DNA of 64,000 nucleotides from Lysobacterales bacterium (GTDB taxonomy: Bacteria; Pseudomonadota; Gammaproteobacteria; Nevskiales; Salinisphaeraceae): NCBI GenBank assembly GCA_002715985.1, contig PBAO01000014.1:62362-126361 (forward strand), read 5' to 3'. Positions 1 through 64,000 of the stretch are shown piece by piece. The translations under genes were made by a program, and so were the position numbers. The notes under the pieces are model-generated. The model was not told where the DNA came from and made no database searches. It worked only from the letters and a program-made list of their open reading frames with translations. Numbering within the stretch: position 1 is the stretch's first letter; every line of letters begins with the position of its first letter.

Positions 1-1
1 G

Positions 2-307
2 GGCGGTTCGATCCGTGCGCTGGAATACGGTATTTCACCCGTGATGGCCGCGGTGATGGGCATGATCACCGGTATCGGTGGCGGTATCATGCGCGATGTG
101 CTGATCGCGCGCATGCCGATGGTTCTGGCGCCGACTGAGCTTTATGCGACGCCGGCATTGCTGGGTTCCACGATCGCCGTGATCGGCGTGACATTCGGTT
201 GGCCGTTTGTGCCGACCACCGTCTGTGGCGCGCTATCTTGTTTTTTTGTTCGCTACATGGCGATGCGGCATGGCTGGTGTTTGCCATTGCCCCGCGGTGC
301 GCGATAA
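2..307 (+). CDS. TRIC-type (UPF0126/YicG family) membrane channel protein, C-terminal part
   Basis: The reading frame is open from the first bases of the window and ends at a TAA, so only about the last 100 residues are present. The glycine-rich motif GMITGIGGGIMRDVL is characteristic of UPF0126 proteins, now grouped with trimeric intracellular cation (TRIC) channels. Hydrophobic segments follow and the protein ends in a short basic tail. Family members are about 200 residues with seven membrane helices and sit in the inner membrane; the bacterial physiological role is not settled. Upstream context lies outside the window. Confidence 0.85.
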   Translation, partial: GGSIRALEYGISPVMAAVMGMITGIGGGIMRDVLIARMPMVLAPTELYATPALLGSTIAVIGVTFGWPFVPTTVCGALSCFFVRYMAMRHGWCLPLPRGAR

Positions 308-606
308 GCCGTCGCCGTGAATACGCGGTGACTCAGCCCGAATGATCGACGAGTTGCTTGCGCAACCGGCCGATATGGAGCCGGGCGTTCGGGGTCGGTT
401 GCGGCTTCCTGCCGGGCGCGCGGAAACCTCATCGGTGCCGCATTCGGCAAGTGCCCGTATGGCAAGGCCTTATCAAGGTATCGGCAGCAATACCGAGCCC
501 AGGGCTGCGGTGGGCCGGTCTCAGGACGTGCCCCGCGTGCTCGCCGCCCACTCGGGCTGAGCGAGCCGGCGCTTCTGTGTGCCGGCTGTTCGTTGCGCTT
601 GTTGCG
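308..606. other. gap between convergent genes
   Basis: About 300 bases separate the ends of the channel gene and the TAXI gene, which converge here. Short open frames exist on both strands but none has a ribosome site, a family motif or plausible composition. I see no clear terminator hairpin with a T run. Confidence 0.4.
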
Positions 607-1893
607 TCAGCCCGTTGTCGCGGCATGGACCTCCGACTCGTGTAGGGCGATACGTTTACGCAGCAGATCGATATGCATGCGGGCGTTGTAGGCATAGCCG
701 CGGTAGGGGAGTGGCAGTTTCAGTGCGGCAATGTGTCGATCCAGTTCGACGAGCTCGGCCTTGAGCTTTCGGAGCGTGTCCGGATCGTCGGTGGCATCGG
801 CTTCGTTGTCGATTTCCCGAATCCGCGCGTAGTGGCGGAACACGCGGTTGCGGATACTCCATTGATACAGGCCCGGCAACGCGCGCAGGAGCGGCAGCAC
901 GAGAAAGACGATCGGCAGCAGCAGTATCGCGAAGCGGCTGATTTGTGCGGTGACCCAATACGGCACGAAACCGTTCAATGGGCTTGGCCCCTCGGCAATC
1001 AGGTCGCGAGCGTAGGCGTTCTGAGGCAGCGAGGTGTTGTCCATCGTGGGAAACTTGTCTTTCGGGGTGATGATGTCACCGGCTGCGTGGACGCGGCGCG
1101 CGGCTTCGACCAGACGATCGACGATGGCCGGGTGAAGATCGGGCTGGCCGACAATGCGGGCGACAAGGCCGAGCAGGGTGACTGGCTTCGGCGGTAGCGG
1201 GGGGTTGAGTCCGAAAGCGCCGGACGGGATATCCACGCGTATGGATTGCGGCATGCGCCGTGACAGAGCCACGGTATGGTCGAGCTGGAGCAGGGCGGTG
1301 TCGGGATCGGCGAGCACGGTCGATAGATAGGGGGCGGCCAGTGGCGCCACGAACAGCGCGATATCCACGCGGCCATCGGCCAGAGCCCGGGCCGCTTCGG
1401 CATCGCCCAGCGGTAGCAGTGTGTTGCTCTTGTCGCCCAAACCGGCGGCTTTGAAGAAAGAGGTTGCCGCGGCCCGCGTCCCCGAGCCGGGCTCCCCGGC
1501 CGCGATACGCAGACCCGACCAGCGCGCCGGATTGGCGGCCACGCCGGCGCCTTCTGTCTGATGGGCAAAGATGAGAAACGGCTCGGTGAATACCGCGCCG
1601 AGTGTTTCGATATCGCGATCCAGCGTGATGCCGCCTTGCAGTAGCCCGGCATCGGCCCGGCCGTTGGCGAGCAGGCGCGCGTTTTCGGCCGAGCCGGCAG
1701 TGGGGATGAGCTTCAGATCAATGTCGTCCTCGGCGAGAATATCGCGATACTGCTCGGCGATCTGCCAGTAGCCGCCGTCTTGAATACCGGCAGCAAAGCG
1801 CACGCTGGAAGGTGGAATGATGCCGCGGCTGAGCCACCACAGGGCGAATGCCGTGATCAACACGGCCAGAACTGTGGCTAGAATCCGAAACAT
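607..1893 (-). CDS. TAXI-family TRAP transporter solute-binding protein, membrane anchored
   Basis: The 428-residue protein begins with a hydrophobic signal/anchor (RILATVLAVLITAFALWWL), followed by a periplasmic binding domain of the TAXI family (FAAGIQDGGYWQIAEQYRD, then GSAENARLLANGRADAGLLQ). After about 300 residues comes a second hydrophobic segment (FAILLLPIVFLVLPLLRAL) and a charged, probably helical tail of about 85 residues. Classical TAXI proteins are secreted and lack this C-terminal membrane segment. The ATG at 1893 is preceded by AAGGGG at good spacing, so it is preferred over the ATG 18 bases upstream. No TRAP membrane subunits are adjacent, so its transporter partner is not visible. 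It may instead be a ligand sensor. Confidence 0.85.
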   Translation of the reverse strand: MFRILATVLAVLITAFALWWLSRGIIPPSSVRFAAGIQDGGYWQIAEQYRDILAEDDIDLKLIPTAGSAENARLLANGRADAGLLQGGITLDRDIETLGAVFTEPFLIFAHQTEGAGVAANPARWSGLRIAAGEPGSGTRAAATSFFKAAGLGDKSNTLLPLGDAEAARALADGRVDIALFVAPLAAPYLSTVLADPDTALLQLDHTVALSRRMPQSIRVDIPSGAFGLNPPLPPKPVTLLGLVARIVGQPDLHPAIVDRLVEAARRVHAAGDIITPKDKFPTMDNTSLPQNAYARDLIAEGPSPLNGFVPYWVTAQISRFAILLLPIVFLVLPLLRALPGLYQWSIRNRVFRHYARIREIDNEADATDDPDTLRKLKAELVELDRHIAALKLPLPYRGYAYNARMHIDLLRKRIALHESEVHAATTG

Positions 1894-2174
1894 CGTTTCC
1901 CCTTGAAGCATCCCCAGCCCGCATCAGACCGTGATCGACAGGGCTTTGCAAGTCGCTGATTCTCGGATTGATCGCTTGCATCACGATTTCTTTCGGCGGC
2001 CGGGCCGGGGGTGTGGATGTGTTGTTTCGGGCAGAGCAACACGCACACGACGGTCTGTCGGGTGTGCGGCTTTCGGTCTATGGCCGCCGAGAGACAGCGC
2101 GGCCGCGTTCGGGGCTAACGGGCGCAATCGGTGTTGTCGTATCGTGAGCGGGCTGATGGTTCACGAGGGTGACG

Positions 2175-2567
2175 GTGCGGAAACAGACGTTGGGCCTGGC
2201 GGCGGTCTTATGCGCGATGCTGGTGATTGCCGGTTGCGCGGCCGGGCCGCGCTCCGGCGGTGCCGGTGCGATCTATCAGACCGGCCAAGCCACGTATTAC
2301 GCGGACAAGTTTCGGGGGCGTCGAACAGCCAGCGGCGAGCGTTATCGGCCGTCGCAATTGACGGCCGCCCACCGAGCGTTGCCCTTCGGCAGTCGGGTTC
2401 GCGTGACGAACCGCAACAACGGGCGTTCGGTGACGGTGCGTATCAACGACCGCGGGCCGTATGTCGATGGGCGAATCATCGATCTGTCGAGCACGGCCGC
2501 TCGTCGATTGCGCATGAAGCGCGCCGGCGTGGTGCCGGTCACGCTACGGCTTGTTTCGGCTGACTGA
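2175..2567 (+). CDS. RlpA-like lipoprotein with double-psi beta-barrel
   Basis: A 130-residue lipoprotein precursor: basic N-terminus, hydrophobic stretch and lipobox IAGC. The mature part is one RlpA-like double-psi beta-barrel domain (ATYYADKFRGRRTASGE, then TVRINDRGPYVDGRIIDLS). Members of the RlpA family are septal-ring or outer-membrane lipoproteins, and some are lytic transglycosylases acting on stem-peptide-free glycan. The SPOR domain found in longer RlpA proteins is absent, so recruitment to denuded septal glycan is not expected. The GTG at 2175 is chosen because GAGG lies six bases upstream; a GTG at 2169 is the alternative. It is divergent from the TAXI gene across about 280 bases. 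Confidence 0.85.
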   Translation: MRKQTLGLAAVLCAMLVIAGCAAGPRSGGAGAIYQTGQATYYADKFRGRRTASGERYRPSQLTAAHRALPFGSRVRVTNRNNGRSVTVRINDRGPYVDGRIIDLSSTAARRLRMKRAGVVPVTLRLVSAD

Positions 2568-2923
2568 TCGCGCCCGGGCCTGGCGAGCGGCATCGCTTGT
2601 CCGAGATGCGCCGTGCCGGACAGTGCCGGCATTCGATCATGTGCTCGTCGTACCGAATGGCAGGCCGCGGGGCAGTTCACCGGTCGGCCGGCCGCCGATG
2701 CCAGTGGCCTGACGCTTTGCCCGCCGGGCGTGTCAGAGGGCGGTGTCGATGCTTTTCACGGCCTGTGGCTGTGATGGGCGCGGCATGCTCGCGAGGTTTG
2801 AGTCGGGCCGGTGGCCTATCGGCATGTTGTGATCGTCATCGCCGGGCGCTGACCGAATACGGCATATTGATGCCCTAGGTATTCTCAGCGCTCATCGCGG
2901 CGCTGACCCAGGAGGGGTCGTCG
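2568..2923. other. intergenic region carrying the DUF2252 ribosome site
   Basis: No convincing gene. The only notable element is a strong Shine-Dalgarno sequence, AGGAGG at 2910-2915, eight bases before the ATG at 2924. An open frame at 2597-2878 has shadow-like composition (Arg, Cys and Gly rich) and no family motif. Confidence 0.5.
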
Positions 2924-4432
2924 ATGACCGATTTGAAGGCGCAGACGCGCCAAGCGCTTTACGAGCGGGCACAGGCGCTGGATGTGCCCGGACGTTCGGC
3001 CATGAGCAAGGACGAACTCGTGGCTGTTCTGGCCGGCCGCGCTGGCGAGCCGGATCCGCCCGACGATTCGGTGCCCCGGGTCGGCTCGCGCGTGGCGGCG
3101 TTTCGGCATCTGGCCGAGCAGGTCGCTCGCGGCGAGTTCGTGCTGCGGCCCCGTGTACTGACCGGCTACGATCGGCGACAGCATGTCCGCCAATGTCTGC
3201 GAGAGGATCACACGACGCGGATCGCTGCCGATGCCGACGATGCCACGGTAAAGTTCAATACGTTGGCGGATTCGCTGTTTTCGTTCTTCCGCGGCACGGC
3301 TTTGCTGTTCTATCGGGATATGGCCGGCGACGATGCATGGATGCCCACGGTGTTGGCACTGGGCGATGTACACCCGGAAAACTTCGGCGTGATGCCGAAT
3401 ATGAACAATGTGCCGATCTTCAGCGTGAACGACTTCGACGAAGCCTACTATGCTCCGTTCACCTGGGACATCAAGCGCGGGGCCACCGGGTTCATGATCG
3501 CGGCCGCCACCGAAGGCGAGCTCTCGGCCAAGCACCAGCGCAAGGTGGTCAAGCACTTCGTGAAAGGCTACGTCGAGGACATGAAGCGTCTGGCGCGCGA
3601 GGGCACCGAGCGGGATGAGGAAATGCGCCTGGACAATGCCCCAAAGCTGATTCGCAAGCTGATCGAGGGCGCCCGGGAAAGCCGGGCCGAGTGGCTGGTC
3701 GAGGATTATCTCAACGAATCGAAGACCGGTTTCCGAGCCACCGACGAACTGGTGCCGATCACTGCCCGGCGCGATGAGTTTCAGGCCATCACCGACCGGC
3801 TGATCAAGGACAACGACATCACCGTGCCGGCGCGTGCCAAGGGCATGCGGGTCAAGGATGTGGCGCTGCGGCGTGGGCAGGGCACGGCCTCGCTGGGGCT
3901 GAACCGCTATTACGTGCTCATCGAAGGCCCACAGGCCGACGGTAGCGATGATCTGATTCTTGAATACAAGCAGGCGCGTCATTCCGCGCTGTCGGGCCTG
4001 GTGCCGCCGTCATCCTATGAAAAGAACACGCGCGGGGCACGCATCAGCCATGCACAGGCCGTCCATCTGGTGCGCGGCGATCGGTTCTATGGCCATATCG
4101 ATTTCGAGGGCCTGAGTTACATGACGCGCGAGCGTGCCCCCTATCGCGACGATATCGATCTGGACGATCTGTCCAAGAGCCAGTGGAAGACCTATGCCGG
4201 CATCTGTGGCCGCGTGCTGGCGCGTGTGCATGCCCTGTCCGATGAATCCGGCAACATCACCCGCGATATCGAGCCCGATATTGTCCAGGCGATGGGCCCG
4301 CCCGAGCTTTTCATCGCCGACATGGTCGAGTTTGCCGAAGAAGCGGGCGCCCGTGTGCGGCGCGACCACGCCCTGTTTCAGGCAGACCACGCCCTCGGCG
4401 CCTTCTCCCGGCTTGATATCGTCCACGTGTGA
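2924..4432 (+). CDS. DUF2252 family protein with SAP/Rho-N-like N-terminus
   Basis: The 502-residue product matches DUF2252 over residues about 55-480: GDVHPENFG, NDFDEAYYAPFTWDIKRGA and FDRLVD-like helices of the family. Residues 5-40 resemble a short SAP/Rho-N-type helix-extended-helix (ARQALYERAQAL, MSKDELVAVL). HPENFG followed by the NDFDE aspartate resembles the catalytic-loop and metal-binding pair of aminoglycoside-phosphotransferase folds. A kinase-like activity is therefore possible, but this is inference, and the family has no established function that I can cite. A small DoxX-like gene follows 16 bases downstream and is probably cotranscribed. Confidence 0.85.
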   Translation: MTDLKAQTRQALYERAQALDVPGRSAMSKDELVAVLAGRAGEPDPPDDSVPRVGSRVAAFRHLAEQVARGEFVLRPRVLTGYDRRQHVRQCLREDHTTRIAADADDATVKFNTLADSLFSFFRGTALLFYRDMAGDDAWMPTVLALGDVHPENFGVMPNMNNVPIFSVNDFDEAYYAPFTWDIKRGATGFMIAAATEGELSAKHQRKVVKHFVKGYVEDMKRLAREGTERDEEMRLDNAPKLIRKLIEGARESRAEWLVEDYLNESKTGFRATDELVPITARRDEFQAITDRLIKDNDITVPARAKGMRVKDVALRRGQGTASLGLNRYYVLIEGPQADGSDDLILEYKQARHSALSGLVPPSSYEKNTRGARISHAQAVHLVRGDRFYGHIDFEGLSYMTRERAPYRDDIDLDDLSKSQWKTYAGICGRVLARVHALSDESGNITRDIEPDIVQAMGPPELFIADMVEFAEEAGARVRRDHALFQADHALGAFSRLDIVHV

Positions 4433-4448
4433 TCGTGACGGCTCGGCC

Positions 4449-4865
4449 ATGACATCGACGCAGCGCCTGGCGCTGGCGTTCGTGTTCGCGTGGTTCTTCT
4501 TGGGCGGTATCGCGCATTTCGTGGCCACCGAGCTCGAGATGACGATCATGCCCGACTGGCTGCCGGCGCATCGTGCGCTGGTGCTGGCCAGTGGCGCGTT
4601 CGAGCTGCTCGGCGCGGCCGGGCTGCTGTGGCGCCGTACACGGGGCTGGGCCGGCTGGGGATTGATCGCACTCACCGTGGCTGTCACGCCGGCCAATATC
4701 GATATGCTGCTGCACGCCCAGACCTTTCCGGGCATTCCGTACTGGGCGCTGGTGTTGCGTCTGCCGTTGCAGCTGGCGCTGATCGTCTGTATCGCGTGGG
4801 CCACGCAGTGCTCGTGCCGCGGCCGGGGCCCGATGGGCAGGCCGCGCGGCGCGTCGCAGCGCTGA
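4449..4865 (+). CDS. DoxX-like small integral membrane protein
   Basis: A 138-residue protein with four predicted membrane helices: FVFAWFFLGGIAHF, LVLASGAFELLGAAGLLW, WGLIALTVAVTPANIDML and YWALVLRLPLQLALIVC. The pattern GGIAHF, HRALVLASGAFELLGAAGLL and TPANIDMLLH fits DoxX-like (DUF417/MauE-neighbour) proteins. The function in bacteria is unclear; some relatives act with thiol or redox systems. The start at 4449 lies 16 bases after the DUF2252 stop, so the two genes probably form an operon. The C-terminal 25 residues are basic and low in complexity. Confidence 0.75.
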   Translation: MTSTQRLALAFVFAWFFLGGIAHFVATELEMTIMPDWLPAHRALVLASGAFELLGAAGLLWRRTRGWAGWGLIALTVAVTPANIDMLLHAQTFPGIPYWALVLRLPLQLALIVCIAWATQCSCRGRGPMGRPRGASQR

Positions 4866-5305
4866 TGCCGCAAGCCGGGCCAGGCCACGCAAGCGCCGGG
4901 CAGGCACGGTGGCGCCATGACGCTTTGCACTGCCAGCCGATGCTCCGGGGCTATGCCGCCGCCGGCGTGGCTCCGGGCCAGCGAGCCACAGGCCGGTGAC
5001 GGCCGGCGGTGCTTGGCAGCGTGTCGCTGCCGTCGTTTCATCAGGGTGTGTGGCCTCAGGGCGGCCGCGCGATACGCGTTTGATCTTCGGGCCGATTGCC
5101 CGGCGAGCCCATGAAGCCCACCCCTGCAGCGCCCCGTCACGGCTTCACGCTGTCGAAGCGGTGGGCGGCATGCGGGGCCGACCGGGGCAACGAAGGCTCC
5201 CGCCGACGAGCCGGGCCTGGCGGATACGAAAAAAATGCGCACTTCGTTCGTGTCGGCGCGCGCAAGGCCCTACCATACCCGGGTTACCCGCACAGCCATG
5301 CCTCC
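4866..5305. other. gene-free interval
   Basis: About 440 bases without a supportable gene. Overlapping open frames on both strands are Arg, Gly and Ala rich without ribosome sites or motifs. The following reductase frame remains open upstream to 5096, but that extension does not resemble the family, so it is treated as non-coding. Confidence 0.4.
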
Positions 5306-6502
5306 ATGACCGTACAACCTGCAAAAACCATGTCGGCCGTTCAGTTGATGGGACACGGCGGGCTCGATCAGCTGGTCTATCGCGACGATGTGCCGGTGCC
5401 GACACCGGGCACGGGGCAGGTGCTCGTGGAAGTGAGCGCGACCGCGAAAAACAACACCGATCGCAAGGCCCGCGAAGGGCTGTATCCCACCAAGGACAAG
5501 ACGGATACCACCTCGTTTGCCATCGGCGGCACGCCGAGCCTCACGTTTCCGCGAATACAGGGCGCGGACATCGTGGGTCGTATCGTGGCCTGTGGCCAGG
5601 GGGTTGCACCCGAGCGGGTCGGTGAGCGCGGTCTGGTGGATTTCAATATCTATGCCGGTGAGCGCGACGATATCAATCTCTTGCCGGATTACTACGGCCA
5701 CGGGGCGGACGGTGGCTTTGCCGAGTATGTGGTCGTCCCGGCGGCCCAGTTTCACGAGATTGCCAACACCGATCTGGCCGATGCCGAGCTCGCGGCGCTT
5801 GGCATGTGCTCGTACCAGACGGCCTATCACATGATGACGAGTGCCAATATCGTCGCCGGTGAGCGGGTGCTGGTGACCGGGGCCAGCGGCGGTGTCGGCA
5901 CCGCCCTCATCCAGCTCTGTCGGATCGTCGGGGCCGTGCCGTATGCCTTGTCGACGGCCGACAAGGCCGAGGCGCTGTTGGCACTGGGTGCGGCCCATGT
6001 CTTTGATCGCCACGACACCACGGATTTCGTTTCACAGGTGCGCCAGGCCACCGGCGGCGCGCCGATCGATGCGGTGATGGATCTGGTCGGCGGGGCGTCC
6101 ACACCGCGCTTCATCGAAGCCATGACCTTCGATATGTCACAGCGTGCGACCTATCCACGCCTGTCGATCGCCGGGGCTTCGGAAAACAATGTCTCCGAGC
6201 TGCTCTGGACTGTGATCTATCTCTATCAGGTACAGATATTCGGTGTGTCGCACGGCACGCCGAATGAGGCCCGCCAGCTCGTGACCTGGATTCGTGACGG
6301 TCGGCTCAAGCCAGTACTCCACGGGGCGTTTCGTCTGTCCGAGCTGCACGCCTGCGAGCGATATTTCGTCAGCCGTGGCAGCGCATATCTGGGCAAGATC
6401 GTGGTGGTGCCGGACCGCCAGTGGGCTGCGCACGGCGCGCCTTTTGCAATCGATATTCCGGATGGATTGTCCGCCTCAGACACCACAGGGGCCACCCCAT
6501 GA
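5306..6502 (+). CDS. zinc-independent MDR-family NAD(P)-dependent oxidoreductase
   Basis: The 398-residue protein is a medium-chain dehydrogenase/reductase of the quinone-reductase-like branch. An N-terminal GroES-like domain (GQVLVEVSATAKNNTDRK, QGADIVGRIVACGQGV) is followed by a Rossmann motif, VTGASGGVGTALIQL, at about 190-204. No catalytic-zinc Cys/His set is seen, so an NADPH:quinone or enone reductase activity is likely. The ATG at 5306 is preferred; the ATG at 5330 (MSAVQLMGHGG) is also possible, and neither has a strong ribosome site. Its stop overlaps the start of the next gene by four bases (ATGA), implying translational coupling with the proline-racemase-family enzyme. Confidence 0.8.
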   Translation: MTVQPAKTMSAVQLMGHGGLDQLVYRDDVPVPTPGTGQVLVEVSATAKNNTDRKAREGLYPTKDKTDTTSFAIGGTPSLTFPRIQGADIVGRIVACGQGVAPERVGERGLVDFNIYAGERDDINLLPDYYGHGADGGFAEYVVVPAAQFHEIANTDLADAELAALGMCSYQTAYHMMTSANIVAGERVLVTGASGGVGTALIQLCRIVGAVPYALSTADKAEALLALGAAHVFDRHDTTDFVSQVRQATGGAPIDAVMDLVGGASTPRFIEAMTFDMSQRATYPRLSIAGASENNVSELLWTVIYLYQVQIFGVSHGTPNEARQLVTWIRDGRLKPVLHGAFRLSELHACERYFVSRGSAYLGKIVVVPDRQWAAHGAPFAIDIPDGLSASDTTGATP

Positions 6503-7539
6503 CCCGACAATACGCCTTGCGCGTGATGGATACCCATGCCGGGGGTGATGTCTCGCGCATCGTTCTGGGCGGCGTCAAAGCCTTGCCCGGCGCCAATGTA
6601 CGCGAGCAGATGGTGTATCTGCGCGATCATGCCGACGGCCTGCGCCGGCTGCTGCTCGAAGAGCCCAACGGTATTCCCGAAATGTCGGTCGATCTGATCG
6701 TGCCGGCCAGCCAGCCGGAGGCCGTGGCCGGCTATGTGATCATGGAGGTGATGGGGTATCCCATCTATTCGGGCTCGAACACGCTGTGTACCGCCACCGC
6801 GGTGCTCGAAGCCGGCCTGGTGGACAAGCGGGAGGGCGAGCAACGTTTCGTGCTCGAGGCCCCGGCCGGCCGGGTCGAGGTCAGTGCCGTCGTCGAAGAC
6901 GATGTCGTGCGCTCGGTGACCTGCGAAGGGCTGCCCAGCTATATCGATACCGTGGATGCCTGCGTCGATGTCCCCGGCGTGGGCCGGGTGATGTATCACG
7001 TGGCCTACAGCGGTGGTTTTTATGCGCTGGTCGATGCCCAGGCGCTGGGTTTTTCGCTCGTGGCCGCCGAGGAGCGACAGCTTGCCGAGACAGCCCATGC
7101 CATTGTGGAGGCGATTCGACGGACACACGCGTTCGTGCACGACACGCTGGGTGATGTCGGCCCTCTGCCATTCCTGCACTTCATGGGGCCGGTGGAAACG
7201 CTGGCGCCCGGCTATCATCGCGCCCGCTCGGCGACCTATGTGCATCCGGGCGTGATCTGTCGCAGTACCACGGGCACCGGCACCTCCGCGCGTCTGGCGC
7301 TCATGAATCATCAGGGACTGATCGAGCCGGGCGATCGTCTGGAGACCGAATCCCTGCGCCATACGCGCTTCATCGGCGAGTTCGTGGCCCGGGAAACGAT
7401 GGGCACACGTCAGGTGGTCAAGAACACGATCACCGGGCGGGCGTATGTCATCGCCGAGACCACGCTCATCGCCAATGCCGACGACCCCATGATCGAGCAC
7501 CTGTGCCTGGATCATGTGATCGAGCCGCGCAGGCGCTAG
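6499..7539 (+). CDS. proline racemase family enzyme, Cys/Thr type (hydroxyproline dehydratase-like)
   Basis: The 346-residue protein has the proline racemase fold signatures GSNTLCTATAVLEAG (catalytic Cys at about 97) and RSTTGTGTSARLALM. Where racemases and epimerases carry the second catalytic Cys, this protein has Thr at about 258. In the family, Cys/Cys enzymes are proline racemases or 4-hydroxyproline epimerases, whereas a Cys/Thr pair is typical of trans-3-hydroxy-L-proline dehydratases. The substrate is therefore inferred to be a 3-hydroxyproline or a related imino acid, giving a cyclic imine that an NAD(P)H reductase would reduce. The start overlaps the upstream MDR stop by four bases. 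Confidence 0.85.
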   Translation: MTRQYALRVMDTHAGGDVSRIVLGGVKALPGANVREQMVYLRDHADGLRRLLLEEPNGIPEMSVDLIVPASQPEAVAGYVIMEVMGYPIYSGSNTLCTATAVLEAGLVDKREGEQRFVLEAPAGRVEVSAVVEDDVVRSVTCEGLPSYIDTVDACVDVPGVGRVMYHVAYSGGFYALVDAQALGFSLVAAEERQLAETAHAIVEAIRRTHAFVHDTLGDVGPLPFLHFMGPVETLAPGYHRARSATYVHPGVICRSTTGTGTSARLALMNHQGLIEPGDRLETESLRHTRFIGEFVARETMGTRQVVKNTITGRAYVIAETTLIANADDPMIEHLCLDHVIEPRRR

Positions 7540-7585
7540 TCTGGCGCCATATCTCGGTCGTCGAGCAGAGTCGAAAAGGTAAGCC

Positions 7586-8827
7586 ATGCGTGAACAAGAC
7601 AGCGATGTGATCATTGTCGGCGGCGGGGCCGGCGGGGCTGAACTGGCCGTGCGCCTGGCGCGTGCCGGCTGTGCCCGCGTACGGCTGATCGACCAGGCGG
7701 CCACGCATGTCTGGAAGCCGCGCCTGCACGAGTTGGCCGCCGGGGCGGCCCGCGGTGAGCTGGGCGAGATCCGTTATCGCGATCTCGCCGAGCGCTGGGG
7801 GTTCGTCTTCGAACAGGCCGCCCTTGGTGCGATCGATCCGCAGGAAAAAACCATCACGCTCGCCGCCGGCGACGCCCAGCAGCAGCGTGCCTACCGCGTG
7901 CTCGTGCTGGCGCTCGGCGGCACAACGCCCGATCTGGGCGTGGACGGCGTGACCGAGCACGCGTTCATGCTCGATCGTGCGCCGGACGCCGAGGCGTTGT
8001 ACAAGCGATTCACCCAGGCATTGGACGAGGCGGCCGTCCAGACGCCGCCCCGCCCGGCACGTGTCGTGATTGTCGGCACCGGGCTGACCGGCGTCGAGCT
8101 GGCCAGCTATCTGGCCAGCCACGCGCATGTGGTGGCCAGAGCCGATACAACGCACGCCCAGACGCTGGCGATCCATCTGGTCGAGGCCAGTGCCACGTTC
8201 ATGCCCGGCTTCGACGATGCGCCCACCCGGCGCGGCGTGCGTACGCGGCTGGAGGCGCTGGGTGTCACCGTTCATACCGGCCAGACCATTGCCCGGGTCG
8301 AGGCCGACGGTGTGGTCACCGAGCAGGGCACGCGTCTGGACAGCGATATGACGGTATGGGCTACCGGGCGCGTCGGCCCGCCGCTGGCCGTGCACGACGA
8401 ACGGCTGCCCGCGAACGACAAGCAGCAGTGGCGGGTCGGCAAGACGCTGCAGAGCGTGGCGCACGCCGATATCTTCGCGCTGGGCGATTGTTGTGCGCTC
8501 GAGGATTCGCCCTGGCCGGCCACGGCTCAAGTCGCCAGCCAGCAGGCCGAGCATCTGTCGGCCCAGATCATGGCCTACCTCGACGGCGATACGCCGGCAG
8601 CGTTCGTGTTCCGGGACAAGGGCGTGCTCATGTCGTTCGGTGCCGGTGGCGATCTGGGGCTCGTACGCGGGCCGCGTGGAGATACCCTGCGTATTCACGG
8701 GCATGTCTCGCATGCCGCGTATCGCGCTCTGGAACGCCAGCATCAATGGGTGCTGTTGGGGACGCGGGCCACCGTCGAAGGCGCGGCCGGCGATTTCTTC
8801 GATACGCTGCGTGCCCGATACGTCTGA
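7586..8827 (+). CDS. type II NADH dehydrogenase-like FAD oxidoreductase
   Basis: A 413-residue pyridine nucleotide-disulfide-oxidoreductase-type flavoprotein. An N-terminal FAD motif (IIVGGGAGGAELAVRLARAG, residues about 9-28) is followed by the NAD(P) motif VVIVGTGLTGVELASYLA (about 160-178) and the second FAD motif IFALGDCCALEDSPWPATAQ. The pattern KPRLHELAAG near the N-terminus is typical of NDH-2 enzymes, which pass electrons from NADH to quinone at the cytoplasmic face without pumping protons. AAGGT lies six bases before the ATG. It follows the racemase-family gene by 46 bases and could accept reducing equivalents from it, but it may also be independent. Confidence 0.88.
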   Translation: MREQDSDVIIVGGGAGGAELAVRLARAGCARVRLIDQAATHVWKPRLHELAAGAARGELGEIRYRDLAERWGFVFEQAALGAIDPQEKTITLAAGDAQQQRAYRVLVLALGGTTPDLGVDGVTEHAFMLDRAPDAEALYKRFTQALDEAAVQTPPRPARVVIVGTGLTGVELASYLASHAHVVARADTTHAQTLAIHLVEASATFMPGFDDAPTRRGVRTRLEALGVTVHTGQTIARVEADGVVTEQGTRLDSDMTVWATGRVGPPLAVHDERLPANDKQQWRVGKTLQSVAHADIFALGDCCALEDSPWPATAQVASQQAEHLSAQIMAYLDGDTPAAFVFRDKGVLMSFGAGGDLGLVRGPRGDTLRIHGHVSHAAYRALERQHQWVLLGTRATVEGAAGDFFDTLRARYV

Positions 8828-8918
8828 TCATCGCCGGGTCTTTGCGACAGAGGCCGGCGACCCATGCCGCAGAATTCGCTAACCTGTCGCGTCCTTTTTC
8901 CATCACGCCTCGTTTTCT

Positions 8919-9242
8919 ATGAGTGATAACCGACTCACACCGGCGTTTCGGGCCCGGGCCGATACGCTCATCGATGTACTGAACCGCCAGGCCAATGAGG
9001 TGCCCACCGGGCAGGTCAGTGCTTCGGCCATGTATGCCACGGCGCGTTTCAATGCCTTTCAGGTCGTCGCCACCGTCGAAGACCGCGAACAGCTGGCCGC
9101 GGAACGCGAAAACGCAGTGAACTATTTCACTTCGCAATACCGCAAGATGTTCGAGGATCATCTGGATGAGTGCATGAAGCACTTCGAGCGCTATACCGGC
9201 GGCGACGGCCCCGCCGACGGCCCGACCGACGACAGCGACTGA
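8919..9242 (+). CDS. DUF3144 family protein
   Basis: The 107-residue acidic protein matches DUF3144: SASAMYATARFNAFQV in the middle and NYFTSQYRKMFEDHLDECM near the end. The last 17 residues are Asp, Gly and Pro rich. It has no signal peptide and is probably cytosolic; the function of the family is unknown. The DUF72 gene starts four bases after its stop, so the two are likely cotranscribed. Confidence 0.85.
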   Translation: MSDNRLTPAFRARADTLIDVLNRQANEVPTGQVSASAMYATARFNAFQVVATVEDREQLAAERENAVNYFTSQYRKMFEDHLDECMKHFERYTGGDGPADGPTDDSD

Positions 9243-9246
9243 CGCA

Positions 9247-10284
9247 GTGGCCGCCGAAACAGGCCCCGCGCCGGCCAGCGGCTCGTTATTTCCCGATACC
9301 GAACCTGCGCCGCCGCCGGAAACCGTGGGCGCTGCACACCAGGACGAAACCACCCATGCACTGGCAGCGCGCCTGCCGGCCAGCGTGCGGCTGGGTACCT
9401 CTTCCTGGAACTTTCCGGGTTGGCAGGGTCTGGTCTGGGACGCACGCTACACAGACAAGATGCTCTCGCAAAAAGGCATTTCTGCATATGCCCGGCACCC
9501 ACTGTTTCGGGCGGTCAGCCTGGATCGTGCGTTTTATCAACCGTTAACGACCGACCAGTATCGCGCCTACGCCGAGGCCGTACCGGCGGATTTTCGGTAC
9601 GTGGTCAAGGCCCCGGCACAGGTAACGGACAGCCTGATTCGGGGCACGGGCGGCAAGGGCCGGGCGATCAACCCCGATTTTCTGAGCCCGGACAAGGCAT
9701 CGAGCCTGTGCGCAGAGCCGGCGGCTGCAGGTCTGGGCACACGCCTGGGCGCACTGGTCTTTCAGTTCAGCCCGCTCGTGCGTGATGCGATCGCCCGGAT
9801 TGATGCGACGATCGATCGCCTGCATGCCTTGTTGACCGCGGTTGCGCGTGTGCGCGAGCACGTACCGGATGCGGTGCTGGCGGTCGAGGTGCGTGACCGC
9901 GAATGGCTGGGCCCGCGGTTCATCGCTGCCCTGGCCGATGCAGGCGCGACGTATTGTCTGGGGCTGCATCCGCGCCTGCCACCGATCGACGAGCAGTTGC
10001 CGATCCTGCGTCGTCTATGGCCCGGGCCGTTCGTCTGCCGCTGGAATCTGAACATCAAGCACGGCGTGCACGGCTATGAGCAAGCCCGCGCCGACTATGC
10101 CCCGTTCGACCGGCTGGTGGATGCTGACCCGGCGACCCGCGAGCAGATCGCGCGGGTCGCCGCGGGCACGGCACAGGCCGGGCAGCCGGTATTCGTGACC
10201 ATCAACAACAAGGCCGAGGGCAGCGCGCCGCGCTCGGTGCACGCGTTGGCCGAACGAGTCGTTGCCCGGCAAGCCCGAGGCTAG
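9247..10284 (+). CDS. DUF72 family TIM-barrel protein
   Basis: The 345-residue protein has the DUF72 signature VRLGTSSWNFPGW at about 47-59, then FYQPLTTDQYRAYAEAVP, RYVVKAPAQVTD and VFVTINNKAEGSAP close to the C-terminus. DUF72 proteins adopt a TIM-barrel fold; the biochemical role is undefined. The GTG start at 9247 follows the DUF3144 stop by four bases. The first 45 residues are Pro and Ala rich and not part of the domain, so an internal start is possible, but no better ribosome site is evident. Confidence 0.85.
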   Translation: MAAETGPAPASGSLFPDTEPAPPPETVGAAHQDETTHALAARLPASVRLGTSSWNFPGWQGLVWDARYTDKMLSQKGISAYARHPLFRAVSLDRAFYQPLTTDQYRAYAEAVPADFRYVVKAPAQVTDSLIRGTGGKGRAINPDFLSPDKASSLCAEPAAAGLGTRLGALVFQFSPLVRDAIARIDATIDRLHALLTAVARVREHVPDAVLAVEVRDREWLGPRFIAALADAGATYCLGLHPRLPPIDEQLPILRRLWPGPFVCRWNLNIKHGVHGYEQARADYAPFDRLVDADPATREQIARVAAGTAQAGQPVFVTINNKAEGSAPRSVHALAERVVARQARG

Positions 10285-10406
10285 CGCCCGGCGTCATCGC
10301 AGGGTCATATCAGGCTGTCAGGTTGCGGTGTCGATGGGCCGCTGGGGCTGTTTCGAGGTTATTGGCAGAGCCTATCGAAGCCATCGGTTATCAGTTGTGA
10401 GCTAAT

Positions 10407-10421
10407 CTTGACTGATTCAAG
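10407..10421. promoter_or_regulatory. candidate operator and promoter of the Fur-katG unit
   Basis: A perfect inverted repeat, CTTGA-N5-TCAAG, lies 25 bases before the regulator start. It overlaps a -35-like TTGACT at 10408-10413, with AATCAT 17 bases further on as a possible -10. Regulators of the Fur family paired with katG usually repress their own promoter, so this is a plausible binding site. The leader would be very short and no ribosome site precedes the ATG at 10447. Confidence 0.5.
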
Positions 10422-10446
10422 TTAATGCCCAATCATCGGCCTTGCG

Positions 10447-10941
10447 ATGAAAGAGATCGATACCGACATTCGCGTTGCTTTGCGGGATCGTGGCCTTCGA
10501 GTCACGGCACCGCGGCGCGCCATTCTGGAATGGCTGAGCGGGCGTCCGCATGCCACGGTGGACGACGTGCATCGCGGTGTGGCCGACACGCTCGGCGCGA
10601 TCTCGAAACAGGCGGTCTACGACGTCTTATCTGCCTGTGTGGATGTGGAACTTGTGCGTCAGATCAAGCCGGCCGGTCATCCGGCACGGTTTGAGCGTCG
10701 TACCGGTGATAATCATCATCACCTGGTATGTCGTCAATGCAGCCGTATCGTGGATCTGGATTGCGATACCGGGCAGGCCCCGTGTCTGAGCCCGGGTGAC
10801 GGTCACGGATTCATTGTCGATGAGGCAGAGATCGTGTTCTGGGGGCTGTGTGCCAGTTGCCAGCACGAGAATCACGAATCGCCGATTCCGCATACGGCCG
10901 GCGTGCCGGACCGGCAAGACACATCGATCAAAGCGCCTTGA
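10447..10941 (+). CDS. Fur-family regulator upstream of katG (FurA/PerR-like)
   Basis: The 164-residue protein has the Fur winged helix (LRVTAPRRAILEWLSG; ISKQAVYDVLSACVD) and the regulatory metal region DNHHHLVCRQC, with two Cys pairs (CRQC and CASC) that would hold structural zinc. The tail after residue 142 is hydrophilic and variable. It sits 33 bases before katG on the same strand, the furA-katG arrangement known from actinobacteria and some proteobacteria, in which the regulator senses peroxide through bound iron and represses catalase-peroxidase. Peroxide sensing here is inferred from that context. Confidence 0.88.
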   Translation: MKEIDTDIRVALRDRGLRVTAPRRAILEWLSGRPHATVDDVHRGVADTLGAISKQAVYDVLSACVDVELVRQIKPAGHPARFERRTGDNHHHLVCRQCSRIVDLDCDTGQAPCLSPGDGHGFIVDEAEIVFWGLCASCQHENHESPIPHTAGVPDRQDTSIKAP

Positions 10942-10974
10942 CGCATCGCGTCGACTCAAACAGGAAGCAAGCAT

Positions 10975-13311
10975 ATGGATGACAAGCAAAGCTCGGACGC
11001 AGCGTTCGAAGAAGTCAAGGTTGGCGGCAAGTGCCCGTTCGCCGGCGACACCGTTGGCGGCGCCGCCGGCTCCGAACCACAGAACGATCATTGGTGGCCG
11101 AACCGCCTCGAGGTCGAGCTGCTGCACCAGAACCCGCGTGAAGCCAACCCCCAGGATCCGGACTTCGATTACGCCGAGGCGTTCAAGAAGCTGGATCTGG
11201 AAGCACTCAAGAAAGACATCAAGGAGCTGCTGGTCAGCTCGGTGGACTGGTGGCCGTCGGATTACGGCAACTACGGCCCGCAGATGATCCGCATGGCCTG
11301 GCACTCGGCCGGCACCTATCGGATCGCCGACGGTCGCGGCGGTGCAGGCGAAGCCATGCAGCGTTTCGCGCCGATCAACAGCTGGTGGGACAACGGCAAC
11401 GTCGATAAGTCGCGTCGTCTGCTGTGGCCCATCAAGCAGAAATACGGCGATGCCATCTCCTGGGCCGACCTGATCGTGCTCACGGGTAACTGCTCGCTGG
11501 AAATCATGAATTTCCCGACCTACGGCTTTGCCGGTGGTCGCATCGACGCCTGGGAGCCGGACAGCCTGACCTATTGGGGCCCGGAATCCTGGTATGGCAA
11601 GAAGATCGAGGACGCCCCGCGCGGCCCGTTCGAGGGCCACCCGGATCAGATGGTCAACCGTGACCTGCGCTGGTCGGGTACCAACGGCGAAGACGACTAC
11701 GATCTGGAAGCGCCGCTGGCGGCCTCGAACTCCAACCTGATCTATGTCGATCCGGAAGGCTCGGCCAAGAAGGGCATCCCGGAAGATTCGGCGCGCGATA
11801 TCCGTATCACGTTCGGCCGCATGGCCATGAACGACGAAGAAACGGTCGCGCTGATTGCCGGCGGTCATGCCTTCGGCAAGTCCCACGGCATGACGCCCCC
11901 GGACGAAATCGGCTATGCCCCGGAAGGCGCGCCGATGGAATCCCAGGGCCTGGGGTGGCATAACCCGCGTGGCAAGGGCAATGCCGAAGACACGATGACC
12001 AACGGCATCGAAGGCTCGTGGATCTCCAACCCCACGTTGTGGGACAGCGAGTATCTCGAGAACCTGTTCAAGTACGAATGGGAACAGACCCGCAGCCCGG
12101 CCGGCGCTCTCCAGTGGCAGCCGACTGATCCGAACGCACGGCGTACGCCGGACGCGCATCTGGAAGGCGTTGATCATCCGTTGATGATGATGACCTCGGA
12201 CATCGCGCTGAAGGTCGATCCGTCCTATCGCAAGATCTGCGAGCGTTTCCTGGAAGACTTCGATTACTTCACCGAAGCCTTCTCCAAGGCCTGGTACAAG
12301 CTCACGCACCGTGACATGGGCCCGCGTGCCCGGTATCTCGGCCCGGAAGTGCCGGAAAAAGAATTCATGTGGCAGGATCCGATTCCGGCCGTGGATTTCG
12401 AGCTGGTCAATGCCGAAGACGTCAAGCATCTGAAGGCCAAGATTCTGGACTCGGGCCTGACGGTTTCCGAGCTGGCCGGCACAGCATGGGCATCGGCCTC
12501 CACGTTCCGTACGTCGGACAAGCGTGGTGGTGCCGACGGCGCGCGTATCCGTCTGGATCCGCAGAAGAACTGGCCGGTCAACAACCCGTCCACGCTGGAC
12601 AAGGTGTTGACCACGCTGGCCGGCATCAAGAACGACTTTGATGGCGCGCAGTCGGGCAAGAAGATCTCGCAGGCCGATCTGATCGTGCTGGCCGGCTGTG
12701 CCGCGGTCGAGAAGGCCGCCAAGGACGCCGGCGTGGATATCCACGTGCCGTTCACCCCGGGGCGTAACGACGCCACGGACGAGCAGACCGACAACCAGGC
12801 TTTCCGCTGGCTGGAGCCGGTCTCCGATGGTTTCCGCAACTTCCATCGCTCGGACATCAACTACAACATCGCCCCGGAGCGTATCTTTCTGGATCGCGCG
12901 GCGCTGTTGGGTCTGTCGGCTCCGGAATGGACGGCCATCGTCGGCGGCCTGCGCGTGTTGGACGTCAACACCGAGGGCCACTACAAGCAGCACGGCGTGT
13001 TCACCGACAAGCCGGGCGTGCTGTCCAACGACTTCTTCCTGAACCTGACTTCGCCCGATTTCGAGTGGAAGAAGGTCGATGAAGAAGGCATGGAGTTCAC
13101 GCTCAATGACCGCAAGTCGGGCGAGACCAAGTTCAAGGCCACCCGGTGCGACCTGATCTTCGGTGCCAACTCGCAGCTGCGTCAGCTGTCCGAGTTCTAT
13201 GCCCAGAAGGGCGGCCAGGAGAAACTGGTCCGTGACTTCGTGGCGGCCTGGAACAAGGTCATGATGCACGATCGCTTCGACGTCGCTGACAAGAACAGCG
13301 CTGCGTTGTAA
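10975..13311 (+). CDS. katG: catalase-peroxidase KatG
   Basis: The 778-residue haem enzyme destroys H2O2 by catalase and peroxidase activities in the cytoplasm. The distal site is [11 protein letters not shown] (Arg106, Trp109, His110), the adduct Tyr is at 257 (NLIYVDPEG) and the Met at 283 (GRMAMNDEE), and the proximal ligand is His298 ([11 protein letters not shown]). The C-terminal half is the usual inactive duplicated domain. The Trp109-Tyr257 spacing is 148 residues, clearly longer than the 121-127 of well-studied KatGs, because of an acidic insertion around 205-250. AGGA precedes the ATG. It is cotranscribed with the Fur-family gene and closed by a strong terminator. Confidence 0.97.
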
Positions 13312-13323
13312 GCCGCCGGTCAC

Positions 13324-13390
13324 CGGGCACGATCATTGGTCGTGCCCGTGTTGAACCGACCCCGTGGCTCGTGCGAGTCACGGGGTTTTT
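13324..13390 (+). terminator. katG terminator (double hairpin)
   Basis: Two hairpins follow katG. The first has perfect nine-base arms (13324-13332 and 13340-13348) without a T run. The second pairs CCCCGTG with CACGGGG and an inner CTCG with CGAG (13360-13385), directly followed by five T residues at 13386-13390. The second is a textbook Rho-independent terminator. Confidence 0.9.
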
Positions 13391-13445
13391 CGTGTGTGAC
13401 GTATAAACGGGTGCGGCGCATGCACCCTGTGACAAGGAAACTCTT

Positions 13446-13763
13446 ATGGACGACCCAACCCGTATCGAAGCCGAGGCCGCAGCCTTTCGCGATCTAGTGG
13501 CCCACCTGCAACAACGCACCGACGTACAGAACATCGACTTGATGAACCTGGCTGGTTTTTGCCGAAACTGCTTGTCCAAATGGTATATGGCCGAGCTGGA
13601 CGCCCGCGGCGTGGCCATCGACTATGAAACCGCCCGCGAACGGGTCTATGGCATGCCCTATGACCAGTTCAAGGCGGCATATCAAGAACCGGCTACCGAC
13701 GCTCAGAAAGCGCGCTATGCCGACACCGCCGACCGGCACGCCGATACCTCCGGCGGCCACTAA
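13446..13763 (+). CDS. DUF1244 family protein
   Basis: The 105-residue protein contains the highly conserved DUF1244 core TDVQNIDLMNLAGFCRNCL followed by SKWY, and later YGMPYDQFKA. The CRNC pair could bind metal or a redox partner. Homologues are small cytosolic proteins widespread in proteobacteria and without assigned function. It is a monocistronic unit after the katG terminator, convergent with the SDR gene. Confidence 0.9.
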   Translation: MDDPTRIEAEAAAFRDLVAHLQQRTDVQNIDLMNLAGFCRNCLSKWYMAELDARGVAIDYETARERVYGMPYDQFKAAYQEPATDAQKARYADTADRHADTSGGH

Positions 13764-13811
13764 GCGCAGGATTGCGCCGCGTCCACGCTGTTGCGCCGGC
13801 GGTCGTCGGAT

Positions 13812-14582
13812 TCAGCCCCAACCGGCATCCACAAAGTATTCATGGGCCGTACACTGCGCGCTGTCGTCGGCGGCTAGAAACAGCACGGTGGGTGCGACGT
13901 GTTCCGGCGCGAGATGCCGCTTGAGACATTGAACGGATGCCAGATGCATCTTGTCCTCCGGCGTGATCCATTTATCGAGCTGGCGCTCGGTGAGAACAGC
14001 GCCGGGAATGACCGTGTTCACGCGGATGGCCGATTCGCCGAGATCCCGCGCCATGGTGCGGGTTAAGCCGTGAACGGCGGCTTTGGCGGTCGTGTAGCCC
14101 GGCATCTCGCCCAGCGCGACCTTCCAGCTGATGGAGCCGAAATTGATAATCGAGCCACCGCCGGCACGCGCCATGCCGGGTGCGGCTGCCTGAATGGCGA
14201 AGAACTGGGGCCGCAAGTTGATGGCCATGCGGTCGTCCCAGTAGTCAGGGGTGACTTCGCGCCAGTCGTGGCGGTCGTCGTTGGCGGCATTGTTGACCAG
14301 TACCCGGATCGGTCCCTGATTGGCCTCGAAATGGTGAATGCTGCGCTGCAGAGCCGCCACGTCGCGGATATCGCAGTGATCGAAGCTCACGCGATAAGCG
14401 CAAGATTCGGCATGCAGGTGGGTTACCAGCGCTTGGCTGGCCGCAGCGTCGATATCGACGAAGTGCACGACTGCCTGCTGGCGGGCGAAGGCAGCGACGA
14501 GCCCGGCACCGATGCCGCTGGCGCCGCCCGTGATGAACACCGGCCGCCCGGCCAGGCTCGGATAAATAGCGAATTGGCTCAT
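13812..14582 (-). CDS. XylB-like SDR aldose 1-dehydrogenase
   Basis: A 256-residue classical short-chain dehydrogenase. It has the cofactor motif TGGASGIGAG, the motif NNAANDDRHDW, the catalytic Ser in NFGSISWKVALG and YTTAK. The ending CTAHEYFVDAGWG and AIYPSLAGRPVFITGG closely resemble Caulobacter D-xylose 1-dehydrogenase (XylB). It would oxidise an aldose to the lactone with NAD+; xylose is the best guess but other sugars are possible. The ATG at 14582 begins the family-like N-terminus. It lies about 100 bases downstream of the sugar porter on the same strand, so uptake and oxidation are likely linked. Confidence 0.88.
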   Translation of the reverse strand: MSQFAIYPSLAGRPVFITGGASGIGAGLVAAFARQQAVVHFVDIDAAASQALVTHLHAESCAYRVSFDHCDIRDVAALQRSIHHFEANQGPIRVLVNNAANDDRHDWREVTPDYWDDRMAINLRPQFFAIQAAAPGMARAGGGSIINFGSISWKVALGEMPGYTTAKAAVHGLTRTMARDLGESAIRVNTVIPGAVLTERQLDKWITPEDKMHLASVQCLKRHLAPEHVAPTVLFLAADDSAQCTAHEYFVDAGWG

Positions 14583-14686
14583 GAACGATTCTCGTTGCGA
14601 TAGCAGTTGATACCCACCGGCTGTCACCGTCTTTCGGTTCGCAGCAGCCGATGAGTGATATCCGTCAGCGAGCGCGAGTGCGCCGG

Positions 14687-16105
14687 CTACTCGTAACCCA
14701 TTTCCTCGAGCTCTCGGCCCTTGGTCTCACGGATGAAGAACACGACGAAGATCAACGAGAGCAGAGCACAAACCGCATAGAAGCCGTATGCACCGGCCAG
14801 ACCGACGCCGGCCAGCATGATCGGGAAGGTGAGAGTGATGGCGAAGTTGGCCAACCACTGGCACAGACCGGCTATCGCCAGGCCTGAACCACGTAAGCGG
14901 TTAGGGAACATCTCGCCGAGCATGACCCACATCACCGGGCCCCAGGAGGCGTTGAAGAAGAAGACATAGGCATTCGCCGAGATCAGGGCCAAGAGGCCCA
15001 TGCGGCCGGGCAATGCCAGGCTGCCGTCGACAAGCGCGCCGCTGGCAAAGGCATAGACCATCAGACCCAGGGTCACTGTCATACCGGCCGAACCGACCCA
15101 GAGCAGCGGCTTTCGGCCCACACGATCGATCACCGCGATCGCGGCGAGGCAGGCGAAGATGCTCACTGCGCCGCTGATTACATTGATGAGCAAGGCATCG
15201 TTTTCGGAGAAACCAACTGCCTGCCAGAGCACCGCGCCGTAATAGAACACTACGTTGATGCCCACCAGCTGCTGGAAGACGGCCAGACCGATACCGACCC
15301 AGACCACGCGATACAGGTTGTTGTTCGAGGTATTGACGATATCCAGCAGCCGCGGGCGCCGCGTCAGTGAGAGCGACTGTTCGATCTCTCCCAGACGACG
15401 CTGTGCATCGTCGGCGGCGTGGACTTTCCGGAGCACGTTGTGGGCATCGTCTCGTCGGCCGGCGGCCACGAGATAACGCGGGCTTTCGGGAATGAACATC
15501 AGTGCAACGAGAAAGACGATGGCCGGCAGCAGTTCCATCCAGAACATGCAGCGCCAGGCTTCGTAGCCGAACCACAGCGCTTCGGTGGACGCGCCGGCGA
15601 TATGCGCCAAGACATAGTTGTTGAGAAAAGAGAAGAACAGCCCGCCGATGATGGCGATCTGCTGGACGGTCGCCAGCCGGCCGCGTACAGCCGCCGGGGC
15701 GATTTCGCTGATATAGGCCGGCGACATGACGCTCGCCGCGCCGACCGCCAGCCCACCCAATACGCGATAGACGACGAACATCATGGCCGTACCGGCGACG
15801 CCCGAGCCCCAGGCGCTGATGATGAACAGAACGGCCGAGACAAGCAGCAGTGTGCGGCGGCCGACCAGGTCGGCCAGTCGCCCGGCGAAGAAGGCACCAA
15901 GTGCACAGCCGAGCAACATGGAAGCCACGGCGAAACCGGTGCCGGCGCTGTTGGCGCCGAAGTCCTGCTTGAGGCCGTCGACGGTGCCGTTGATAACGCC
16001 GCTGTCGAAACCAAAAAGAAAACCGCCGATGGCAGCTACGCAACAGGTCACGATGACAACCTGATTGCGTCGGCTGGCCTCGGCGGCCGTGCTTGCATCA
16101 CTCAT
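14687..16105 (-). CDS. MFS sugar/H+ symporter (sugar porter family)
   Basis: The 472-residue inner-membrane protein has 12 predicted helices and the sugar-porter motifs: GGFLFGFDSGVINGT in helix 1, GRLADLVGRRTLLL between helices 2 and 3, PESPRYLV before the central loop, QQLVGINVVFYYG in helix 7 and RETKGRELEEM at the C-terminus. It resembles XylE/GalP-type proton symporters and pairs with the downstream XylB-like dehydrogenase. The start at 16105 is fixed by AGGAG seven bases upstream. About 200 bases further upstream lie two copies of a repeated AT-rich site also found before the regulator and the GntP gene. Confidence 0.92.
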   Translation of the reverse strand: MSDASTAAEASRRNQVVIVTCCVAAIGGFLFGFDSGVINGTVDGLKQDFGANSAGTGFAVASMLLGCALGAFFAGRLADLVGRRTLLLVSAVLFIISAWGSGVAGTAMMFVVYRVLGGLAVGAASVMSPAYISEIAPAAVRGRLATVQQIAIIGGLFFSFLNNYVLAHIAGASTEALWFGYEAWRCMFWMELLPAIVFLVALMFIPESPRYLVAAGRRDDAHNVLRKVHAADDAQRRLGEIEQSLSLTRRPRLLDIVNTSNNNLYRVVWVGIGLAVFQQLVGINVVFYYGAVLWQAVGFSENDALLINVISGAVSIFACLAAIAVIDRVGRKPLLWVGSAGMTVTLGLMVYAFASGALVDGSLALPGRMGLLALISANAYVFFFNASWGPVMWVMLGEMFPNRLRGSGLAIAGLCQWLANFAITLTFPIMLAGVGLAGAYGFYAVCALLSLIFVVFFIRETKGRELEEMGYE

Positions 16106-16296
16106 TCGTGTCTCCTCGATTCGGGCCGGACGGGCCGGCGGCTGTATTGTTCGATAAAACCGGGCGCCGTTCGGCAACCGGATAGCCAGCGCGTCGTGGC
16201 ACGCCGACGACTGAATCCACACGTCTGCCGTGCGGCGGTCGACAGCCCGTAGTGTGCGTATCGCCGCGCTGGCCCGAGCGATGCCCAGCCCGGCGA

Positions 16297-16332
16297 ATAA
16301 GTTCAACAATAGTTTTTATAAGTTGGACATTT
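16297..16332. promoter_or_regulatory. two candidate FadR-family operator half-sites upstream of the sugar porter
   Basis: Two AT-rich sites lie here. The one at 16316-16332 agrees in 15 of 17 bases with the site before the regulator gene (17283-17299). The other, at 16297-16313 on the opposite strand, shares the core TGTTGAAC with the site before GntP. Repetition before all three transcription units of the locus suggests binding by the local regulator. Confidence 0.55.
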
Positions 16333-16512
16333 GTAAGGGAACACTGCTTTGGTCGTAGAGATGGGCAGCGCGTTACAGGCAAAAACGCAAAAGAACAAAG
16401 CCTTTCAGTGCGTTGGTTCCGGGCACGGCTCCGCATTTGCGGAAAAGAAGTATCCGCAACGGGCCGGTTTTCGAGGCAGGAGCGCAGCCGAGCGAACGCC
16501 GGCTGCGATTGA

Positions 16513-17253
16513 TCAGCTGGGCGTCAGATCGTGACTATCGTGCTTGAGGCCGAGCGCAAAGCTCGTGCCCTCAAGTACGGCATAGGCAGCATGAAATGCC
16601 GCGCTGGGCTGGCGTAGACGGATCGCTTCCATCAACTGACGATGGCGCTCCAGGCTTTGATCTGGATCGGTCGCGCTGATGTTGGATTCGACTACGAGCA
16701 GATCGATCGACGGCCGCAGGATATGGGACAGCTGGGCCTAGACGATGTTGTGGGTCGCACGATAGATAGCGACATGGAACGCCACGTCCGATTCGCTGTG
16801 TAGACGTCGGGTTTCGGGCAGCCCGTGTTCGCTCATGTGACGGGCCATGCCCTCGAACGCTTCTTCGATCGCCACCAGATCCCGGGCCGTTGCGTGTTGT
16901 GCCGCCACCATGGCGACCTGGGGCTCGACGCTCAGCCGGAACGACAGGATTTCGCGCTGTATCTCTTGGTTGGGCGCGGCGTAGCGCGATAGCCAGCGCG
17001 TGACCGTTGGATCAAGAATATGCCATTCCGAGACTTCGCGGACACGAGAGCCGTAGCCGGATATTCGTTCGATCAGGCCGGCGTCGACCAGCTGGCCCAG
17101 ATGACGACGCACGACTGTCCGGCTCAAGCCGGATGCGGCGCAGATCTCCATCTCTTTCGGGATGAGGTCGCCCGGCTGGTAGTGCCCGGCAAGAATCTCC
17201 GAGGCCAGCTGCTCGCTGAGATTGTGTTCGGATTTGTGAGCGTGGCGGGGCAT
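16513..17253 (-). pseudogene. GntR/FadR-family regulator interrupted by an in-frame amber codon
   Basis: The frame encodes a winged helix (residues about 8-75: LASEILAGHYQPGDLIPKE, GLSRTVVRRHLGQLVDAG) and an FCD ligand domain. An amber codon at 16738-16740 ends it after 171 residues (ATHNIV). The same frame then continues without another stop for 74 codons to a TGA at 16513, and the continuation is clearly FCD sequence (AQLSHILRPSIDLL, ESNISATDPDQSLERHRQLM, ALGLKHDSHDL). The two parts together give the usual length of about 245 residues. The conserved His of ERHRQLM, normally a metal ligand, lies after the stop. AGGAG precedes the ATG. The 171-residue product could still bind DNA but would lack most of its effector pocket. 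Confidence 0.85.
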
Positions 17254-17282
17254 CGGACTCCTGCTTTTGTGAGATCAGGCAC

Positions 17283-17299
17283 TTATATGTTGGCCATTT
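17283..17299. promoter_or_regulatory. candidate autoregulatory operator before the FadR-type gene
   Basis: The site TTATATGTTGGCCATTT lies 30 bases upstream of the regulator start and matches 15 of 17 bases of the site at 16316-16332 upstream of the sugar porter. Its position would allow autorepression. Confidence 0.55.
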
Positions 17300-17437
17300 T
17301 AACACCGGTTCGAACACGAGCCGCACGATACGCGGGTACGGTCATGATCGATGGCGCCGACGCCCCGGATGGGCAGTGATGCCCGAGCCACCGAACGGCT
17401 TCGCTCACGCGGGCTGTAAGACAAAAGTCGTCCTGAC

Positions 17438-17454
17438 TTAAATGTTGAACAAAG
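17438..17454. promoter_or_regulatory. candidate operator before the GntP gene
   Basis: TTAAATGTTGAACAAAG lies 40 bases before the GntP start, contains the palindrome TGTT-N-AACA, and matches the regulator-gene site in 11 of 17 bases with a shared TGTTG core. No strong -10/-35 pair could be assigned with confidence. Confidence 0.5.
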
Positions 17455-17493
17455 ATTAGCGTATGTTCACTGGCCTGATCTTCATATTGGTTC

Positions 17494-18843
17494 ATGACCG
17501 ACGCCATTTGGCTTCTAGCCGCGGCCGCCTCCGGCATTCTGTTGCTTCTGGTGCTGGTGATGTGGCTGCGCCTGCATGCCTTTGTCTCGTTGCTGCTCGT
17601 CAGTCTGGTCGTGGCCGTCGTTGCCGGCATGCCGTTGTCCGAGGTCGTGGACAATCTCGAGAAAGGCGTGGGCAGTACGCTGGGCTTCGTGGCCACGGTG
17701 GTCGGCCTGGGCGCGATGTTCGGGCGCATGCTCGAAATATCCGGCGGCGTGGATCGGCTGGCCCATACCCTGATTGCCCGGTTCGGCCCGGACCGCGTGC
17801 CCTGGGCGATGTCGGTCACGGGGTTTCTGGTCGCGATCCCGGTGTTTCTGGACGTGGGCTTCATCATCCTCGTGCCGCTGGTATATGCACTATCGCAGCG
17901 GGCTAATCGATCGCTGCTGTTTTACGGCATTCCGCTGTTGGCCGGTCTGGGCGTTACTCATACCTTCATTCCGCCGACGCCAGGCCCGATCGCGGTGGCC
18001 AGCCTGATCCACGCCGATCTCGGCTGGGTGATCATCTTCGGCGTGGTTTGCGGCATGCCGGCTGCGATCATCGCCGGGCCGTTGTTCGGGCGGTTCATCG
18101 CCAGGCGCATCGATGTCCGGGTGCCGGAGACCATGAGCGTGACACCGCCGCGCGAAGATGTTGCGGGCCTGCCGAGCTTCAAGTTGATCGCCTCGATCAT
18201 CCTGCTGCCGTTGATTCTGATCCTGTTCAACACGATGAGCGGCGTACTGCTGGCCGAAGACAATCCGCTGCGTTCGACCCTCGATTTTCTGGGCGACCCG
18301 ATCGTGGCACTGCTGATCACCACACTGGTGGCGTTTTATGCACTGGGCACCTGTCGTGGTCTCACGCGTGAACAGATTCTCAGCACGGCCACGAAGTCGC
18401 TTGAGCCAGCCGGGGTGATCATTCTGGTGACCGGCGCAGGGGGCGCCTTCAAGCAGATGCTGATCGCCTCGGGCGTGGGCGACGTGGTGGGCCATGCCAT
18501 GGCGACGAGCTCGCTTTCACCGTTGCTGCTCGCATTCTTGATCGCTGCCGGGGTTCGGGTCATCCAGGGCTCGGCCACGGTGGCCATGATCACGGCCGCG
18601 GGGCTGATGGCGCCGGTGATCACATCGCTGGAGCTACAGGGGCCGATGCTGGGGTTGATGACTGTCGCCATCGCTTCGGGGGCCACCGTTCTCTCGCACG
18701 TCAACGACTCCGGTTTCTGGTTGGTCAAGCAGTATTTCGGCATGACCGAAAAACAGACGCTCCTGAGCTGGACCGTGGTCGAAACCCTGATCGGGCTCAT
18801 CGGCATCGCGATGGTGATGCTGCTTGACCTGTTTGTTGTCTGA
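17494..18843 (+). CDS. GntP-family gluconate/sugar-acid permease
   Basis: The 449-residue membrane protein is hydrophobic throughout, with about 12-14 helices. It carries GntP-family signatures: GFVATVVGLGAMFGRMLEIS, FLDVGFIILVPLVYAL, GLGVTHTFIPPTPGPIAVA and, near the end, GATVLSHVNDSGFWLVKQYF. GntP-family members are H+ symporters for gluconate, idonate, fructuronate and other aldonates. It heads a three-gene unit with a TIM-barrel isomerase and a C3-hydroxy-acid dehydrogenase, so the substrate is probably a sugar acid. It is divergent from the interrupted FadR-type regulator, with candidate operators between them. Confidence 0.93.
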   Translation: MTDAIWLLAAAASGILLLLVLVMWLRLHAFVSLLLVSLVVAVVAGMPLSEVVDNLEKGVGSTLGFVATVVGLGAMFGRMLEISGGVDRLAHTLIARFGPDRVPWAMSVTGFLVAIPVFLDVGFIILVPLVYALSQRANRSLLFYGIPLLAGLGVTHTFIPPTPGPIAVASLIHADLGWVIIFGVVCGMPAAIIAGPLFGRFIARRIDVRVPETMSVTPPREDVAGLPSFKLIASIILLPLILILFNTMSGVLLAEDNPLRSTLDFLGDPIVALLITTLVAFYALGTCRGLTREQILSTATKSLEPAGVIILVTGAGGAFKQMLIASGVGDVVGHAMATSSLSPLLLAFLIAAGVRVIQGSATVAMITAAGLMAPVITSLELQGPMLGLMTVAIASGATVLSHVNDSGFWLVKQYFGMTEKQTLLSWTVVETLIGLIGIAMVMLLDLFVV

Positions 18844-18891
18844 CACCCGATGCCGCGTTTTGTGTTCGCGTATCCATGAAAGGAGTAGAGC

Positions 18892-19857
18892 ATGCCTTAT
18901 ACCGCTACAGACTGGCCGATTACAGCCGCGCTGTTGCAGTTTCCCGATCACCTGGCGGACGGTCGTCACGTCAACGCTGCCGGCGTCGAGCACTGGGCCG
19001 GCGTTTTCGCCGAAGTGCGTGATGCCGGTTTCGATGACGTCGATCTGTTCGACGGCTGGGTTCGACCGGGCGATCTGAGCGAAGGCCAGATCGAGGATTT
19101 ACGCCAGACGGCCGACGATATCGGCGTCGGCCTGCCGGCGATTTCGGTGGTTCGCAGCAGCGTGATCGATGCCGAGCACGGCGAGGCCAACCTGGCTTAC
19201 AGCCATCGCACCCTCGATGCCGCAGCGGCGCTGGGCGCCAGGGTGGTCTCGGTCGGCTTGCACCAGGCGCTGACCGAGGCTCAGAAGCGCCAGCTCTGGT
19301 TCTGGACGGTCGATGGCTATCGCGACCCGGATGATCGCCAGACGTGGGAGCTGGCCGTCGCGCGACTGCGCGAGCTTGGCAAGCACGCCGAGGACAACGG
19401 CTTGATTCTGTCGCTGGAGATGTACGAAGACACGTATCTCGGCACCGCCGATTCCGCTGTGGCCCTGGTTACCGCAATCGACCATCCGGCCGTGGGCCTG
19501 AACCCGGACATTGGCAACCTCGTGCGCCTGCATCGGCCGATCGAAAGCTGGCAGTCGATGATCGAGAAGACTGCACCCTATGCCAACTATTGGCACGTGA
19601 AGAATTATCAACGCGACGAGGACGTCGCGCGCGACATGTATGTCGCCATGCCGGCGCCGCTGGAGTCGGGGGTGATCAGCTACCGCAAGGCGTTCGAGAT
19701 CGCGATCGCCAACGGCTTTCAGGGCGTGATCTGCTGCGAGCACTACGGCGGTGACGGGCTGTCGGTCTCGGCGTCGAATCAGCGCTATCTACGTGAGCAG
19801 ATCTTGCCGCGCACGCCCGATTACATCCCCGGCAAGAGCCGGGTCCGTCAGAACTGA
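18892..19857 (+). CDS. sugar phosphate isomerase/epimerase family TIM-barrel protein
   Basis: The 321-residue protein belongs to the xylose-isomerase-like (AP endonuclease 2) TIM-barrel superfamily. The four expected divalent-metal ligands are recognisable: Glu in LSLEMYED, Asp in VGLNPDIGN, His in NYWHVKNYQ and Glu in VICCEHYGGD. Relatives isomerise or epimerise keto sugars, hydroxypyruvate or keto acids. Between a GntP permease and a CrylL-like dehydrogenase, the likely job is moving a carbonyl along a keto-aldonate; this is inference. AAAGGAG precedes the ATG. It lies 48 bases after the permease and 20 bases before the dehydrogenase. Confidence 0.82.
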   Translation: MPYTATDWPITAALLQFPDHLADGRHVNAAGVEHWAGVFAEVRDAGFDDVDLFDGWVRPGDLSEGQIEDLRQTADDIGVGLPAISVVRSSVIDAEHGEANLAYSHRTLDAAAALGARVVSVGLHQALTEAQKRQLWFWTVDGYRDPDDRQTWELAVARLRELGKHAEDNGLILSLEMYEDTYLGTADSAVALVTAIDHPAVGLNPDIGNLVRLHRPIESWQSMIEKTAPYANYWHVKNYQRDEDVARDMYVAMPAPLESGVISYRKAFEIAIANGFQGVICCEHYGGDGLSVSASNQRYLREQILPRTPDYIPGKSRVRQN

Positions 19858-19877
19858 TATTCGTCAAGGAGCATGTT

Positions 19878-20828
19878 ATGACACGCAAGATCGCCATCAT
19901 CGGCTCGGGGTACATGGGCGGTGGTATCGCTCAGGTCATGGCGTTGGCCGGGGCCGAGGTGCATATCGCTGATGTGTCCTACGAGGTCACACAAGACAAC
20001 CGAAAGCGCCTGCTCGAGGAGGCAGCGGATTTCGCGGCCGATGGCCTATTCCCCAAGGATGCCGTCAAGCGTATCGATGCCCGTGTGAGCGCGGCTCGGG
20101 ATATCGAGACGGCTGTCTGCGACGCGGACTTCATCGAAGAAGCCGTACCGGAGAAAATCGAGATCAAGCACGATGCCTTGCAGCGCATCAGTGCAGCGGC
20201 TCCAGGTCAGGCGATCATCGCTTCCAATACGTCGACCATCTCGATCGCGACACTGTCCGAGGCTGTCGTGGCGCCAGAACGTTTCCTGGGTGTGCATTTC
20301 TCTAATCCGTCGCCGTTCGTGCCGGGTGTCGAGATCATTCCGCATGCCGGCACGCGTCAAGACGTCGTCGATACTGCCTGTGCCATCGTCCACGAGACGG
20401 GCAAGGAGACAGCTGTCGTTTCCGACGTGACCGGCTTTGTGCTCAACCGGCTGCAATATGCGCTATTTCACGAGGCCACCCAACTGTTGGAAGAGGGCGT
20501 GGCCTCGGCCGAGGATATCGATACGCTCGTACGGACGACTTTCGGGTTCCGGCTGCCGTTCTTCGGCCCGTTCGCGATCGCGGATATGGCCGGCCTGGAC
20601 GTCTATAACTTCTGTTATCAGTCGTTGCAATCCGACTTTCCCGAGCGTTTCGCCACGCCGCGCGCGCTCTCCGAACTGGTCGAGCGGGGCAAACTCGGCA
20701 CCAAGAGCGGCGGCGGTTTCACGGATGTGCCGGCCGATAAAATCCCGGAGCTGATCGCTTATCGAAACCGGGCCTATGTTCGGCTGTCCGAGTTGCTGGA
20801 CGAACTCGGCCCGCCGCCGCTGGGATAG
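19878..20828 (+). CDS. 3-hydroxyacyl-CoA dehydrogenase-like, L-gulonate 3-dehydrogenase/lambda-crystallin type
   Basis: The 316-residue protein has an N-terminal NAD-binding motif, IAIIGSGYMGGGIAQVMALA, the catalytic Ser segment ASNTSTISIATL, the catalytic His of GVHFSNPSPFVPGVEI, and the C-terminal domain start GFVLNRLQYALFHEATQLLE. The C-terminal pattern FGFRLPFFGPFAIADMAGLD and the single short domain resemble lambda-crystallin/L-gulonate 3-dehydrogenase and carnitine dehydrogenase rather than fatty-acid FadB enzymes. With a GntP permease upstream, oxidation of an aldonate at C3 is the favoured role. AAGGAG precedes the ATG. Its 3' end overlaps the convergent MGMT frame by 55 bases. Confidence 0.82.
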   Translation: MTRKIAIIGSGYMGGGIAQVMALAGAEVHIADVSYEVTQDNRKRLLEEAADFAADGLFPKDAVKRIDARVSAARDIETAVCDADFIEEAVPEKIEIKHDALQRISAAAPGQAIIASNTSTISIATLSEAVVAPERFLGVHFSNPSPFVPGVEIIPHAGTRQDVVDTACAIVHETGKETAVVSDVTGFVLNRLQYALFHEATQLLEEGVASAEDIDTLVRTTFGFRLPFFGPFAIADMAGLDVYNFCYQSLQSDFPERFATPRALSELVERGKLGTKSGGGFTDVPADKIPELIAYRNRAYVRLSELLDELGPPPLG

Positions 20829-21358
20829 CGCGCGCGGGCGGCATGCTCACGGGGTGCGTGCGGATCGATATGCTGCCGGCGTTCATCGATCGCATGCCCT
20901 TCGCGACGGAGCAGCCAGATCTTGCGATCGAGGCCGCCGGCGTAGCCGGTCAGGGCGCCGCGGCCACCGATGACGCGATGACACGGAATCACGATGGCGA
21001 TAGGGTTGCGCGCGTTGGCCAGGCCCACAGCCCGTGCGGCCCCGGGCTGGCCCAGTGCCGTTGCTATTTCGCCGTAACCTCGGGTCTGGCCGGCCGGAAT
21101 CGTCTGTAACAACGCCCAGACCCGCTTTTGAAACGCGGTGCCGATCGGCGTGAGCGCCAGATCGAACACATCGCGCTGCCCGTTGAAATACGCGCGAAGC
21201 TGTTCGCCGGCCTGGTGGACGGGCGAGCCCGGAGCAGCGTCGACCGTGCCGGCCGGCGGGCCGGGGAGATCGAACGTGATAACACGCACATCGGCATCGC
21301 TGCCAAGAACTTGTAGCGCTCCGAGCGGCGTGGCCAGCGATAAATACTGAGTCGACAT
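20774..21358 (-). CDS. methylated-DNA--protein-cysteine methyltransferase
   Basis: The 194-residue protein repairs O6-alkylguanine by transferring the alkyl group to its own Cys. The active site IPCHRVIG puts Cys at about 126, preceded by the DNA-binding helix RGYGEIATALGQPGAARAVG and followed by the substrate segment GYAGGLDRKIWLLRREG. The domain ends near residue 150. The remaining 40 residues are hydrophilic, His, Arg and Ser rich, and overlap the convergent dehydrogenase gene, so the tail is probably not structural. The ATG at 21358 starts MSTQYLSLATPLG, typical for Ogt proteins. Confidence 0.92.
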   Translation of the reverse strand: MSTQYLSLATPLGALQVLGSDADVRVITFDLPGPPAGTVDAAPGSPVHQAGEQLRAYFNGQRDVFDLALTPIGTAFQKRVWALLQTIPAGQTRGYGEIATALGQPGAARAVGLANARNPIAIVIPCHRVIGGRGALTGYAGGLDRKIWLLRREGHAIDERRQHIDPHAPREHAARARYPSGGGPSSSSNSDSRT

Positions 21359-21480
21359 AAGCGCGCTACCGGCGACGGGCGATAAGCGGAATATACAGTG
21401 CTCCGGACAACGCGATGGTGCCACACGCCGCGCCAACGGTAATATTGATTTCCTGCGGCCGCATGAGCCACATTGTCAGG

Positions 21481-22260
21481 ATGAAGAAAAAAAATATTTT
21501 CAGAGCCGGCGGGCTCATTCTCGTCATGGGCCTGCTTAACCCGACTGTGGCCGTGGCTGCTGACGAGACCCCCACGGTGCGCATTGCCCTGGATCTGCCG
21601 TATGCCCCGATGGAATTCGAACGCCCTGACGGCAGCCTGGCGGGATTCGATATCGCCCTGGGCGATGCGCTGTGCCGGATCGCCGAGCTCGATTGTCGTT
21701 GGGTCGTACAGGCCTGGGAGGGTATCGTGGCGGGCCTGATGGCGCGCAAGTACGACGTGATTCTGTCGGCAATGGCGATCACGCCTGAGCGCCTGCGCCG
21801 GTTTCGTATCGTGGGGCCATATCTCCAGCTGGCGTCGGCCTGGTTCGTGCCGATCGCCAGTGACCTCGACCGTATCGAGCCGGAAACGCTTGCCGGCCAC
21901 ACCCTCGGCGTGCAGCGCGGCACGGTGCATGATCGGTATGTCACCCGGACCTACGGCGAGATTGCGGATATCAAACGGTATCGCTCGGTCATGGACATCC
22001 AGCTCGATCTCGACGCGCATCGCCTGGATGCGGCGTTCGTCACCCGTGTGGTCGGCCAGCACATGTTCAATTCATCGACAGCGCGTTATCGCACGCTTGC
22101 GCCAGCCCAGCCGATCGATCAAGGCATGGGAATCGCGCTGCGAAAAGACGAACCCCGGCTTGCCGAAACGTTTGCCGCGGCACTGGCCGAGTTCCGGAGC
22201 CGCCCGGCTTATGATGCGTTGATTGCCCGCTGGATCGGCGCCGAGCCGGCGGGGCGATAA
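21481..22260 (+). CDS. periplasmic amino-acid-type solute-binding protein (SBP family 3)
   Basis: The 259-residue precursor has a signal peptide (KKKNIFRAGGLILVMGLL, cleavage probably after AVAA) and a type 3 binding domain: IALDLPYAPMEFERPDGSL, GFDIALGDALC, WEGIVAGLMARKYDVI and AMAITPERLRRF. Such proteins deliver polar amino acids or opines to ABC importers. No permease or ATPase gene is adjacent, so it is an orphan here. The ATG at 21481 gives a clean signal peptide; an upstream ATG at 21463 adds six residues. It is divergent from MGMT and convergent with ilvE. Confidence 0.87.
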   Translation: MKKKNIFRAGGLILVMGLLNPTVAVAADETPTVRIALDLPYAPMEFERPDGSLAGFDIALGDALCRIAELDCRWVVQAWEGIVAGLMARKYDVILSAMAITPERLRRFRIVGPYLQLASAWFVPIASDLDRIEPETLAGHTLGVQRGTVHDRYVTRTYGEIADIKRYRSVMDIQLDLDAHRLDAAFVTRVVGQHMFNSSTARYRTLAPAQPIDQGMGIALRKDEPRLAETFAAALAEFRSRPAYDALIARWIGAEPAGR

Positions 22261-22281
22261 CGCCGGCCGGCTCGGTGGTGA

Positions 22282-23376
22282 TCACGCCAGCTGGGTCAGC
22301 CAGCCATGGGTATCCGCCGCGCGGCCGTACTGGATATCCAGCAGGTGGGTGCGCAGGCGCTGGCTGATCTCGTTGCCGCCCGGGCTTTCGATGGTCTCGT
22401 TCTCGGTGACGAGCTGGCCGATACTCGTGATCACGGCCGCCGTGCCACAGGCGAAGACCTCCACGATCTCGCCCGAGGCGATGCCATCGCGCCATTCGTC
22501 GATACTGATGGCGCGTTCCTCCGGGGTCAGCCCCAGTTCCGGGGCCAGCGTCAGCACCGAATCGCGCGTTACACCCTCGAGAATGGTGCCGGTCAGCGCC
22601 GGCGTCACCAGCCGCCCGTCGCGATAGACAAAGAACAGGTTCATGCCGCCCAGCTCTTCGACCCATTTGTTCTCGGCTGCGTCCAGGAAAGCGACCTGGT
22701 CACAGCCGCGATCAATGGCTTCCTGCTGGGCCACGAGCGATGAGGCATAGTTGCCACCGGTCTTGGCGAAGCCCGTGCCGCCCGGCGCTGCGCGGTTGTA
22801 GTGCGAGGACAGCCAGATAGAGACCGGCTTGCCTGCACCCTTGAAGTAAGACGCCGCCGGCGAGGCGATCAGGTAATAGTCGACCTCTGTCGCCGGTTTC
22901 ACGCCCAGAAACTTACCGTTGGCGATCATGAACGGGCGCAGATACAGGCTGCACTCCTCGCTGGCATCCTGCGGTGTGGGCACCCAGGCAGTGTCTTTTT
23001 CGACCAGCACTCGAAGTGATTCGATAAACGTTGCGTCATCCAGACGCGGCAGGGCCAACCGGTCGGCCGACTGACGAAACCGCGCGGCATTACGCTCGGG
23101 GCGAAAGCACCAGACCGAGCCGTCGCCGTGTCGATAGGCTTTCAGGCCTTCGAAGATCTCCTGAGCGTAATGCAGGACCGGCGAAGCCGGGTCGAACGTC
23201 AATGGCCCATAGGGACGCAGCTCGGCACCGTGCCAGCCGGCATCGGATGTCCAGCGCACGTGGGCCATGTGATCGGTGAAGTACTGTCCGAACCCGGGGG
23301 CTGAGAGGATCTCGTCGCGCACGTTCGCGGCCGTCGGCGTGATCGTCGGGCGGATATCGAAGGAAGGCGTGTCCAC
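22282..23376 (-). CDS. ilvE: branched-chain amino acid aminotransferase
   Basis: The 364-residue PLP enzyme of fold type IV makes or degrades Leu, Ile and Val by transamination with glutamate. Its length and motifs are of the long branched-chain class: HYAQEIFEGLKAYRH, GTGFAKTGGNYASSL with the PLP Lys near 205, and EELGGMNLFFVY, TGTILEGVTRDS, EVFACGTAAVIT. The GTG at 23376 is preferred because it starts a family-like N-terminus and has GGAG upstream; the longer frame adds a non-homologous 35 residues. It is convergent with the orphan binding protein. Confidence 0.93.
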   Translation of the reverse strand: MDTPSFDIRPTITPTAANVRDEILSAPGFGQYFTDHMAHVRWTSDAGWHGAELRPYGPLTFDPASPVLHYAQEIFEGLKAYRHGDGSVWCFRPERNAARFRQSADRLALPRLDDATFIESLRVLVEKDTAWVPTPQDASEECSLYLRPFMIANGKFLGVKPATEVDYYLIASPAASYFKGAGKPVSIWLSSHYNRAAPGGTGFAKTGGNYASSLVAQQEAIDRGCDQVAFLDAAENKWVEELGGMNLFFVYRDGRLVTPALTGTILEGVTRDSVLTLAPELGLTPEERAISIDEWRDGIASGEIVEVFACGTAAVITSIGQLVTENETIESPGGNEISQRLRTHLLDIQYGRAADTHGWLTQLA

Positions 23377-23495
23377 TGTGAGCGTCTCCGGTCGGCCGGG
23401 CGGGCCGGCTAAGGCATGAATACGGTGCGCGGCGCATGATAACGAAAGCCGACGGGCAGCGATCGCCGCGAAACTCTGCATGATACAAAAAAGCG

Positions 23496-23921
23496 TTATT
23501 GGCGGCGCCTGAAGCGTCGCGGATAGACCATGCCCTGTGCCTTCGGGGCACTGAACTCGAAGCCGTGGCGCGTATACAGGCGATGCGACTCACCGTCGGC
23601 CATGAGACTGACGAATGCGCTTTCACAGACATTTTCGTCCAGCCAGTTCGTCAGCCGTGTCATCAGTGCGTGGCCGATACCACAGCCCTGTCGCCGAGCG
23701 ACCACGGCAACATCGCAGATCTGAAAGAAACAGCCGCCGTCGCCGATCACCCGGGCCATACCCACCGCACGCTCATCCACGAATGCAATCACGCTGTAGA
23801 GGCTGCCGGCCAGGCCCGCTGCTGCGGCGCACGGCGGGCGATCGGTCATGCCGGCCTCATGGCGTAGACGACGATAGGTGGCGATATCCGGCACGGCCTC
23901 AACGAGCGTCGGCGTGATCAT
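23496..23921 (-). CDS. GNAT family N-acetyltransferase
   Basis: A 141-residue single-domain acetyltransferase. The acetyl-CoA loop is seen in QICDVAVVARRQGCGIGHALM (Arg/Gln-x-x-Gly-x-Gly/Ala type), followed by the C-terminal helix and strand SLMADGESHRLYTRHGF. The substrate is unknown. Its ATG overlaps the stop of the upstream DUF457 gene (ATGA), so the two are translationally coupled. Confidence 0.88.
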   Translation of the reverse strand: MITPTLVEAVPDIATYRRLRHEAGMTDRPPCAAAAGLAGSLYSVIAFVDERAVGMARVIGDGGCFFQICDVAVVARRQGCGIGHALMTRLTNWLDENVCESAFVSLMADGESHRLYTRHGFEFSAPKAQGMVYPRRFRRRQ

Positions 23922-24652
23922 AGGTTGTTCGGGGCAAAGACCGACAAGATGTCAGCCACGGCCGTTGGTGTCGATTGTGCGGCCACCGGGCTGGTGCAGT
24001 GCCCTGCGGGTCTATCCGCAGCGTAGGGCCAAGGCGGCAGCCACGGCCACAGCGCGACGACGGCGCCGACCATCAGCGTGGTTGCGACCGGGCGCCGATA
24101 ATCGAAGAACTTGAGTGCCGTGCCGAACGACCGCTTGAGGCGCGCGCCTTCGAGATCGATCGAAAAACACTCGTCCAGTGCCAGATGAATCAGCATGCCC
24201 AGACACATGGCCCCGCCGTCGATCCAGGCAAGCCGCGGTCCCTGGGCGAAAAAGTGATAGCTCAAGGCGGCGGTGGCTGCCGATATACCGCCGCTGGCCA
24301 GCAGGGAATGCCAGCTTGCCCGGTGACGCGTCGTGAGCCGAAATATCACACTCACGGCATCGCGAATGCCCACGTACAGGCCAAGTGCCACGCACAGCGC
24401 CACAGCCATCGAAAGATAAGCACGGCCAATCGACAGCGCGATGAACGCCGCCACGATCGCCAGCACCGTGAAAATCAAGCGAACCGAACGCGACTTGTCG
24501 GCATCGATGTCCGGCATCACGCCGCCCAGCGCAGTCAACAACACAAGGCTGGGGGCATGCGCCAACGGCCAAAGCCCGATATACAAGCCATAACTGGTCG
24601 CGGCCGCGCCGATGCCGGCGGCAACAGAGATATGCGTACGAAAATTGGCCAC
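23918..24652 (-). CDS. DUF457/YdjM-like membrane-bound metal-dependent hydrolase family protein
   Basis: The 244-residue protein starts ANFRTHISVAAGIGAAATS and continues with GGVMPDIDADKSRS, RHRASWHSLLA and HLALDECFSIDLEG. These His/Asp clusters are characteristic of the LexA-regulated YdjM-like family of multi-helix membrane proteins with putative metal sites. The GTG at 24652 is chosen because homology begins exactly there and a promoter lies directly upstream, leaving a leader of only a few bases. An upstream start would place coding sequence across that promoter. It is translationally coupled to the GNAT gene. Confidence 0.8.
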   Translation of the reverse strand: MANFRTHISVAAGIGAAATSYGLYIGLWPLAHAPSLVLLTALGGVMPDIDADKSRSVRLIFTVLAIVAAFIALSIGRAYLSMAVALCVALGLYVGIRDAVSVIFRLTTRHRASWHSLLASGGISAATAALSYHFFAQGPRLAWIDGGAMCLGMLIHLALDECFSIDLEGARLKRSFGTALKFFDYRRPVATTLMVGAVVALWPWLPPWPYAADRPAGHCTSPVAAQSTPTAVADILSVFAPNNL

Positions 24653-24664
24653 TACGGCAAATCT

Positions 24665-24692
24665 TGTATAAACGTGCAGTCTAGAGCGCCAA
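24665..24692 (-). promoter_or_regulatory. promoter of the DUF457-GNAT unit
   Basis: On the minus strand TTGGCG (24687-24692), a 16-base spacer and TATACA (24665-24670) form a good sigma-70 promoter. Transcription would begin about 24657, only about five bases before the GTG at 24652, so translation may be leaderless. Confidence 0.6.
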
Positions 24693-24805
24693 AAACCATT
24701 TGCCAACAAGGGATTGGCGATTTCTACGGCCGGCCGAGCCGCCTGGAGGCAATTCGGGCGGGCCCGTATACTCATCGAAACGACCCACACGTGCTGCGAG
24801 GCATC

Positions 24806-25039
24806 ATGTCTGATTCCAAACCGCGCTCAAGCCTTATTGCCTGGGCGGATCGCTGGCTGCTGACGATCTGGACGCCGATTGTGCTGTCGGTCGTGCTCAG
24901 CCCGCTTTTCTGGCTTGCCCGAGACGGCAACCTCATGGCGGGCTATATCGTGACGACCATCATCGAGGTGCTGGGAGCGGCGCTGGTGATAACGCTCGTG
25001 GCAAAGATCTGGCGCGACCAGAGGCGTGCGCGGCGCTGA
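24806..25039 (+). CDS. small two-helix membrane protein, unknown function
   Basis: A 77-residue protein with two predicted membrane helices (LLTIWTPIVLSVVLSPLFWL and YIVTTIIEVLGAALVITLVA) and a basic C-terminus ending in KIWRDQRRARR. No family is recognised. GAGG lies five bases before the ATG, and a TATACT -10 element at 24767-24772 gives a short leader, so the gene looks real. It is divergent from the DUF457 unit. Confidence 0.7.
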   Translation: MSDSKPRSSLIAWADRWLLTIWTPIVLSVVLSPLFWLARDGNLMAGYIVTTIIEVLGAALVITLVAKIWRDQRRARR

Positions 25040-25126
25040 ATGACCGGGTGATGTTCACCGGGTCTCGTGTGTTGGCCGAGGCTACGGCCGGCTCATCCAC
25101 GCATGAACAGCGCTGGGGCGGGGGAA

Positions 25127-25165
25127 GCCGTCGAACCTGACTGATGGATTGTGTCGCAGGTTCGA
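25127..25165 (-). repeat. T-arm-derived palindrome downstream of tRNA-Arg(TCG)
   Basis: Read on the tRNA strand, arms TCGAACCTGCGACA and CAGGTTCGACGGC are separated by 12 bases. They form an inverted repeat (TCGAACCTG pairing with CAGGTTCGA). The first arm is the exact complement of the T-arm of the tRNA about 70 bases upstream (17 identical bases, 25151-25167 versus 25237-25253). The same two arms occur at 61049-61084 downstream of the other tRNA-Arg gene. Confidence 0.75.
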
Positions 25166-25220
25166 ATGGGCTTCGACCGGGCGTTTCGACTTCGGAAAGC
25201 CTGAAGACCCGCCTGAATAT

Positions 25221-25297
25221 TGGTGCGCCCGGCAGGATTCGAACCTGCGACACCCGGCTTCGAAGGCCGGTGCTCTATCCAGCTGAGCTACGGGCGC
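25221..25297 (-). tRNA. tRNA-Arg (anticodon TCG)
   Basis: A 77-base tRNA with encoded CCA. The acceptor arms GCGCCCG and CGGGCGC pair perfectly, the D-arm is AGCTCAGCTGGATAGAGCA, and the anticodon stem CCGGC/GCCGG encloses the loop CTTCGAA with anticodon TCG reading CGA. The T-arm contains GGTTCGAAT. All universal features are present. Confidence 0.97.
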
Positions 25298-25369
25298 GAG
25301 ACACACAGTGTATGACAGCGTCCGGCGTGCGTCATCCCTGGATGTCGGCCCGCCGGACGCGCCCGGGGG

Positions 25370-26284
25370 CTACCAGAGGACGCCGTTGACTGGCTCCGGC
25401 ATCTTCGGCGGCTTACGCCCGATACCTTCCATGAGATCGACTTCGATGGTGCAGCACATGGCGTGTAGCGGCAGGTCGTGCGCGGTATTGGCGAAGGGGT
25501 CGACCAAGTCGTCGCCGATGCGCAGTGCCGCCAGAAACATCAGCGCGACGAGTGATGAGCCGATCGGTGTCCAGATGCCCAGATACGGGGCCATACCGAT
25601 TGGCAGGAACACACAGAACACGCGCACGAAAAGCTGCGGAAACAGACGATACTGCATGGGCAGCGGGGTCTTCTTGATCCGCTCCATGCCGCCCTGGGAG
25701 TCGAGGATATCGATGAATATGGCCTCGATACGGTTCTGTTGCATGGTGTCGATATAGCCTTCCCGGCGGGCTTGTTCGACGGCCATTGCAGAGTCGTTCA
25801 TCAGGGCATTGGCGGCGTTGGTGAACTTCAACGCGTGATCGGCGTCGGCCTTGTCGAGCAGTCGTCGTGCCGGCTCTTCCCGATCGGTGCCGCGCAGCTG
25901 GCAGCGCAGCACGTGGACATAGGCACACTGGTTGATAATGACGCGATCCCGCAGTGCCCGCGCGCGCTCGTCCGCGGCGCCGATGAACGACAGGGCACAG
26001 CGGTTGATGTTGCGCGAGGCGTTGATCATCAACCCCCAGAGAATACGGCCTTCCCACCAGCGCGCGTACGCCGAGTTCGATCGAAAGCCCAGAAACAGCG
26101 CAACGACCGTACCGAACAGAGTCAGCGTGGTTTTCGATAGCGCAGAAGACTGGAAATCGGTATAACCTTCGGGCTGTGCAAAGTAGACGATGGTTACCAG
26201 CACGTCCCAAAAAAACATGACAGTCAGCGGCCGCCACAGGTCGGTGAAGATCTGTCTAAATCGAGGGATGGTAGGGATGATCAT
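25370..26284 (-). CDS. bestrophin family (UPF0187) chloride/ion channel
   Basis: The 304-residue membrane protein shows the bacterial bestrophin pattern: LFGTVVALFLGFRSNSAYARWWEGR near residue 65, then an amphipathic central part and the C-terminal signature DLVDPFANTAHDLPLHAMC. Family members form pentameric anion- or cation-selective channels in the inner membrane. It stands alone between a tRNA gene and DUF2501. A role in chloride or volume homeostasis is inferred from the family. Confidence 0.9.
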   Translation of the reverse strand: MIIPTIPRFRQIFTDLWRPLTVMFFWDVLVTIVYFAQPEGYTDFQSSALSKTTLTLFGTVVALFLGFRSNSAYARWWEGRILWGLMINASRNINRCALSFIGAADERARALRDRVIINQCAYVHVLRCQLRGTDREEPARRLLDKADADHALKFTNAANALMNDSAMAVEQARREGYIDTMQQNRIEAIFIDILDSQGGMERIKKTPLPMQYRLFPQLFVRVFCVFLPIGMAPYLGIWTPIGSSLVALMFLAALRIGDDLVDPFANTAHDLPLHAMCCTIEVDLMEGIGRKPPKMPEPVNGVLW

Positions 26285-26476
26285 GGCAATCCTTCGAAAC
26301 GATGGTAATCAAAGCTGCGACTGGCGCAGGCAAATCGTATATCAGTCAAATCATACCGGGTTGTGATTCGGCCGCGTCTGACGGTGACTGCGAGCGGCCG
26401 TGCAATACGCCGATTGTCGCGACTGGTGCGATTCGGTTAGAAAAATGTGTCCGGCAACTTCTTTAGGACGTCATCC

Positions 26477-26953
26477 ATGTCTTTGAATTCTTCGGTCGCG
26501 GCGGTGCTGGCATCGCTTTCTCTACTGGCTGTCGCCACCACGACGAGTTTTGCCCAGGACAAGATCGAAACCGATTACCCGAATGAAACCCGGGCCTCGG
26601 CCGACCACAACATGACCCCGGCCCCGGCCGGAAGTGCCTTGCTGAGCCAGTTGGTGACCGGCTCGTTTGAGCTCGGCGCGCCGGCCAATATCGCCGGTGT
26701 GCTTGATTACTGTAACGACCGGGGGCTGGCCGACAACGCGACGCAGAGGACCGCTGAAGCGCTGATCGAAGCACAAGGCGGGCGCGAAGTTGTCTCGCAG
26801 GAGGCCGGGTTCATCCACGGCCGGAAGGGTATTCTGACCAGTGCCCAGGATCGGCACTTCACGCTCGATAAAGCCGATGACGATACGGCCCGTCGCCTGT
26901 GCGCGCGCATCGGGACCAAGGCGAGCGCGCTATTTCTGAGCGGCACGCCGTAG
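26477..26953 (+). CDS. DUF2501 (YjjA-like) secreted protein
   Basis: The 158-residue precursor has a signal peptide (AAVLASLSLLAVATTTSFA, cleavage after SFA). The mature part ANIAGVLDYCNDRGL and a second Cys in ARRLCARIG fit the DUF2501/YjjA pattern of small periplasmic proteins with unknown function. The ATG at 26477 is chosen because it starts a standard signal peptide and has AGGA upstream; an ATG at 26447 would add ten residues. Confidence 0.75.
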   Translation: MSLNSSVAAVLASLSLLAVATTTSFAQDKIETDYPNETRASADHNMTPAPAGSALLSQLVTGSFELGAPANIAGVLDYCNDRGLADNATQRTAEALIEAQGGREVVSQEAGFIHGRKGILTSAQDRHFTLDKADDDTARRLCARIGTKASALFLSGTP

Positions 26954-27085
26954 CAGTGATCGCCGGCCGTCGATCGGTGTTTTCAATCGTCGACGGCCGA
27001 TCAATGAAAAGCGCCGTGATAAGGATTGATCACGGCGGATTTCTGGTACAAAAGACAAGATGTCTTTTCGGATCGGAAAACCGCC

Positions 27086-29419
27086 ATGAGCCAGCGTCTT
27101 GATGCACTGATCGACAGCCAGCACCTACGGCCACTGCTGCCGGTGATCTATATCGCCTGGGCCGATGGCACGCTCGCCAACGAGGAAGGCCAGCGCATCC
27201 GCGAACTGGCCGGGACGATCGGCCCGTTGGGCAGCGATGACGCGCGCGTGCTTGACGAGTGGTTATCGCCACAGGCTGCGCCTTCGGCCACCGAATGTTC
27301 GGTGCTGCGCCGGCGTATTCGCGAACAGGTGCGTCATCGCCAGCCCTCGTTGGCCGCCATGTCAGCGGCCATGAACGGCGCCGACAGCACACAGGTCACG
27401 GATGCCGTCGGGCGCTATGCCAAGGAGCGCAACATCAGCGGCATGGGCGTGTCGTCCGAGATCTTTCAGGATGCCGGCCAGCCGGTCGGCCAGTCGTTCA
27501 ACGAGCAGCCGTCGCGGTTCAATCCGGCCCGTGTTCAGGCCGTGCTTGAAGGCGACTATGCCCATGAATGGCAACAGGTTCGTGACATCCTGGAACACGA
27601 TGTCTTTGCCTACGCCTACGATGAAACCAGCGAGGCCGCGCGTGCGCGGGTGCTGCGCTGGCTGCAACACTTGGCCGAGCATCGCGATATGGCGGCCTCG
27701 GCGCTGCCAGAAAGCGTGGGCGGGCAGGGCAATATGGCCGGCTTCATCCATGTCTTCATGGCGCTTGCCATGTTCGATCTGTCGCTGGTGGTGAAATTCG
27801 GCGTGCAGTTCGGTCTGTTCGGCGGCAGCATTATCTTTCTGGGCAACGACGAGCACCACAAGACCTATCTGCCCGATATCGCTTCGCTGGATCTGCTCGG
27901 CGGGTTTGCCATGACCGAATCCGGCCACGGCTCGAACGTGCAGGAGCTGGAAACCACGGCGACTTACGATCCGGCCACGCAAGAGTTCGTGCTCAATACG
28001 CCCACCATGTCGGCACGCAAGGAGTGGATCGGCAACGCGGCCCGCGACGGCCACGCGGCCACCGTGTTCGCCCAGCTCAACACCGGCGGCGAAAGCTATG
28101 GCGTCCATGCCTTTGTGGTGCCGATTCGTACCGATGACGGCCAGGCCGCGCCCGGCGTGCGTATCGAGGACTGCGGGCCCAAGATGGGCCTGGTCGGCGT
28201 CGATAACGGCCGGCTCTACTTCGACCAGGTTCGTATTCCACGCAAGAACCTGCTCGATCGCTACGCGGTGGTACAACCCGACGGCACCTACGAAAGCCCG
28301 ATCGCCTCGGATAATAAACGGTTCTTCACGATGCTGGGCACGCTCGTGGGCGGGCGCATCAGCGTGGCCTCGGCCTGTGTCACCGCAGCCAAGAAGGCTT
28401 TGACCATCGCCACCCGCTACGGCGCGTTGCGGCGTCAGTTCGGCGGCGACGATGGCAAGGAGCTGCGGGTTCTCGATTATCGAACGCATCAGATGCGTTT
28501 GTTTCCAAAGATCGCCCACACCTATGCCCTGCATTTCGCGATCGAGGATCTGATCGAGCAGTTCCGCAATCGGACCGAGGCCGACTCGCGGCATATCGAA
28601 ACGCTGGCCGCGGGGCTCAAATCAATGGCCTCGTGGGAGGCGATCGATGCCTGCCAGCAGGCACGCGAGTGTTGTGGTGGTCTGGGGTTTCTCTCGGAGA
28701 ACCAGATCGCCACCGTGCGCCGCGATATCGATGTGTTCGCGACATTCGAGGGCGACAACACGGTGCTCATGCAGCTGCTGGCCAAGAACAAGCTGGCCAG
28801 CTATGCCAAGGGCTTTGAACAGAATCTGGTGGCCACCATCGCCAAGGAGCTGGCCGGCAAGGCCCGCACCGAACTGCTCGAGGGCAACCCGGTCATTCAG
28901 CGCAAGACCGACGAAGACCACCTGCGGGATGCCGATTTTCATCTCGAGGTGCTCAAACTGCGGGCGCACAACATGCTGGTCTCGGCCGCACGCCGTATCC
29001 GCAAGCGCATCACCGACGGCATGGAGCCGTTCATCGCGTTCACGGATATCCAGGATCATCTGATGGCCTACGCCAAGGCTGACATGGAGCACCATATCGC
29101 GGTGTGTTTTGCCAAACGCGTGGCCGCGCTCGAGGCGGGGCCCACCCGTGACGCGCTGGAGACCATGCGCCAGTTGGCCGCCGTTGACACGATCTATGCC
29201 GATTCTGCGTGGTATCTCGACCAGGGTTATTTTCAGCCCACTAAACGCAAGGCACTACGACGTCTACGGATAAAGCTGCTCGATGAAATCCGGCCGGATG
29301 CGCTGGGCTACGTCGAGGCTTTCGCGATTCCCGATGGCTGCCTGTCGGCGCCGATCGCCTTCGAGGACTATATCGGCCGCGAGCCGCTCAAGCATGCCGC
29401 GGATGACGGTGTGGCCTGA
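27086..29419 (+). CDS. acyl-CoA oxidase/dehydrogenase with N-terminal TerB-like domain
   Basis: A 777-residue protein. Residues about 15-75 form a TerB-like helical domain (LLPVIYIAWADGTLANEEG). From about 110 onward it follows the acyl-CoA oxidase plan rather than the short dehydrogenases: GGFAMTESGHGSNVQELETT, the FAD-contacting MSARKEWIGNAARDGHAA, KMGLVGVDNGRLYFDQVRIP and FATFEGDNTVLMQLLAKN. An additional 170-residue C-terminal domain is present, as in oxidases. It would oxidise acyl-CoA at the alpha-beta bond, with electrons going to oxygen or ETF; which acceptor is not clear from sequence. The ATG at 27086 begins the TerB-like domain. Confidence 0.88.
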   Translation: MSQRLDALIDSQHLRPLLPVIYIAWADGTLANEEGQRIRELAGTIGPLGSDDARVLDEWLSPQAAPSATECSVLRRRIREQVRHRQPSLAAMSAAMNGADSTQVTDAVGRYAKERNISGMGVSSEIFQDAGQPVGQSFNEQPSRFNPARVQAVLEGDYAHEWQQVRDILEHDVFAYAYDETSEAARARVLRWLQHLAEHRDMAASALPESVGGQGNMAGFIHVFMALAMFDLSLVVKFGVQFGLFGGSIIFLGNDEHHKTYLPDIASLDLLGGFAMTESGHGSNVQELETTATYDPATQEFVLNTPTMSARKEWIGNAARDGHAATVFAQLNTGGESYGVHAFVVPIRTDDGQAAPGVRIEDCGPKMGLVGVDNGRLYFDQVRIPRKNLLDRYAVVQPDGTYESPIASDNKRFFTMLGTLVGGRISVASACVTAAKKALTIATRYGALRRQFGGDDGKELRVLDYRTHQMRLFPKIAHTYALHFAIEDLIEQFRNRTEADSRHIETLAAGLKSMASWEAIDACQQARECCGGLGFLSENQIATVRRDIDVFATFEGDNTVLMQLLAKNKLASYAKGFEQNLVATIAKELAGKARTELLEGNPVIQRKTDEDHLRDADFHLEVLKLRAHNMLVSAARRIRKRITDGMEPFIAFTDIQDHLMAYAKADMEHHIAVCFAKRVAALEAGPTRDALETMRQLAAVDTIYADSAWYLDQGYFQPTKRKALRRLRIKLLDEIRPDALGYVEAFAIPDGCLSAPIAFEDYIGREPLKHAADDGVA

Positions 29420-29522
29420 ATGACATCCGGGCTGCGTGCGACGCCGCGGCCCCGTCGGCGCATCCAGGCCGCCACGGCCGGTATATGGTGTGGACCAGGC
29501 TCCCGACATCGAGAAATAACTG

Positions 29523-29777
29523 ATGCGAAACACCGATGACCGCCGCGCGACCTATCACCAGAGTCGCCAAAAGGCACTGGCCCAAGCCGACAGCCGGCTG
29601 GCTGTCGAAGCCGTGCGTCTGCAGGCTGAAGCCGTGGCGGCGGTAACCGACTGGCCCGAGTTCAAAGAGCTTGCCGAGCAAGCGATCCGCAAGGAAGAGG
29701 AACTCGGGGGCCAGGGCAATGGGGATGAGCAATCGCGTATGCCACCGGCCGACATGGGCGATGTGAACCACGAGTAA
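29523..29777 (+). CDS. hypothetical small hydrophilic protein
   Basis: An 84-residue, strongly charged, probably helical protein (SRLAVEAVRLQAEAVAAVTD followed by WPEFKELAEQAIRKEEEL) with an acidic Gly, Asn and Pro tail. No family recognised. A GAGAAA sequence lies nine bases before the ATG. The codon pattern agrees better with coding than the antisense frames do. It sits about 100 bases after the acyl-CoA oxidase gene. Confidence 0.55.
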   Translation: MRNTDDRRATYHQSRQKALAQADSRLAVEAVRLQAEAVAAVTDWPEFKELAEQAIRKEEELGGQGNGDEQSRMPPADMGDVNHE

Positions 29778-29827
29778 CGGCGCCTGGTATCGTCAAGCGT
29801 GCGTCGTTGACCGGCGCGCTTTCATGA

Positions 29828-30217
29828 TCAGTCGTCCGGAGGGTGCCATTCGGGGCCGAACCCGCCCAGTGTCGGGTGGTACATCTCATCGGCTGTGTGC
29901 TGGGTGAATTCGATGTTCACCCGCTCGGCCGGCAATCCGAGCCGGGCTTCGCACACGACGAGCAGGGCCCGGGCCAATGCGTCTCGCTGTGCCGCCGCAC
30001 GGCCACGGCGGATATCACACATGAGCAGGTTCGCCGGCACCGGTCGGTCATCCACGATACGCCAGAGCCCGGCCGGGCCCAGTTCGCGGATGGCCACGCT
30101 GATACGCCGACGATCCATCTGCATGTGCGTGGCATAGCAGTCGGCCAGTGCACTCGAGAACGCCGCCTTCTCATCGCAAGAGAATGCCCGGCTCGTATCA
30201 AGTTGTAGATAAGGCAT
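29828..30217 (-). CDS. tautomerase superfamily protein (4-OT/MIF-like)
   Basis: The 129-residue protein begins MPYLQLDTSRAF, giving the N-terminal catalytic Pro after Met removal. It has the duplicated beta-alpha-beta pattern of longer tautomerases, with RRISVAIRELGPAGLWRIVD and EARLGLPAERVNIEFTQHTA. The ATG at 30217 is fixed by this N-terminus and by AAGGTGA upstream; the long frame extension is not homologous. Such enzymes tautomerise or hydrate keto-enol acids, often in aromatic catabolism. The physiological substrate is unknown. Confidence 0.82.
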   Translation of the reverse strand: MPYLQLDTSRAFSCDEKAAFSSALADCYATHMQMDRRRISVAIRELGPAGLWRIVDDRPVPANLLMCDIRRGRAAAQRDALARALLVVCEARLGLPAERVNIEFTQHTADEMYHPTLGGFGPEWHPPDD

Positions 30218-30632
30218 AGATCGCGTCACCTTGCAATTGCGCAGTTCGCGCCTGTCCGGGGCTCTGTCGTTGCCGCCGTGCTGTATTTCTTGGCTCGGCA
30301 CATCGCGATAACCCGTCATCGCGTTCGCGAAACGCGATCTGAACAACTCACAAAATCTGTGGATAAAGCCGTGGGTGAATCGTCCTATCGCCTGCCACAC
30401 GGGAGCTCAAGCACGCGTGGTCAATTCTTGGCCAAAGTATCGACACCCTGACGAGGGCGATTACGTCAATACAAGCACGCTGAAAAGATACGCGATTTTT
30501 AGCTTGCCGAATACGCTGATCGCGTGTAAGTCCCGGTCGTGAAAGACCCATTGCGACCATCGGCCTCTACAGCCGGGGCGCACGCGCGGCTAGGCTATGG
30601 TCTTGGAAGAACCAACCACGAAAGGCTATTGC
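30218..30632. other. divergent intergenic region
   Basis: About 415 bases between the divergent tautomerase and AtoE genes. An AT-richer patch near 30470-30520 may hold a promoter, but I cannot assign -35/-10 boxes. A frame open upstream of the AtoE start (from 30597) is probably untranslated leader. Confidence 0.4.
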
Positions 30633-31943
30633 ATGCTGCGCTGGCTGTCTCGCCCGGCGGTACGGCTGGTCGAGCGTTACTTGCCCGACCCGTACGTGTT
30701 CGTACTCATCCTCACGCTGGTGGCAGCCGGGGCAGCGGTCGCGGCTACGCCGACGAGTGCTCACGCGGTGCTGCGAATCTGGGGCGACGGCTTCTGGAGC
30801 CTGCTCGCCTTTTCCATGCAGATGCTGCTGGTGTTGATCAGCGGTTTCATGCTGGCGCACTCGCCGCCCGTGGCTCGTCTTCTCGATACGGCCGCGCAAC
30901 GCGTTCACAGCGCTGCGACGGCGATCATCTGCGTCACCCTGGTCTCGTTGGCGGCAAGCTGGCTCAACTGGGGGTTTGGCCTGGTTGTCGGCGCCCTGTT
31001 CGCGAAGGCGCTGGCTCGGCACGTGCGGGTGGATTACCGACTCCTGGTGGCCAGCGCCTATTCGGGGTTCGTCGTCTGGCACGGCGGGCTGGCCGGCTCG
31101 ATCCCCTTGACTATCGCCACCCCGGGACACTTCACCGCCGATAGCATCGGCGTGATCGATACGAGCCGGACTTTGTTCGCCGGCTTCAATCTGGCGATCG
31201 TGGCCGCGCTATTCGTGGTGATGCCGCTGATCAACCGACTGATGCTGCCGCGGGATGATGAATCGGTCATTGCCTCGCGCGAGGCGCTTGCCGAGCCCTC
31301 GCCGAATCCGGTCTCGCCGGCGCGCCCGGCGGAGTATCTGGAGCACAGTCGTCTGCTGGCCGGCTGTGCGGGGCTGGCGGGGCTGGCTTATCTGGCGGAT
31401 TATTTCTTTCTTCGCGGCCAGGGCCTGAATCTCAATGTCGTCAATTTCCTGTTTCTGATGATGGCGATCGTGCTGCACGGCACGCCCTCGCGTCTGCTGG
31501 CCAGCCTGCAGGCCGGGATTCGCGGCGGGGCCGGCATCGTGATTCAGTTTCCGTTTTATGCCGGCATCATGGCGATCATGACGCAGTCGGGCCTGGCGGA
31601 GGCGTTATCCGGCTGGTTTGCTTCGATCGCCACGGCCGACACGCTGGCGTTCTGGTCGTTCATCAGTGCCGGGATCGTGAATCTGTTCGTACCCTCCGGT
31701 GGTGGCCAGTGGGCGGTTCAGGCGCCGGTGATGATTCCCGCGGCCCAGGCGCTGGGCGCAGACATGCCGCGTATCGCCATGGCGATTGCCTGGGGAGATG
31801 CCTGGACGAACCTGCTGCAACCGTTCTGGGCGCTGCCGGTATTGGCCATCGCCGGGTTGAAGGCTGCCGATATCATGGGGTTCTGCCTGATCCAGTTGTT
31901 TGTCACCGGCATCATCATCGCCGCGGGGCTGACATTCTTATGA
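30633..31943 (+). CDS. AtoE-type short-chain fatty acid transporter
   Basis: The 436-residue membrane protein fits the AtoE family: VERYLPDPYVFVLILTLVAA, SWLNWGFGLVVGALFAKALA, ASAYSGFVVWHGGLAGSIPL, NLFVPSGGGQWAVQAPVMI and AIAWGDAWTNLLQPFWALP. AtoE proteins import acetoacetate, butyrate and related acids for degradation. No atoDAB genes are nearby. The nearest lipid enzyme is the acyl-CoA oxidase-like gene 1.2 kb upstream. The ATG at 30633 has AAAGG upstream and starts the homology. Its end overlaps the convergent YihY gene by six bases. Confidence 0.92.
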   Translation: MLRWLSRPAVRLVERYLPDPYVFVLILTLVAAGAAVAATPTSAHAVLRIWGDGFWSLLAFSMQMLLVLISGFMLAHSPPVARLLDTAAQRVHSAATAIICVTLVSLAASWLNWGFGLVVGALFAKALARHVRVDYRLLVASAYSGFVVWHGGLAGSIPLTIATPGHFTADSIGVIDTSRTLFAGFNLAIVAALFVVMPLINRLMLPRDDESVIASREALAEPSPNPVSPARPAEYLEHSRLLAGCAGLAGLAYLADYFFLRGQGLNLNVVNFLFLMMAIVLHGTPSRLLASLQAGIRGGAGIVIQFPFYAGIMAIMTQSGLAEALSGWFASIATADTLAFWSFISAGIVNLFVPSGGGQWAVQAPVMIPAAQALGADMPRIAMAIAWGDAWTNLLQPFWALPVLAIAGLKAADIMGFCLIQLFVTGIIIAAGLTFL

Positions 31944-32843
31944 GCGCGCACAGTGCATATGGGCCTCGCGCTCGATGCGGGCATTGAACTCTGCCCCCAC
32001 GATCACCGTAACCACGGTCACGTAGGTCAGCGTCAACAGCAGCACCACGCCGGACAGCGAGCCATACATCGCGGTGTAGGAATCCGAGTAGGCCAGAAAC
32101 ACCGAGAACAGGATCGAGGCCACGGTCCAGAACGAGACCACCACACCGGCGCCGATACGCACCCAACGCCAGCGCGGCGGCGGCGCGCGGTCCGGCACCC
32201 AGCGGTACAGAGCCGCCAGGCCGCAGAACAGCATCAGCCCGCCCAGCGTCATGCCGATGGCCCGGGCGAGCTCGCTGAGCGCGAGCGAAGCACCGGCCAC
32301 CTGGGCCCATACGGGCAGGCCGATGGCCAGTAAAGACACGACGAGCAGCCCGCTGATGACCGCCAGCGCCAGGCCGAGCGAACGAAGCAGCGTGCCGCTG
32401 CGTCGCTTAGGCCGGCCGGTCTTGTAAGCGCCGTCCAGGGCAATCATCAGCGCGGCCACCCCCTGCTGAGCACACCAGAGCGCGACCAGCAGGCTGAAGA
32501 TGCCGGCCGCCCAAAGCGTGGAGGTGGAGCGCGAGGTGATCTCCTGCATCTGGCCGATCATCGAAATGACGACGTCGGCCGGCACGAACCCGGCCAAGGC
32601 CTTCATATCGGCCACGACGATACCGGGGTCGGCGAACAGGCCATAGAAAGCCACGAATGCCGATACTGCCGAAAAGATTGCAAACAGCGCCAGGAACGAG
32701 ATCGCCGAAGCATTGACCGTGACCGGTTGATCGCCCATCGAGCGAAACACGGCGATCAGCACATCACGCCATTCGGCCCAGCTGAGCTCGCTGGGCCAGG
32801 GCATGCGGCGGGATTTATCGCCGGGTGGGGCGCGGTGAGACAT
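31938..32843 (-). CDS. YihY/BrkB family integral membrane protein
   Basis: A 301-residue protein with six predicted membrane helices. It shows the family start ASAISFLALFAIFSAVSAFV, then LWAAGIFSLLVALWCAQQGV and, near the end, LLTLTYVTVVTVIVGAEFNA with the conserved Gly-Ala-Glu. This family, once mis-annotated as ribonuclease BN, has no firm function; roles in envelope stability or export have been suggested. The ATG at 32843 is preferred because the frame upstream is not homologous. Confidence 0.88.
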   Translation of the reverse strand: MSHRAPPGDKSRRMPWPSELSWAEWRDVLIAVFRSMGDQPVTVNASAISFLALFAIFSAVSAFVAFYGLFADPGIVVADMKALAGFVPADVVISMIGQMQEITSRSTSTLWAAGIFSLLVALWCAQQGVAALMIALDGAYKTGRPKRRSGTLLRSLGLALAVISGLLVVSLLAIGLPVWAQVAGASLALSELARAIGMTLGGLMLFCGLAALYRWVPDRAPPPRWRWVRIGAGVVVSFWTVASILFSVFLAYSDSYTAMYGSLSGVVLLLTLTYVTVVTVIVGAEFNARIEREAHMHCARS

Positions 32844-32898
32844 TGCGGATCGATCCGTGTTGATAACCGGCCCATGATGCCCGAGGCCGGGCCGAGCA

Positions 32899-33174
32899 TC
32901 ACCAAAGTTCACATGTTTTCGTCTCGGCGATCGGCGCAAGGCCGATCAGGCTGATCGCGACCATGGCCATGACATGAGCGCCGCCCCAGACCGCACCGCC
33001 TGCACACAGCAGGGCTTCGGCGACATGGAGGGCCAGCCACGCTCCGAGGCTGCCAGCCAGGCCATGGGCGATCGGCTGCATCCGTGCAGCACACATCGAT
33101 CGGCAACAGATCGGGCAGCAACGCGCCCATCGGCGCATGGCTTTAGCCCTCGCCGTCAAAACCCGGGCAAGCAA
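32899..33174 (-). CDS. possible small membrane protein
   Basis: A 91-residue frame whose second half is hydrophobic (LGAWLALHVAEALLCAGGAV, HVMAMVAISLIGLAPIA). The first 30 residues are Cys and Arg rich and look like out-of-frame sequence, so any real protein may start later, near residue 32. No family or ribosome site is recognised. It is divergent from the porin gene and could be chance. Confidence 0.25.
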   Translation of the reverse strand: MLARVLTARAKAMRRWARCCPICCRSMCAARMQPIAHGLAGSLGAWLALHVAEALLCAGGAVWGGAHVMAMVAISLIGLAPIAETKTCELW

Positions 33175-33272
33175 GACGAACCCTCGCTGATCGAGCCGTT
33201 GTATTCCGCAGCGTTCATGCTAACCTTCGGCAAGGGACGGCGCCGCGTGCGCCACGATTTAAGGGGAGATCC

Positions 33273-34832
33273 GTGAAGAACGCCATTCTGTGGGGGATGG
33301 CTCTGAGTGCACTGTCGTTGCCGGTACAGGCAATGGATGCCGAGAGCCAGAAGAACATGCGCGCCGAGCTCGAAGCGCTCAAGGCGCAGCTCGAAAAGCT
33401 CGAACCGCTGCGTCAGCGGGTAGACGCGCTCGAATCGCGTCTGGCCGACGACACGTCGGGCACAGAGGCCACCAGCCAACAGACCCAGCTTGCCCAGGGC
33501 AGCGCCGAAGCCGGCGATGCCAGCGGGGGCGGGGCCAGCGGCGACGATGAAAAGGCGACCAACGCCAATAACCCCGATGACACCTCGGGCGCCACGAATG
33601 TCGCTGACAACCCGTCCGGGTACAAGGTCGGTACGGTTGCCGGCGTTCAGTTCAAGACGGGCGCCGGCGCGCCGCGCAGCAAGGAGGATGTGCGCGATAT
33701 CGCCAGCGATGTCTACGAAGAAAAACAGTCCAAGACCGTTCAGGTCGGCGGGGCACTGCGCTATAACGCCACCTACGCCGAGTTCAACGACGCCCAGAAG
33801 GACCGGGGCGGTGATATCGGCCTGGATACGTTTCGTATCAATCTGGACGCCGATATCGACGGCCTGTTGTTCTCGGCCGAGTATCGGTTCTACAACACCT
33901 GGCGCGCGCTACACCATGGCTGGGTGGGCTATGAGTTCAACGACAACCAACATATCGAAATCGGGCTGACGCGTGTGCCGTTCGGGATCCTGCCGTACGC
34001 CTCGAACAATTTCTATTTTTCCAGCAATTACTACACCGGCTTCGAAGACGACTACGATATCGGTGTCAAATACGTGGCCACGCCCGGCCAGTGGAATTTC
34101 CAGGCCGCGTTTTTCAAGAACTCGGAAAACAACGGCAACGACCGCTACTCGGTTGATCCGATCGGCATCATGCCGCAGATCAACGACGACGACGGCAACG
34201 CCGTGGCCGCCACGCAGGCCGCAGGGGGGCTGGCCCGTAACAACGTCGTCGACGGCTATGGCCAGTCGGTGCAGGAAACCAACACCACCAACCTACGTGC
34301 GGCTTACAACTGGCAACACGCCAAGGACTACGTCAGTGAGATCGGTGTTTCCGGCCAGTACGGTTTCCTCTACAACGATGCCACCACCGAGTACTACGGC
34401 GACAACCTGGCCGGCGCGCTGCACCTGCACGGCAACTACGGCCCTTGGGAGATCATGCTCGAGGCCGCGCGCTATGAGTATGACCTGGATGGCAACGAGA
34501 ACGTGCTGGGCACCGGGTTCTTCAACAGCAACTACGTGATCTCCACCGAGGCCACAAGCTGGCTGGGTAACGTCAGTTATACCTTCCAGCTGGACTTCGG
34601 CCCGTTCGACAGCCTGGAGGTGTACAACGATTACACCTACGTGGGCAACAAGTCGGGTGGATTGCCCAATACGTGGCAGAACGTCACCGGGGCGGCGCTG
34701 GCCGCGGGCAATCTGTACACCTATTTCGATCTGATTCAGGGCAAGAACGAGCCTTTCGTCAATGGCTCGCTGGTCGGCGATCGGCCCAAGACCCAGACCC
34801 TGTTCAATATCAACATGGGCTATTACTTCTAG
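33273..34832 (+). CDS. large outer-membrane porin with N-terminal coiled coil
   Basis: The 519-residue precursor has a signal peptide (ILWGMALSALSLPVQA), a periplasmic coiled coil at about 25-60 (RAELEALKAQLEKLEPLRQR) and an acidic, Gly/Ser/Asn-rich linker to about 115. A beta-barrel rich in alternating aromatic residues follows and ends in the outer-membrane C-terminal Phe (INMGYYF). The layout resembles DcaP-like or OprO/P-type porins, in which the coiled coil trimerises or reaches the cell wall; the substrate cannot be named. The GTG start follows AAGGGGAG. The protein is strongly acidic, consistent with a saline habitat. Confidence 0.85.
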   Translation: MKNAILWGMALSALSLPVQAMDAESQKNMRAELEALKAQLEKLEPLRQRVDALESRLADDTSGTEATSQQTQLAQGSAEAGDASGGGASGDDEKATNANNPDDTSGATNVADNPSGYKVGTVAGVQFKTGAGAPRSKEDVRDIASDVYEEKQSKTVQVGGALRYNATYAEFNDAQKDRGGDIGLDTFRINLDADIDGLLFSAEYRFYNTWRALHHGWVGYEFNDNQHIEIGLTRVPFGILPYASNNFYFSSNYYTGFEDDYDIGVKYVATPGQWNFQAAFFKNSENNGNDRYSVDPIGIMPQINDDDGNAVAATQAAGGLARNNVVDGYGQSVQETNTTNLRAAYNWQHAKDYVSEIGVSGQYGFLYNDATTEYYGDNLAGALHLHGNYGPWEIMLEAARYEYDLDGNENVLGTGFFNSNYVISTEATSWLGNVSYTFQLDFGPFDSLEVYNDYTYVGNKSGGLPNTWQNVTGAALAAGNLYTYFDLIQGKNEPFVNGSLVGDRPKTQTLFNINMGYYF

Positions 34833-34931
34833 GCTGGATGGCCACCGCGCCGGCCTTTAACAGGCCACGCGGTGGTGGGCGCCGATTAATGCGGTAGGCT
34901 CGGCAAATTGTCGTGACGATGACTTGTCCCT

Positions 34932-35930
34932 ATGCCGAGCCCCGAATCCTCTACCGCCGACCGACCACAGACCCTCGATCTCGATGCCGGGGTCATCATC
35001 GAACGCCTGGACAGTTGGGTCGATGGGGCTGTACGGCTGTTGCCGAACATCGTGGTTGCGATCGTGGTGTTCGTGATCTTCATCGGCCTGGCCGCACTGG
35101 CCAAGCGCCTGGTCGTCGGCCAGGGCGCACGGCGCTCGCGCGAGAACCTCGGTGAGGTTCTTGGCGGCTTTCTCAAATGGGCGGTGATGATTCTGGGTTT
35201 TCTTCTCGCCGCGACCATCGTCGTGCCGAGCCTCAACCCGGGCGATCTCATCGCGGGGCTTGGCGTCAGCTCGATCGCGATCGGTTTCGCCTTCAAGGAT
35301 ATTCTGCAGAACTGGCTGGCCGGGCTGCTGATCCTTTTGCGCCAGCCATTCAATATCAATGACCAGATCGAGATCGACGGCTATGAAGGCACCGTTGAGC
35401 GCATCGAGACACGCGCCACGATCATTCGAACCTATGACGGCCAGAATGTCGTCATGCCCAACAGCAGCGTCTATACCAACGCGGTTCTGGTCAAGACCGC
35501 ACACGCCAAGCGCCGCAGCCAGTACGACGTGGGCATCGGCTACGGCGATGATATCGATGCGGCCTGTCAGGCCATTTGCAGGGCCATGGCCGATATCGAT
35601 GAGGTTCAGGCCGAGCCGGCCGCCGAAGCATTCGCCTGGGATCTGGCCGCGAGTTGGACCACGATCCGGGTACGCTGGTGGACCGATAGCCGTCGGGCCG
35701 ACGTGGTGCGCGTGCAATCCAGGGTGATCCGCGCGATAAAGAAAGCGCTCGATGACGCCCATATCGATATGCCTTACCCGACCCAGGTCACGCTCTGGCA
35801 CGATCAGACCGAAGCCGTGGAAGGCGATCGCAGCCGCCAGCGCGAAGGCTGGCCTGCGGATCCGGACCATCCGAGCCAGCCGCGCTGGCGGGCCCAGCGA
35901 GATGAGCGCAGTACGCCGACCCGCGACTGA
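34932..35930 (+). CDS. MscS-family small-conductance mechanosensitive channel
   Basis: The 332-residue protein has two N-terminal membrane helices and a pore helix rich in Gly/Ala (LIAGLGVSSIAIGFAFKDIL). The MscS beta-domain follows with FNINDQIEIDGYEGTVERIE and the pattern VVMPNSSVYTNAV, then an alpha/beta vestibule domain. The channel opens under membrane tension to release solutes during hypo-osmotic shock. The last 60 residues are charged and low in complexity. Its 3' end overlaps the following lipoprotein gene by 29 bases. Confidence 0.92.
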   Translation: MPSPESSTADRPQTLDLDAGVIIERLDSWVDGAVRLLPNIVVAIVVFVIFIGLAALAKRLVVGQGARRSRENLGEVLGGFLKWAVMILGFLLAATIVVPSLNPGDLIAGLGVSSIAIGFAFKDILQNWLAGLLILLRQPFNINDQIEIDGYEGTVERIETRATIIRTYDGQNVVMPNSSVYTNAVLVKTAHAKRRSQYDVGIGYGDDIDAACQAICRAMADIDEVQAEPAAEAFAWDLAASWTTIRVRWWTDSRRADVVRVQSRVIRAIKKALDDAHIDMPYPTQVTLWHDQTEAVEGDRSRQREGWPADPDHPSQPRWRAQRDERSTPTRD

Positions 35931-36822
35931 TCGGCGGTTGTTCATCGGGATCGCGGTTGCGCGCTACCGAGCGTTTGCTGTGCTCTGGGGGGTGGCGCTA
36001 GGCCTGGTCGCCTGTGTGGCCCCGCCGGATCAGCGTCTGGCGCAGGCCGGAGCGGATTTCAACGATACCGCGCTATCGGCCGACGACATCCGCGTGGTGG
36101 ATTGGAATATCAAGAAAGCACAGGCCGCGGAATGGACCGGCTCTCGGGGCCGGGCCACCGTCGTGGAACTGTTCCGCGAGGCCGATCTTGTCACGCTCCA
36201 GGAAGTGTGTGCACCGGTTGCCGATGGGTCATTGCGCGAGCGTCTGGCCGCCGCACAGCTGAGCGGCGTGTTCGCGGCCAGTTTTTCGGCGCCTGTTCTG
36301 GGCTGCGGTTCAGGCCGAGCCACCGGTGTGCTTACCGCATCGCGCGTGGCCCCGATTCGGCGCACGGCCCTGGTCAGCCAGCACCGCGAGTTCGGGCTTA
36401 CCCCGAAGATCAGCCTGGCCACAACCTATCCGATCGCCGACCGTAAGCAGCGCCTGCTCGTGATCAATGCCCACCTGCTGAATTTCGAATGGCTCACGCT
36501 CGACGATTACAGCGATCAACTCGCCGCGATCGGCGCAGTTCTGCAAAAACACACGGGACCGATCGTCCTGGCGGGCGACATGAACAGCCGCAATGCGTGG
36601 CGTACCCGTCTGCTCGAGACGATCGTCGATCAAGCCGGCCTCAGGGCCGTGTTCGACGCCAACGATCAGGCCCGAACACGGGCCGTGATCGGCGGCAACA
36701 AGCCGCTCGATCATATTTATTATCGTGGTCTGTCCATCACCACGCCTGGCCGCATCGGCGCCGAGGCGGCCACCGAGGTGTCGGATCACAACAGCCTGTC
36801 CGTGCGGTTTGCTTATCCCTGA
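35902..36822 (+). CDS. endonuclease/exonuclease/phosphatase (EEP) family lipoprotein
   Basis: The 306-residue protein has an N-terminal hydrophobic segment with a lipobox-like LVAC (LWGVALGLVAC) and then an EEP domain. The catalytic set is visible: VDWNIKKA, LVTLQEV, LLVINAHLLNFEW, LAGDMNSRN, DHIYYRG and the C-terminal SDHNSL. EEP enzymes are metal-dependent phosphodiesterases or phosphatases; with a lipid anchor this one would act in the periplasm on nucleic acid or phospholipid. The start overlaps the MscS gene end. Starts a little further in are possible because the N-region before the lipobox is long. Confidence 0.82.
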   Translation: MSAVRRPATDRRLFIGIAVARYRAFAVLWGVALGLVACVAPPDQRLAQAGADFNDTALSADDIRVVDWNIKKAQAAEWTGSRGRATVVELFREADLVTLQEVCAPVADGSLRERLAAAQLSGVFAASFSAPVLGCGSGRATGVLTASRVAPIRRTALVSQHREFGLTPKISLATTYPIADRKQRLLVINAHLLNFEWLTLDDYSDQLAAIGAVLQKHTGPIVLAGDMNSRNAWRTRLLETIVDQAGLRAVFDANDQARTRAVIGGNKPLDHIYYRGLSITTPGRIGAEAATEVSDHNSLSVRFAYP

Positions 36823-36932
36823 GCTGTCTGCGGGCTGGATTCGGGCGGCTGAGGCTGAACGTGCGATTTGATGTTTGACGTCATACACCCCATAACAAGA
36901 ATGATTCGGCAACGGCTCTGTACCACGCGCTC

Positions 36933-37874
36933 ATGTTCGGTTTTCTGCAAGGATTTTCTTACGGCCTGTTTCTGTCGTGCCTGCCCTGGTTTCTGATTGG
37001 CATGATCGATCCTCGCATGGCCGTGCCAGCGATGCCGCCGACGCGCTGGCGCGCGATCCTGCGGTATGTCTTCGGCCTGCCGTTTCTGGCGTTTGCGCTG
37101 TGGTTGACCTCGCTCTGGGGAGGATTCAACCCGAGTTTCAACGGCTGGGTTCTGGGCCTGTTGGCGATCGCCATCGAGGTGCCGGTCGAGCGGCGCTGGC
37201 GTGGCTGGCTGGCCCGTCGCAAGCAGCGGGCTGATCAGGCCCGTATCGAAGCCGAAGCTCGGGCCGCGCAGGCCGAGCGCGAGCGCGCCGAACGCGAAGC
37301 CGGCACCGCCGAGCTGGATCCGGATCATCCGCCGGTCGATGCCGATAACGTGGTCCAGGCCTTGTGTGCGGCCAAGAAACGCCTGCTCGACGTGCAGCGG
37401 GCGGATCTTGCCGGCCAGGCGGACCGGCTGTATACCCGCTACACGCGCGTACTCGACACGCTGGCGGCCAAGTTCGATGCGCGCGAGCTCACCCACGGGC
37501 GTTCGCGTTCGATGGTCGGCGAGGTCTGCATGGCGGCCGCCGACAATCTGAGCGCGATGCATAGCCTGGCGGCGGGCGTGGTCGGTATCGACACTGCGTA
37601 TGTCCGGCGCCGTCTCGAGCAGACCAAGCATACGAGCCACGCCGACGAACGCGAAGCGTTGAATCAGCGTCTCGCGCTTGTCACCGATACCGAGCGCCGC
37701 CTGGCCGATCTGACCGCCCGCAACGAGGCGGCCATGACCACACTGGACAACGCGGCCGTCGTCATGGGCCGTGTTCAGACCGATCGCCCACAGGCTGCCC
37801 TGGGGGCCGATCAGGCCCTCAACGATCTGCAACGATTTCTCGCCCAGGCCGAGCGTTACGGCCAAAAGAGCTGA
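36933..37874 (+). CDS. membrane-anchored coiled-coil protein, probable TelA partner
   Basis: The 313-residue protein starts with three to four hydrophobic segments (residues about 3-85: GLFLSCLPWFLIGMIDP, FVFGLPFL-like, GWVLGLLAIAIEVPV). A long Glu, Arg and Ala-rich coiled coil follows (about 95-130, EAEARAAQAERERAEREAG), then a helical cytosolic domain. No enzyme motif is seen. The telA gene starts two bases after its stop. In other bacteria TelA is paired with XpaC-like membrane proteins; the architecture here is similar, but I cannot assign that family from sequence alone. Confidence 0.7.
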   Translation: MFGFLQGFSYGLFLSCLPWFLIGMIDPRMAVPAMPPTRWRAILRYVFGLPFLAFALWLTSLWGGFNPSFNGWVLGLLAIAIEVPVERRWRGWLARRKQRADQARIEAEARAAQAERERAEREAGTAELDPDHPPVDADNVVQALCAAKKRLLDVQRADLAGQADRLYTRYTRVLDTLAAKFDARELTHGRSRSMVGEVCMAAADNLSAMHSLAAGVVGIDTAYVRRRLEQTKHTSHADEREALNQRLALVTDTERRLADLTARNEAAMTTLDNAAVVMGRVQTDRPQAALGADQALNDLQRFLAQAERYGQKS

Positions 37875-37876
37875 CC

Positions 37877-39106
37877 ATGAGTGATCCCACCGAACCAGAC
37901 AATCGCACGGCGCCCGCCAGCCCGATCAGCCTGTCGTTGCCCGTCGACGAGATCGAGCGCGATATCGATGCCCAGACCCCGGATCCCGGGCAACAGCAGG
38001 CGAGCGAGCCCGAGCCGGAAGATCCGGAGCTGGCCGCAACGGCCGATACGTTCGTCGCCGATGTGTTGGCCATGGACGATGCGCAGGCCGCGGCCGCACA
38101 TGCCAAGCGCGAGGCCGTGGACGGCATGGGGGCCGAGGTTCAGCGTCAGGCTGCCCATCGCAGTGCAATGCTCCAGACGCCGATCCGTCAGCTGGCCCAG
38201 CACGGCGAGGACGGCGGCCCGGTGGCCAAGGCGTTGACGGATCTGCGTGGACGCATGACCGAGCTCGACCCCAATCGTCACAAGCTGCGGGACTCCGGCC
38301 TGGCTCGCCGCCTGTCCTTCATCCCCGGGGTAGGCGATCGTCTGCATCGCTATTTCCAGAAGTTCGAGACAGCCCAGGAAGCCATCGACGCCATCATTCG
38401 CGATCTCGAATCCGGCAAGGACATGCTCGCGCGGGACAATGTCACCCTGGCCGACGACCAGGACGCCATGCGGGCCACCTTGTCCCAGCTCAAGCGCCAG
38501 ATCGCACTGGGCCAGCTCATCGATCAACGACTGGTCAAGGCCGCGCAGGCTCTGGACAGCGACAACGCCAAACGTCGCTTCATAGAAGAAGAACTCATAT
38601 TCCCCCTGCGCCAGCGCGTGGTCGATCTTCAGCAGCAGCTGGCCGTCAGCCAGCAGGGCGTGCTGGCGCTGGAAGTCGTGATCCGCAATAACCGCGAACT
38701 GATGCGAGGGGTGGATCGCGCGCTCAATGTGACGGTATCCGCCCTGAACGTGGCCGTGACCGTTGCACTGGCGCTTGCCAATCAGCGTCTCGTGCTCGAC
38801 CGGGTCGAATCGTTGAACAAGACCACCTCGGACATGATCGCCGGCACGGCTTCGCAGTTGCGTTCGCAAGGCGTGGATATCCAGAACCGCAGTGCCTCGG
38901 CCATGCTGGATATGGAACAACTGGAAAACGCCTTCGCCGACGTGCTCGGGGCGATCGACGAAGTCTCGCGCTATCGCCGCGAGGCGCTGCCCAAACTCTC
39001 CGAGCAGATCGGCCGGCTTGATTCCATGGCACGCAAAGGCGAGGCGGCCATCGCCGACATGGATCGTGGCAATGCCGCTGCCGATGAAAAAAACGAGACC
39101 CTCTGA
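37877..39106 (+). CDS. TelA-family toxic anion resistance protein
   Basis: The 409-residue cytosolic helical protein matches the TelA/KlaA family: SFIPGVGDRLHRYFQKFETA, AQEAIDAIIRDLESGKDML and LNKTTSDMIAGTASQLRSQG. The first 60 residues are acidic and disordered. TelA proteins are linked to resistance to tellurite, colicins or cell-wall antibiotics, and probably act on membrane or envelope integrity; the mechanism is unsettled. It is translationally coupled to the preceding membrane protein, with a gap of two bases. Confidence 0.9.
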   Translation: MSDPTEPDNRTAPASPISLSLPVDEIERDIDAQTPDPGQQQASEPEPEDPELAATADTFVADVLAMDDAQAAAAHAKREAVDGMGAEVQRQAAHRSAMLQTPIRQLAQHGEDGGPVAKALTDLRGRMTELDPNRHKLRDSGLARRLSFIPGVGDRLHRYFQKFETAQEAIDAIIRDLESGKDMLARDNVTLADDQDAMRATLSQLKRQIALGQLIDQRLVKAAQALDSDNAKRRFIEEELIFPLRQRVVDLQQQLAVSQQGVLALEVVIRNNRELMRGVDRALNVTVSALNVAVTVALALANQRLVLDRVESLNKTTSDMIAGTASQLRSQGVDIQNRSASAMLDMEQLENAFADVLGAIDEVSRYRREALPKLSEQIGRLDSMARKGEAAIADMDRGNAAADEKNETL

Positions 39107-39176
39107 CCCGGGCCGGTTTCATCACGACTGACCCCGGCACGCGCATGAGATCGGCTGCGTGCACCGGGTGGGGCGA

Positions 39177-39623
39177 TCAGCTCGGACAGCACTTCTTGAA
39201 CTTGCGGCCCGAGCCGCAGGGACAGGCGTCGTTGCGACCGGGGCGCAGACGAGACACGTCCGTGGTGCCGTGCAGATAAAGCCACTGGCCGGCCTCGAGC
39301 ACGAAACGCGAGTCTTCATCGAGCACAGCAAAGCCGGCCGAATCTTGATAGGTGGCCCGAAAGCGTACCGCACCCTCCGCGGGGCCGTGCTCATGCGCGA
39401 CGATCGTGAGGTTGCACCAGCGTATGTCGCCATCGGGCCTCGGATCCGGCGGACAGGTATCGGTATGCCAGCTGGCCTTGAGGAACGCGGTTTCATTGAG
39501 CGCATACGCGCTATAGCGGGCCCGCATCAATGCTTCGGGCGAGGGCGCACGAGCACCGCGATGATACGGCCCGCAACAGGCCTCGTAGGGCAGGCCCGAT
39601 TGACAGGGGCAGGAACCGGTCAT
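39177..39623 (-). CDS. YchJ family SEC-C motif protein
   Basis: The 148-residue protein has an N-terminal CPCQSGLPYEACCGPYH motif and a C-terminal SEC-C zinc motif, NDACPCGSGRKFKKCC. The NTF2-like middle domain has the family pattern MRARYSAYALNETAFLKASW. YchJ-type proteins are cytosolic and uncharacterised; the SEC-C motif resembles the SecB/ribosome-binding zinc finger of SecA. It is convergent with telA, with about 70 bases between. Confidence 0.92.
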   Translation of the reverse strand: MTGSCPCQSGLPYEACCGPYHRGARAPSPEALMRARYSAYALNETAFLKASWHTDTCPPDPRPDGDIRWCNLTIVAHEHGPAEGAVRFRATYQDSAGFAVLDEDSRFVLEAGQWLYLHGTTDVSRLRPGRNDACPCGSGRKFKKCCPS

Positions 39624-39767
39624 GGTCGAAAGCGCATGTGAAGCACGTCACACGATAACAAGCCGACGATGTCCTTGGCAGGACAGCATTCCATGTATTG
39701 TGGGGACGTCGTGTCACGCGGGAACCACGGTTGCCGCCGATGGCATTCAACCCAACAGGTAGTTCGT

Positions 39768-41144
39768 ATGTCGACAAGTATCAAAAGCATCAATCCCGCG
39801 AACGGCCAGGTCGTTCGCGAGTTCCAGACGATTTCCGACGAGGCGCTGGAAAACAAGATTCAGGCGGCTCACCGTGCGTTCGCGCAGTGGCGCACGAAGC
39901 CGATCGAGGAACGCGGCGATATTCTGCGTCGCGTGGGTGACAAGCTGGCCGAGCACAAGGATCGGCTGTGTGCGCTGATGACCGAGGAGATGGGCAAGCC
40001 CATCAACCAGGGGCCGGGCGAGATCGATCTGTGTCAGGCCATCTGTCACTACACCGCCGACAACGCGCCGAGCGAACTGGCCGACGAAGACCGCGAGCTG
40101 GAAGGCGGGCGCGCGGTGGTCAGCCACCAGCCGATCGGCATCATCTTCGGGATCCAGCCCTGGAATTTTCCGTTCTATCAGGTCGTGCGCTATGCCGTGG
40201 CGAATCTGGCCGCCGGTAATGTCGTGCTGCTCAAGCATGCACCCAACGTCTGGGGCTGTGCCGAGGCGCTCGAAGAGATCATGGCCGAGGCGGGCGTGCC
40301 CCAGGATGTCTTCAGCGTGCTCTATATTCAGGATGCCCAGGCCAGCCAGGTCACGGCCCATCCAAGGGTTCGCGGCGTGACCTTCACCGGAAGCGCGGCC
40401 ACGGGCCGCAAGATCGCCGCCGATGCCGGCCAGCATCTGAAAAAGACGGTCCTCGAGCTGGGCAGCAATGATGCCTTTGTCGTATTGGCCGACGCCGATA
40501 TCAAGAAAGCGGTACAGGCCTGCGTGACGGGGCGTATCGTCAACGGCGGCCAGACCTGCGTGGCCGCGAAGCGCTTCATCGTGGTCGATGATATCTACGA
40601 CCAGTTCCGTGATGCCTATCTGGAGCAGATGAAACAGGTCGCGTTCGGTGACCCGGCCGATGAGAACACCCAGCTCGGCCCGCTGGCGCGCGAGGATCTG
40701 CGGGATGACCTGCACAAACAGGTTCAGCAGTCGATCGAAAAGGGGGCGACCTGCCTGGTCGGCGGTGAGGTGCCGGATCGTGCGGGCTATTTCTACCCGG
40801 CGACCGTGCTCGACAACGTCAAACCCGGCATGCCGGCCTACGATGAAGAGCTGTTCGGCCCGGTCGCGGCGCTCATTCGGGCCAAGGACGAGGCCGATGC
40901 CCTTCGTATCGCCAACGATTCGGTGTATGGCCTGGGGGGCGGTATCTTCAGCGAAGACGAGGCGCGCGCCGTACGTCTGGCACGCGACGAGTTCGATACC
41001 GGCATGGTCAGCATCAATGGCTATTACATCGCCCAGCCCAACCTGCCATTCGGCGGCGTGAAGGACAGCGGGTATGGCCGCGAGCACGGGGGCTTCGGCA
41101 TGCGAGAGTTCGTCAACACCAAGTCGTTGATGATCGCGCAGTAG
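39768..41144 (+). CDS. NAD(P)-dependent succinate-semialdehyde dehydrogenase
   Basis: The 458-residue aldehyde dehydrogenase oxidises succinate semialdehyde or a related aldehyde to the acid. It has the cofactor-site Asn in QPWNFPFYQVVRYA, the general-base Glu in VLELGSNDAFVVL and the nucleophile Cys in GGQTCVAAKRF. NLPFGGVKDSGYGREHG is the family C-terminal signature. The pattern ending KSLMIAQ and the length fit the Sad/GabD-like short SSADH group. The ATG at 39768 has AGGT upstream and starts the homology. It is monocistronic. Confidence 0.9.
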   Translation: MSTSIKSINPANGQVVREFQTISDEALENKIQAAHRAFAQWRTKPIEERGDILRRVGDKLAEHKDRLCALMTEEMGKPINQGPGEIDLCQAICHYTADNAPSELADEDRELEGGRAVVSHQPIGIIFGIQPWNFPFYQVVRYAVANLAAGNVVLLKHAPNVWGCAEALEEIMAEAGVPQDVFSVLYIQDAQASQVTAHPRVRGVTFTGSAATGRKIAADAGQHLKKTVLELGSNDAFVVLADADIKKAVQACVTGRIVNGGQTCVAAKRFIVVDDIYDQFRDAYLEQMKQVAFGDPADENTQLGPLAREDLRDDLHKQVQQSIEKGATCLVGGEVPDRAGYFYPATVLDNVKPGMPAYDEELFGPVAALIRAKDEADALRIANDSVYGLGGGIFSEDEARAVRLARDEFDTGMVSINGYYIAQPNLPFGGVKDSGYGREHGGFGMREFVNTKSLMIAQ

Positions 41145-41305
41145 CCACCAGGACCGTTAGCGTGCACGTCGTGTGTGCGGGCCTGATGCCTGCACACGCG
41201 GCGACGTGCGCGCAGGCCACGCCGTCGGCCCGTCTTGCGATCGCAGCACGGGCGCCACGATTCGCCTGGCCTGACGTATTCAACCAACACCCACCGGAGC
41301 CATCC

Positions 41306-41527
41306 ATGGCTGACAACGAATTCATGTCCAACCCCACCCATGCGAGCGCCGCCAAGATTCAGGACTGTCTGGCCGGCATGACCTACCCGGCGACCAAACA
41401 GGCACTGCTGGATTTTGCCACCCGGCATGAGGCCCCGCTGGACGTGCGCCACACGCTGGAGCTCATTGCCGAGGACGAATACGAAGGCCCGGCGGACGTG
41501 AGCCGGGCCGTGGGCGCCGTGGTCTAG
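41306..41527 (+). CDS. DUF2795 family protein
   Basis: The 73-residue protein consists almost wholly of a DUF2795 domain: KIQDCLAGMTYPATKQALLD, then DVRHTLELIAEDEYEGPADV and a final Ser-Arg-Ala-Val. Family members are small, acidic and of unknown function, often stress-induced. GGAG lies seven bases before the ATG. It is convergent with the GMC oxidoreductase gene 21 bases away. Confidence 0.85.
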   Translation: MADNEFMSNPTHASAAKIQDCLAGMTYPATKQALLDFATRHEAPLDVRHTLELIAEDEYEGPADVSRAVGAVV

Positions 41528-41548
41528 CAGACGGCGCGACAGGTTTGC

Positions 41549-43390
41549 TCAGGCGCCGACGAACTGGGCCAGGCGCACGTCGTGTTCGGCGGCGATCATC
41601 TCGGCGGCTTTCTCGCCGATCATCATGGCCGCGGCGTTGGTGTTGCCGCTGACAATATTGGGCATCACGCTGGCGTCAGCCACGCGCAGACCGGCCACAC
41701 CCGAAACCCGCAGCTGTGAGTCGACCACATCACCGATGCGGCAGGTGCTGGTGGGGTGATAGACCGTCCAGGCGTAGTGCAGCGCCAGATCCTCGAGCAG
41801 AGCGTCACTGGGTTCATCGCCGGGCGCGTGGCCGTGTCTGTCTTCCAGAAACGGCGGAAACAGCGGTGCGCCCAGCGCCCGATGATCCGGCCAGTGGGCC
41901 GCGATGGCCAGCACGCGGCGCATGGTCGCGATCATCACCGGCATGTCGTGGTCGTCGCCGAAGTAATTCATGTCGATCGTCGGCGGGGTGCTCGCATCGG
42001 CGCTGGCTAGGGTGATCTCGCCCTCGCTATGTGGCTGCACCGGGTTGGCCAATAGCATGACGGTTTCTGTGTCCTCGCCCAGGCGCTGTTCTACATCGTC
42101 GAAGTACTGTTCGGGATCAACCCGCATGCAGCCGGCCCATAAATCGCGGTTATAGCCCGAGGCAAAGAAACCGATCTGGGCATCATGGCTGTGATGATCA
42201 CCCAGGCCGGTCGAAAACCAGGCGCCGGCATCGTAAAGCGAGGAGGCAATCATGCCTCGGCCCTCGGCGGCCCAGGCCGCGAAACGCCGATCGGCCTCGT
42301 CCTTGATGGCCACGAGTTCGTCAGCCATGTCCGAATCGTCGGCGGGGTCGGCCGGCAGCGGGCCGGCCGGGGCGCGCAGGGCATCGGCGCCGAAAGAGAG
42401 GCCGATCTCGCTCATGGGCACGCCCACATCGGGAGCCGGGAAACACAGCGCGACGTGGACATGGTCTTTCAGATGCTTGCCCACGTGCGGTGAGTCCAGG
42501 CGACAGGTCACGCCGGCTGCGCTGAGCTCATCTTTCGGTCCGATGCCCGACAGCAGCAGAAGATGCGGCGAGCCGATGCTGCCGGCACAGACGATGACCT
42601 CGCGCGCGGCGGTCAGAGTGTGGCGTCGCTCATCGGGCGTGGTGTAAACGATGCCGGTCGCCCGCAGGCCGGCGTCGGTATGCTCGATCAGTATCTGTTC
42701 GACATGGGCGTCGGTGATGATTGTCAGGTTATCGCGTGCCTCGGCTTCGCCTTCGATGAACGCGTGGTACGTACTCGAGCGTTTGCCGTCGCGCGTTGTT
42801 GTCTGAAATAGCGAGACGACCCCTCGGGCGCCGCCGCGCTCGCGGCCGTTGTAGTCGCCGCGGGGCAGGCCGGCGGCCTCGGCCGCATCCACGAACTCGG
42901 CGGCCCCGGGAATGATCGGCGCGCGCACGGACACGCCTAGCGGGCCCTGAGTATTGTGCGCCGCTTCATCAAGAGGGATCGCGGGGCTTGGAACGAGCCC
43001 CTCGGTCTTCTTGAAATAGGGCAGAACATTGTCATAGCTCCAACCCGTGGCCCCGCCGTCGGCCCAGGCATCGAAATCACCGGGGTGGCCGCGGACATAA
43101 GCCATGTAGTTGATCCCCGACGAGCCGCCGAGCATCTTGCCGCGCGGCACCATCATGCGCTCATCGCGCAGGCCTTTGCCGGCTCGCCCGGGGCTGGCGG
43201 TATACATCCAGTCGGTCTCCGGGTTGAGCTGCAGAGCCGAGCAGGCCGCCGGTATCAATTCCTCGGCCGGCGGCTGTCTACCGGCTTCGACGAGCCCGAC
43301 GCGACAGGTGGGGTCCTCCGACAGCCGCGCGGCCACGATGGCCCCGGCCGAGCCGCCGCCGACCACGATGAAATCAAACGTCTGCGACAT
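41549..43390 (-). CDS. GMC-family FAD oxidoreductase (choline dehydrogenase-like)
   Basis: The 613-residue flavoprotein has the FAD motif FIVVGGGSAGAIVAARLSE, the GMC signature 1 RGKMLGGSSGINYMAYVRG and signature 2 CAGSIGSPHLLLLSGIGP. A C-terminal catalytic segment, WTVYHPTSTCRIGDVVDSQL, carries the His, and NTNAAAMMIGEKAAEMI follows. GMC enzymes oxidise alcohols; choline is one possibility, but an inserted acidic segment at about 350-400 and the lack of bet genes nearby argue for another alcohol. It has no signal peptide and is probably cytosolic or membrane-associated. Confidence 0.9.
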   Translation of the reverse strand: MSQTFDFIVVGGGSAGAIVAARLSEDPTCRVGLVEAGRQPPAEELIPAACSALQLNPETDWMYTASPGRAGKGLRDERMMVPRGKMLGGSSGINYMAYVRGHPGDFDAWADGGATGWSYDNVLPYFKKTEGLVPSPAIPLDEAAHNTQGPLGVSVRAPIIPGAAEFVDAAEAAGLPRGDYNGRERGGARGVVSLFQTTTRDGKRSSTYHAFIEGEAEARDNLTIITDAHVEQILIEHTDAGLRATGIVYTTPDERRHTLTAAREVIVCAGSIGSPHLLLLSGIGPKDELSAAGVTCRLDSPHVGKHLKDHVHVALCFPAPDVGVPMSEIGLSFGADALRAPAGPLPADPADDSDMADELVAIKDEADRRFAAWAAEGRGMIASSLYDAGAWFSTGLGDHHSHDAQIGFFASGYNRDLWAGCMRVDPEQYFDDVEQRLGEDTETVMLLANPVQPHSEGEITLASADASTPPTIDMNYFGDDHDMPVMIATMRRVLAIAAHWPDHRALGAPLFPPFLEDRHGHAPGDEPSDALLEDLALHYAWTVYHPTSTCRIGDVVDSQLRVSGVAGLRVADASVMPNIVSGNTNAAAMMIGEKAAEMIAAEHDVRLAQFVGA

Positions 43391-43681
43391 ATCTGCTCCT
43401 CGCGGGCCACGGCACCGCTGATTCGACTGCAGCCAGGCAGGGCGGCTGCCGGGGGTGTCCCGATCGAGCGGCCCGCCGGAACGAGATCTTTCACGCTGGC
43501 CGTATCACGTCCGGCGCACAATGAGCAGAAAGGCGTATAGAACACCGGGGCGGCGCCCTCGTCCGGCGCGGCCCAAGCATCTGGTTCGATCGCGCGCACC
43601 GGCCGGCCACGAATCAGGGATTGTCCTGATAGCCAGCCATAGCCGGTGCCCTCAGGCTGGTGGGACACTCAACGCCCCGTC
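43391..43681. other. divergent intergenic region
   Basis: Nearly 300 bases between the divergent GMC and DUF2267 genes. Both promoters should lie here but none is clear. No gene, hairpin or repeat stands out. Confidence 0.4.
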
Positions 43682-44080
43682 ATGGAATCCATGCAGACCG
43701 ATCGTTTTCTCGCCCATATCTACAACGAGTGCCCGCAACTGGATCCGGATGTCGTGCATGAATGCACGCTCATCGTCATTGATGCCCTGTGCGAGCAACT
43801 GCCGGCCGAGCAGGCCCGACGCATGGCCAGCCAGCTGCCCGAAGAGATCGGCGAGGCTGCCGAGAACGGCAGTGCCCGCAGCGATACATCGGCCGTGCCG
43901 ATCTCGCTCGAGGATTTCTATGGCAAGGTCCAGTTCCGTACCGAGCTCAGCAACGAAGACACCCAGCCTTTCGTCAAGGCCGTGCTGCAGACCTTGAACA
44001 CGGCAATGTCTGATTCCGAAAAAGGCCAGGTGGTGCTGGAGCTGCCTTCCGAGCTCGATCAGTTGCTCATCGAGAACTGA
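43682..44080 (+). CDS. DUF2267 family protein
   Basis: The 132-residue acidic protein follows DUF2267: paired helices with IDALCEQLPAEQARRMASQL and EEIGEAAENG, then ISLEDFYGKVQF, and a C-terminal repeat of the same pattern (VKAVLQTLNTAMSDSEKGQV, LPSELDQLL). The family consists of soluble helical proteins with unknown function, frequent in stress regulons. The ATG at 43682 is used; another at 43691 is equally possible. Confidence 0.8.
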   Translation: MESMQTDRFLAHIYNECPQLDPDVVHECTLIVIDALCEQLPAEQARRMASQLPEEIGEAAENGSARSDTSAVPISLEDFYGKVQFRTELSNEDTQPFVKAVLQTLNTAMSDSEKGQVVLELPSELDQLLIEN

Positions 44081-44166
44081 TCGCCTCGTGATCCATCGGT
44101 CCGGGGCTGTTTTGTCCCGGGCCGCACGAGATACCGTCCGCTGACCGTAGCGCTTGTCCACCAGGC

Positions 44167-44539
44167 GTGTGTGCGATATCGCCAGACGCGATCCATGAGC
44201 GATGCCTCACCGATACCGCGCCACCTTGCGCACGGCTCGACGAATGCAAGGCCGAGGCCCGTGCCTGTCTCGATGACTTACACGGCGCCGACATGGCCGT
44301 GGAGCGCGACCGGACTCGTCACGGCCACTTGGCCTGCATGGATGCCATGCAGGCCCGGGCGATAAGCCGGCACGCCCGACAACGCGCCGAGCAACCTCTG
44401 AAACGGATCGCCGTCACCCGCGCGCGGCCAATCGACGATCCCGATCTTGGATATTGCGCCGATTGTGCCGGGTCGATCGCGCCCGCGCGGCTGCGTCATG
44501 CCCCCACCGTCTTGTCTGGGGTTATGCCCGCGACAATGA
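44167..44539 (+). pseudogene. DksA/TraR-type zinc-finger protein remnant, frameshifted
   Basis: The frame encodes DDPDLGYCADCAGSIAPARL followed by RHAPTVL, which is the first half of a DksA/TraR zinc finger with its helical run-up (LKRIAVTRARPI). The second Cys pair should follow within about ten residues, but the frame runs on into unrelated sequence until 44652. Dropping one base near 44524 gives SGVCPRQ and an immediate stop at 44537-44539, the expected position and spacing of the second pair with Cys replaced by Ser. This suggests a single-base insertion in a former DksA/TraR-like gene. Where it began is uncertain; ATG codons at 44167 and 44293 are candidates. Confidence 0.55.
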
Positions 44540-44723
44540 GCACGCCCGGCGCTGAGCGCACGTGCCGGCACAATGCGCGGACAATCCGCATACTGCTTTC
44601 CTGTGCGAAAGCCTCTTTCGTTGCCCTGAAACGCCGTTTGATTGAAAAATAGCGCCTGAAATCAAAAAAACGCGATCGACCGGGAGATGTCGACGGCTTG
44701 CCCGCCGACACCTGACCTCAGCA
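44540..44723. other. AT-richer gap after the DksA remnant
   Basis: A short hairpin (CGAAAG-CCT-CTTTCG, about 44607-44621) and an A-rich stretch near 44640-44680 are present; no T run follows the hairpin. No gene is supported. Confidence 0.4.
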
Positions 44724-45713
44724 CTAGACCCGAACCACGATCTTGCCGATCTGCTGGTTGGATTCCATGTAGCGATGGGCTCCGACGATGTCCTCAAAAT
44801 CGAAAATCCGATCGATGCGCGGCTTCAACGTACCTGAGGCGAGCCCGTCCACGATGAACGACTTGCCCCGGGCCAGCCGAGCGTCGTCGCCCGTGATCTC
44901 GAACAGTTGATAACCTCGCACGGTCTGTAGCCCGCCCAGCACCGAGAACAAGGGCAAGGGCGTTGCCTCGTCGCTCAGCGCGCCGTAGATGAACAGGATG
45001 CCGTGCTCGGCGGTGGCCTTCGACAGTTCGGCGAACTGTGGCCCACCGGCCGGGTCGAACACCACGCGCGCCCCCTGGTTGTCGGTGAGCTGCATCACCT
45101 CGGCTACGAGATCATCCGTTTCAGTAACGATTACGGCGTAGGCGCCTTCGTCTCTCAGGACATCGGCCTTGTCATGAGTGCGTGTCAGGGCGATCGGGCG
45201 TGCCCCCACGGCGTTGGCGACCTGAATGGCGGCCAGGCCGACGCTGCTGGAGGCCGCCGGAATCAACACGGTTTCGTTCCGGCCGAGGCCCGCGATATCG
45301 ATCAGCGCGCCCCAGGCGGTCATGAACTGCATCCAGCTGCCGGCGGCCTCGATCCAATCCAGATGCGCCGGGTGTTTGACCACGGCCCGGGCCGGGGCCA
45401 GCACGAGATCGCCATAGAGGGCGTATTCATCGAACTGGAATGCGGGGATCACGCTTACCGCATCGCCCGGCGCGAACTCGGTGATGTCCGGTCCCACGGA
45501 CTCGATTTCACCGGCCGCTTCGTAACCCAGGCCCTGGGGAAAGTCGGGCTGCAGCAGATATTGTCCGGACCGGAACATCACCTCGGCCCGGTTGATCCCC
45601 AGCGCTTTCGTGCGGATACGAACCTCGCCGGGCGCAGGGTCCGCCACATCCACCGTATCGATCCGCAGAACCTCGGGGCCGCCTTCTTCATCGAACCGAA
45701 CTGCCCGTGCCAT
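44724..45713 (-). CDS. MDR-family NADPH:quinone reductase-like protein
   Basis: The 329-residue protein is a zinc-free medium-chain reductase. It has the N-terminal GroES-like fold (GEVRIRTKALGINRAEVMFR, GYEAAGEIESVGPDI), the Rossmann segment VLIPAASSSVGLAAIQVANA at about 145-164, and the C-terminal IVGAHRYMESNQQIGKIVV. These features match NADPH-dependent quinone or enoyl reductases. The ATG at 45713 is preferred because GAGAA precedes it; a TTG 15 bases upstream is the alternative. It is divergent from the release-factor-like gene across 200 bases. Confidence 0.88.
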   Translation of the reverse strand: MARAVRFDEEGGPEVLRIDTVDVADPAPGEVRIRTKALGINRAEVMFRSGQYLLQPDFPQGLGYEAAGEIESVGPDITEFAPGDAVSVIPAFQFDEYALYGDLVLAPARAVVKHPAHLDWIEAAGSWMQFMTAWGALIDIAGLGRNETVLIPAASSSVGLAAIQVANAVGARPIALTRTHDKADVLRDEGAYAVIVTETDDLVAEVMQLTDNQGARVVFDPAGGPQFAELSKATAEHGILFIYGALSDEATPLPLFSVLGGLQTVRGYQLFEITGDDARLARGKSFIVDGLASGTLKPRIDRIFDFEDIVGAHRYMESNQQIGKIVVRV

Positions 45714-45912
45714 GTCGTTCTCTGCCAAAAAGTTGTATGCCGCGATGCTAACAAAGGGTCACCGCCGCGGGGTTCTTTGGCATGCCGATCGTGAAGACCG
45801 AACGGCCATATCCGTAATTACACGCAAATTGAGCCGCCAACTCTTGAAAAAGCCGTTTCGTGCCAAACTTCTCTCGAAATCGAACACAATCGACAGTCAG
45901 TCAAAGAGCATT

Positions 45913-47070
45913 ATGGCCAACGATAAAGACACCGCGCAGGAAACCCACGCACCGATGCTGCAATGGCGGGATATCGCCAAGCTCATCCAGGCGGACGAGA
46001 CGCCGTGCGTGAGCATCTATGTGCCGACCACGCCGGTGTCGAGCCATCGCGAAGAGATGCGCATCGCCTACAAGGATCAAATCAAGAAGATTCAGGCGGT
46101 TCTCGACGAGCGCGAGATGGACAAGTACGAGCGCGATGCGCTCATCGAGCAGCTGGAAACCGTTGGCACGGTTGAGGCGTTCTGGACCCACCAGCAGTAT
46201 GGCCTGGCGGTTTTCGTTTCCGGCAGCCGTTTCATGGTGCGGCGCATGATGACCGCGCCGCAAGAGGCCATGGGTATCGTCGCTGATTCCTTCCATCTGC
46301 GCCCGGCGCTTCGGGCCACCTCCAACTGGATGCAGTACCAGGTGCTGTGCGTGAGTCTTCATGGCGTCGCGCTGTATGACTGCAACCAGAACGCGATGGT
46401 CGAGGTCGATCTGAACAACGACGTGCCGAGCGACATGGGCGATGCCCTGGGGCGGACCGAGCACGGCAGCAACAGCAAGGAATCCGACCAGGCCAAGAAC
46501 GACAGCGGTGATCTCAAGCATTACTTCACTGCGGTGGATCGGGCCATCAACGACCATCACAACGGCCGCACGACGCGTCCGCTGGTGCTGGCAGCGGTGT
46601 CCGAGTATCAGGGCCTGTATCGCGAGATCAGCGAAAATCCGAATCTGGTCGCCGAAGGCGTGAATCAGGAGCCCTTCGAGGCCATCCGTGAAGGCAAGCT
46701 GGGCGATTTATCCTGGGCGGTTGCCAAGAAAGCCACCGAAGCCAGCATCAACCAGCTGGTCGAGCGCTATAACGAACGCTCGGCCCACGGCGAGGGCGAA
46801 GACGACGTCGCACAGATCGCTTATGCCGCGACGATCGGTCAGGTCGAGTCGTTGTTGTTGGACGAGACGGCCCGTATCGAGGGCACGGTGGACGATAACG
46901 GGGCCGTGCAGTACGGCGAAGCCGGCGATACGCATACCGATGACGTGCTCGACGCCATCGCGGCCCACGTGATCCGGGCCGACGGCGATATCCATTACCT
47001 GCCGGCCAGCCAGATGCCGGGCGACGGTACAGCCGCGGCCATCCTGCGCTTCGCGATGGAGCCGGCCTGA
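45913..47070 (+). CDS. bacterial archaeo-eukaryotic release factor-like (baeRF) family protein
   Basis: The 385-residue protein resembles the baeRF families: an N-terminal domain with TPCVSIYVPTTPVSSHREEM and DQIKKIQAVLDEREMDKYER, a middle domain including GLAVFVSGSRFMVRRMM, and a C-terminal eRF1-like domain with YAATIGQVESLLLDETARI and HVIRADGDIHYLPASQMPG. This family shares domains with eRF1/Pelota and is proposed to act on stalled or hibernating ribosomes; the evidence is comparative. AGAG precedes the ATG. A hairpin follows the stop closely. Confidence 0.82.
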   Translation: MANDKDTAQETHAPMLQWRDIAKLIQADETPCVSIYVPTTPVSSHREEMRIAYKDQIKKIQAVLDEREMDKYERDALIEQLETVGTVEAFWTHQQYGLAVFVSGSRFMVRRMMTAPQEAMGIVADSFHLRPALRATSNWMQYQVLCVSLHGVALYDCNQNAMVEVDLNNDVPSDMGDALGRTEHGSNSKESDQAKNDSGDLKHYFTAVDRAINDHHNGRTTRPLVLAAVSEYQGLYREISENPNLVAEGVNQEPFEAIREGKLGDLSWAVAKKATEASINQLVERYNERSAHGEGEDDVAQIAYAATIGQVESLLLDETARIEGTVDDNGAVQYGEAGDTHTDDVLDAIAAHVIRADGDIHYLPASQMPGDGTAAAILRFAMEPA

Positions 47071-47076
47071 TCCGGA

Positions 47077-47157
47077 GTCGTGCCCGTCAACGGGCACGAC
47101 ATCGAATAGATCACGACAATGGCGCGGTCGTACTCGTGACGATCGCGCCATTGTCGT
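47077..47157 (+). terminator. two tandem hairpins after the baeRF-like gene
   Basis: The first hairpin has ten-base perfect arms (47077-47086 and 47091-47100) around TCAA. The second has 19-base arms with one mismatch (47113-47131 and 47139-47157) around a seven-base loop. Neither has a T run, so they may act as processing or mRNA-stabilising structures rather than simple terminators. Confidence 0.6.
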
Positions 47158-47437
47158 CCAGCCGGCGGGGGTTCAGGCAGCGGTTTCTGTTGAAGCCGCA
47201 GCGCCTGACCGGCCGGCACACAAGTGTGGCCGCGATAGACATGTTCGAGCCGCGGTCGCCGTGCAGGCAAAGACCGGTAGTGCCCCGGTCACTGCCCGCG
47301 CCACAAGCATTGCTGGCCCTCCATCGCAATGATCCCGCGCCGCGCTTGCCCGGCTGTGGTTCGCTTCGAAACTGAACAAGGCATGTGGCTGGGCATGATG
47401 GCCTTGCACCTTGTCCGATAGACCGTGGTCAGAACCC
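47158..47437. other. gene-free gap between hairpins
   Basis: Frames on both strands are short and Arg/Pro rich, without family motifs or ribosome sites. I see no gene here. Confidence 0.4.
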
Positions 47438-47469
47438 AAAACGCCGGCATCAGTCGATACCGGCGTTTT
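47438..47469. terminator. bidirectional terminator
   Basis: AAAACGCCGG (47438-47447) pairs with CCGGCGTTTT (47460-47469), with inner ATC/GAT pairing. The A run on one side and T run on the other make it a terminator for both strands, serving the plus-strand unit and the formaldehyde dehydrogenase gene, which ends at 47497. Confidence 0.85.
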
Positions 47470-47496
47470 CCTTGCGCGCTTCGGGCTTTTCAACGA

Positions 47497-48684
47497 TCAG
47501 GCGAGTGCGCCGTGCGGATCAATCACGAACTTCTTGGCCGCGCCGTCATCGAAGGCAGCATAGCCGCCGGGCGCTTCGTCCAGGCTGATGGTCTGCACGT
47601 TGACCGCCTTGCCGATCGCCACCTTGTCGTGAAGAATCGCCTGCATGAGTTGGCGGTGATAACGCATTGCCGGGGTCTGTCCGGTATGAAACGACATGGC
47701 CTTGGCCCAGCCCAGGCCGAATTTCATCGAGAGATTGCCCTGTTTGGCGTCGTCCGACGTGGCCCCCGGGTCCTCGGTCACATACAGGCCGGGAATACCG
47801 ACGCGTCCGCCGGCCTGCACGACTTCCATCGCTGCATTGAGCACCGTGGCCGGGGCTTCCTGGCCGTGATTGTGGCCGTGGCAGTTGGCCTCGAAGCCCA
47901 CGGCATCGACCGCGCAATCGACTTCCGGCACGCCCAGAACGGACTCGATCAGCTCGGGCATGGTGGCGTCCTGGCGTAGATCGATCGTTTCGCAGCCAAA
48001 GCTCTTGGCCTGCTCCAGACGCTGCGGGATCATATCGCCGACAATCACGCAGGCCGCGCCGAGCAGCTGCGCCGAACAGGCCGCGGCCAGGCCCACCGGG
48101 CCGGCCCCGGCGATATAGACCGTTGAGCCCGGCCCGACGCCAGCGGTGACACAGCCATGGAACCCGGTCGGAAAGATATCCGAAAGCATGGTCAGGTCCA
48201 GAATCTTCTCCATGGCCTGTTCCTTGTCGGGAAAGACAAGGAGCTGGAAGTCGGCATAGGGCACCATCACATATTCGGCCTGACCCCCGACCCAGCCGCC
48301 CATGTCGACATAGCCGTAGGCACCGCCCGGCCGGTCGTCATTGACGTGCAGACAGATATGCGTGTCGCCCCGCTTGCAGTTGCGACACCGCCCGCAGGCC
48401 ACGTTGAAGGGAACAGAGACGATATCGCCGACCTTGATGAACTCGACGTCACGCCCGCACTCGATCACCTCGCCGGTGATCTCGTGGCCCAGCACCATGC
48501 CGGTCGGCGCGGTGGTACGCCCGCGCACCATATGCTGATCGCTGCCACAGATATTGGTCGTGACGACCTTGAGAATCACGCCGTGCTGACACGACCGCCG
48601 ACCGAGCGCCAACTCGGGAAAATCAATGGCCTCTACAGCCACCTCGCCCTTGCCACGAAACACCACACCACGATTGGAAGACAT
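47497..48684 (-). CDS. fdhA: glutathione-independent formaldehyde dehydrogenase
   Basis: The 395-residue zinc enzyme oxidises formaldehyde to formate with tightly bound NAD+. Catalytic-zinc ligands lie in TTNICGSDQHMVRGR and VLGHEITGEVIECG, and structural-zinc Cys residues in CGRCRNCKRGDTHIC. The Rossmann segment is YIAGAGPVGLAAACSAQLLG. The long insertion GWVGGQAEYVMVPYADFQLL and SDIFPTGFHGC are typical of the Pseudomonas-type FdhA. It lies alone and could serve detoxification of formaldehyde from methylated compounds. Confidence 0.93.
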   Translation of the reverse strand: MSSNRGVVFRGKGEVAVEAIDFPELALGRRSCQHGVILKVVTTNICGSDQHMVRGRTTAPTGMVLGHEITGEVIECGRDVEFIKVGDIVSVPFNVACGRCRNCKRGDTHICLHVNDDRPGGAYGYVDMGGWVGGQAEYVMVPYADFQLLVFPDKEQAMEKILDLTMLSDIFPTGFHGCVTAGVGPGSTVYIAGAGPVGLAAACSAQLLGAACVIVGDMIPQRLEQAKSFGCETIDLRQDATMPELIESVLGVPEVDCAVDAVGFEANCHGHNHGQEAPATVLNAAMEVVQAGGRVGIPGLYVTEDPGATSDDAKQGNLSMKFGLGWAKAMSFHTGQTPAMRYHRQLMQAILHDKVAIGKAVNVQTISLDEAPGGYAAFDDGAAKKFVIDPHGALA

Positions 48685-48935
48685 AACGGCTCTCGCCTTG
48701 GGACATGTATATCCAAACTACGCGGTTAGCGGCTGGCCCGCTGTGATGCTTTTGGTTGAGACCATCTGCGGACACTCATGATCACGAAACAATCGATCCG
48801 GCATGGCGCTCGTCGTCGCGGATCGGCACGAGACGGTCGGCTCCCGGGGCAGGTGACGGCATCGATACGGTGAAGTGCACACAGAGAATGCGAGTTCAGT
48901 TATCGTAGCCGTGTTGCAGACAACAAGGATTCATC

Positions 48936-49166
48936 ATGTTGGAAAAGTTTCGTATCAAAGAGCATATGGAAGTCACCGATGCCGACGGCGAGCACGTGGG
49001 CACGGTCGACAAGGTCGAGGACGAGAAGATCAAGCTGACCAAGACGGACAGCTCTGACGAACAGCATCACTACCTGGATCTGGACGACGTCGATCGTCTG
49101 GAAGATAACCGGGTATATCTGAAAAAAGGTGCCAATATTCCCGGTGGAAGTGGCGCCAATACCTAA
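48936..49166 (+). CDS. DUF2171 family protein
   Basis: The 76-residue protein fits DUF2171, a PRC-barrel-like small domain: IKEHMEVTDADGEHVGTVDK, then KIKLTKTDSSDEQHHYLDLD. It is acidic, soluble and of unknown function. It is followed 34 bases later by a perfect Rho-independent terminator. Confidence 0.88.
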   Translation: MLEKFRIKEHMEVTDADGEHVGTVDKVEDEKIKLTKTDSSDEQHHYLDLDDVDRLEDNRVYLKKGANIPGGSGANT

Positions 49167-49200
49167 GACGTTCCCCGGGCGGATCAACGCCTAGGATCGT

Positions 49201-49235
49201 AAAAAGCCCCTGGCTCATGCCAGGGGCTTTTTTTT
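49201..49235. terminator. strong terminator after the DUF2171 gene
   Basis: A 14-base perfect stem (49201-49214 with 49219-49232) around a TCAT loop is followed by a run of T residues to 49235. Because the left arm begins with five A residues it can also work on the minus strand. Confidence 0.93.
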
Positions 49236-49754
49236 CGGCACGCGAACGCCGGCGGCCTCCCGCGTCGTCATGCGCTGCCCGAAACGTCGATCGAGACCGA
49301 TCGCGCCATCGCTGTCGTTCCCGCGGTTGCGGAGTGGCCGAGCCGACAGCGACCCGCGAGGGAAAACGACGAGCTGCGCTGATGACAGGACGTGGCTCGA
49401 CAACAAGAGATCGCAATCAGAATGAAGATTCGCGCCCGTGCGCCGGCCGTCATGGCGTTGCTCTTTCTGGGGCTTCTCGTGTCTCGGCCATGCCGCCAGC
49501 CGAGATCGACGATACCCGGGCTATGCCGCGTCTTGTCGCAAGAAAGCGCTTGGCGTGGACTTGCATGACACGGCAACAGGCCCTGGCAAGCCCGGTTGTG
49601 CCGAGACCATCGGAAAGGCCGCAGCCGTGGTCTCGAGCTCGATATCACAGGGCATTGTCCGGCCCGCCGCGAGCGTTGACCGCCGGGCCACGGGCGTTGT
49701 TCTGAGACGATCGTCGTCGAGCCGGCCCGGAGGGATCGGACAGCGGGCGTGTCT
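49236..49754. other. gene-free gap before recD
   Basis: About 520 bases. An ATG at 49422 opens a 48-residue frame with a signal-peptide-like start (RAPAVMALLFLGLLVSRP), but it ends quickly and neighbouring frames do not continue it convincingly. It may be a decayed small exported protein. Nothing else is supported. Confidence 0.4.
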
Positions 49755-51623
49755 TCAGCTCGGGCCAGAGGGGTCGGTCGCGATCAAGGCGGCCAGGTGG
49801 CTCGTGCGGGTCACACCGTGGGCCACGGCCTGGCGTATGGATTGTCGATTGGCGTGAATCGACAGATGTGCCCGAGCCCGGGTGAGCCCGGTGTAGACAA
49901 GCTCGCGGCTCAGCACGGGCACGTCCGGGGCAGGCAGAACCATCGTCACGGTTTCGAACTCCGAGCCCTGGCTCTTGTGAATCGTCATCGCGTAGACGGT
50001 GTCATGCGCGGGCAAGGCGCTTGGCAGCAGCGCACGTAGCCCGTCGTTGCCCGCGAACCACACGCGGATCATGCCGTTGCCGTCGGCGAGCGCGATGCCG
50101 ATATCGCCGTTGTAGAGCCCGGTTCGGTAGTCGTTGCGACGAATCATGACCGGGCGGCCGTGATACCACGTCTGGCTGGGCGCAAAGTCGAAGTGCCGGG
50201 CCAGGCGTTCGGTGATGCCGGCGTTGAGAACCCGGCTCCCCGCCGGGCCTTCATGCACTGCCGTAAGGATGATCTGTCGCTCGAGTTCGGCGACCGCCAG
50301 CGCGGGATCGGTGATCGTCTGAAAACGGGCATAATCGTCGGCGACGGCATCCATGAGCGGCGCCAGACCGTGCTCATCGACATGTTCGTGATAGACCAGA
50401 TCGGCGTGGCCGGCGTTCAGCAACGCATCGGTCGTTTCCAAATCGCCGGCGTTGACCGCGGCCGCGAGCTGGCCGATCGTGCTGTCGGCGTTGAAGCGTC
50501 GGCTGGTCTGCAGGGTGATCACGTGATCGGCCAAGGGATGGGTGGGCGACGCCGAACGCTCGGTGAGCAGCCCCGGAGCTGCGGCGTGCTGCGCTGCGGT
50601 AAAGCGATTGACGCCGGCCGCCCCGCAGAGCTCGGCCAGGACGGCGCCGGATTCGACCGAGGCCAGCTGATAGCGATCCCCCAGAAGAATGAGACGCGCA
50701 TCGTGGCGTACGGCCTCGGCCAGCTTGGCCATCATGGGCAGGTCGACCATCGATGCCTCATCGACGATGACCACGTCGTAGGGCAGAGGATTGTCGGCGT
50801 CGAAACGTGCGTGCGTGCTCGTCCCGTTCAAGCCGAGCAGGCGGTGCAGGGTACGCGCAGTCTCGGGGATATGCCGGGCGATCGCGGTCTCGTCGAACGT
50901 ACCGTCGGCGCCCATCTCGGCCAGACCGCTGCGAACGGAATCCAGCATCCGGGCCGCTGCCTTGCCCGTGGGAGCGGCCAGTGCGATGAGCGGCGGGGTA
51001 TGGCACCGGCTCAGAGCGGCTTCGATGAGCACGCGCAACAGGCGCACGATGGTATAGGTCTTGCCGGTGCCGGGCCCACCGGAGACGACCGTGAAATGAT
51101 GACGCAGAGCCGCAAAGGCAGCCACCGCCTGCCAGTTGGTGGCCGTCGGGTTGGCCGGGTCGACGGGGAACAGGCCGTTGCCGGGAAGCAAGGCCGCGAC
51201 ATCGACCGGCTCGGGCGCCGTGGCCATCAACTCGCGCAGGCGCGCCGCCAGGCGTGTTTCGTAAGCATGATAGCGCTGTAGATACAGCCGGTCCCGGTCG
51301 AGGATCAGCGGGCAGGTCTGGCCCGGCTCGCCCACCAGCGTGCTGGCCGCCAGCGCCGGCCGCAGTTCGGCCTGGTTGTCTGCACTCATCAGCGCCGTGG
51401 GGATATGGCGCAGGTCGAGACAGGTATGGCCCTGGGCCACCGCCCAGCTCGCCAGGGCGAACGCACGTGCGACCCGCCGGTCCGCGCCATGGCGTCGTGC
51501 CCAGTGGGCGAGTGCGATATCCAGATCGGACAGGCTGACCTCGTCGCCGGCCGCGGTGTCGGTCTCGAGCGATGGGCTCATGCCCGGCGTGGTAGATTGA
51601 GCGCCCATGGATGCGTCGCTCAT
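49755..51623 (-). CDS. recD: exodeoxyribonuclease V subunit alpha (RecD)
   Basis: The 622-residue subunit is the 5'-3' helicase of RecBCD. Walker A is FTVVSGGPGTGKTYTIVRLL, Walker B is VVIVDEASMVDLPMMAKLAE, and later helicase motifs include AMTIHKSQGSEFETVTMVLP and LVYTGLTRARAHLSIHA. The first 110 residues form the N-terminal domain that contacts RecB. Its ATG overlaps the recB stop by four bases, so translation is coupled. About 25 acidic or Thr-rich residues at the extreme N-terminus are unusual for the family. Confidence 0.95.
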   Translation of the reverse strand: MSDASMGAQSTTPGMSPSLETDTAAGDEVSLSDLDIALAHWARRHGADRRVARAFALASWAVAQGHTCLDLRHIPTALMSADNQAELRPALAASTLVGEPGQTCPLILDRDRLYLQRYHAYETRLAARLRELMATAPEPVDVAALLPGNGLFPVDPANPTATNWQAVAAFAALRHHFTVVSGGPGTGKTYTIVRLLRVLIEAALSRCHTPPLIALAAPTGKAAARMLDSVRSGLAEMGADGTFDETAIARHIPETARTLHRLLGLNGTSTHARFDADNPLPYDVVIVDEASMVDLPMMAKLAEAVRHDARLILLGDRYQLASVESGAVLAELCGAAGVNRFTAAQHAAAPGLLTERSASPTHPLADHVITLQTSRRFNADSTIGQLAAAVNAGDLETTDALLNAGHADLVYHEHVDEHGLAPLMDAVADDYARFQTITDPALAVAELERQIILTAVHEGPAGSRVLNAGITERLARHFDFAPSQTWYHGRPVMIRRNDYRTGLYNGDIGIALADGNGMIRVWFAGNDGLRALLPSALPAHDTVYAMTIHKSQGSEFETVTMVLPAPDVPVLSRELVYTGLTRARAHLSIHANRQSIRQAVAHGVTRTSHLAALIATDPSGPS

Positions 51624-54600
51624 GGCGTCTGCGCGATGTCGTCGAACAGCGCATCGAGTGCATTGATCAGCACGATATCGGGCATGTCGAGGTACACACC
51701 GGCCGTGCTCCGACCGTCCAAGGCCCGCACGAACAGATACTGTACGCCGCCCAGATGGAGGGCCGGATCATAGTCCGGCAGACAACGCCCGAGGTGGCGA
51801 TGCAGGGCCACGGTATAGATCAGGTATTGCAGGTCATAGTGAGAGCGGGTGATCGCGCGTTGCAGGGCCGGGCCATCGTAATCGGCCGGGGTATCGCCCA
51901 GCCGATTGGTCTTGTAATCAAGAATATAAAAGCGCCCGTCGCGCTCGACCACCAGATCGATGAAGCCTTGCATGAGGCCATAGAGCGTCTGTGCCGGGTG
52001 CCCGCCAAGCGCGGCCCCCAGATAGCCGTGGGCACGCAGGGTATCGATGAGCGTGCCCAGGCGCTGACCGCGCAGGCGCAGCATGAACTCCATTTCGGTG
52101 AGCATGTTCGCGCCCGCCAGGCCGGCCAGCGGGCCGATCGAGGGCAGCGGGGTGTGCAGAGTGCGCGCCACGAGATCGGCAGTCTGGATGATTCGGATAT
52201 CGCTGCGATCCTCGGGAATCAGGCCGCCGGCACGCAGCTTTTTATACACCGCCTCGATCTCGCACCCGCGCGGCGCAGCCCCCGGCGGATGCCACGTTGA
52301 CTCATGATCGTTGATGTCGCGTGTCTCGCTGTTGAGCGCATCTTCCAGCAGATCGTGCACGGCACTGCCAAAGCGCACGCCGCCCAGGCGTGGATCGATG
52401 TCGGCGAGCAGGGCCTGGCGCTCGGTGTCCGCGGCATGCGGGGTCTCGGCCACTGCCGGGGCTTCATCCTCGGCGCCGGGTGCCGGTAGGTCGTATGCTG
52501 TGGTTTCGGCCTTTGCATGCGCCAGGCGCGAGAAACTGTAGCTCGACCAGCGCAGCCGGCGCGCGGGGAGATCGTGGCGTGCCTGGCCCTGCGGCACGGC
52601 CTCGCTCGAGCGATCCAGCGAGCTGATCGGCGTCGGTGCGTCGATATCCAGTGTTTCATGGACGACAGCGCCGCCGGCGGCCCGGGTCAGACGCGCCAGG
52701 GCCTGGCCGTCTACGGCGCCATCTCGATAGAGCAGATCGGCCAGTGCGCCGTCCACGCCCTTGGAATCATCCGGCTCGCGCCAGCCGACGAACACGGCCT
52801 GTTCGGCGCGCGTCAGGGCAACGTAGAGCAGGCGCAGGGTCTCCGAGCGAGCCTCGAGCCGAGCCTGGGCTGCGTTGTCACCGTTGCCGATCATGTCGAT
52901 CATCGCCGGGCGTGCGCCGTCGATCTCCGGGTGGAAAACGAACGGCGGCACGTCCGGGCGCCGGTCGCCGTGGCTCTGGCCCAGCCAGAGCGCAAACGGC
53001 AGGAAGACAATCGGGTATTGCAGGCCCTTGGCGGCATGAATCGTGCTGATACGCACGAGATCGGCATCGGTTTCCAGGCGCAGCTGGCTTTCGTCCTCGT
53101 TGCCGAGCGTGCCGGCCTCGGCGGCCGCGATCTGAGCGGCCAGCCAGTGCACGAGACTGTCCATGCCGTAGCAGGTGGTCTCGGCCTCGGCCAGCAGCTC
53201 GGCCAGCTGCAGATAATTGCTCATTCGGCGCTCGCCGTCGGTGAGCGCGAGAATCCCGGGGGCGGCTGCGATGAACAACGACTCCAGTGCGCTCAAGACG
53301 CCGCGACGCTGCCAGGCCACGAACAACTCGTGGAATCGCTCGATGGCGCTCTGCAGGGCTGCATCGTCGTCGGCCATCTCGATCAGATCAGCCAGGCGCT
53401 TACCGATCAGGCCCGTCGGCTGGGCCGCGCGTACGGCCAGCGGATCGTCCGGGTGGGCCATGGCGGCCAGCACACGCTTCAAGTCATCGGCCTCGGCGCT
53501 CGCATAGACGGATTGGCGCTGCTGGCAGACCGCACGCACCCCGGCGGCTCCGAGAGCCGTCTGCATGGCCTCGGCCTGGCTGTGGCTGTTGACCAGCACC
53601 GCGATATCGCGCGCGGCCACTGCTTGCACGGTGCCATCCGCGTATTGCCAGTGCGTGCCGTGGCCGGCCAGCAGATCGGCGATTCGGCTGACCGTTTCAG
53701 CGATCAGGCGAGCGCGGTCTGCTTGTTTGTTGGGGTTGCGTGTCTTGCCGTTCTTCTGGGTGTGGACCCCGCCGATGAGTTCCCAGACGCTCATCGCCGG
53801 CAGCGGGGTATCGTCGCCTGTCACCAGTCGACGATCACCGGCCGTGCGGCCCGCGGCCACGCTCGGAAAATCGATCGACTCGATCACGAAAGGGGCGGCG
53901 CCGGGCAGCGTGTACAGCGCGGCGATGCTGTCGAGTACGCCCTGGGTCGAACGAAAGTTGGTCGTCAGCGTATAGCGCGCCGGCCCGGCCGCACGGGCCG
54001 CGGCCAGGTAGGCATAGATATCGCCGCCGCGAAAGCCATAGATCGCCTGCTTCGGATCACCGATGAGCAGCAGCGCGCCGGTCTCGCGTGGGCGGGCCAG
54101 ATAGATCTCGTGCAGGCTGGCGTACTGGAGCGGGTCCGTATCCTGGAACTCGTCGACCAGCGCATAGGGCCAGCGCGCGTGCAGTGCATCGGCCAGATTC
54201 GGCCCGGTATGCGGATCCAGCAGGCTGTCATGCAGGGCCACGATCAGGTCATCGTAGCTGTACTGACGGCGTTCGTTCTTGCGGGTGGCCGCGCGGGCGC
54301 TGATGCGTGCGGCGGCTTTCTCGATCATGACCAGCCGCGCCAGTGGCTGTAGCTCGGCCAGAATCGGTAACGCCTCGAGTGCCTCCAGCGGTTCGGCAAG
54401 CGCCTGATGCTTGGCAGCCTTCTTGAAGGCCGCGCTCGGTGAAGCCAGGGCCGCCACCCAGCTCGGCAGCGCCGGCAGCCGGCCGTCGGCCAGCGCAGCG
54501 GTGATCTGTGTATCGAGTGCGGCCACCCTGGCCGGGATATCCGGTTCATCGGCCAGCCCGGCATAGAGGGCATGGCTTTTGAGCAGGGCATCTGCCTCGA

Positions 54601-55366
54601 CCGCGTTCTGCAGCGTGGCGGCCAGGGGGGAAGCAGTGCCCGGCCAGTGTCGGGCCAGCGATTCCAGTCGCTGGCTGATCCGCTCGTGATCGATACCGGC
54701 GATCGTGACGTGCGGGCGGAAAAACACCGGAGCGAGCGTGGCATAGAGTGCCTCCGGGCTGGCCCAGATATTCAGCACGGCTTCGCCGTCGTCCCCGTTG
54801 GCGAAGACCTGCTCGCGCCAGTAGTCGTGCGTGGCCTCGCGATAGATCGTCGAATCGTCCACGGCCTCGCCGCGGTCAAAGGCCAGCGCGGATTCGAACG
54901 CGTTTTCTGTCGCGGCCCGCTGGGCAAAGCCGTGGATGGTCACGATGGTGGCTTCGTCGATACGCCCGGCGGCATCGGCCAAGCGGCGTGCCACGGTGGT
55001 CGACGATTCGACGGCCGCTGCCAGCACACCCTGGGTGAAACAGTGTTCGGCATTGGCCGGATCCGCCAGGCTCGGCTCGTGAGCGATACGGGCCGCGTCA
55101 ACCAGACGGGCCCGGATACGCTCGCGCAGCTCCTGGGTGGCCGCGCGGGTGAAGGTCATGACCAGAATATCGCGCACCGACGCCTGGCGTTCGACGATCA
55201 GGCGCAGATACAGCCCGGCCAGGCTGAAGGTCTTGCCCGTACCGGCACTGGCCTCGATCAGACGCAGGCCGGACAGCGTTAGCGTGCCCGCATCGAATAC
55301 CCGTGCGGTCATCGTGCCGTTGTCCGGGCCGGCTTGTCGCTGATTCGAAGGCTCATTGTCGCCCAT
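51620..55366 (-). CDS. recB: exodeoxyribonuclease V subunit beta (RecB)
   Basis: The 1248-residue subunit carries the 3'-5' UvrD-like helicase and the nuclease of RecBCD. Motifs in order: Walker A LIEASAGTGKTFSLAGLYLR near residue 40, ILVMTFTRAATQELRERIR, WPYALVDEFQDTDPLQYASL, TLTTNFRSTQGVLDSI and ISTIHAAKGLQYPIVFLPF. The C-terminal nuclease motif is GRFYILDYKTNRLGDTP. The first 20 residues before the domain may be dispensable (an alternative ATG lies at 55312). It is separated from recC by a phosphodiesterase gene. Confidence 0.96.
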   Translation of the reverse strand: MGDNEPSNQRQAGPDNGTMTARVFDAGTLTLSGLRLIEASAGTGKTFSLAGLYLRLIVERQASVRDILVMTFTRAATQELRERIRARLVDAARIAHEPSLADPANAEHCFTQGVLAAAVESSTTVARRLADAAGRIDEATIVTIHGFAQRAATENAFESALAFDRGEAVDDSTIYREATHDYWREQVFANGDDGEAVLNIWASPEALYATLAPVFFRPHVTIAGIDHERISQRLESLARHWPGTASPLAATLQNAVEADALLKSHALYAGLADEPDIPARVAALDTQITAALADGRLPALPSWVAALASPSAAFKKAAKHQALAEPLEALEALPILAELQPLARLVMIEKAAARISARAATRKNERRQYSYDDLIVALHDSLLDPHTGPNLADALHARWPYALVDEFQDTDPLQYASLHEIYLARPRETGALLLIGDPKQAIYGFRGGDIYAYLAAARAAGPARYTLTTNFRSTQGVLDSIAALYTLPGAAPFVIESIDFPSVAAGRTAGDRRLVTGDDTPLPAMSVWELIGGVHTQKNGKTRNPNKQADRARLIAETVSRIADLLAGHGTHWQYADGTVQAVAARDIAVLVNSHSQAEAMQTALGAAGVRAVCQQRQSVYASAEADDLKRVLAAMAHPDDPLAVRAAQPTGLIGKRLADLIEMADDDAALQSAIERFHELFVAWQRRGVLSALESLFIAAAPGILALTDGERRMSNYLQLAELLAEAETTCYGMDSLVHWLAAQIAAAEAGTLGNEDESQLRLETDADLVRISTIHAAKGLQYPIVFLPFALWLGQSHGDRRPDVPPFVFHPEIDGARPAMIDMIGNGDNAAQARLEARSETLRLLYVALTRAEQAVFVGWREPDDSKGVDGALADLLYRDGAVDGQALARLTRAAGGAVVHETLDIDAPTPISSLDRSSEAVPQGQARHDLPARRLRWSSYSFSRLAHAKAETTAYDLPAPGAEDEAPAVAETPHAADTERQALLADIDPRLGGVRFGSAVHDLLEDALNSETRDINDHESTWHPPGAAPRGCEIEAVYKKLRAGGLIPEDRSDIRIIQTADLVARTLHTPLPSIGPLAGLAGANMLTEMEFMLRLRGQRLGTLIDTLRAHGYLGAALGGHPAQTLYGLMQGFIDLVVERDGRFYILDYKTNRLGDTPADYDGPALQRAITRSHYDLQYLIYTVALHRHLGRCLPDYDPALHLGGVQYLFVRALDGRSTAGVYLDMPDIVLINALDALFDDIAQTP

Positions 55367-55432
55367 CCCGGCATCACGTCCATCGCGCCTGTCTGGCCAC
55401 TGGGCATTGTGGGTGCATGATTCGGGCGCCGC

Positions 55433-56506
55433 TCAATTCGAGGCCCATTCTTCTGCTTGATCGCGAGCGCGCGAGATGATGTCGCGCGCGCTTTCGAGTG
55501 TTTCGCGTTCGGCGGCATCGGGGCGCTCGCTGCGCTGGCGATCGACTCGGCACAGAGTGGCGATATACGGATAGTGATCCGAGCCAAAGGCCCGGCCGCG
55601 CTCGAGCTCGAGCGCGGCAAAGCCGGCCTCGTAGAAGACATGATCCAGCGGCCAGGCCATCCACCAGGATTTGGCGTCATAGGTGGGTAGATAACCATAG
55701 CCATGGCGCGGATCAACCAGTCGAGCAACGTCTTGCATCATCGCCACGGCGTCCTCCCAGGGCACCGCGTTGAAATCCCCGGCGACAACACCGGGCCGGT
55801 CATGATCGCGCAGCAGAAAAGCCGCCCGCATGAGCACGGCATCCCGCCCGAGCGCCGACTGCGAGGGATGGGGTGGGCGAGGGTGAATACCCAGAAAATC
55901 AAAGACTTCGCCGGTGGGCAGCTGCACACCGGTCACGATCTGTGGCGTGTCCTGACCGGCCAGATGCTCGATATGCGGGTTATCCAGCGGCAGACGCGAA
56001 TACAGCGCGATCCCGAAGTAAGAGCCTGTCGGGTGAATGACGGTATGCGGCATCCGGTTCTTCAGCGGGGCCAGTGCCCGGGTCCATTTCTGATCGACTT
56101 CCAGGGCAAGAAACACATCCGGATCCGCGGCGCGGACCTGATCGATCAGCCGGCTGTCGGGATTATTGGACAGCCGAACATTGGCCACCATGACCTTGAA
56201 GCGATGATCGACCGGGCAGCTATCGCTGGCCAGGTCGGTGCCCGTGGGCAGATAGGGCAACAGCACAAAGGCTTGATAGCCCAGTACACCAGCAGTGATC
56301 GTGGCCGCCGTCGTCGCCGGTGTCCGGTAACGCCGGGTGAAAAACAAAAAGCCGATCAACACCACCACTAGGCCGATGCTGGTCTGCAGGCGCGGGAAAT
56401 CGGCCACCCGAACCCACCACAGATCGGTGGGAATGATGGGCAGCAGGCTGCCCAACCAGAGGGTCACGGCTGCCGCCAGCAGTAGATAGAACAACGCGAT
56501 TTTCAT
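55433..56506 (-). CDS. EEP-family phosphodiesterase with membrane helices, between recC and recB
   Basis: A 357-residue protein with three N-terminal membrane helices (FYLLLAAAVTLWLGSLL, LQTSIGLVVVLIGFLFF, TAATITAGVLGYQAFVLL) and a C-terminal EEP domain. The catalytic elements are VMVANVRLSNNPDS, VFLALEVDQKW, FDFLGIHPRPP, VVAGDFNAVPW, WPLDHVFYEAGF and AFGSDHYPYIA. The family contains metal-dependent phosphatases and nucleases, and the catalytic domain would face the periplasm. It lies 78 bases after recC and 66 bases before recB on the same strand. GGA precedes the chosen ATG at 56506. Confidence 0.88.
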   Translation of the reverse strand: MKIALFYLLLAAAVTLWLGSLLPIIPTDLWWVRVADFPRLQTSIGLVVVLIGFLFFTRRYRTPATTAATITAGVLGYQAFVLLPYLPTGTDLASDSCPVDHRFKVMVANVRLSNNPDSRLIDQVRAADPDVFLALEVDQKWTRALAPLKNRMPHTVIHPTGSYFGIALYSRLPLDNPHIEHLAGQDTPQIVTGVQLPTGEVFDFLGIHPRPPHPSQSALGRDAVLMRAAFLLRDHDRPGVVAGDFNAVPWEDAVAMMQDVARLVDPRHGYGYLPTYDAKSWWMAWPLDHVFYEAGFAALELERGRAFGSDHYPYIATLCRVDRQRSERPDAAERETLESARDIISRARDQAEEWASN

Positions 56507-56584
56507 GAAGATCCAGGTTGGACGGGCCGCCCGCCACGATCCGCGCACCGTATAGCCTCGATGCGCCGACGCATAGGCGTGTGA

Positions 56585-59500
56585 TTACAGAGCCTGTGCC
56601 TGCAGGAGCGCGTTCATCGGCCCGGTGATTCGCTCGATTGTGTCAATGAAGATACTGGTATCGGCGCTCTCGCCCAGCGGTGCGTCGGCCGGGCCCAGCA
56701 GCAGTGCGACATACGGATCACGCAGCAGGTGATGCGCGCGACGATCGCCGGCGCGAAAACGAAACGACAGATTCTCGAAGGCCTTGGTCTGGGTTGGATT
56801 ATAGGCATCGGCCAGATCGGGATGAAAACACTGGGCGCGGCGCTGGCCGCAGCGATAGATCTCGACCAGGCGCGTCAGATTCTCGCGAGCCTGGGTCGGC
56901 GTCACGTCGGCTTGGAAACATGCGCCGGCCAGGGCCTTGTTGTCCGGATCGAATCCGGCGATCGCAAGCGTAGCGGTATGCCCGGCCGCCACCAGCGCCA
57001 GATAATCGATCCAGGCCCGCAGGCGATGACGGGTCTTGAGCTTGTTGGGCACGAGCCGGCACAGCGTGTCTGCGGCCAGGCCCTCGATCCGCCCGGTCAG
57101 GCGCAGGCCGGCGATATCGTCGAGCCGGATATCCACGCTTTCGGGCGTGGCCCGCGTCTGCCAGTCTCGCGCCAGCGGCAAGAGCGTGTTCACCGCCTCG
57201 GCCTGTTCGGCATAGCGGGCCGCAGCCAGTGGCGGGGGCGGCAGACTGCCGCGGGCGATCTCCAGCGCGCTCGGCGACGTCGCCAGGGCCTGCTGGGCAT
57301 GGGCCTCGGCCGTGGCCAGAAGACGGCGGCGCAGGCCGGCGGCCGCCAGCGGCGACAGATCCAGCGGTTCTTCATCCAGCGGCGAGGCCGGGCCGGCATC
57401 CAGATCCAGCTGTAGCCGATCACGAAAGAACGCCCGCGCGGGATGGTCGAAAAACCGTTTCAGTGTGGCCACATCGAGTGCCTCGATCGGCTCGGCCGGC
57501 GCTTCGATCGTCGGGGCGTCGGTCGTCTCGGCCGGGCCCATGAACGCATCGGACTCGTGGCGAGGCCCATGCGCGGCGCGACTGGCCGCGCGCCATGCCC
57601 CGGCATAAGTGAAGATCCGGCTGTCGCCGATATCCGCTGCCGGCCGGAAATAGCGGGCCGAAAACGGCTGCATGGGCTGACGATGGATCAGACGCGCATG
57701 AACGTCGCGTGGCGGCTCATCGCGAAAATAGGCCTGGTGGATGAAGTCCAGCGTCTCGCCGACCAGTGGCGAGGGCGGCAAGGCCTCGCCGGTGCGAATG
57801 TCCTGGCCGATATAACTGATATAGAACTGATCGCGTGCGGCGGTCAGTGCCTGCAGAAACAGCAGCCGATCGTCATCGCGGACATTGCGATCCCCGAGAT
57901 ACGGCGCCGCGGACATGACGTTGAACGCCCGCGTGCTGTCCTGGCGTGGAAAGGCCGTATCGTTCATGCCCAGCACACAGACCACATGAAAAGGCACCGC
58001 CCGCAGTGGCACCATGCCGCAGAAGGTGATGCCGCCGGCCAGAAACGGCTGACGATCGGCCACGCTGTCCAGCCGGGCGCGCAGGTCATCGCGTACCGCG
58101 TTCCACGACAGACGCCGATCGGCGGCCAGCGGTTTCTCGGCGGTGCAGGCCTCGGCTCGGTCCAGACACGCGAATACACCGCGCAGCGCGTCCAGGGCGC
58201 GTTGCTCATCGGGCGCATCGGGGCCGGGTGCGATCATCTGATCGACGAGATTGTTCAGCCTTGTCTGCCACTGGCCGGGCGTGGCGGGCACTGTCAGGGC
58301 ATCAGCGAAGCGGGCCAGCGTGTCCTCGAAGCGCCAGAGCTTGCCGAGGGCGGCGGTGATGCCGCCTTCCAGATCCGACCAGGGGGCGACGCCGTCGATC
58401 AGCGTTTCATCATCCGCTTGGGCCACGCCGAGCAGCAGCCGGTCCAGTCCGAAGCGCCAGCTGTTCTGGTCATAGTCGCCGGCGCCCATCTCGGCGCGAT
58501 GATCGCCGTCGCGGCCCCAGCGGATACCGGCGGCTTCGATCCAGCGGGCCAGCGCAGCAAGCTCGGTTTCATCCAGACGAAACCGCCGGGCGACAGCCGG
58601 CACCGATAATAGATCCATCAGCTGGCTGGCCTGCCAGCGCGATAGCGGCAGATCCAGCAGATCGGCCACGCAGCCCACGATCGGGTGGGCCGCCGAGCGG
58701 GCGCGATCCGCCAGGCCGAACGGCAGATAGCGGTCGGCCGAGGCGCCGCCGAACACAGCCTGAATCGCCGGGGTATAAGCCGCCACATCGGGCAGCATGA
58801 CGATGATATCGCGCGGGGCAAGCCGCGCCGCCGGCTCGATCTCCCCGGCGGCCACACGGGCATCGTCGCGAGCCAGGCGATCGAGCAGCTGATCCTGGAG
58901 CACCTGAATCTCGCGCAGGCGGCTATGACAGGCGTGCACCTCGAACGAGATATCGGCCCGGTCCATGCCCTGGCGGCTGTGGCGATACGCCAGCGTGACG
59001 ATATCGCGCTGGATACGGTGCAACAGCGAATCGTCGGCGGGGCATGTATAGGCCATGGCCTCGCCCAGCTCCGGCTCGATCATGCCGGTGAATTCGTCCG
59101 AGTAGAGCAGACGCAGGGTATCGCGTGCCATGCGCCCCAGTCTCGAAAGCAACGGATGGTCGGCCTCGATGGCGGCCTCGCCGGGCAACAGATCGCACGC
59201 GTCGGGCATATCGGTGCTAGGCAGCTCCAGGGCGACACGGTGGGCGGTGATGTCCCCCCAGTAAGCCTCGCTGGGGTTGGGCAAGAGAAAATGCACGTCG
59301 ATATGCGTGGCCAGCGCATAGAGAAACCGCAGATGATCCGGCGGCACCGCCACCAGGCCAAAACAATAGAGATCGGCCGGGCAGCGGGCGATGACTTTCG
59401 CATGAAACGCGGTGTCGTGATCATCGCCCAGCCGTGCGATGAAACGTCGCAATGCCGCCGCGCGATGATCACTGCCCAGCCGGTGGGGGCGGGTGAGCCA

Positions 59501-59998
59501 GTGCCAGACCCGTGCCTGCCAGCGCCCGGGCGCGGTTGCCGGTATCTCGCCGGCTTCCCAGCGGGCCAGCATATCGGCGCGGTAATACAGGTATTCATCA
59601 AAGACATCGGCCAGCTGGCGCGCCAGCTGATAGCGGCGTACCTCGACGACGGGCCGGCCCAGATAATCAGCCACCTCGGGCACGTCGCGCGCAATCTCGG
59701 GCAGCGCGGCATAGAGATGCCAGGGCAGGCAGTCGTTCTGGAAGTGATGACCGTCGGTATCGGCCTCGGGCAGCACGCTGCCCAACAGGCGCCAGATGAA
59801 CTCGCCGGGCAGCTCGCCGGCGATGTTGGCCGCGATGCCTTCACTCTCGGCCAGCTGGATCCGCAGCCAGCGCCCGATGCCGGCGTTGGGCGCCAGCACC
59901 GTATCGCGCGCCAGCGGCGAAACCCGCCGGCGTGAGCGAAGCACGGCAAACAGATCGGCCAGGCGCGACAGATCGTTGTGATGATAAAGATAGAACAT
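56585..59998 (-). CDS. recC: exodeoxyribonuclease V subunit gamma (RecC)
   Basis: The 1137-residue subunit recognises Chi and splits the DNA strands in RecBCD. It has the RecC start MFYLYHHNDLSRLADLFAVL, then GIGRWLRIQLAESEGIAANI and FIWRLLGSVLPEAD. The inactive helicase-like middle includes ITFCGMVPLRAVPFHVVCVL and GMNDTAFPRQDSTRAFNVM, followed by the dead nuclease-like C-terminal domain. It starts 39 bases after modE on the same strand and heads the recC-EEP-recB-recD series. Confidence 0.95.
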   Translation of the reverse strand: MFYLYHHNDLSRLADLFAVLRSRRRVSPLARDTVLAPNAGIGRWLRIQLAESEGIAANIAGELPGEFIWRLLGSVLPEADTDGHHFQNDCLPWHLYAALPEIARDVPEVADYLGRPVVEVRRYQLARQLADVFDEYLYYRADMLARWEAGEIPATAPGRWQARVWHWLTRPHRLGSDHRAAALRRFIARLGDDHDTAFHAKVIARCPADLYCFGLVAVPPDHLRFLYALATHIDVHFLLPNPSEAYWGDITAHRVALELPSTDMPDACDLLPGEAAIEADHPLLSRLGRMARDTLRLLYSDEFTGMIEPELGEAMAYTCPADDSLLHRIQRDIVTLAYRHSRQGMDRADISFEVHACHSRLREIQVLQDQLLDRLARDDARVAAGEIEPAARLAPRDIIVMLPDVAAYTPAIQAVFGGASADRYLPFGLADRARSAAHPIVGCVADLLDLPLSRWQASQLMDLLSVPAVARRFRLDETELAALARWIEAAGIRWGRDGDHRAEMGAGDYDQNSWRFGLDRLLLGVAQADDETLIDGVAPWSDLEGGITAALGKLWRFEDTLARFADALTVPATPGQWQTRLNNLVDQMIAPGPDAPDEQRALDALRGVFACLDRAEACTAEKPLAADRRLSWNAVRDDLRARLDSVADRQPFLAGGITFCGMVPLRAVPFHVVCVLGMNDTAFPRQDSTRAFNVMSAAPYLGDRNVRDDDRLLFLQALTAARDQFYISYIGQDIRTGEALPPSPLVGETLDFIHQAYFRDEPPRDVHARLIHRQPMQPFSARYFRPAADIGDSRIFTYAGAWRAASRAAHGPRHESDAFMGPAETTDAPTIEAPAEPIEALDVATLKRFFDHPARAFFRDRLQLDLDAGPASPLDEEPLDLSPLAAAGLRRRLLATAEAHAQQALATSPSALEIARGSLPPPPLAAARYAEQAEAVNTLLPLARDWQTRATPESVDIRLDDIAGLRLTGRIEGLAADTLCRLVPNKLKTRHRLRAWIDYLALVAAGHTATLAIAGFDPDNKALAGACFQADVTPTQARENLTRLVEIYRCGQRRAQCFHPDLADAYNPTQTKAFENLSFRFRAGDRRAHHLLRDPYVALLLGPADAPLGESADTSIFIDTIERITGPMNALLQAQAL

Positions 59999-60037
59999 GC
60001 AACCGCAGCCTCGGGCGGGTCGATGGCGGCCCGGAAG

Positions 60038-60847
60038 CTAACCGGCCGGTGAAACGATCACGCTGGATGCCTTGAACAGGGCCGTGGCCGTATCGCCTTC
60101 GGCCAGAGCCAGCGCATCGGCGGATTCACGCGTGATGGTGGCCGCCAGATGGGCACCGCCGGGCAGGCGCAAAGTGAGCTCGCTGGCCACCGTATCGCGG
60201 CTGATCCGGGCCACCGTGCCGACCAGCCGATTGCGACTGGATAACCGGGCGCCTGACAGATCGCCCGCGGCCACGATCAGCCAGCTGGCCTTGACCAGTG
60301 CGGTGACGGTCACGCCGACCTCCAGGCCCAGATTATCGGCGCTGGCCTCGGTGATCACGGCCACCAGCGTATCGCCGCCGGCTACCTTGATCGTGACCTC
60401 CGCATTCACGCTTGATCGCTTGAGGCCCGTCACACGGCCGACCAGTTGATTCCGGGCACTGCTTTGCATGGCCAGGCGCTCCATCAGGTTGACATCGTGG
60501 CCGGACAATGCGGTCACCCGGCGATTGAGCTGTTCGAGAAAGCGTTGCTGCTCGGCCTCGGCGGCGCGATAGGTTCGTACCAGCGTTGCCGCGCGCTCGG
60601 TCAACGTCGTGCCGCCGCCGCGTACGCCGCCCGTGCTGCGACACACCAACGGCGTGTCGGCCAGGTTGTTGATCGCGTTGATGGCATCCCACGCGCCCTT
60701 GTAACTCAGCCCGACCTGCTTGGCTGCTTGTGTCAACGAGCCGGTTGCGCCGATGGCCTCGAGCAGGGCGATACGGCGCGCACCGATCCCCCCGCTGCGC
60801 GGACCAATCTGCAGATGGCTGTCGAAATGAGACGCATCGTCGGGCAT
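60038..60847 (-). CDS. modE: ModE-family molybdate-responsive regulator
   Basis: The 269-residue protein has an N-terminal LysR-type winged helix (ALLEAIGATGSLTQAAKQVG, SYKGAWDAINAINNL, RGGGTTLTERAATLVRTY). Two tandem molybdate-binding Mop/TOBE domains follow, SARNQLVGRVTGLKRSSVNA and SSRNRLVGTVARISRDTVAS, each ending in the conserved ALVKASWLIVA or ALFKASSVIVS. With molybdate bound, ModE represses modABC and activates molybdoenzyme genes. No such genes are nearby. It lies 39 bases upstream of recC and may be cotranscribed with it. Confidence 0.92.
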   Translation of the reverse strand: MPDDASHFDSHLQIGPRSGGIGARRIALLEAIGATGSLTQAAKQVGLSYKGAWDAINAINNLADTPLVCRSTGGVRGGGTTLTERAATLVRTYRAAEAEQQRFLEQLNRRVTALSGHDVNLMERLAMQSSARNQLVGRVTGLKRSSVNAEVTIKVAGGDTLVAVITEASADNLGLEVGVTVTALVKASWLIVAAGDLSGARLSSRNRLVGTVARISRDTVASELTLRLPGGAHLAATITRESADALALAEGDTATALFKASSVIVSPAG

Positions 60848-60922
60848 GGCAGCGAAAAAGCTCTTCGGCAGTGAAACAGGCGGTCGTTTTCGGTGAGACC
60901 TTACGTTAGCCTATGGCACGTT

Positions 60923-60999
60923 GTCCTCGTAGCTCAGCAGGATAGAGCAGCCGCCTCCTAAGCGGCAGGTCGCAGGTTCGACTCCTGCCGGGGACACCA
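60923..60999 (+). tRNA. tRNA-Arg (anticodon CCT)
   Basis: A 77-base tRNA with encoded CCA. GTCCTCG pairs with CGGGGAC (one G-T wobble), the D-arm is AGCTCAGCAGGATAGAGCA, and the anticodon stem GCCGC/GCGGC encloses CTCCTAA with anticodon CCT reading AGG. The T-arm is GCAGGTTCGACTCCTGC. Its last 19 bases recur at 61422-61440. Confidence 0.97.
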
Positions 61000-61080
61000 T
61001 TCCATAGCATGGTCGCAGGCCGTGCTATGGAATGGTTTTCGATAGATGTCGAACCTGCGACATGGAAAATACAGGTTCGA
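60981..61080. repeat. 100-bp direct repeat, copy 1 (tRNA 3' end, terminator, T-arm palindrome)
   Basis: The segment from the T-loop of tRNA-Arg(CCT) to the second palindrome arm recurs at 61422-61520. There is one mismatch in the first 80 bases (61010 T versus C) and a short divergent stretch near the end. It resembles the duplicated attachment sites left when an element integrates into a tRNA 3' end. Confidence 0.9.
60996..61039 (+). terminator. tRNA-Arg(CCT) terminator hairpin
   Basis: Seventeen-base arms (60996-61012 and 61020-61036, one G-T pair) around TCGCAGG are followed by T residues to 61039. The left arm begins inside the ACCA end of the tRNA. The same hairpin recurs at about 61437-61480 without a tRNA. 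Confidence 0.9.
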
Positions 61081-61084
61081 CGGC
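61049..61084 (+). repeat. T-arm-derived palindrome downstream of tRNA-Arg(CCT)
   Basis: TCGAACCTGCGACA (61049-61062) and CAGGTTCGACGGC (61072-61084) form an inverted repeat. Both arms are identical to those downstream of tRNA-Arg(TCG) at 25127-25165 on the other strand. A third, slightly altered copy lies at 61490-61520. Confidence 0.8.
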
Positions 61085-61368
61085 GTGGCGCTAGGGCGTG
61101 TTGCGGTTTCATAGGCGTCCGCGCCAAGCGCTGTTTTGCGGCAAGGCGAGGCATAGCTCACGCCGCGCAGTCATTCTGCGCCACTGGGCTAGAACGCTGT
61201 ATTGCCGCAAAACAGCGTTTGGCCCGAAGGGTTGGGCCGCAAATCGTGCCCTGCAGCTTTACGAGTCTTGATCGTGGCACGCCACGATGCTTCAACTCGC
61301 GCCTTGCAGGACGCGATTTGCGGTCTCCAATGCGGACGCATATGAAACCGCAACACGTCCTCGCCACG
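61084..61368. mobile_element. 285-bp gene-free element with nested inverted repeats (MITE-like or structured RNA)
   Basis: Terminal arms of 30 bases (61093-61122 and 61332-61361, 28 of 30 complementary) are extended by CGTGGCG/CGCCACG at the outside. Inside are two independent long hairpins: 61124-61144 with 61202-61222 (20 of 21 pairs), and 61237-61255 with 61305-61323 (17 of 19 pairs). The latter encloses the perfect stem 61271-61278/61281-61288. The whole would fold as a closed stem with two arms. No protein-coding frame of credible composition is present. A non-autonomous transposable element or a structured RNA/DNA element are both possible. Confidence 0.7.
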
Positions 61369-61421
61369 ACGAACAGTCGCGCAAGCGACTGGCCCGAAGG
61401 GTGAGGCGCGAAGCGCCGAAT

Positions 61422-61520
61422 ACTCCTGCCGGGGACACCATTCCATAGCACGGTCGCAGGCCGTGCTATGGAATGGTTTTCGATAGATGTCGAACCTGCG
61501 TCACGAAATTACAGGTTCGA
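61422..61520. repeat. 100-bp direct repeat, copy 2
   Basis: This copy begins with the last 19 bases of tRNA-Arg(CCT) but lacks the rest of the tRNA. It then carries the terminator hairpin, here with a fully paired CACGG/CCGTG arm, and a T-arm palindrome altered between the arms. Between the copies, after the nested-repeat element, lie small perfect hairpins at 61375-61390 (GCAA loop) and 61405-61417 (GAA loop). Confidence 0.88.
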
Positions 61521-61524
61521 TGAC

Positions 61525-62412
61525 TTATTCCGGGCCAAGCACGGCGTTGAGCACGGTCGCCAGACGGCGGCCACCGCGCTGGAGCTGTACCTTGGCATAA
61601 GGCCAGGTTGCCTTCTGATACGCGCTGGACCAGTCCGGCGCCCGGGGCGTTTCGGGCAACAGGCCGTACGCCACCGCGCGTGCCAGGCGATGGGATTGGT
61701 GGGTCCAGGCCACAACGGTATCGCGGCGTTGCAGCGCCCGCAGGCCGCGGGTCCATTGCCGGGCAGCAGCGGGCCGGATCTCGGCATCCAGGCTGCGGGC
61801 GGCTGCCCGCACGGCGGTATGGTCGATCGGGTCATCGACCCGGGGGTGCAGGCTCAGCGCACGCTCGATGATCGTGCTGTCCCAGATACGGTGCAGATTG
61901 GTGGCGTGGCCGAAGTAGGTCAGCGGGGTGTCGTTGCCGCCGCGGTCGTCGCGATCGGCGGCGTGCAGGGGCTGATGCAGATCCCCGATGAGGTGTACCA
62001 CGAACTTTAGCGCGGCCTCGCGCGAGCGCGGCGTGGCGTCTGTGTCGTCGAGCACGCGGATATGACGTATCAGCTGGAGGACCAGGCAGTTGCGCGCCGC
62101 GCAATCGCGTGTGGCCTTGAAACCGTCGGCGGACACGGGGATATCCGCGTAGTGCCAGGGGCGGGTGTTGGGATGATCGCCTCGAATGGCATCGGCCCAG
62201 GAGGCGATTTCATCCAGATGTCGCGCGCCGTCCTGTTTCAGGAGTCGGGCAACATGGGCACGGGCGGTCGGATTCAGGTGAACTTCGGCGATATCGGCAA
62301 CGATGGCATGGCCGACCGGCCCCCAGGCCAGCGCGGGCGAAGCCAGCAGCATCGCCAGGCCCAAGGCGAAGACGGCGCGTGATACGCGATAAAGAGGCCG
62401 GGTATCGATCAT
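61525..62412 (-). CDS. S1/P1 nuclease family protein
   Basis: The 295-residue precursor has a signal peptide (FALGLAMLLASPALA, cleavage just before Trp). The mature N-terminal Trp (AWGPVGHAIVADIAE) is itself a zinc ligand in this family. Other ligands are seen in DEIASWADAIRGDHPNTRPW with HYADIP, HLIGDLHQPLHAADRDD and NLHRIWDSTIIE. S1/P1 enzymes are trinuclear-zinc nucleases and 3'-nucleotidases for single-stranded nucleic acid, acting outside the cytoplasm. The stop lies only four bases from the repeat region. Confidence 0.93.
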   Translation of the reverse strand: MIDTRPLYRVSRAVFALGLAMLLASPALAWGPVGHAIVADIAEVHLNPTARAHVARLLKQDGARHLDEIASWADAIRGDHPNTRPWHYADIPVSADGFKATRDCAARNCLVLQLIRHIRVLDDTDATPRSREAALKFVVHLIGDLHQPLHAADRDDRGGNDTPLTYFGHATNLHRIWDSTIIERALSLHPRVDDPIDHTAVRAAARSLDAEIRPAAARQWTRGLRALQRRDTVVAWTHQSHRLARAVAYGLLPETPRAPDWSSAYQKATWPYAKVQLQRGGRRLATVLNAVLGPE

Positions 62413-62462
62413 GGGTTCTGCCGGTGATGAAAAACGCAGGCCGGGCCCTATCGCATGGGCCT

Positions 62463-64000
62463 CTAGGCCTCCCCGGGGGGCGATCGGGTGGCCGCTCGGG
62501 CTTCGTGGGCCGCCCGATACGCGCCGACATCGATCTCGGCCCGGATACTCGATGGGTCATCCAGCGAGCGTTTGATTGAAAAGCCGAGCCGTTTGGCCAG
62601 CTCGAGCATCGGTCGGTTATGCGACAGGATATCGCCGTAGACGGTCGCGATATCGCGTGCCCAGGCCTGGCGCAGCAGACAATCCAGCAGATGCCGGCCG
62701 AGTCCCACCCCGGTATGGCTGTGATGCACCAGCACAGCGAATTCGGCCTCGCGCCCGTCGGGGTCGGCGATGATCGTGCCCATCGCGGCCAGGCCGGCAT
62801 CGTCATCGGCCGGGCTGATCACGAGTGACACTTCGCGGTCGTAGTCGACCTGGGTGATACGGGCGGCCATGTCGTGCGAGAAATGGCGGATGTAGGTGAA
62901 AAACCGCAGCCGGATCTCTTCCGGGGAGAGACTGGCCAGCAGATCGAGCACCAGCGGCTCGTCCGAGGGGCGGATCGCGCGCACGATATAGGTGTGCGTG
63001 TCGGCCAGGGTCACGCGATGACGCATCCGGGCCGGATAGGGCGCCATGGCCAGGCGCCGGCGCTCGGCCATCGGGGTCTGGGTGATCTCGACCAGCGTAT
63101 CGGTCGGCGTATGCAGGCGTCCGTGGGGGCCGATCGCCAGATGGAGATCCAGCCGCGCGATCCGGGCCAGATCGACCACCAGCTTGGACAGGCGCACCAG
63201 CGCTCGGGCCAGCGCTTCAACGGCCTCGGTGGTCGCCACCAGACGCCCGGCACTGGCGCCTTCGAGCATGCGCCGGGCCAGAAGCGTATCCAGCGGGGCA
63301 AAGCCATACGCCGGCGGCACCCCCAGCGTTTCGTCGGTCACGCGCATGACCATGCCGAGCTCGCTGTGTGCCACGACCTCGATACGGACCTGCATCGACG
63401 GATCAGCCCCGCGCTGCCCGCTTTCGGCGCCCAGGATCCCGTAGTCGGCCAGCAGCTCGGCGGTGTCGTCGCCGGACAGCCATTCCACGCCGTCGGCAGC
63501 CAGCACCGACAGCCGATGGCGCAGGTTCTCCACGTCCGCGGCCACCGAGGGGTCCGGTGGTGGGGTGGCCGTCAACAGCTCGCGGGTCGCCTGGTATCGC
63601 TTGCGATACTGGATCGCCCGGGCCGCTTCATCGACCGAGGCGAAGGTGGCCAGACGGGCCGCCGCGGCCTGGGAGCGGGCCGGCAACGCGGTCTGCAGCC
63701 CCAGCCATACGGTCATCAAGCGTCGGTCCAGGCCGGCATCGGCAATCGCTTGAACCATCGGCTCGTGAGGGTGCCCGGCCACGGGGCTGTGTACCAGCAG
63801 CACGCCATCCCGCTTGCTGTTGGCCAGTGCGGCACGAAGCACATCGACGGTTTCCTGGATGTTCGAACCGGCCAGGTCGATACCGGCCGGTGTGTCGTGC
63901 GCCCGTGGGGCGATATCGGCCAGCGCGGTGGCCATTTCGCTTCCCGGCCGGGCCGCAGCGAGTGATTTGCGGCGCAGCGCATCGTTGGCCAGGGCACACA
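62463..64000 (-). CDS. bifunctional acyl-CoA synthetase (NDP-forming)-like/GNAT protein acetyltransferase, C-terminal part
   Basis: The frame is open to the window edge, so the N-terminus (the CoA-binding part) is missing; about 511 residues are present. The first 250 correspond to the succinyl-CoA-ligase-like subdomain (DGVLLVHSPVAGHPHEPMVQ) and the ATP-grasp-related part (LAADGVEWLSGDDTAELLAD). The last 160 form a GNAT domain with TYIVRAIRPSDEPLVLDLLA, EIRLRFFTYIRHFSHDMAAR and VHHSHTGVGLGRHLLDCLLR. This is the Pat/YfiQ/Pka architecture, which acetylates lysines of acetyl-CoA synthetase and other enzymes. The ligase half has lost activity in known members. Confidence 0.9.
   Translation of the reverse strand, partial: CALANDALRRKSLAAARPGSEMATALADIAPRAHDTPAGIDLAGSNIQETVDVLRAALANSKRDGVLLVHSPVAGHPHEPMVQAIADAGLDRRLMTVWLGLQTALPARSQAAAARLATFASVDEAARAIQYRKRYQATRELLTATPPPDPSVAADVENLRHRLSVLAADGVEWLSGDDTAELLADYGILGAESGQRGADPSMQVRIEVVAHSELGMVMRVTDETLGVPPAYGFAPLDTLLARRMLEGASAGRLVATTEAVEALARALVRLSKLVVDLARIARLDLHLAIGPHGRLHTPTDTLVEITQTPMAERRRLAMAPYPARMRHRVTLADTHTYIVRAIRPSDEPLVLDLLASLSPEEIRLRFFTYIRHFSHDMAARITQVDYDREVSLVISPADDDAGLAAMGTIIADPDGREAEFAVLVHHSHTGVGLGRHLLDCLLRQAWARDIATVYGDILSHNRPMLELAKRLGFSIKRSLDDPSSIRAEIDVGAYRAAHEARAATRSPPGEA

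Follow-up and report, generated by a model that had tools for sequence, protein, structure and literature searches.

What is the strongly palindromic sequence that follows a tRNA-Arg gene in the analysed window (the whole stretch of 64,000 nucleotides), how did it come to lie there, and why do the arms of its stems match so well? The first-pass annotation, made from the letters alone, had described long inverted repeats nested in three sets at 61084-61368 and had considered a MITE-type non-autonomous element, a single-strand transposition substrate or a structured RNA transcribed by read-through from the tRNA promoter. All three arm pairs were recovered. The outer arms are complementary over 33 nt (61090-61122/61332-61364, 91%), those of hairpin A over 25 nt (61120-61144/61202-61226, 92%) and those of hairpin B over 19 nt (61237-61255/61305-61323, 89%), and the perfect 8-bp stem described within the inner arms, ATCGTGGC/GCCACGAT, is present in the window sequence as well. 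The predicted RNA fold of 61070-61380 reached -192.5 kcal/mol vs -122.6 ± 4.8 kcal/mol for shuffled sequences (z = -14.6), and the DNA fold of the element gave z = -13.8.

The span originally assigned holds for the structure, but the mobile element proper is shorter. Alignment of copies delimits it to 61094-61360 on the forward strand (267 bp, no plausible gene; nhmmer match at 61092-61362, E = 5.9e-84; 95 full-length copies), directly 3′ of the left target dinucleotide TA at 61092-61093; the right target dinucleotide at 61361-61362 is TC here and TA in most copies, as seen from the sequence and the copy alignment. On the same strand, the left and right terminal inverted repeats (61094-61123 and 61331-61360; arm search, copy alignment and consensus structure) form the 5′ and 3′ sides of the outer stem. 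Between them lie hairpin A (61125-61221; consensus structure from 84 copies, with double changes in 8 pairs), a mini-hairpin CCC-GAA-GGG (61223-61231), whose CCC and GGG are conserved class-wide, and hairpin B (61232-61330; consensus structure and tree-based pair changes), the basis of the covariance model R1 used below. The ends of the window copy read GTGTTGCGG on both sides, those of most other copies CTGTTGCCG, which shows that the terminal repeats share in the compensated changes described below. A truncated second copy, covering model positions 2-92, was found on the reverse strand of the window at 49497-49584 (nhmmer E = 6.2e-14). Searches against Rfam returned no family at the gathering threshold over the window element, and the element at five related loci gave no credible match at E ≤ 1.

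The window copy sits 92 bp downstream of the tRNA-Arg gene (anticodon CCT; 60923-60999, forward strand; ARAGORN, and Rfam RF00005 with 67.7 bits), in the first of two tandem repeat units. This first unit (60981-61080, forward strand), which comprises the tRNA 3′ end and a downstream hairpin, lies outside the element, was its insertion target and shares an 87-nt direct repeat of 95% identity with 61422-61508. The outer arms had initially been extended by seven more pairs; the arms themselves stand, while the outermost of the added pairs, CGTGGC at 61084-61089 and GCCACG at 61363-61368 (both on the forward strand), belong to a target-site hairpin and not to the element. This hairpin, CGTGGC-gc-TA-GCCACG, is the counterpart of GGCCCGC-ATC-GCGGGCC in the equivalent unit of the relative G004. 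The element entered the loop of a pre-existing hairpin in the tRNA-Arg downstream repeat. Tandem units without the element occur in other species (two each in G004, G005 and G009, three in G003), and G010 has a single unit; because the repeats exist elsewhere without the element, we rejected the flanking 100-bp repeats as a sign of its origin by tandem duplication or from an att site. Palindromic target flanks were not found as a general rule among the copies either, the hairpin flank being peculiar to the window copy. In the tandem repeats themselves (60981-61080 and 61422-61520 in the window; L140, L141, L145 and L146 elsewhere), the tRNA-Arg(CCT) 3′ end is joined to a hairpin and an anti-T-arm segment. 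Several Salinisphaera species have 2-3 such units, but not every species has the tandem repeats, which presumably resemble the tyrT/rtT repeats of E. coli.

The position beside the tRNA gene is one of many. The host genome contained 43 BLAST matches to the element, and copies were present in all 13 Salinisphaera relatives searched, many of which carry dozens. Across the 95 aligned full-length Salinisphaera copies the terminal inverted repeats of about 30 nt are conserved, with boundaries TA-GGG...CCC-TA. The target is YTAR, with CTAG in 29 of 55 clean copies; of 83 Salinisphaera copies, 57 are flanked by TA at either end and none by 3-bp repeats. For three insertions, the sister genome within the G011/G012 pair shows precisely the empty site, uninterrupted and with a single TA. 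Further copies and sites with and without the insertion were among the checks that the first-pass annotation had proposed. Long open reading frames that reach the element stop at its terminal TAG in 47 of 83 cases, vs 18 in each other frame; insertion at CTAG thus seems often to reuse or preserve the stop codon of the neighbouring gene. Hairpin A or B is broken in 13 of the 95 copies, which occur in several places, and the persistence of such copies indicates that mobility does not strictly require the hairpins.

Two copies have composite flanks or ends. Host copy L004 shares its left flank with L005 and its right flank with L003, an exchange due either to recombination between copies or to an error in the assembly. 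L094 (G001:C59:16187-16469) combines ends of two sub-types, GGGCCTGTTGATG on the left and GGACGTGTTGAGG on the right, and is possibly an intermediate in end exchange. A phage origin of the element was considered and dropped, as no match was found in phage records. The hairpin-B pattern is contained in two IMG/VR viral contigs (L368, L369).

Which enzyme could move an element without a gene? In the Salinisphaera relative G006 (G006:C8:121201-122064) we found an 864-bp insertion sequence with TAGGGCGTGTTGAGGTTTC at both ends. It encodes a 267-aa transposase with matches to PF13340 (6e-21) and PF01609 (4e-17) and to the NCBIfam model transpos_IS5_3 (NF033580; 257.7 bits, cut-off 110), which places it in the IS5 family. 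The element carries the same 19-nt ends, and related insertion sequences with matching ends are present in G001, G003 and G007. Only the terminal ~20 bp are common to the element and the G006 insertion sequence, as judged by eye; the core is unrelated. From these ends, the 864-bp insertion sequence is the likely source of the transposase. Relatives of the transposase at E ≤ 1e-20 were found neither in the host genome (82% complete) nor in several copy-rich genomes (G008, G013, G009); the partner is thus absent from these genomes or too divergent there. A partner in the IS427 group would fit the TA target, the sole basis for this assignment. An IS630/Tc1-mariner partner, prompted by the TA/CTAG targets, was rejected: PF13358 occurred in only 2 of 11 same-genus genomes and without matching ends. 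Another IS5-type insertion sequence of Salinisphaera (L289, L284) has ends like TAGGGCGTGTCGTCACGAGA, and the host locus L012 is a core-like copy with ends TAGGGCGTGTCGTCAT.

Dispersed copies, empty sites, target duplication and an autonomous element that has the same ends support the MITE-type reading of the first-pass annotation. Its alternative of a single-strand transposition substrate is not supported, as both the ends and the target duplications are of the kind made by a double-strand DDE (IS5-type) transposase.

The copies also allowed the pairing to be followed through evolutionary change. Changes in both partners of a pair fell on 113 branches of an 84-copy tree vs 13.9 expected if the sides were independent; these counts were obtained by parsimony, the tree is star-like, and recombination among copies may have inflated them. 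Ninety-two of the 113 double changes led from one Watson-Crick pair to another, vs about two in controls with sliding or shuffled partners, and the double changes involve 35 pairs spread over all three stems. In the covariation tool's own control, 181 cells had both sides changed vs 51 in shuffles. The structure of the element is real, its pairing has been maintained through change, and the sequence is clearly neither single-copy nor free of covariation, the two observations named beforehand as speaking against a functional or mobile element.

Whether this pairing matters in DNA or in RNA can be approached through the kinds of change. Among the compensated changes, transversions outnumbered transitions (53 vs 39). 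Single mismatches over all stems comprised 101 G-T and 130 A-C, with opposite bias by stem: G-T prevailed in hairpin A (52 vs 32) and A-C in hairpin B (69 vs 15). Cell counts for Salinisphaera, which include inheritance, gave 98 G-T vs 30 A-C for the outer stem, 178 vs 40 for hairpin A and 92 vs 112 for hairpin B. The class-wide basal stem comprised 451 Watson-Crick, 2 G-T and 3 A-C cells, in copies found by a pairing model that favours well-paired ones. Since transversions predominate and there is no overall G-U preference, the pairing is better explained at the DNA than at the RNA level, the comparison of G-T with A-C being suggestive rather than decisive.

In a family related to that of Salinisphaera, the spacers of the hairpins are inverted in some copies: that of hairpin B in L308 and L334 (95-96% identity inverted vs 60% direct) and that of hairpin A in L328 (82% vs 67%). 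Template switching between the arms of inverted repeats homogenises arms, inverts spacers and favours transversions in bacteria (PMC8604942). Because the spacer inversions and the transversion bias match this process, our preferred explanation is that the matched arms would result from arm-to-arm copying. Copying of long tracts between the arms is not supported, as the compensated changes do not cluster into tracts (4 cases of adjacent pairs compensated on the same branch vs 3.6 expected).

How far the core extends beyond Salinisphaera became apparent from G040, a genome of the same order and another family, with 58 matches to a sister element. The fetched copies align as one core with three kinds of ends, and cores with different ends are up to 98.1% identical (L319 vs L307/L311). 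Of the 7 copies with class-3 ends (GAACCTATCCG), 5 are flanked by 3-bp TTA/TAA duplications, whereas 16 of the 26 with class 1 or 2 ends (GGGCCTGTT) have a 2-bp TA duplication. Different duplication lengths point to different transposases, and near-identical cores with different ends and duplication lengths indicate that the core outlives its transposases. In G011, an IS5-type open reading frame starts beside a class-3-like end, AGAACTTATCCGC.

We then searched with R1, a covariance model of hairpin B and the mini-hairpin built from 41 copies of two families, at a threshold of E ≤ 1e-6, with E-values from a short calibration. R1 matched in 57 of 369 Gammaproteobacteria genomes (45 of 271 genera), often in several places per genome, and 312 of the 369 were without a match at 1e-6. 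Most loci have terminal repeats of 29-36 nt, and their total length is mostly 262-275 bp; as the model made no use of the ends, these repeats are an independent check on the loci. The ends comprise many unrelated sequences. Both sides of a pair changed in 462 cases vs 148 in shuffles, the alignment having been fitted to the model. Class-wide, the basal stem varies freely, whereas CCC/GGG and the motifs TGCGGCGTTGC and GCGCCTTGC show conservation. In 40 kb of E. coli K-12 the best R1 match had E = 1.5, and REP annotation or a REP pattern match was absent there too. The hairpin-B model also recognises the adjacent hairpin A, in reverse orientation, at about 20 of 31 loci. The element thus seems to have arisen from two copies of a single hairpin module in inverted orientation, a relationship that is no longer evident in Salinisphaera.

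Plasmid searches with distant cores found little. Unannotated copies lie on plasmids of Pseudomonas aeruginosa (L370, NZ_CP017294.1), Azotobacter chroococcum and Halomonas (L371, L372), the Pseudomonas copy occupying most of the gap between two genes. On plasmid Rms149 (L374:5189-5290), the best R1 match is weak (18.8 bits, E = 0.014) and falls between two integron cassette genes, at the expected attC position; it is probably a chance resemblance between hairpins.

Taken as a whole, the account of a MITE-like element that IS5-family transposases mobilise in trans, with a core whose ends can be exchanged and whose transposases change, is in our view very probably correct. IS5-family transposases would recognise the terminal inverted repeats and insert the element at TA within YTAR, mostly CTAG, and the 864-bp insertion sequence of G006 may be one source of this activity. 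The core between the ends consists of two hairpins and the CCC/GGG mini-hairpin, and in several lineages hairpin A can be recognised as an inverted relative of hairpin B. Template switching or recombination within the element may be the main process that keeps the stem arms alike; a change in one end could then be copied to the other, and such copying would keep the ends of the core working during a switch from one transposase to another. Purely neutral arm copying fails to explain the conservation of motifs across families, and CCC..GGG and TGCGGCGTTGC..GCGCCTTGC may be kept by selection on a structure. The broader proposition, a class-wide superfamily defined by a folded core of near-constant size, with changing ends and a changing parasitised transposase and with palindromic arm-to-arm copying that matches the ends, is one towards which we lean with restrained confidence.

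The pairing could instead belong to a functional structured RNA that is spread by transposition and whose transcript acts as a terminator, mRNA stabiliser or small RNA. Such a role would suit the very strong predicted RNA fold with its compensated pairing, the conservation of unpaired and mini-hairpin motifs over many families, and the open reading frames ending at the element's TAG, which put many copies into 3′ regions; published bacterial MITEs are moreover often co-transcribed and fold stably (PMC3733652, PMC10969869). We nevertheless consider it unlikely. The mismatches show no overall G-U preference but a bias that differs between hairpins A and B, G-T pairs are nearly absent from the class-wide basal stem, Rfam has no match, and copies with broken hairpins persist. 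The tRNA promoter, to which the first-pass annotation had tied a transcribed RNA, is not supported as the reason for it either: besides its many other positions and the missing Rfam family, the compensated changes lack the G-U tolerance expected under selection at the RNA level. An element that is small, gene-free, multicopy and bounded by terminal repeats common with an insertion sequence also resembles an ordinary MITE, a deletion derivative of one insertion sequence whose long stems are incidental, and stable folds are frequent in MITEs (PMC10969869). This is improbable given that only the terminal ~20 bp match the insertion sequence, given a core that is unrelated to it, is conserved class-wide and is found with unrelated ends, and given pairing that was preserved through change and is hence not incidental.

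Covariance models can score strong hairpins, and the R1 E-values come from a short calibration, so the class-wide matches might be convergent GC-rich hairpins, an artefact of the model that would leave the Salinisphaera family alone as real. The many genomes without a match, the E. coli K-12 result, the conserved sequence motifs and, at most loci, independent terminal repeats at the predicted distance that the model did not use make this very unlikely. Least credible is an element transposed as a single strand (HUH/Y1), like IS200/IS605 or REP/RAYT, a reading that we consider to have almost no chance of being correct: the hairpin-rich, palindromic layout recalls the inverted dimers of REPINs in outline, but it is contradicted by the 2- or 3-bp target duplications, by terminal repeats that are long and nearly perfect, and by a partner of the DDE type.

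Among known systems, TIMEs (PMC4133298) are the nearest analogue and may be related to the element: they have a near-constant length of 262 bp despite divergence, short conserved stretches in the core and similar folds in different classes, and they are mobilised in trans. Unlike the element, with its TA or 3-bp duplications, they have 38-bp ends of the Tn3 family and 5-6-bp target duplications; the cores were compared by description only. MITEPsy1 of Pseudomonas syringae (PMC3189936), which was shown to transpose in vivo, is likewise short and non-coding, with IS5-like terminal repeats and CTAG or YTAA targets. It differs in its 100-nt length, 18-nt repeats, 4-nt target duplication and narrow host group, and a nested hairpin core has not been described for it (PMC3189936). 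QMITE1 and QMITE2 of Coxiella burnetii and other structured MITEs are multicopy, with terminal repeats and a very stable predicted fold, but have direct repeats of 2-4 or 7-9 bp and other sizes; the accessible portions of these reports do not mention a class-wide core with exchanged ends (PMC5896051, PMC10969869). ISPsp10 of the IS427 group duplicates TA on insertion (PMC4133298), as would suit the IS5-family partner of the element at TA; in contrast to insertion sequences of this group, the element has no transposase. REPINs and BIMEs, likened here by layout only, are also inverted hairpin pairs in high copy number, whereas the element is much larger and bounded by transposon-type repeats and target duplications. 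We found no published description of this element family in the open-access literature.

The usual description of a bacterial MITE is that of a decaying derivative of one insertion sequence, bound to one transposase. A MITE-like element is a known kind; what is new is the folded core that is common across Gammaproteobacteria and has exchangeable ends. A functional RNA should not be deduced from strong covariation in a DNA repeat alone, and the element offers a natural system for studying how the arms of inverted repeats stay alike. A core that occurs with unrelated ends in dozens of Gammaproteobacteria families suggests a testable answer to the question of how a non-coding parasite outlives its transposase.
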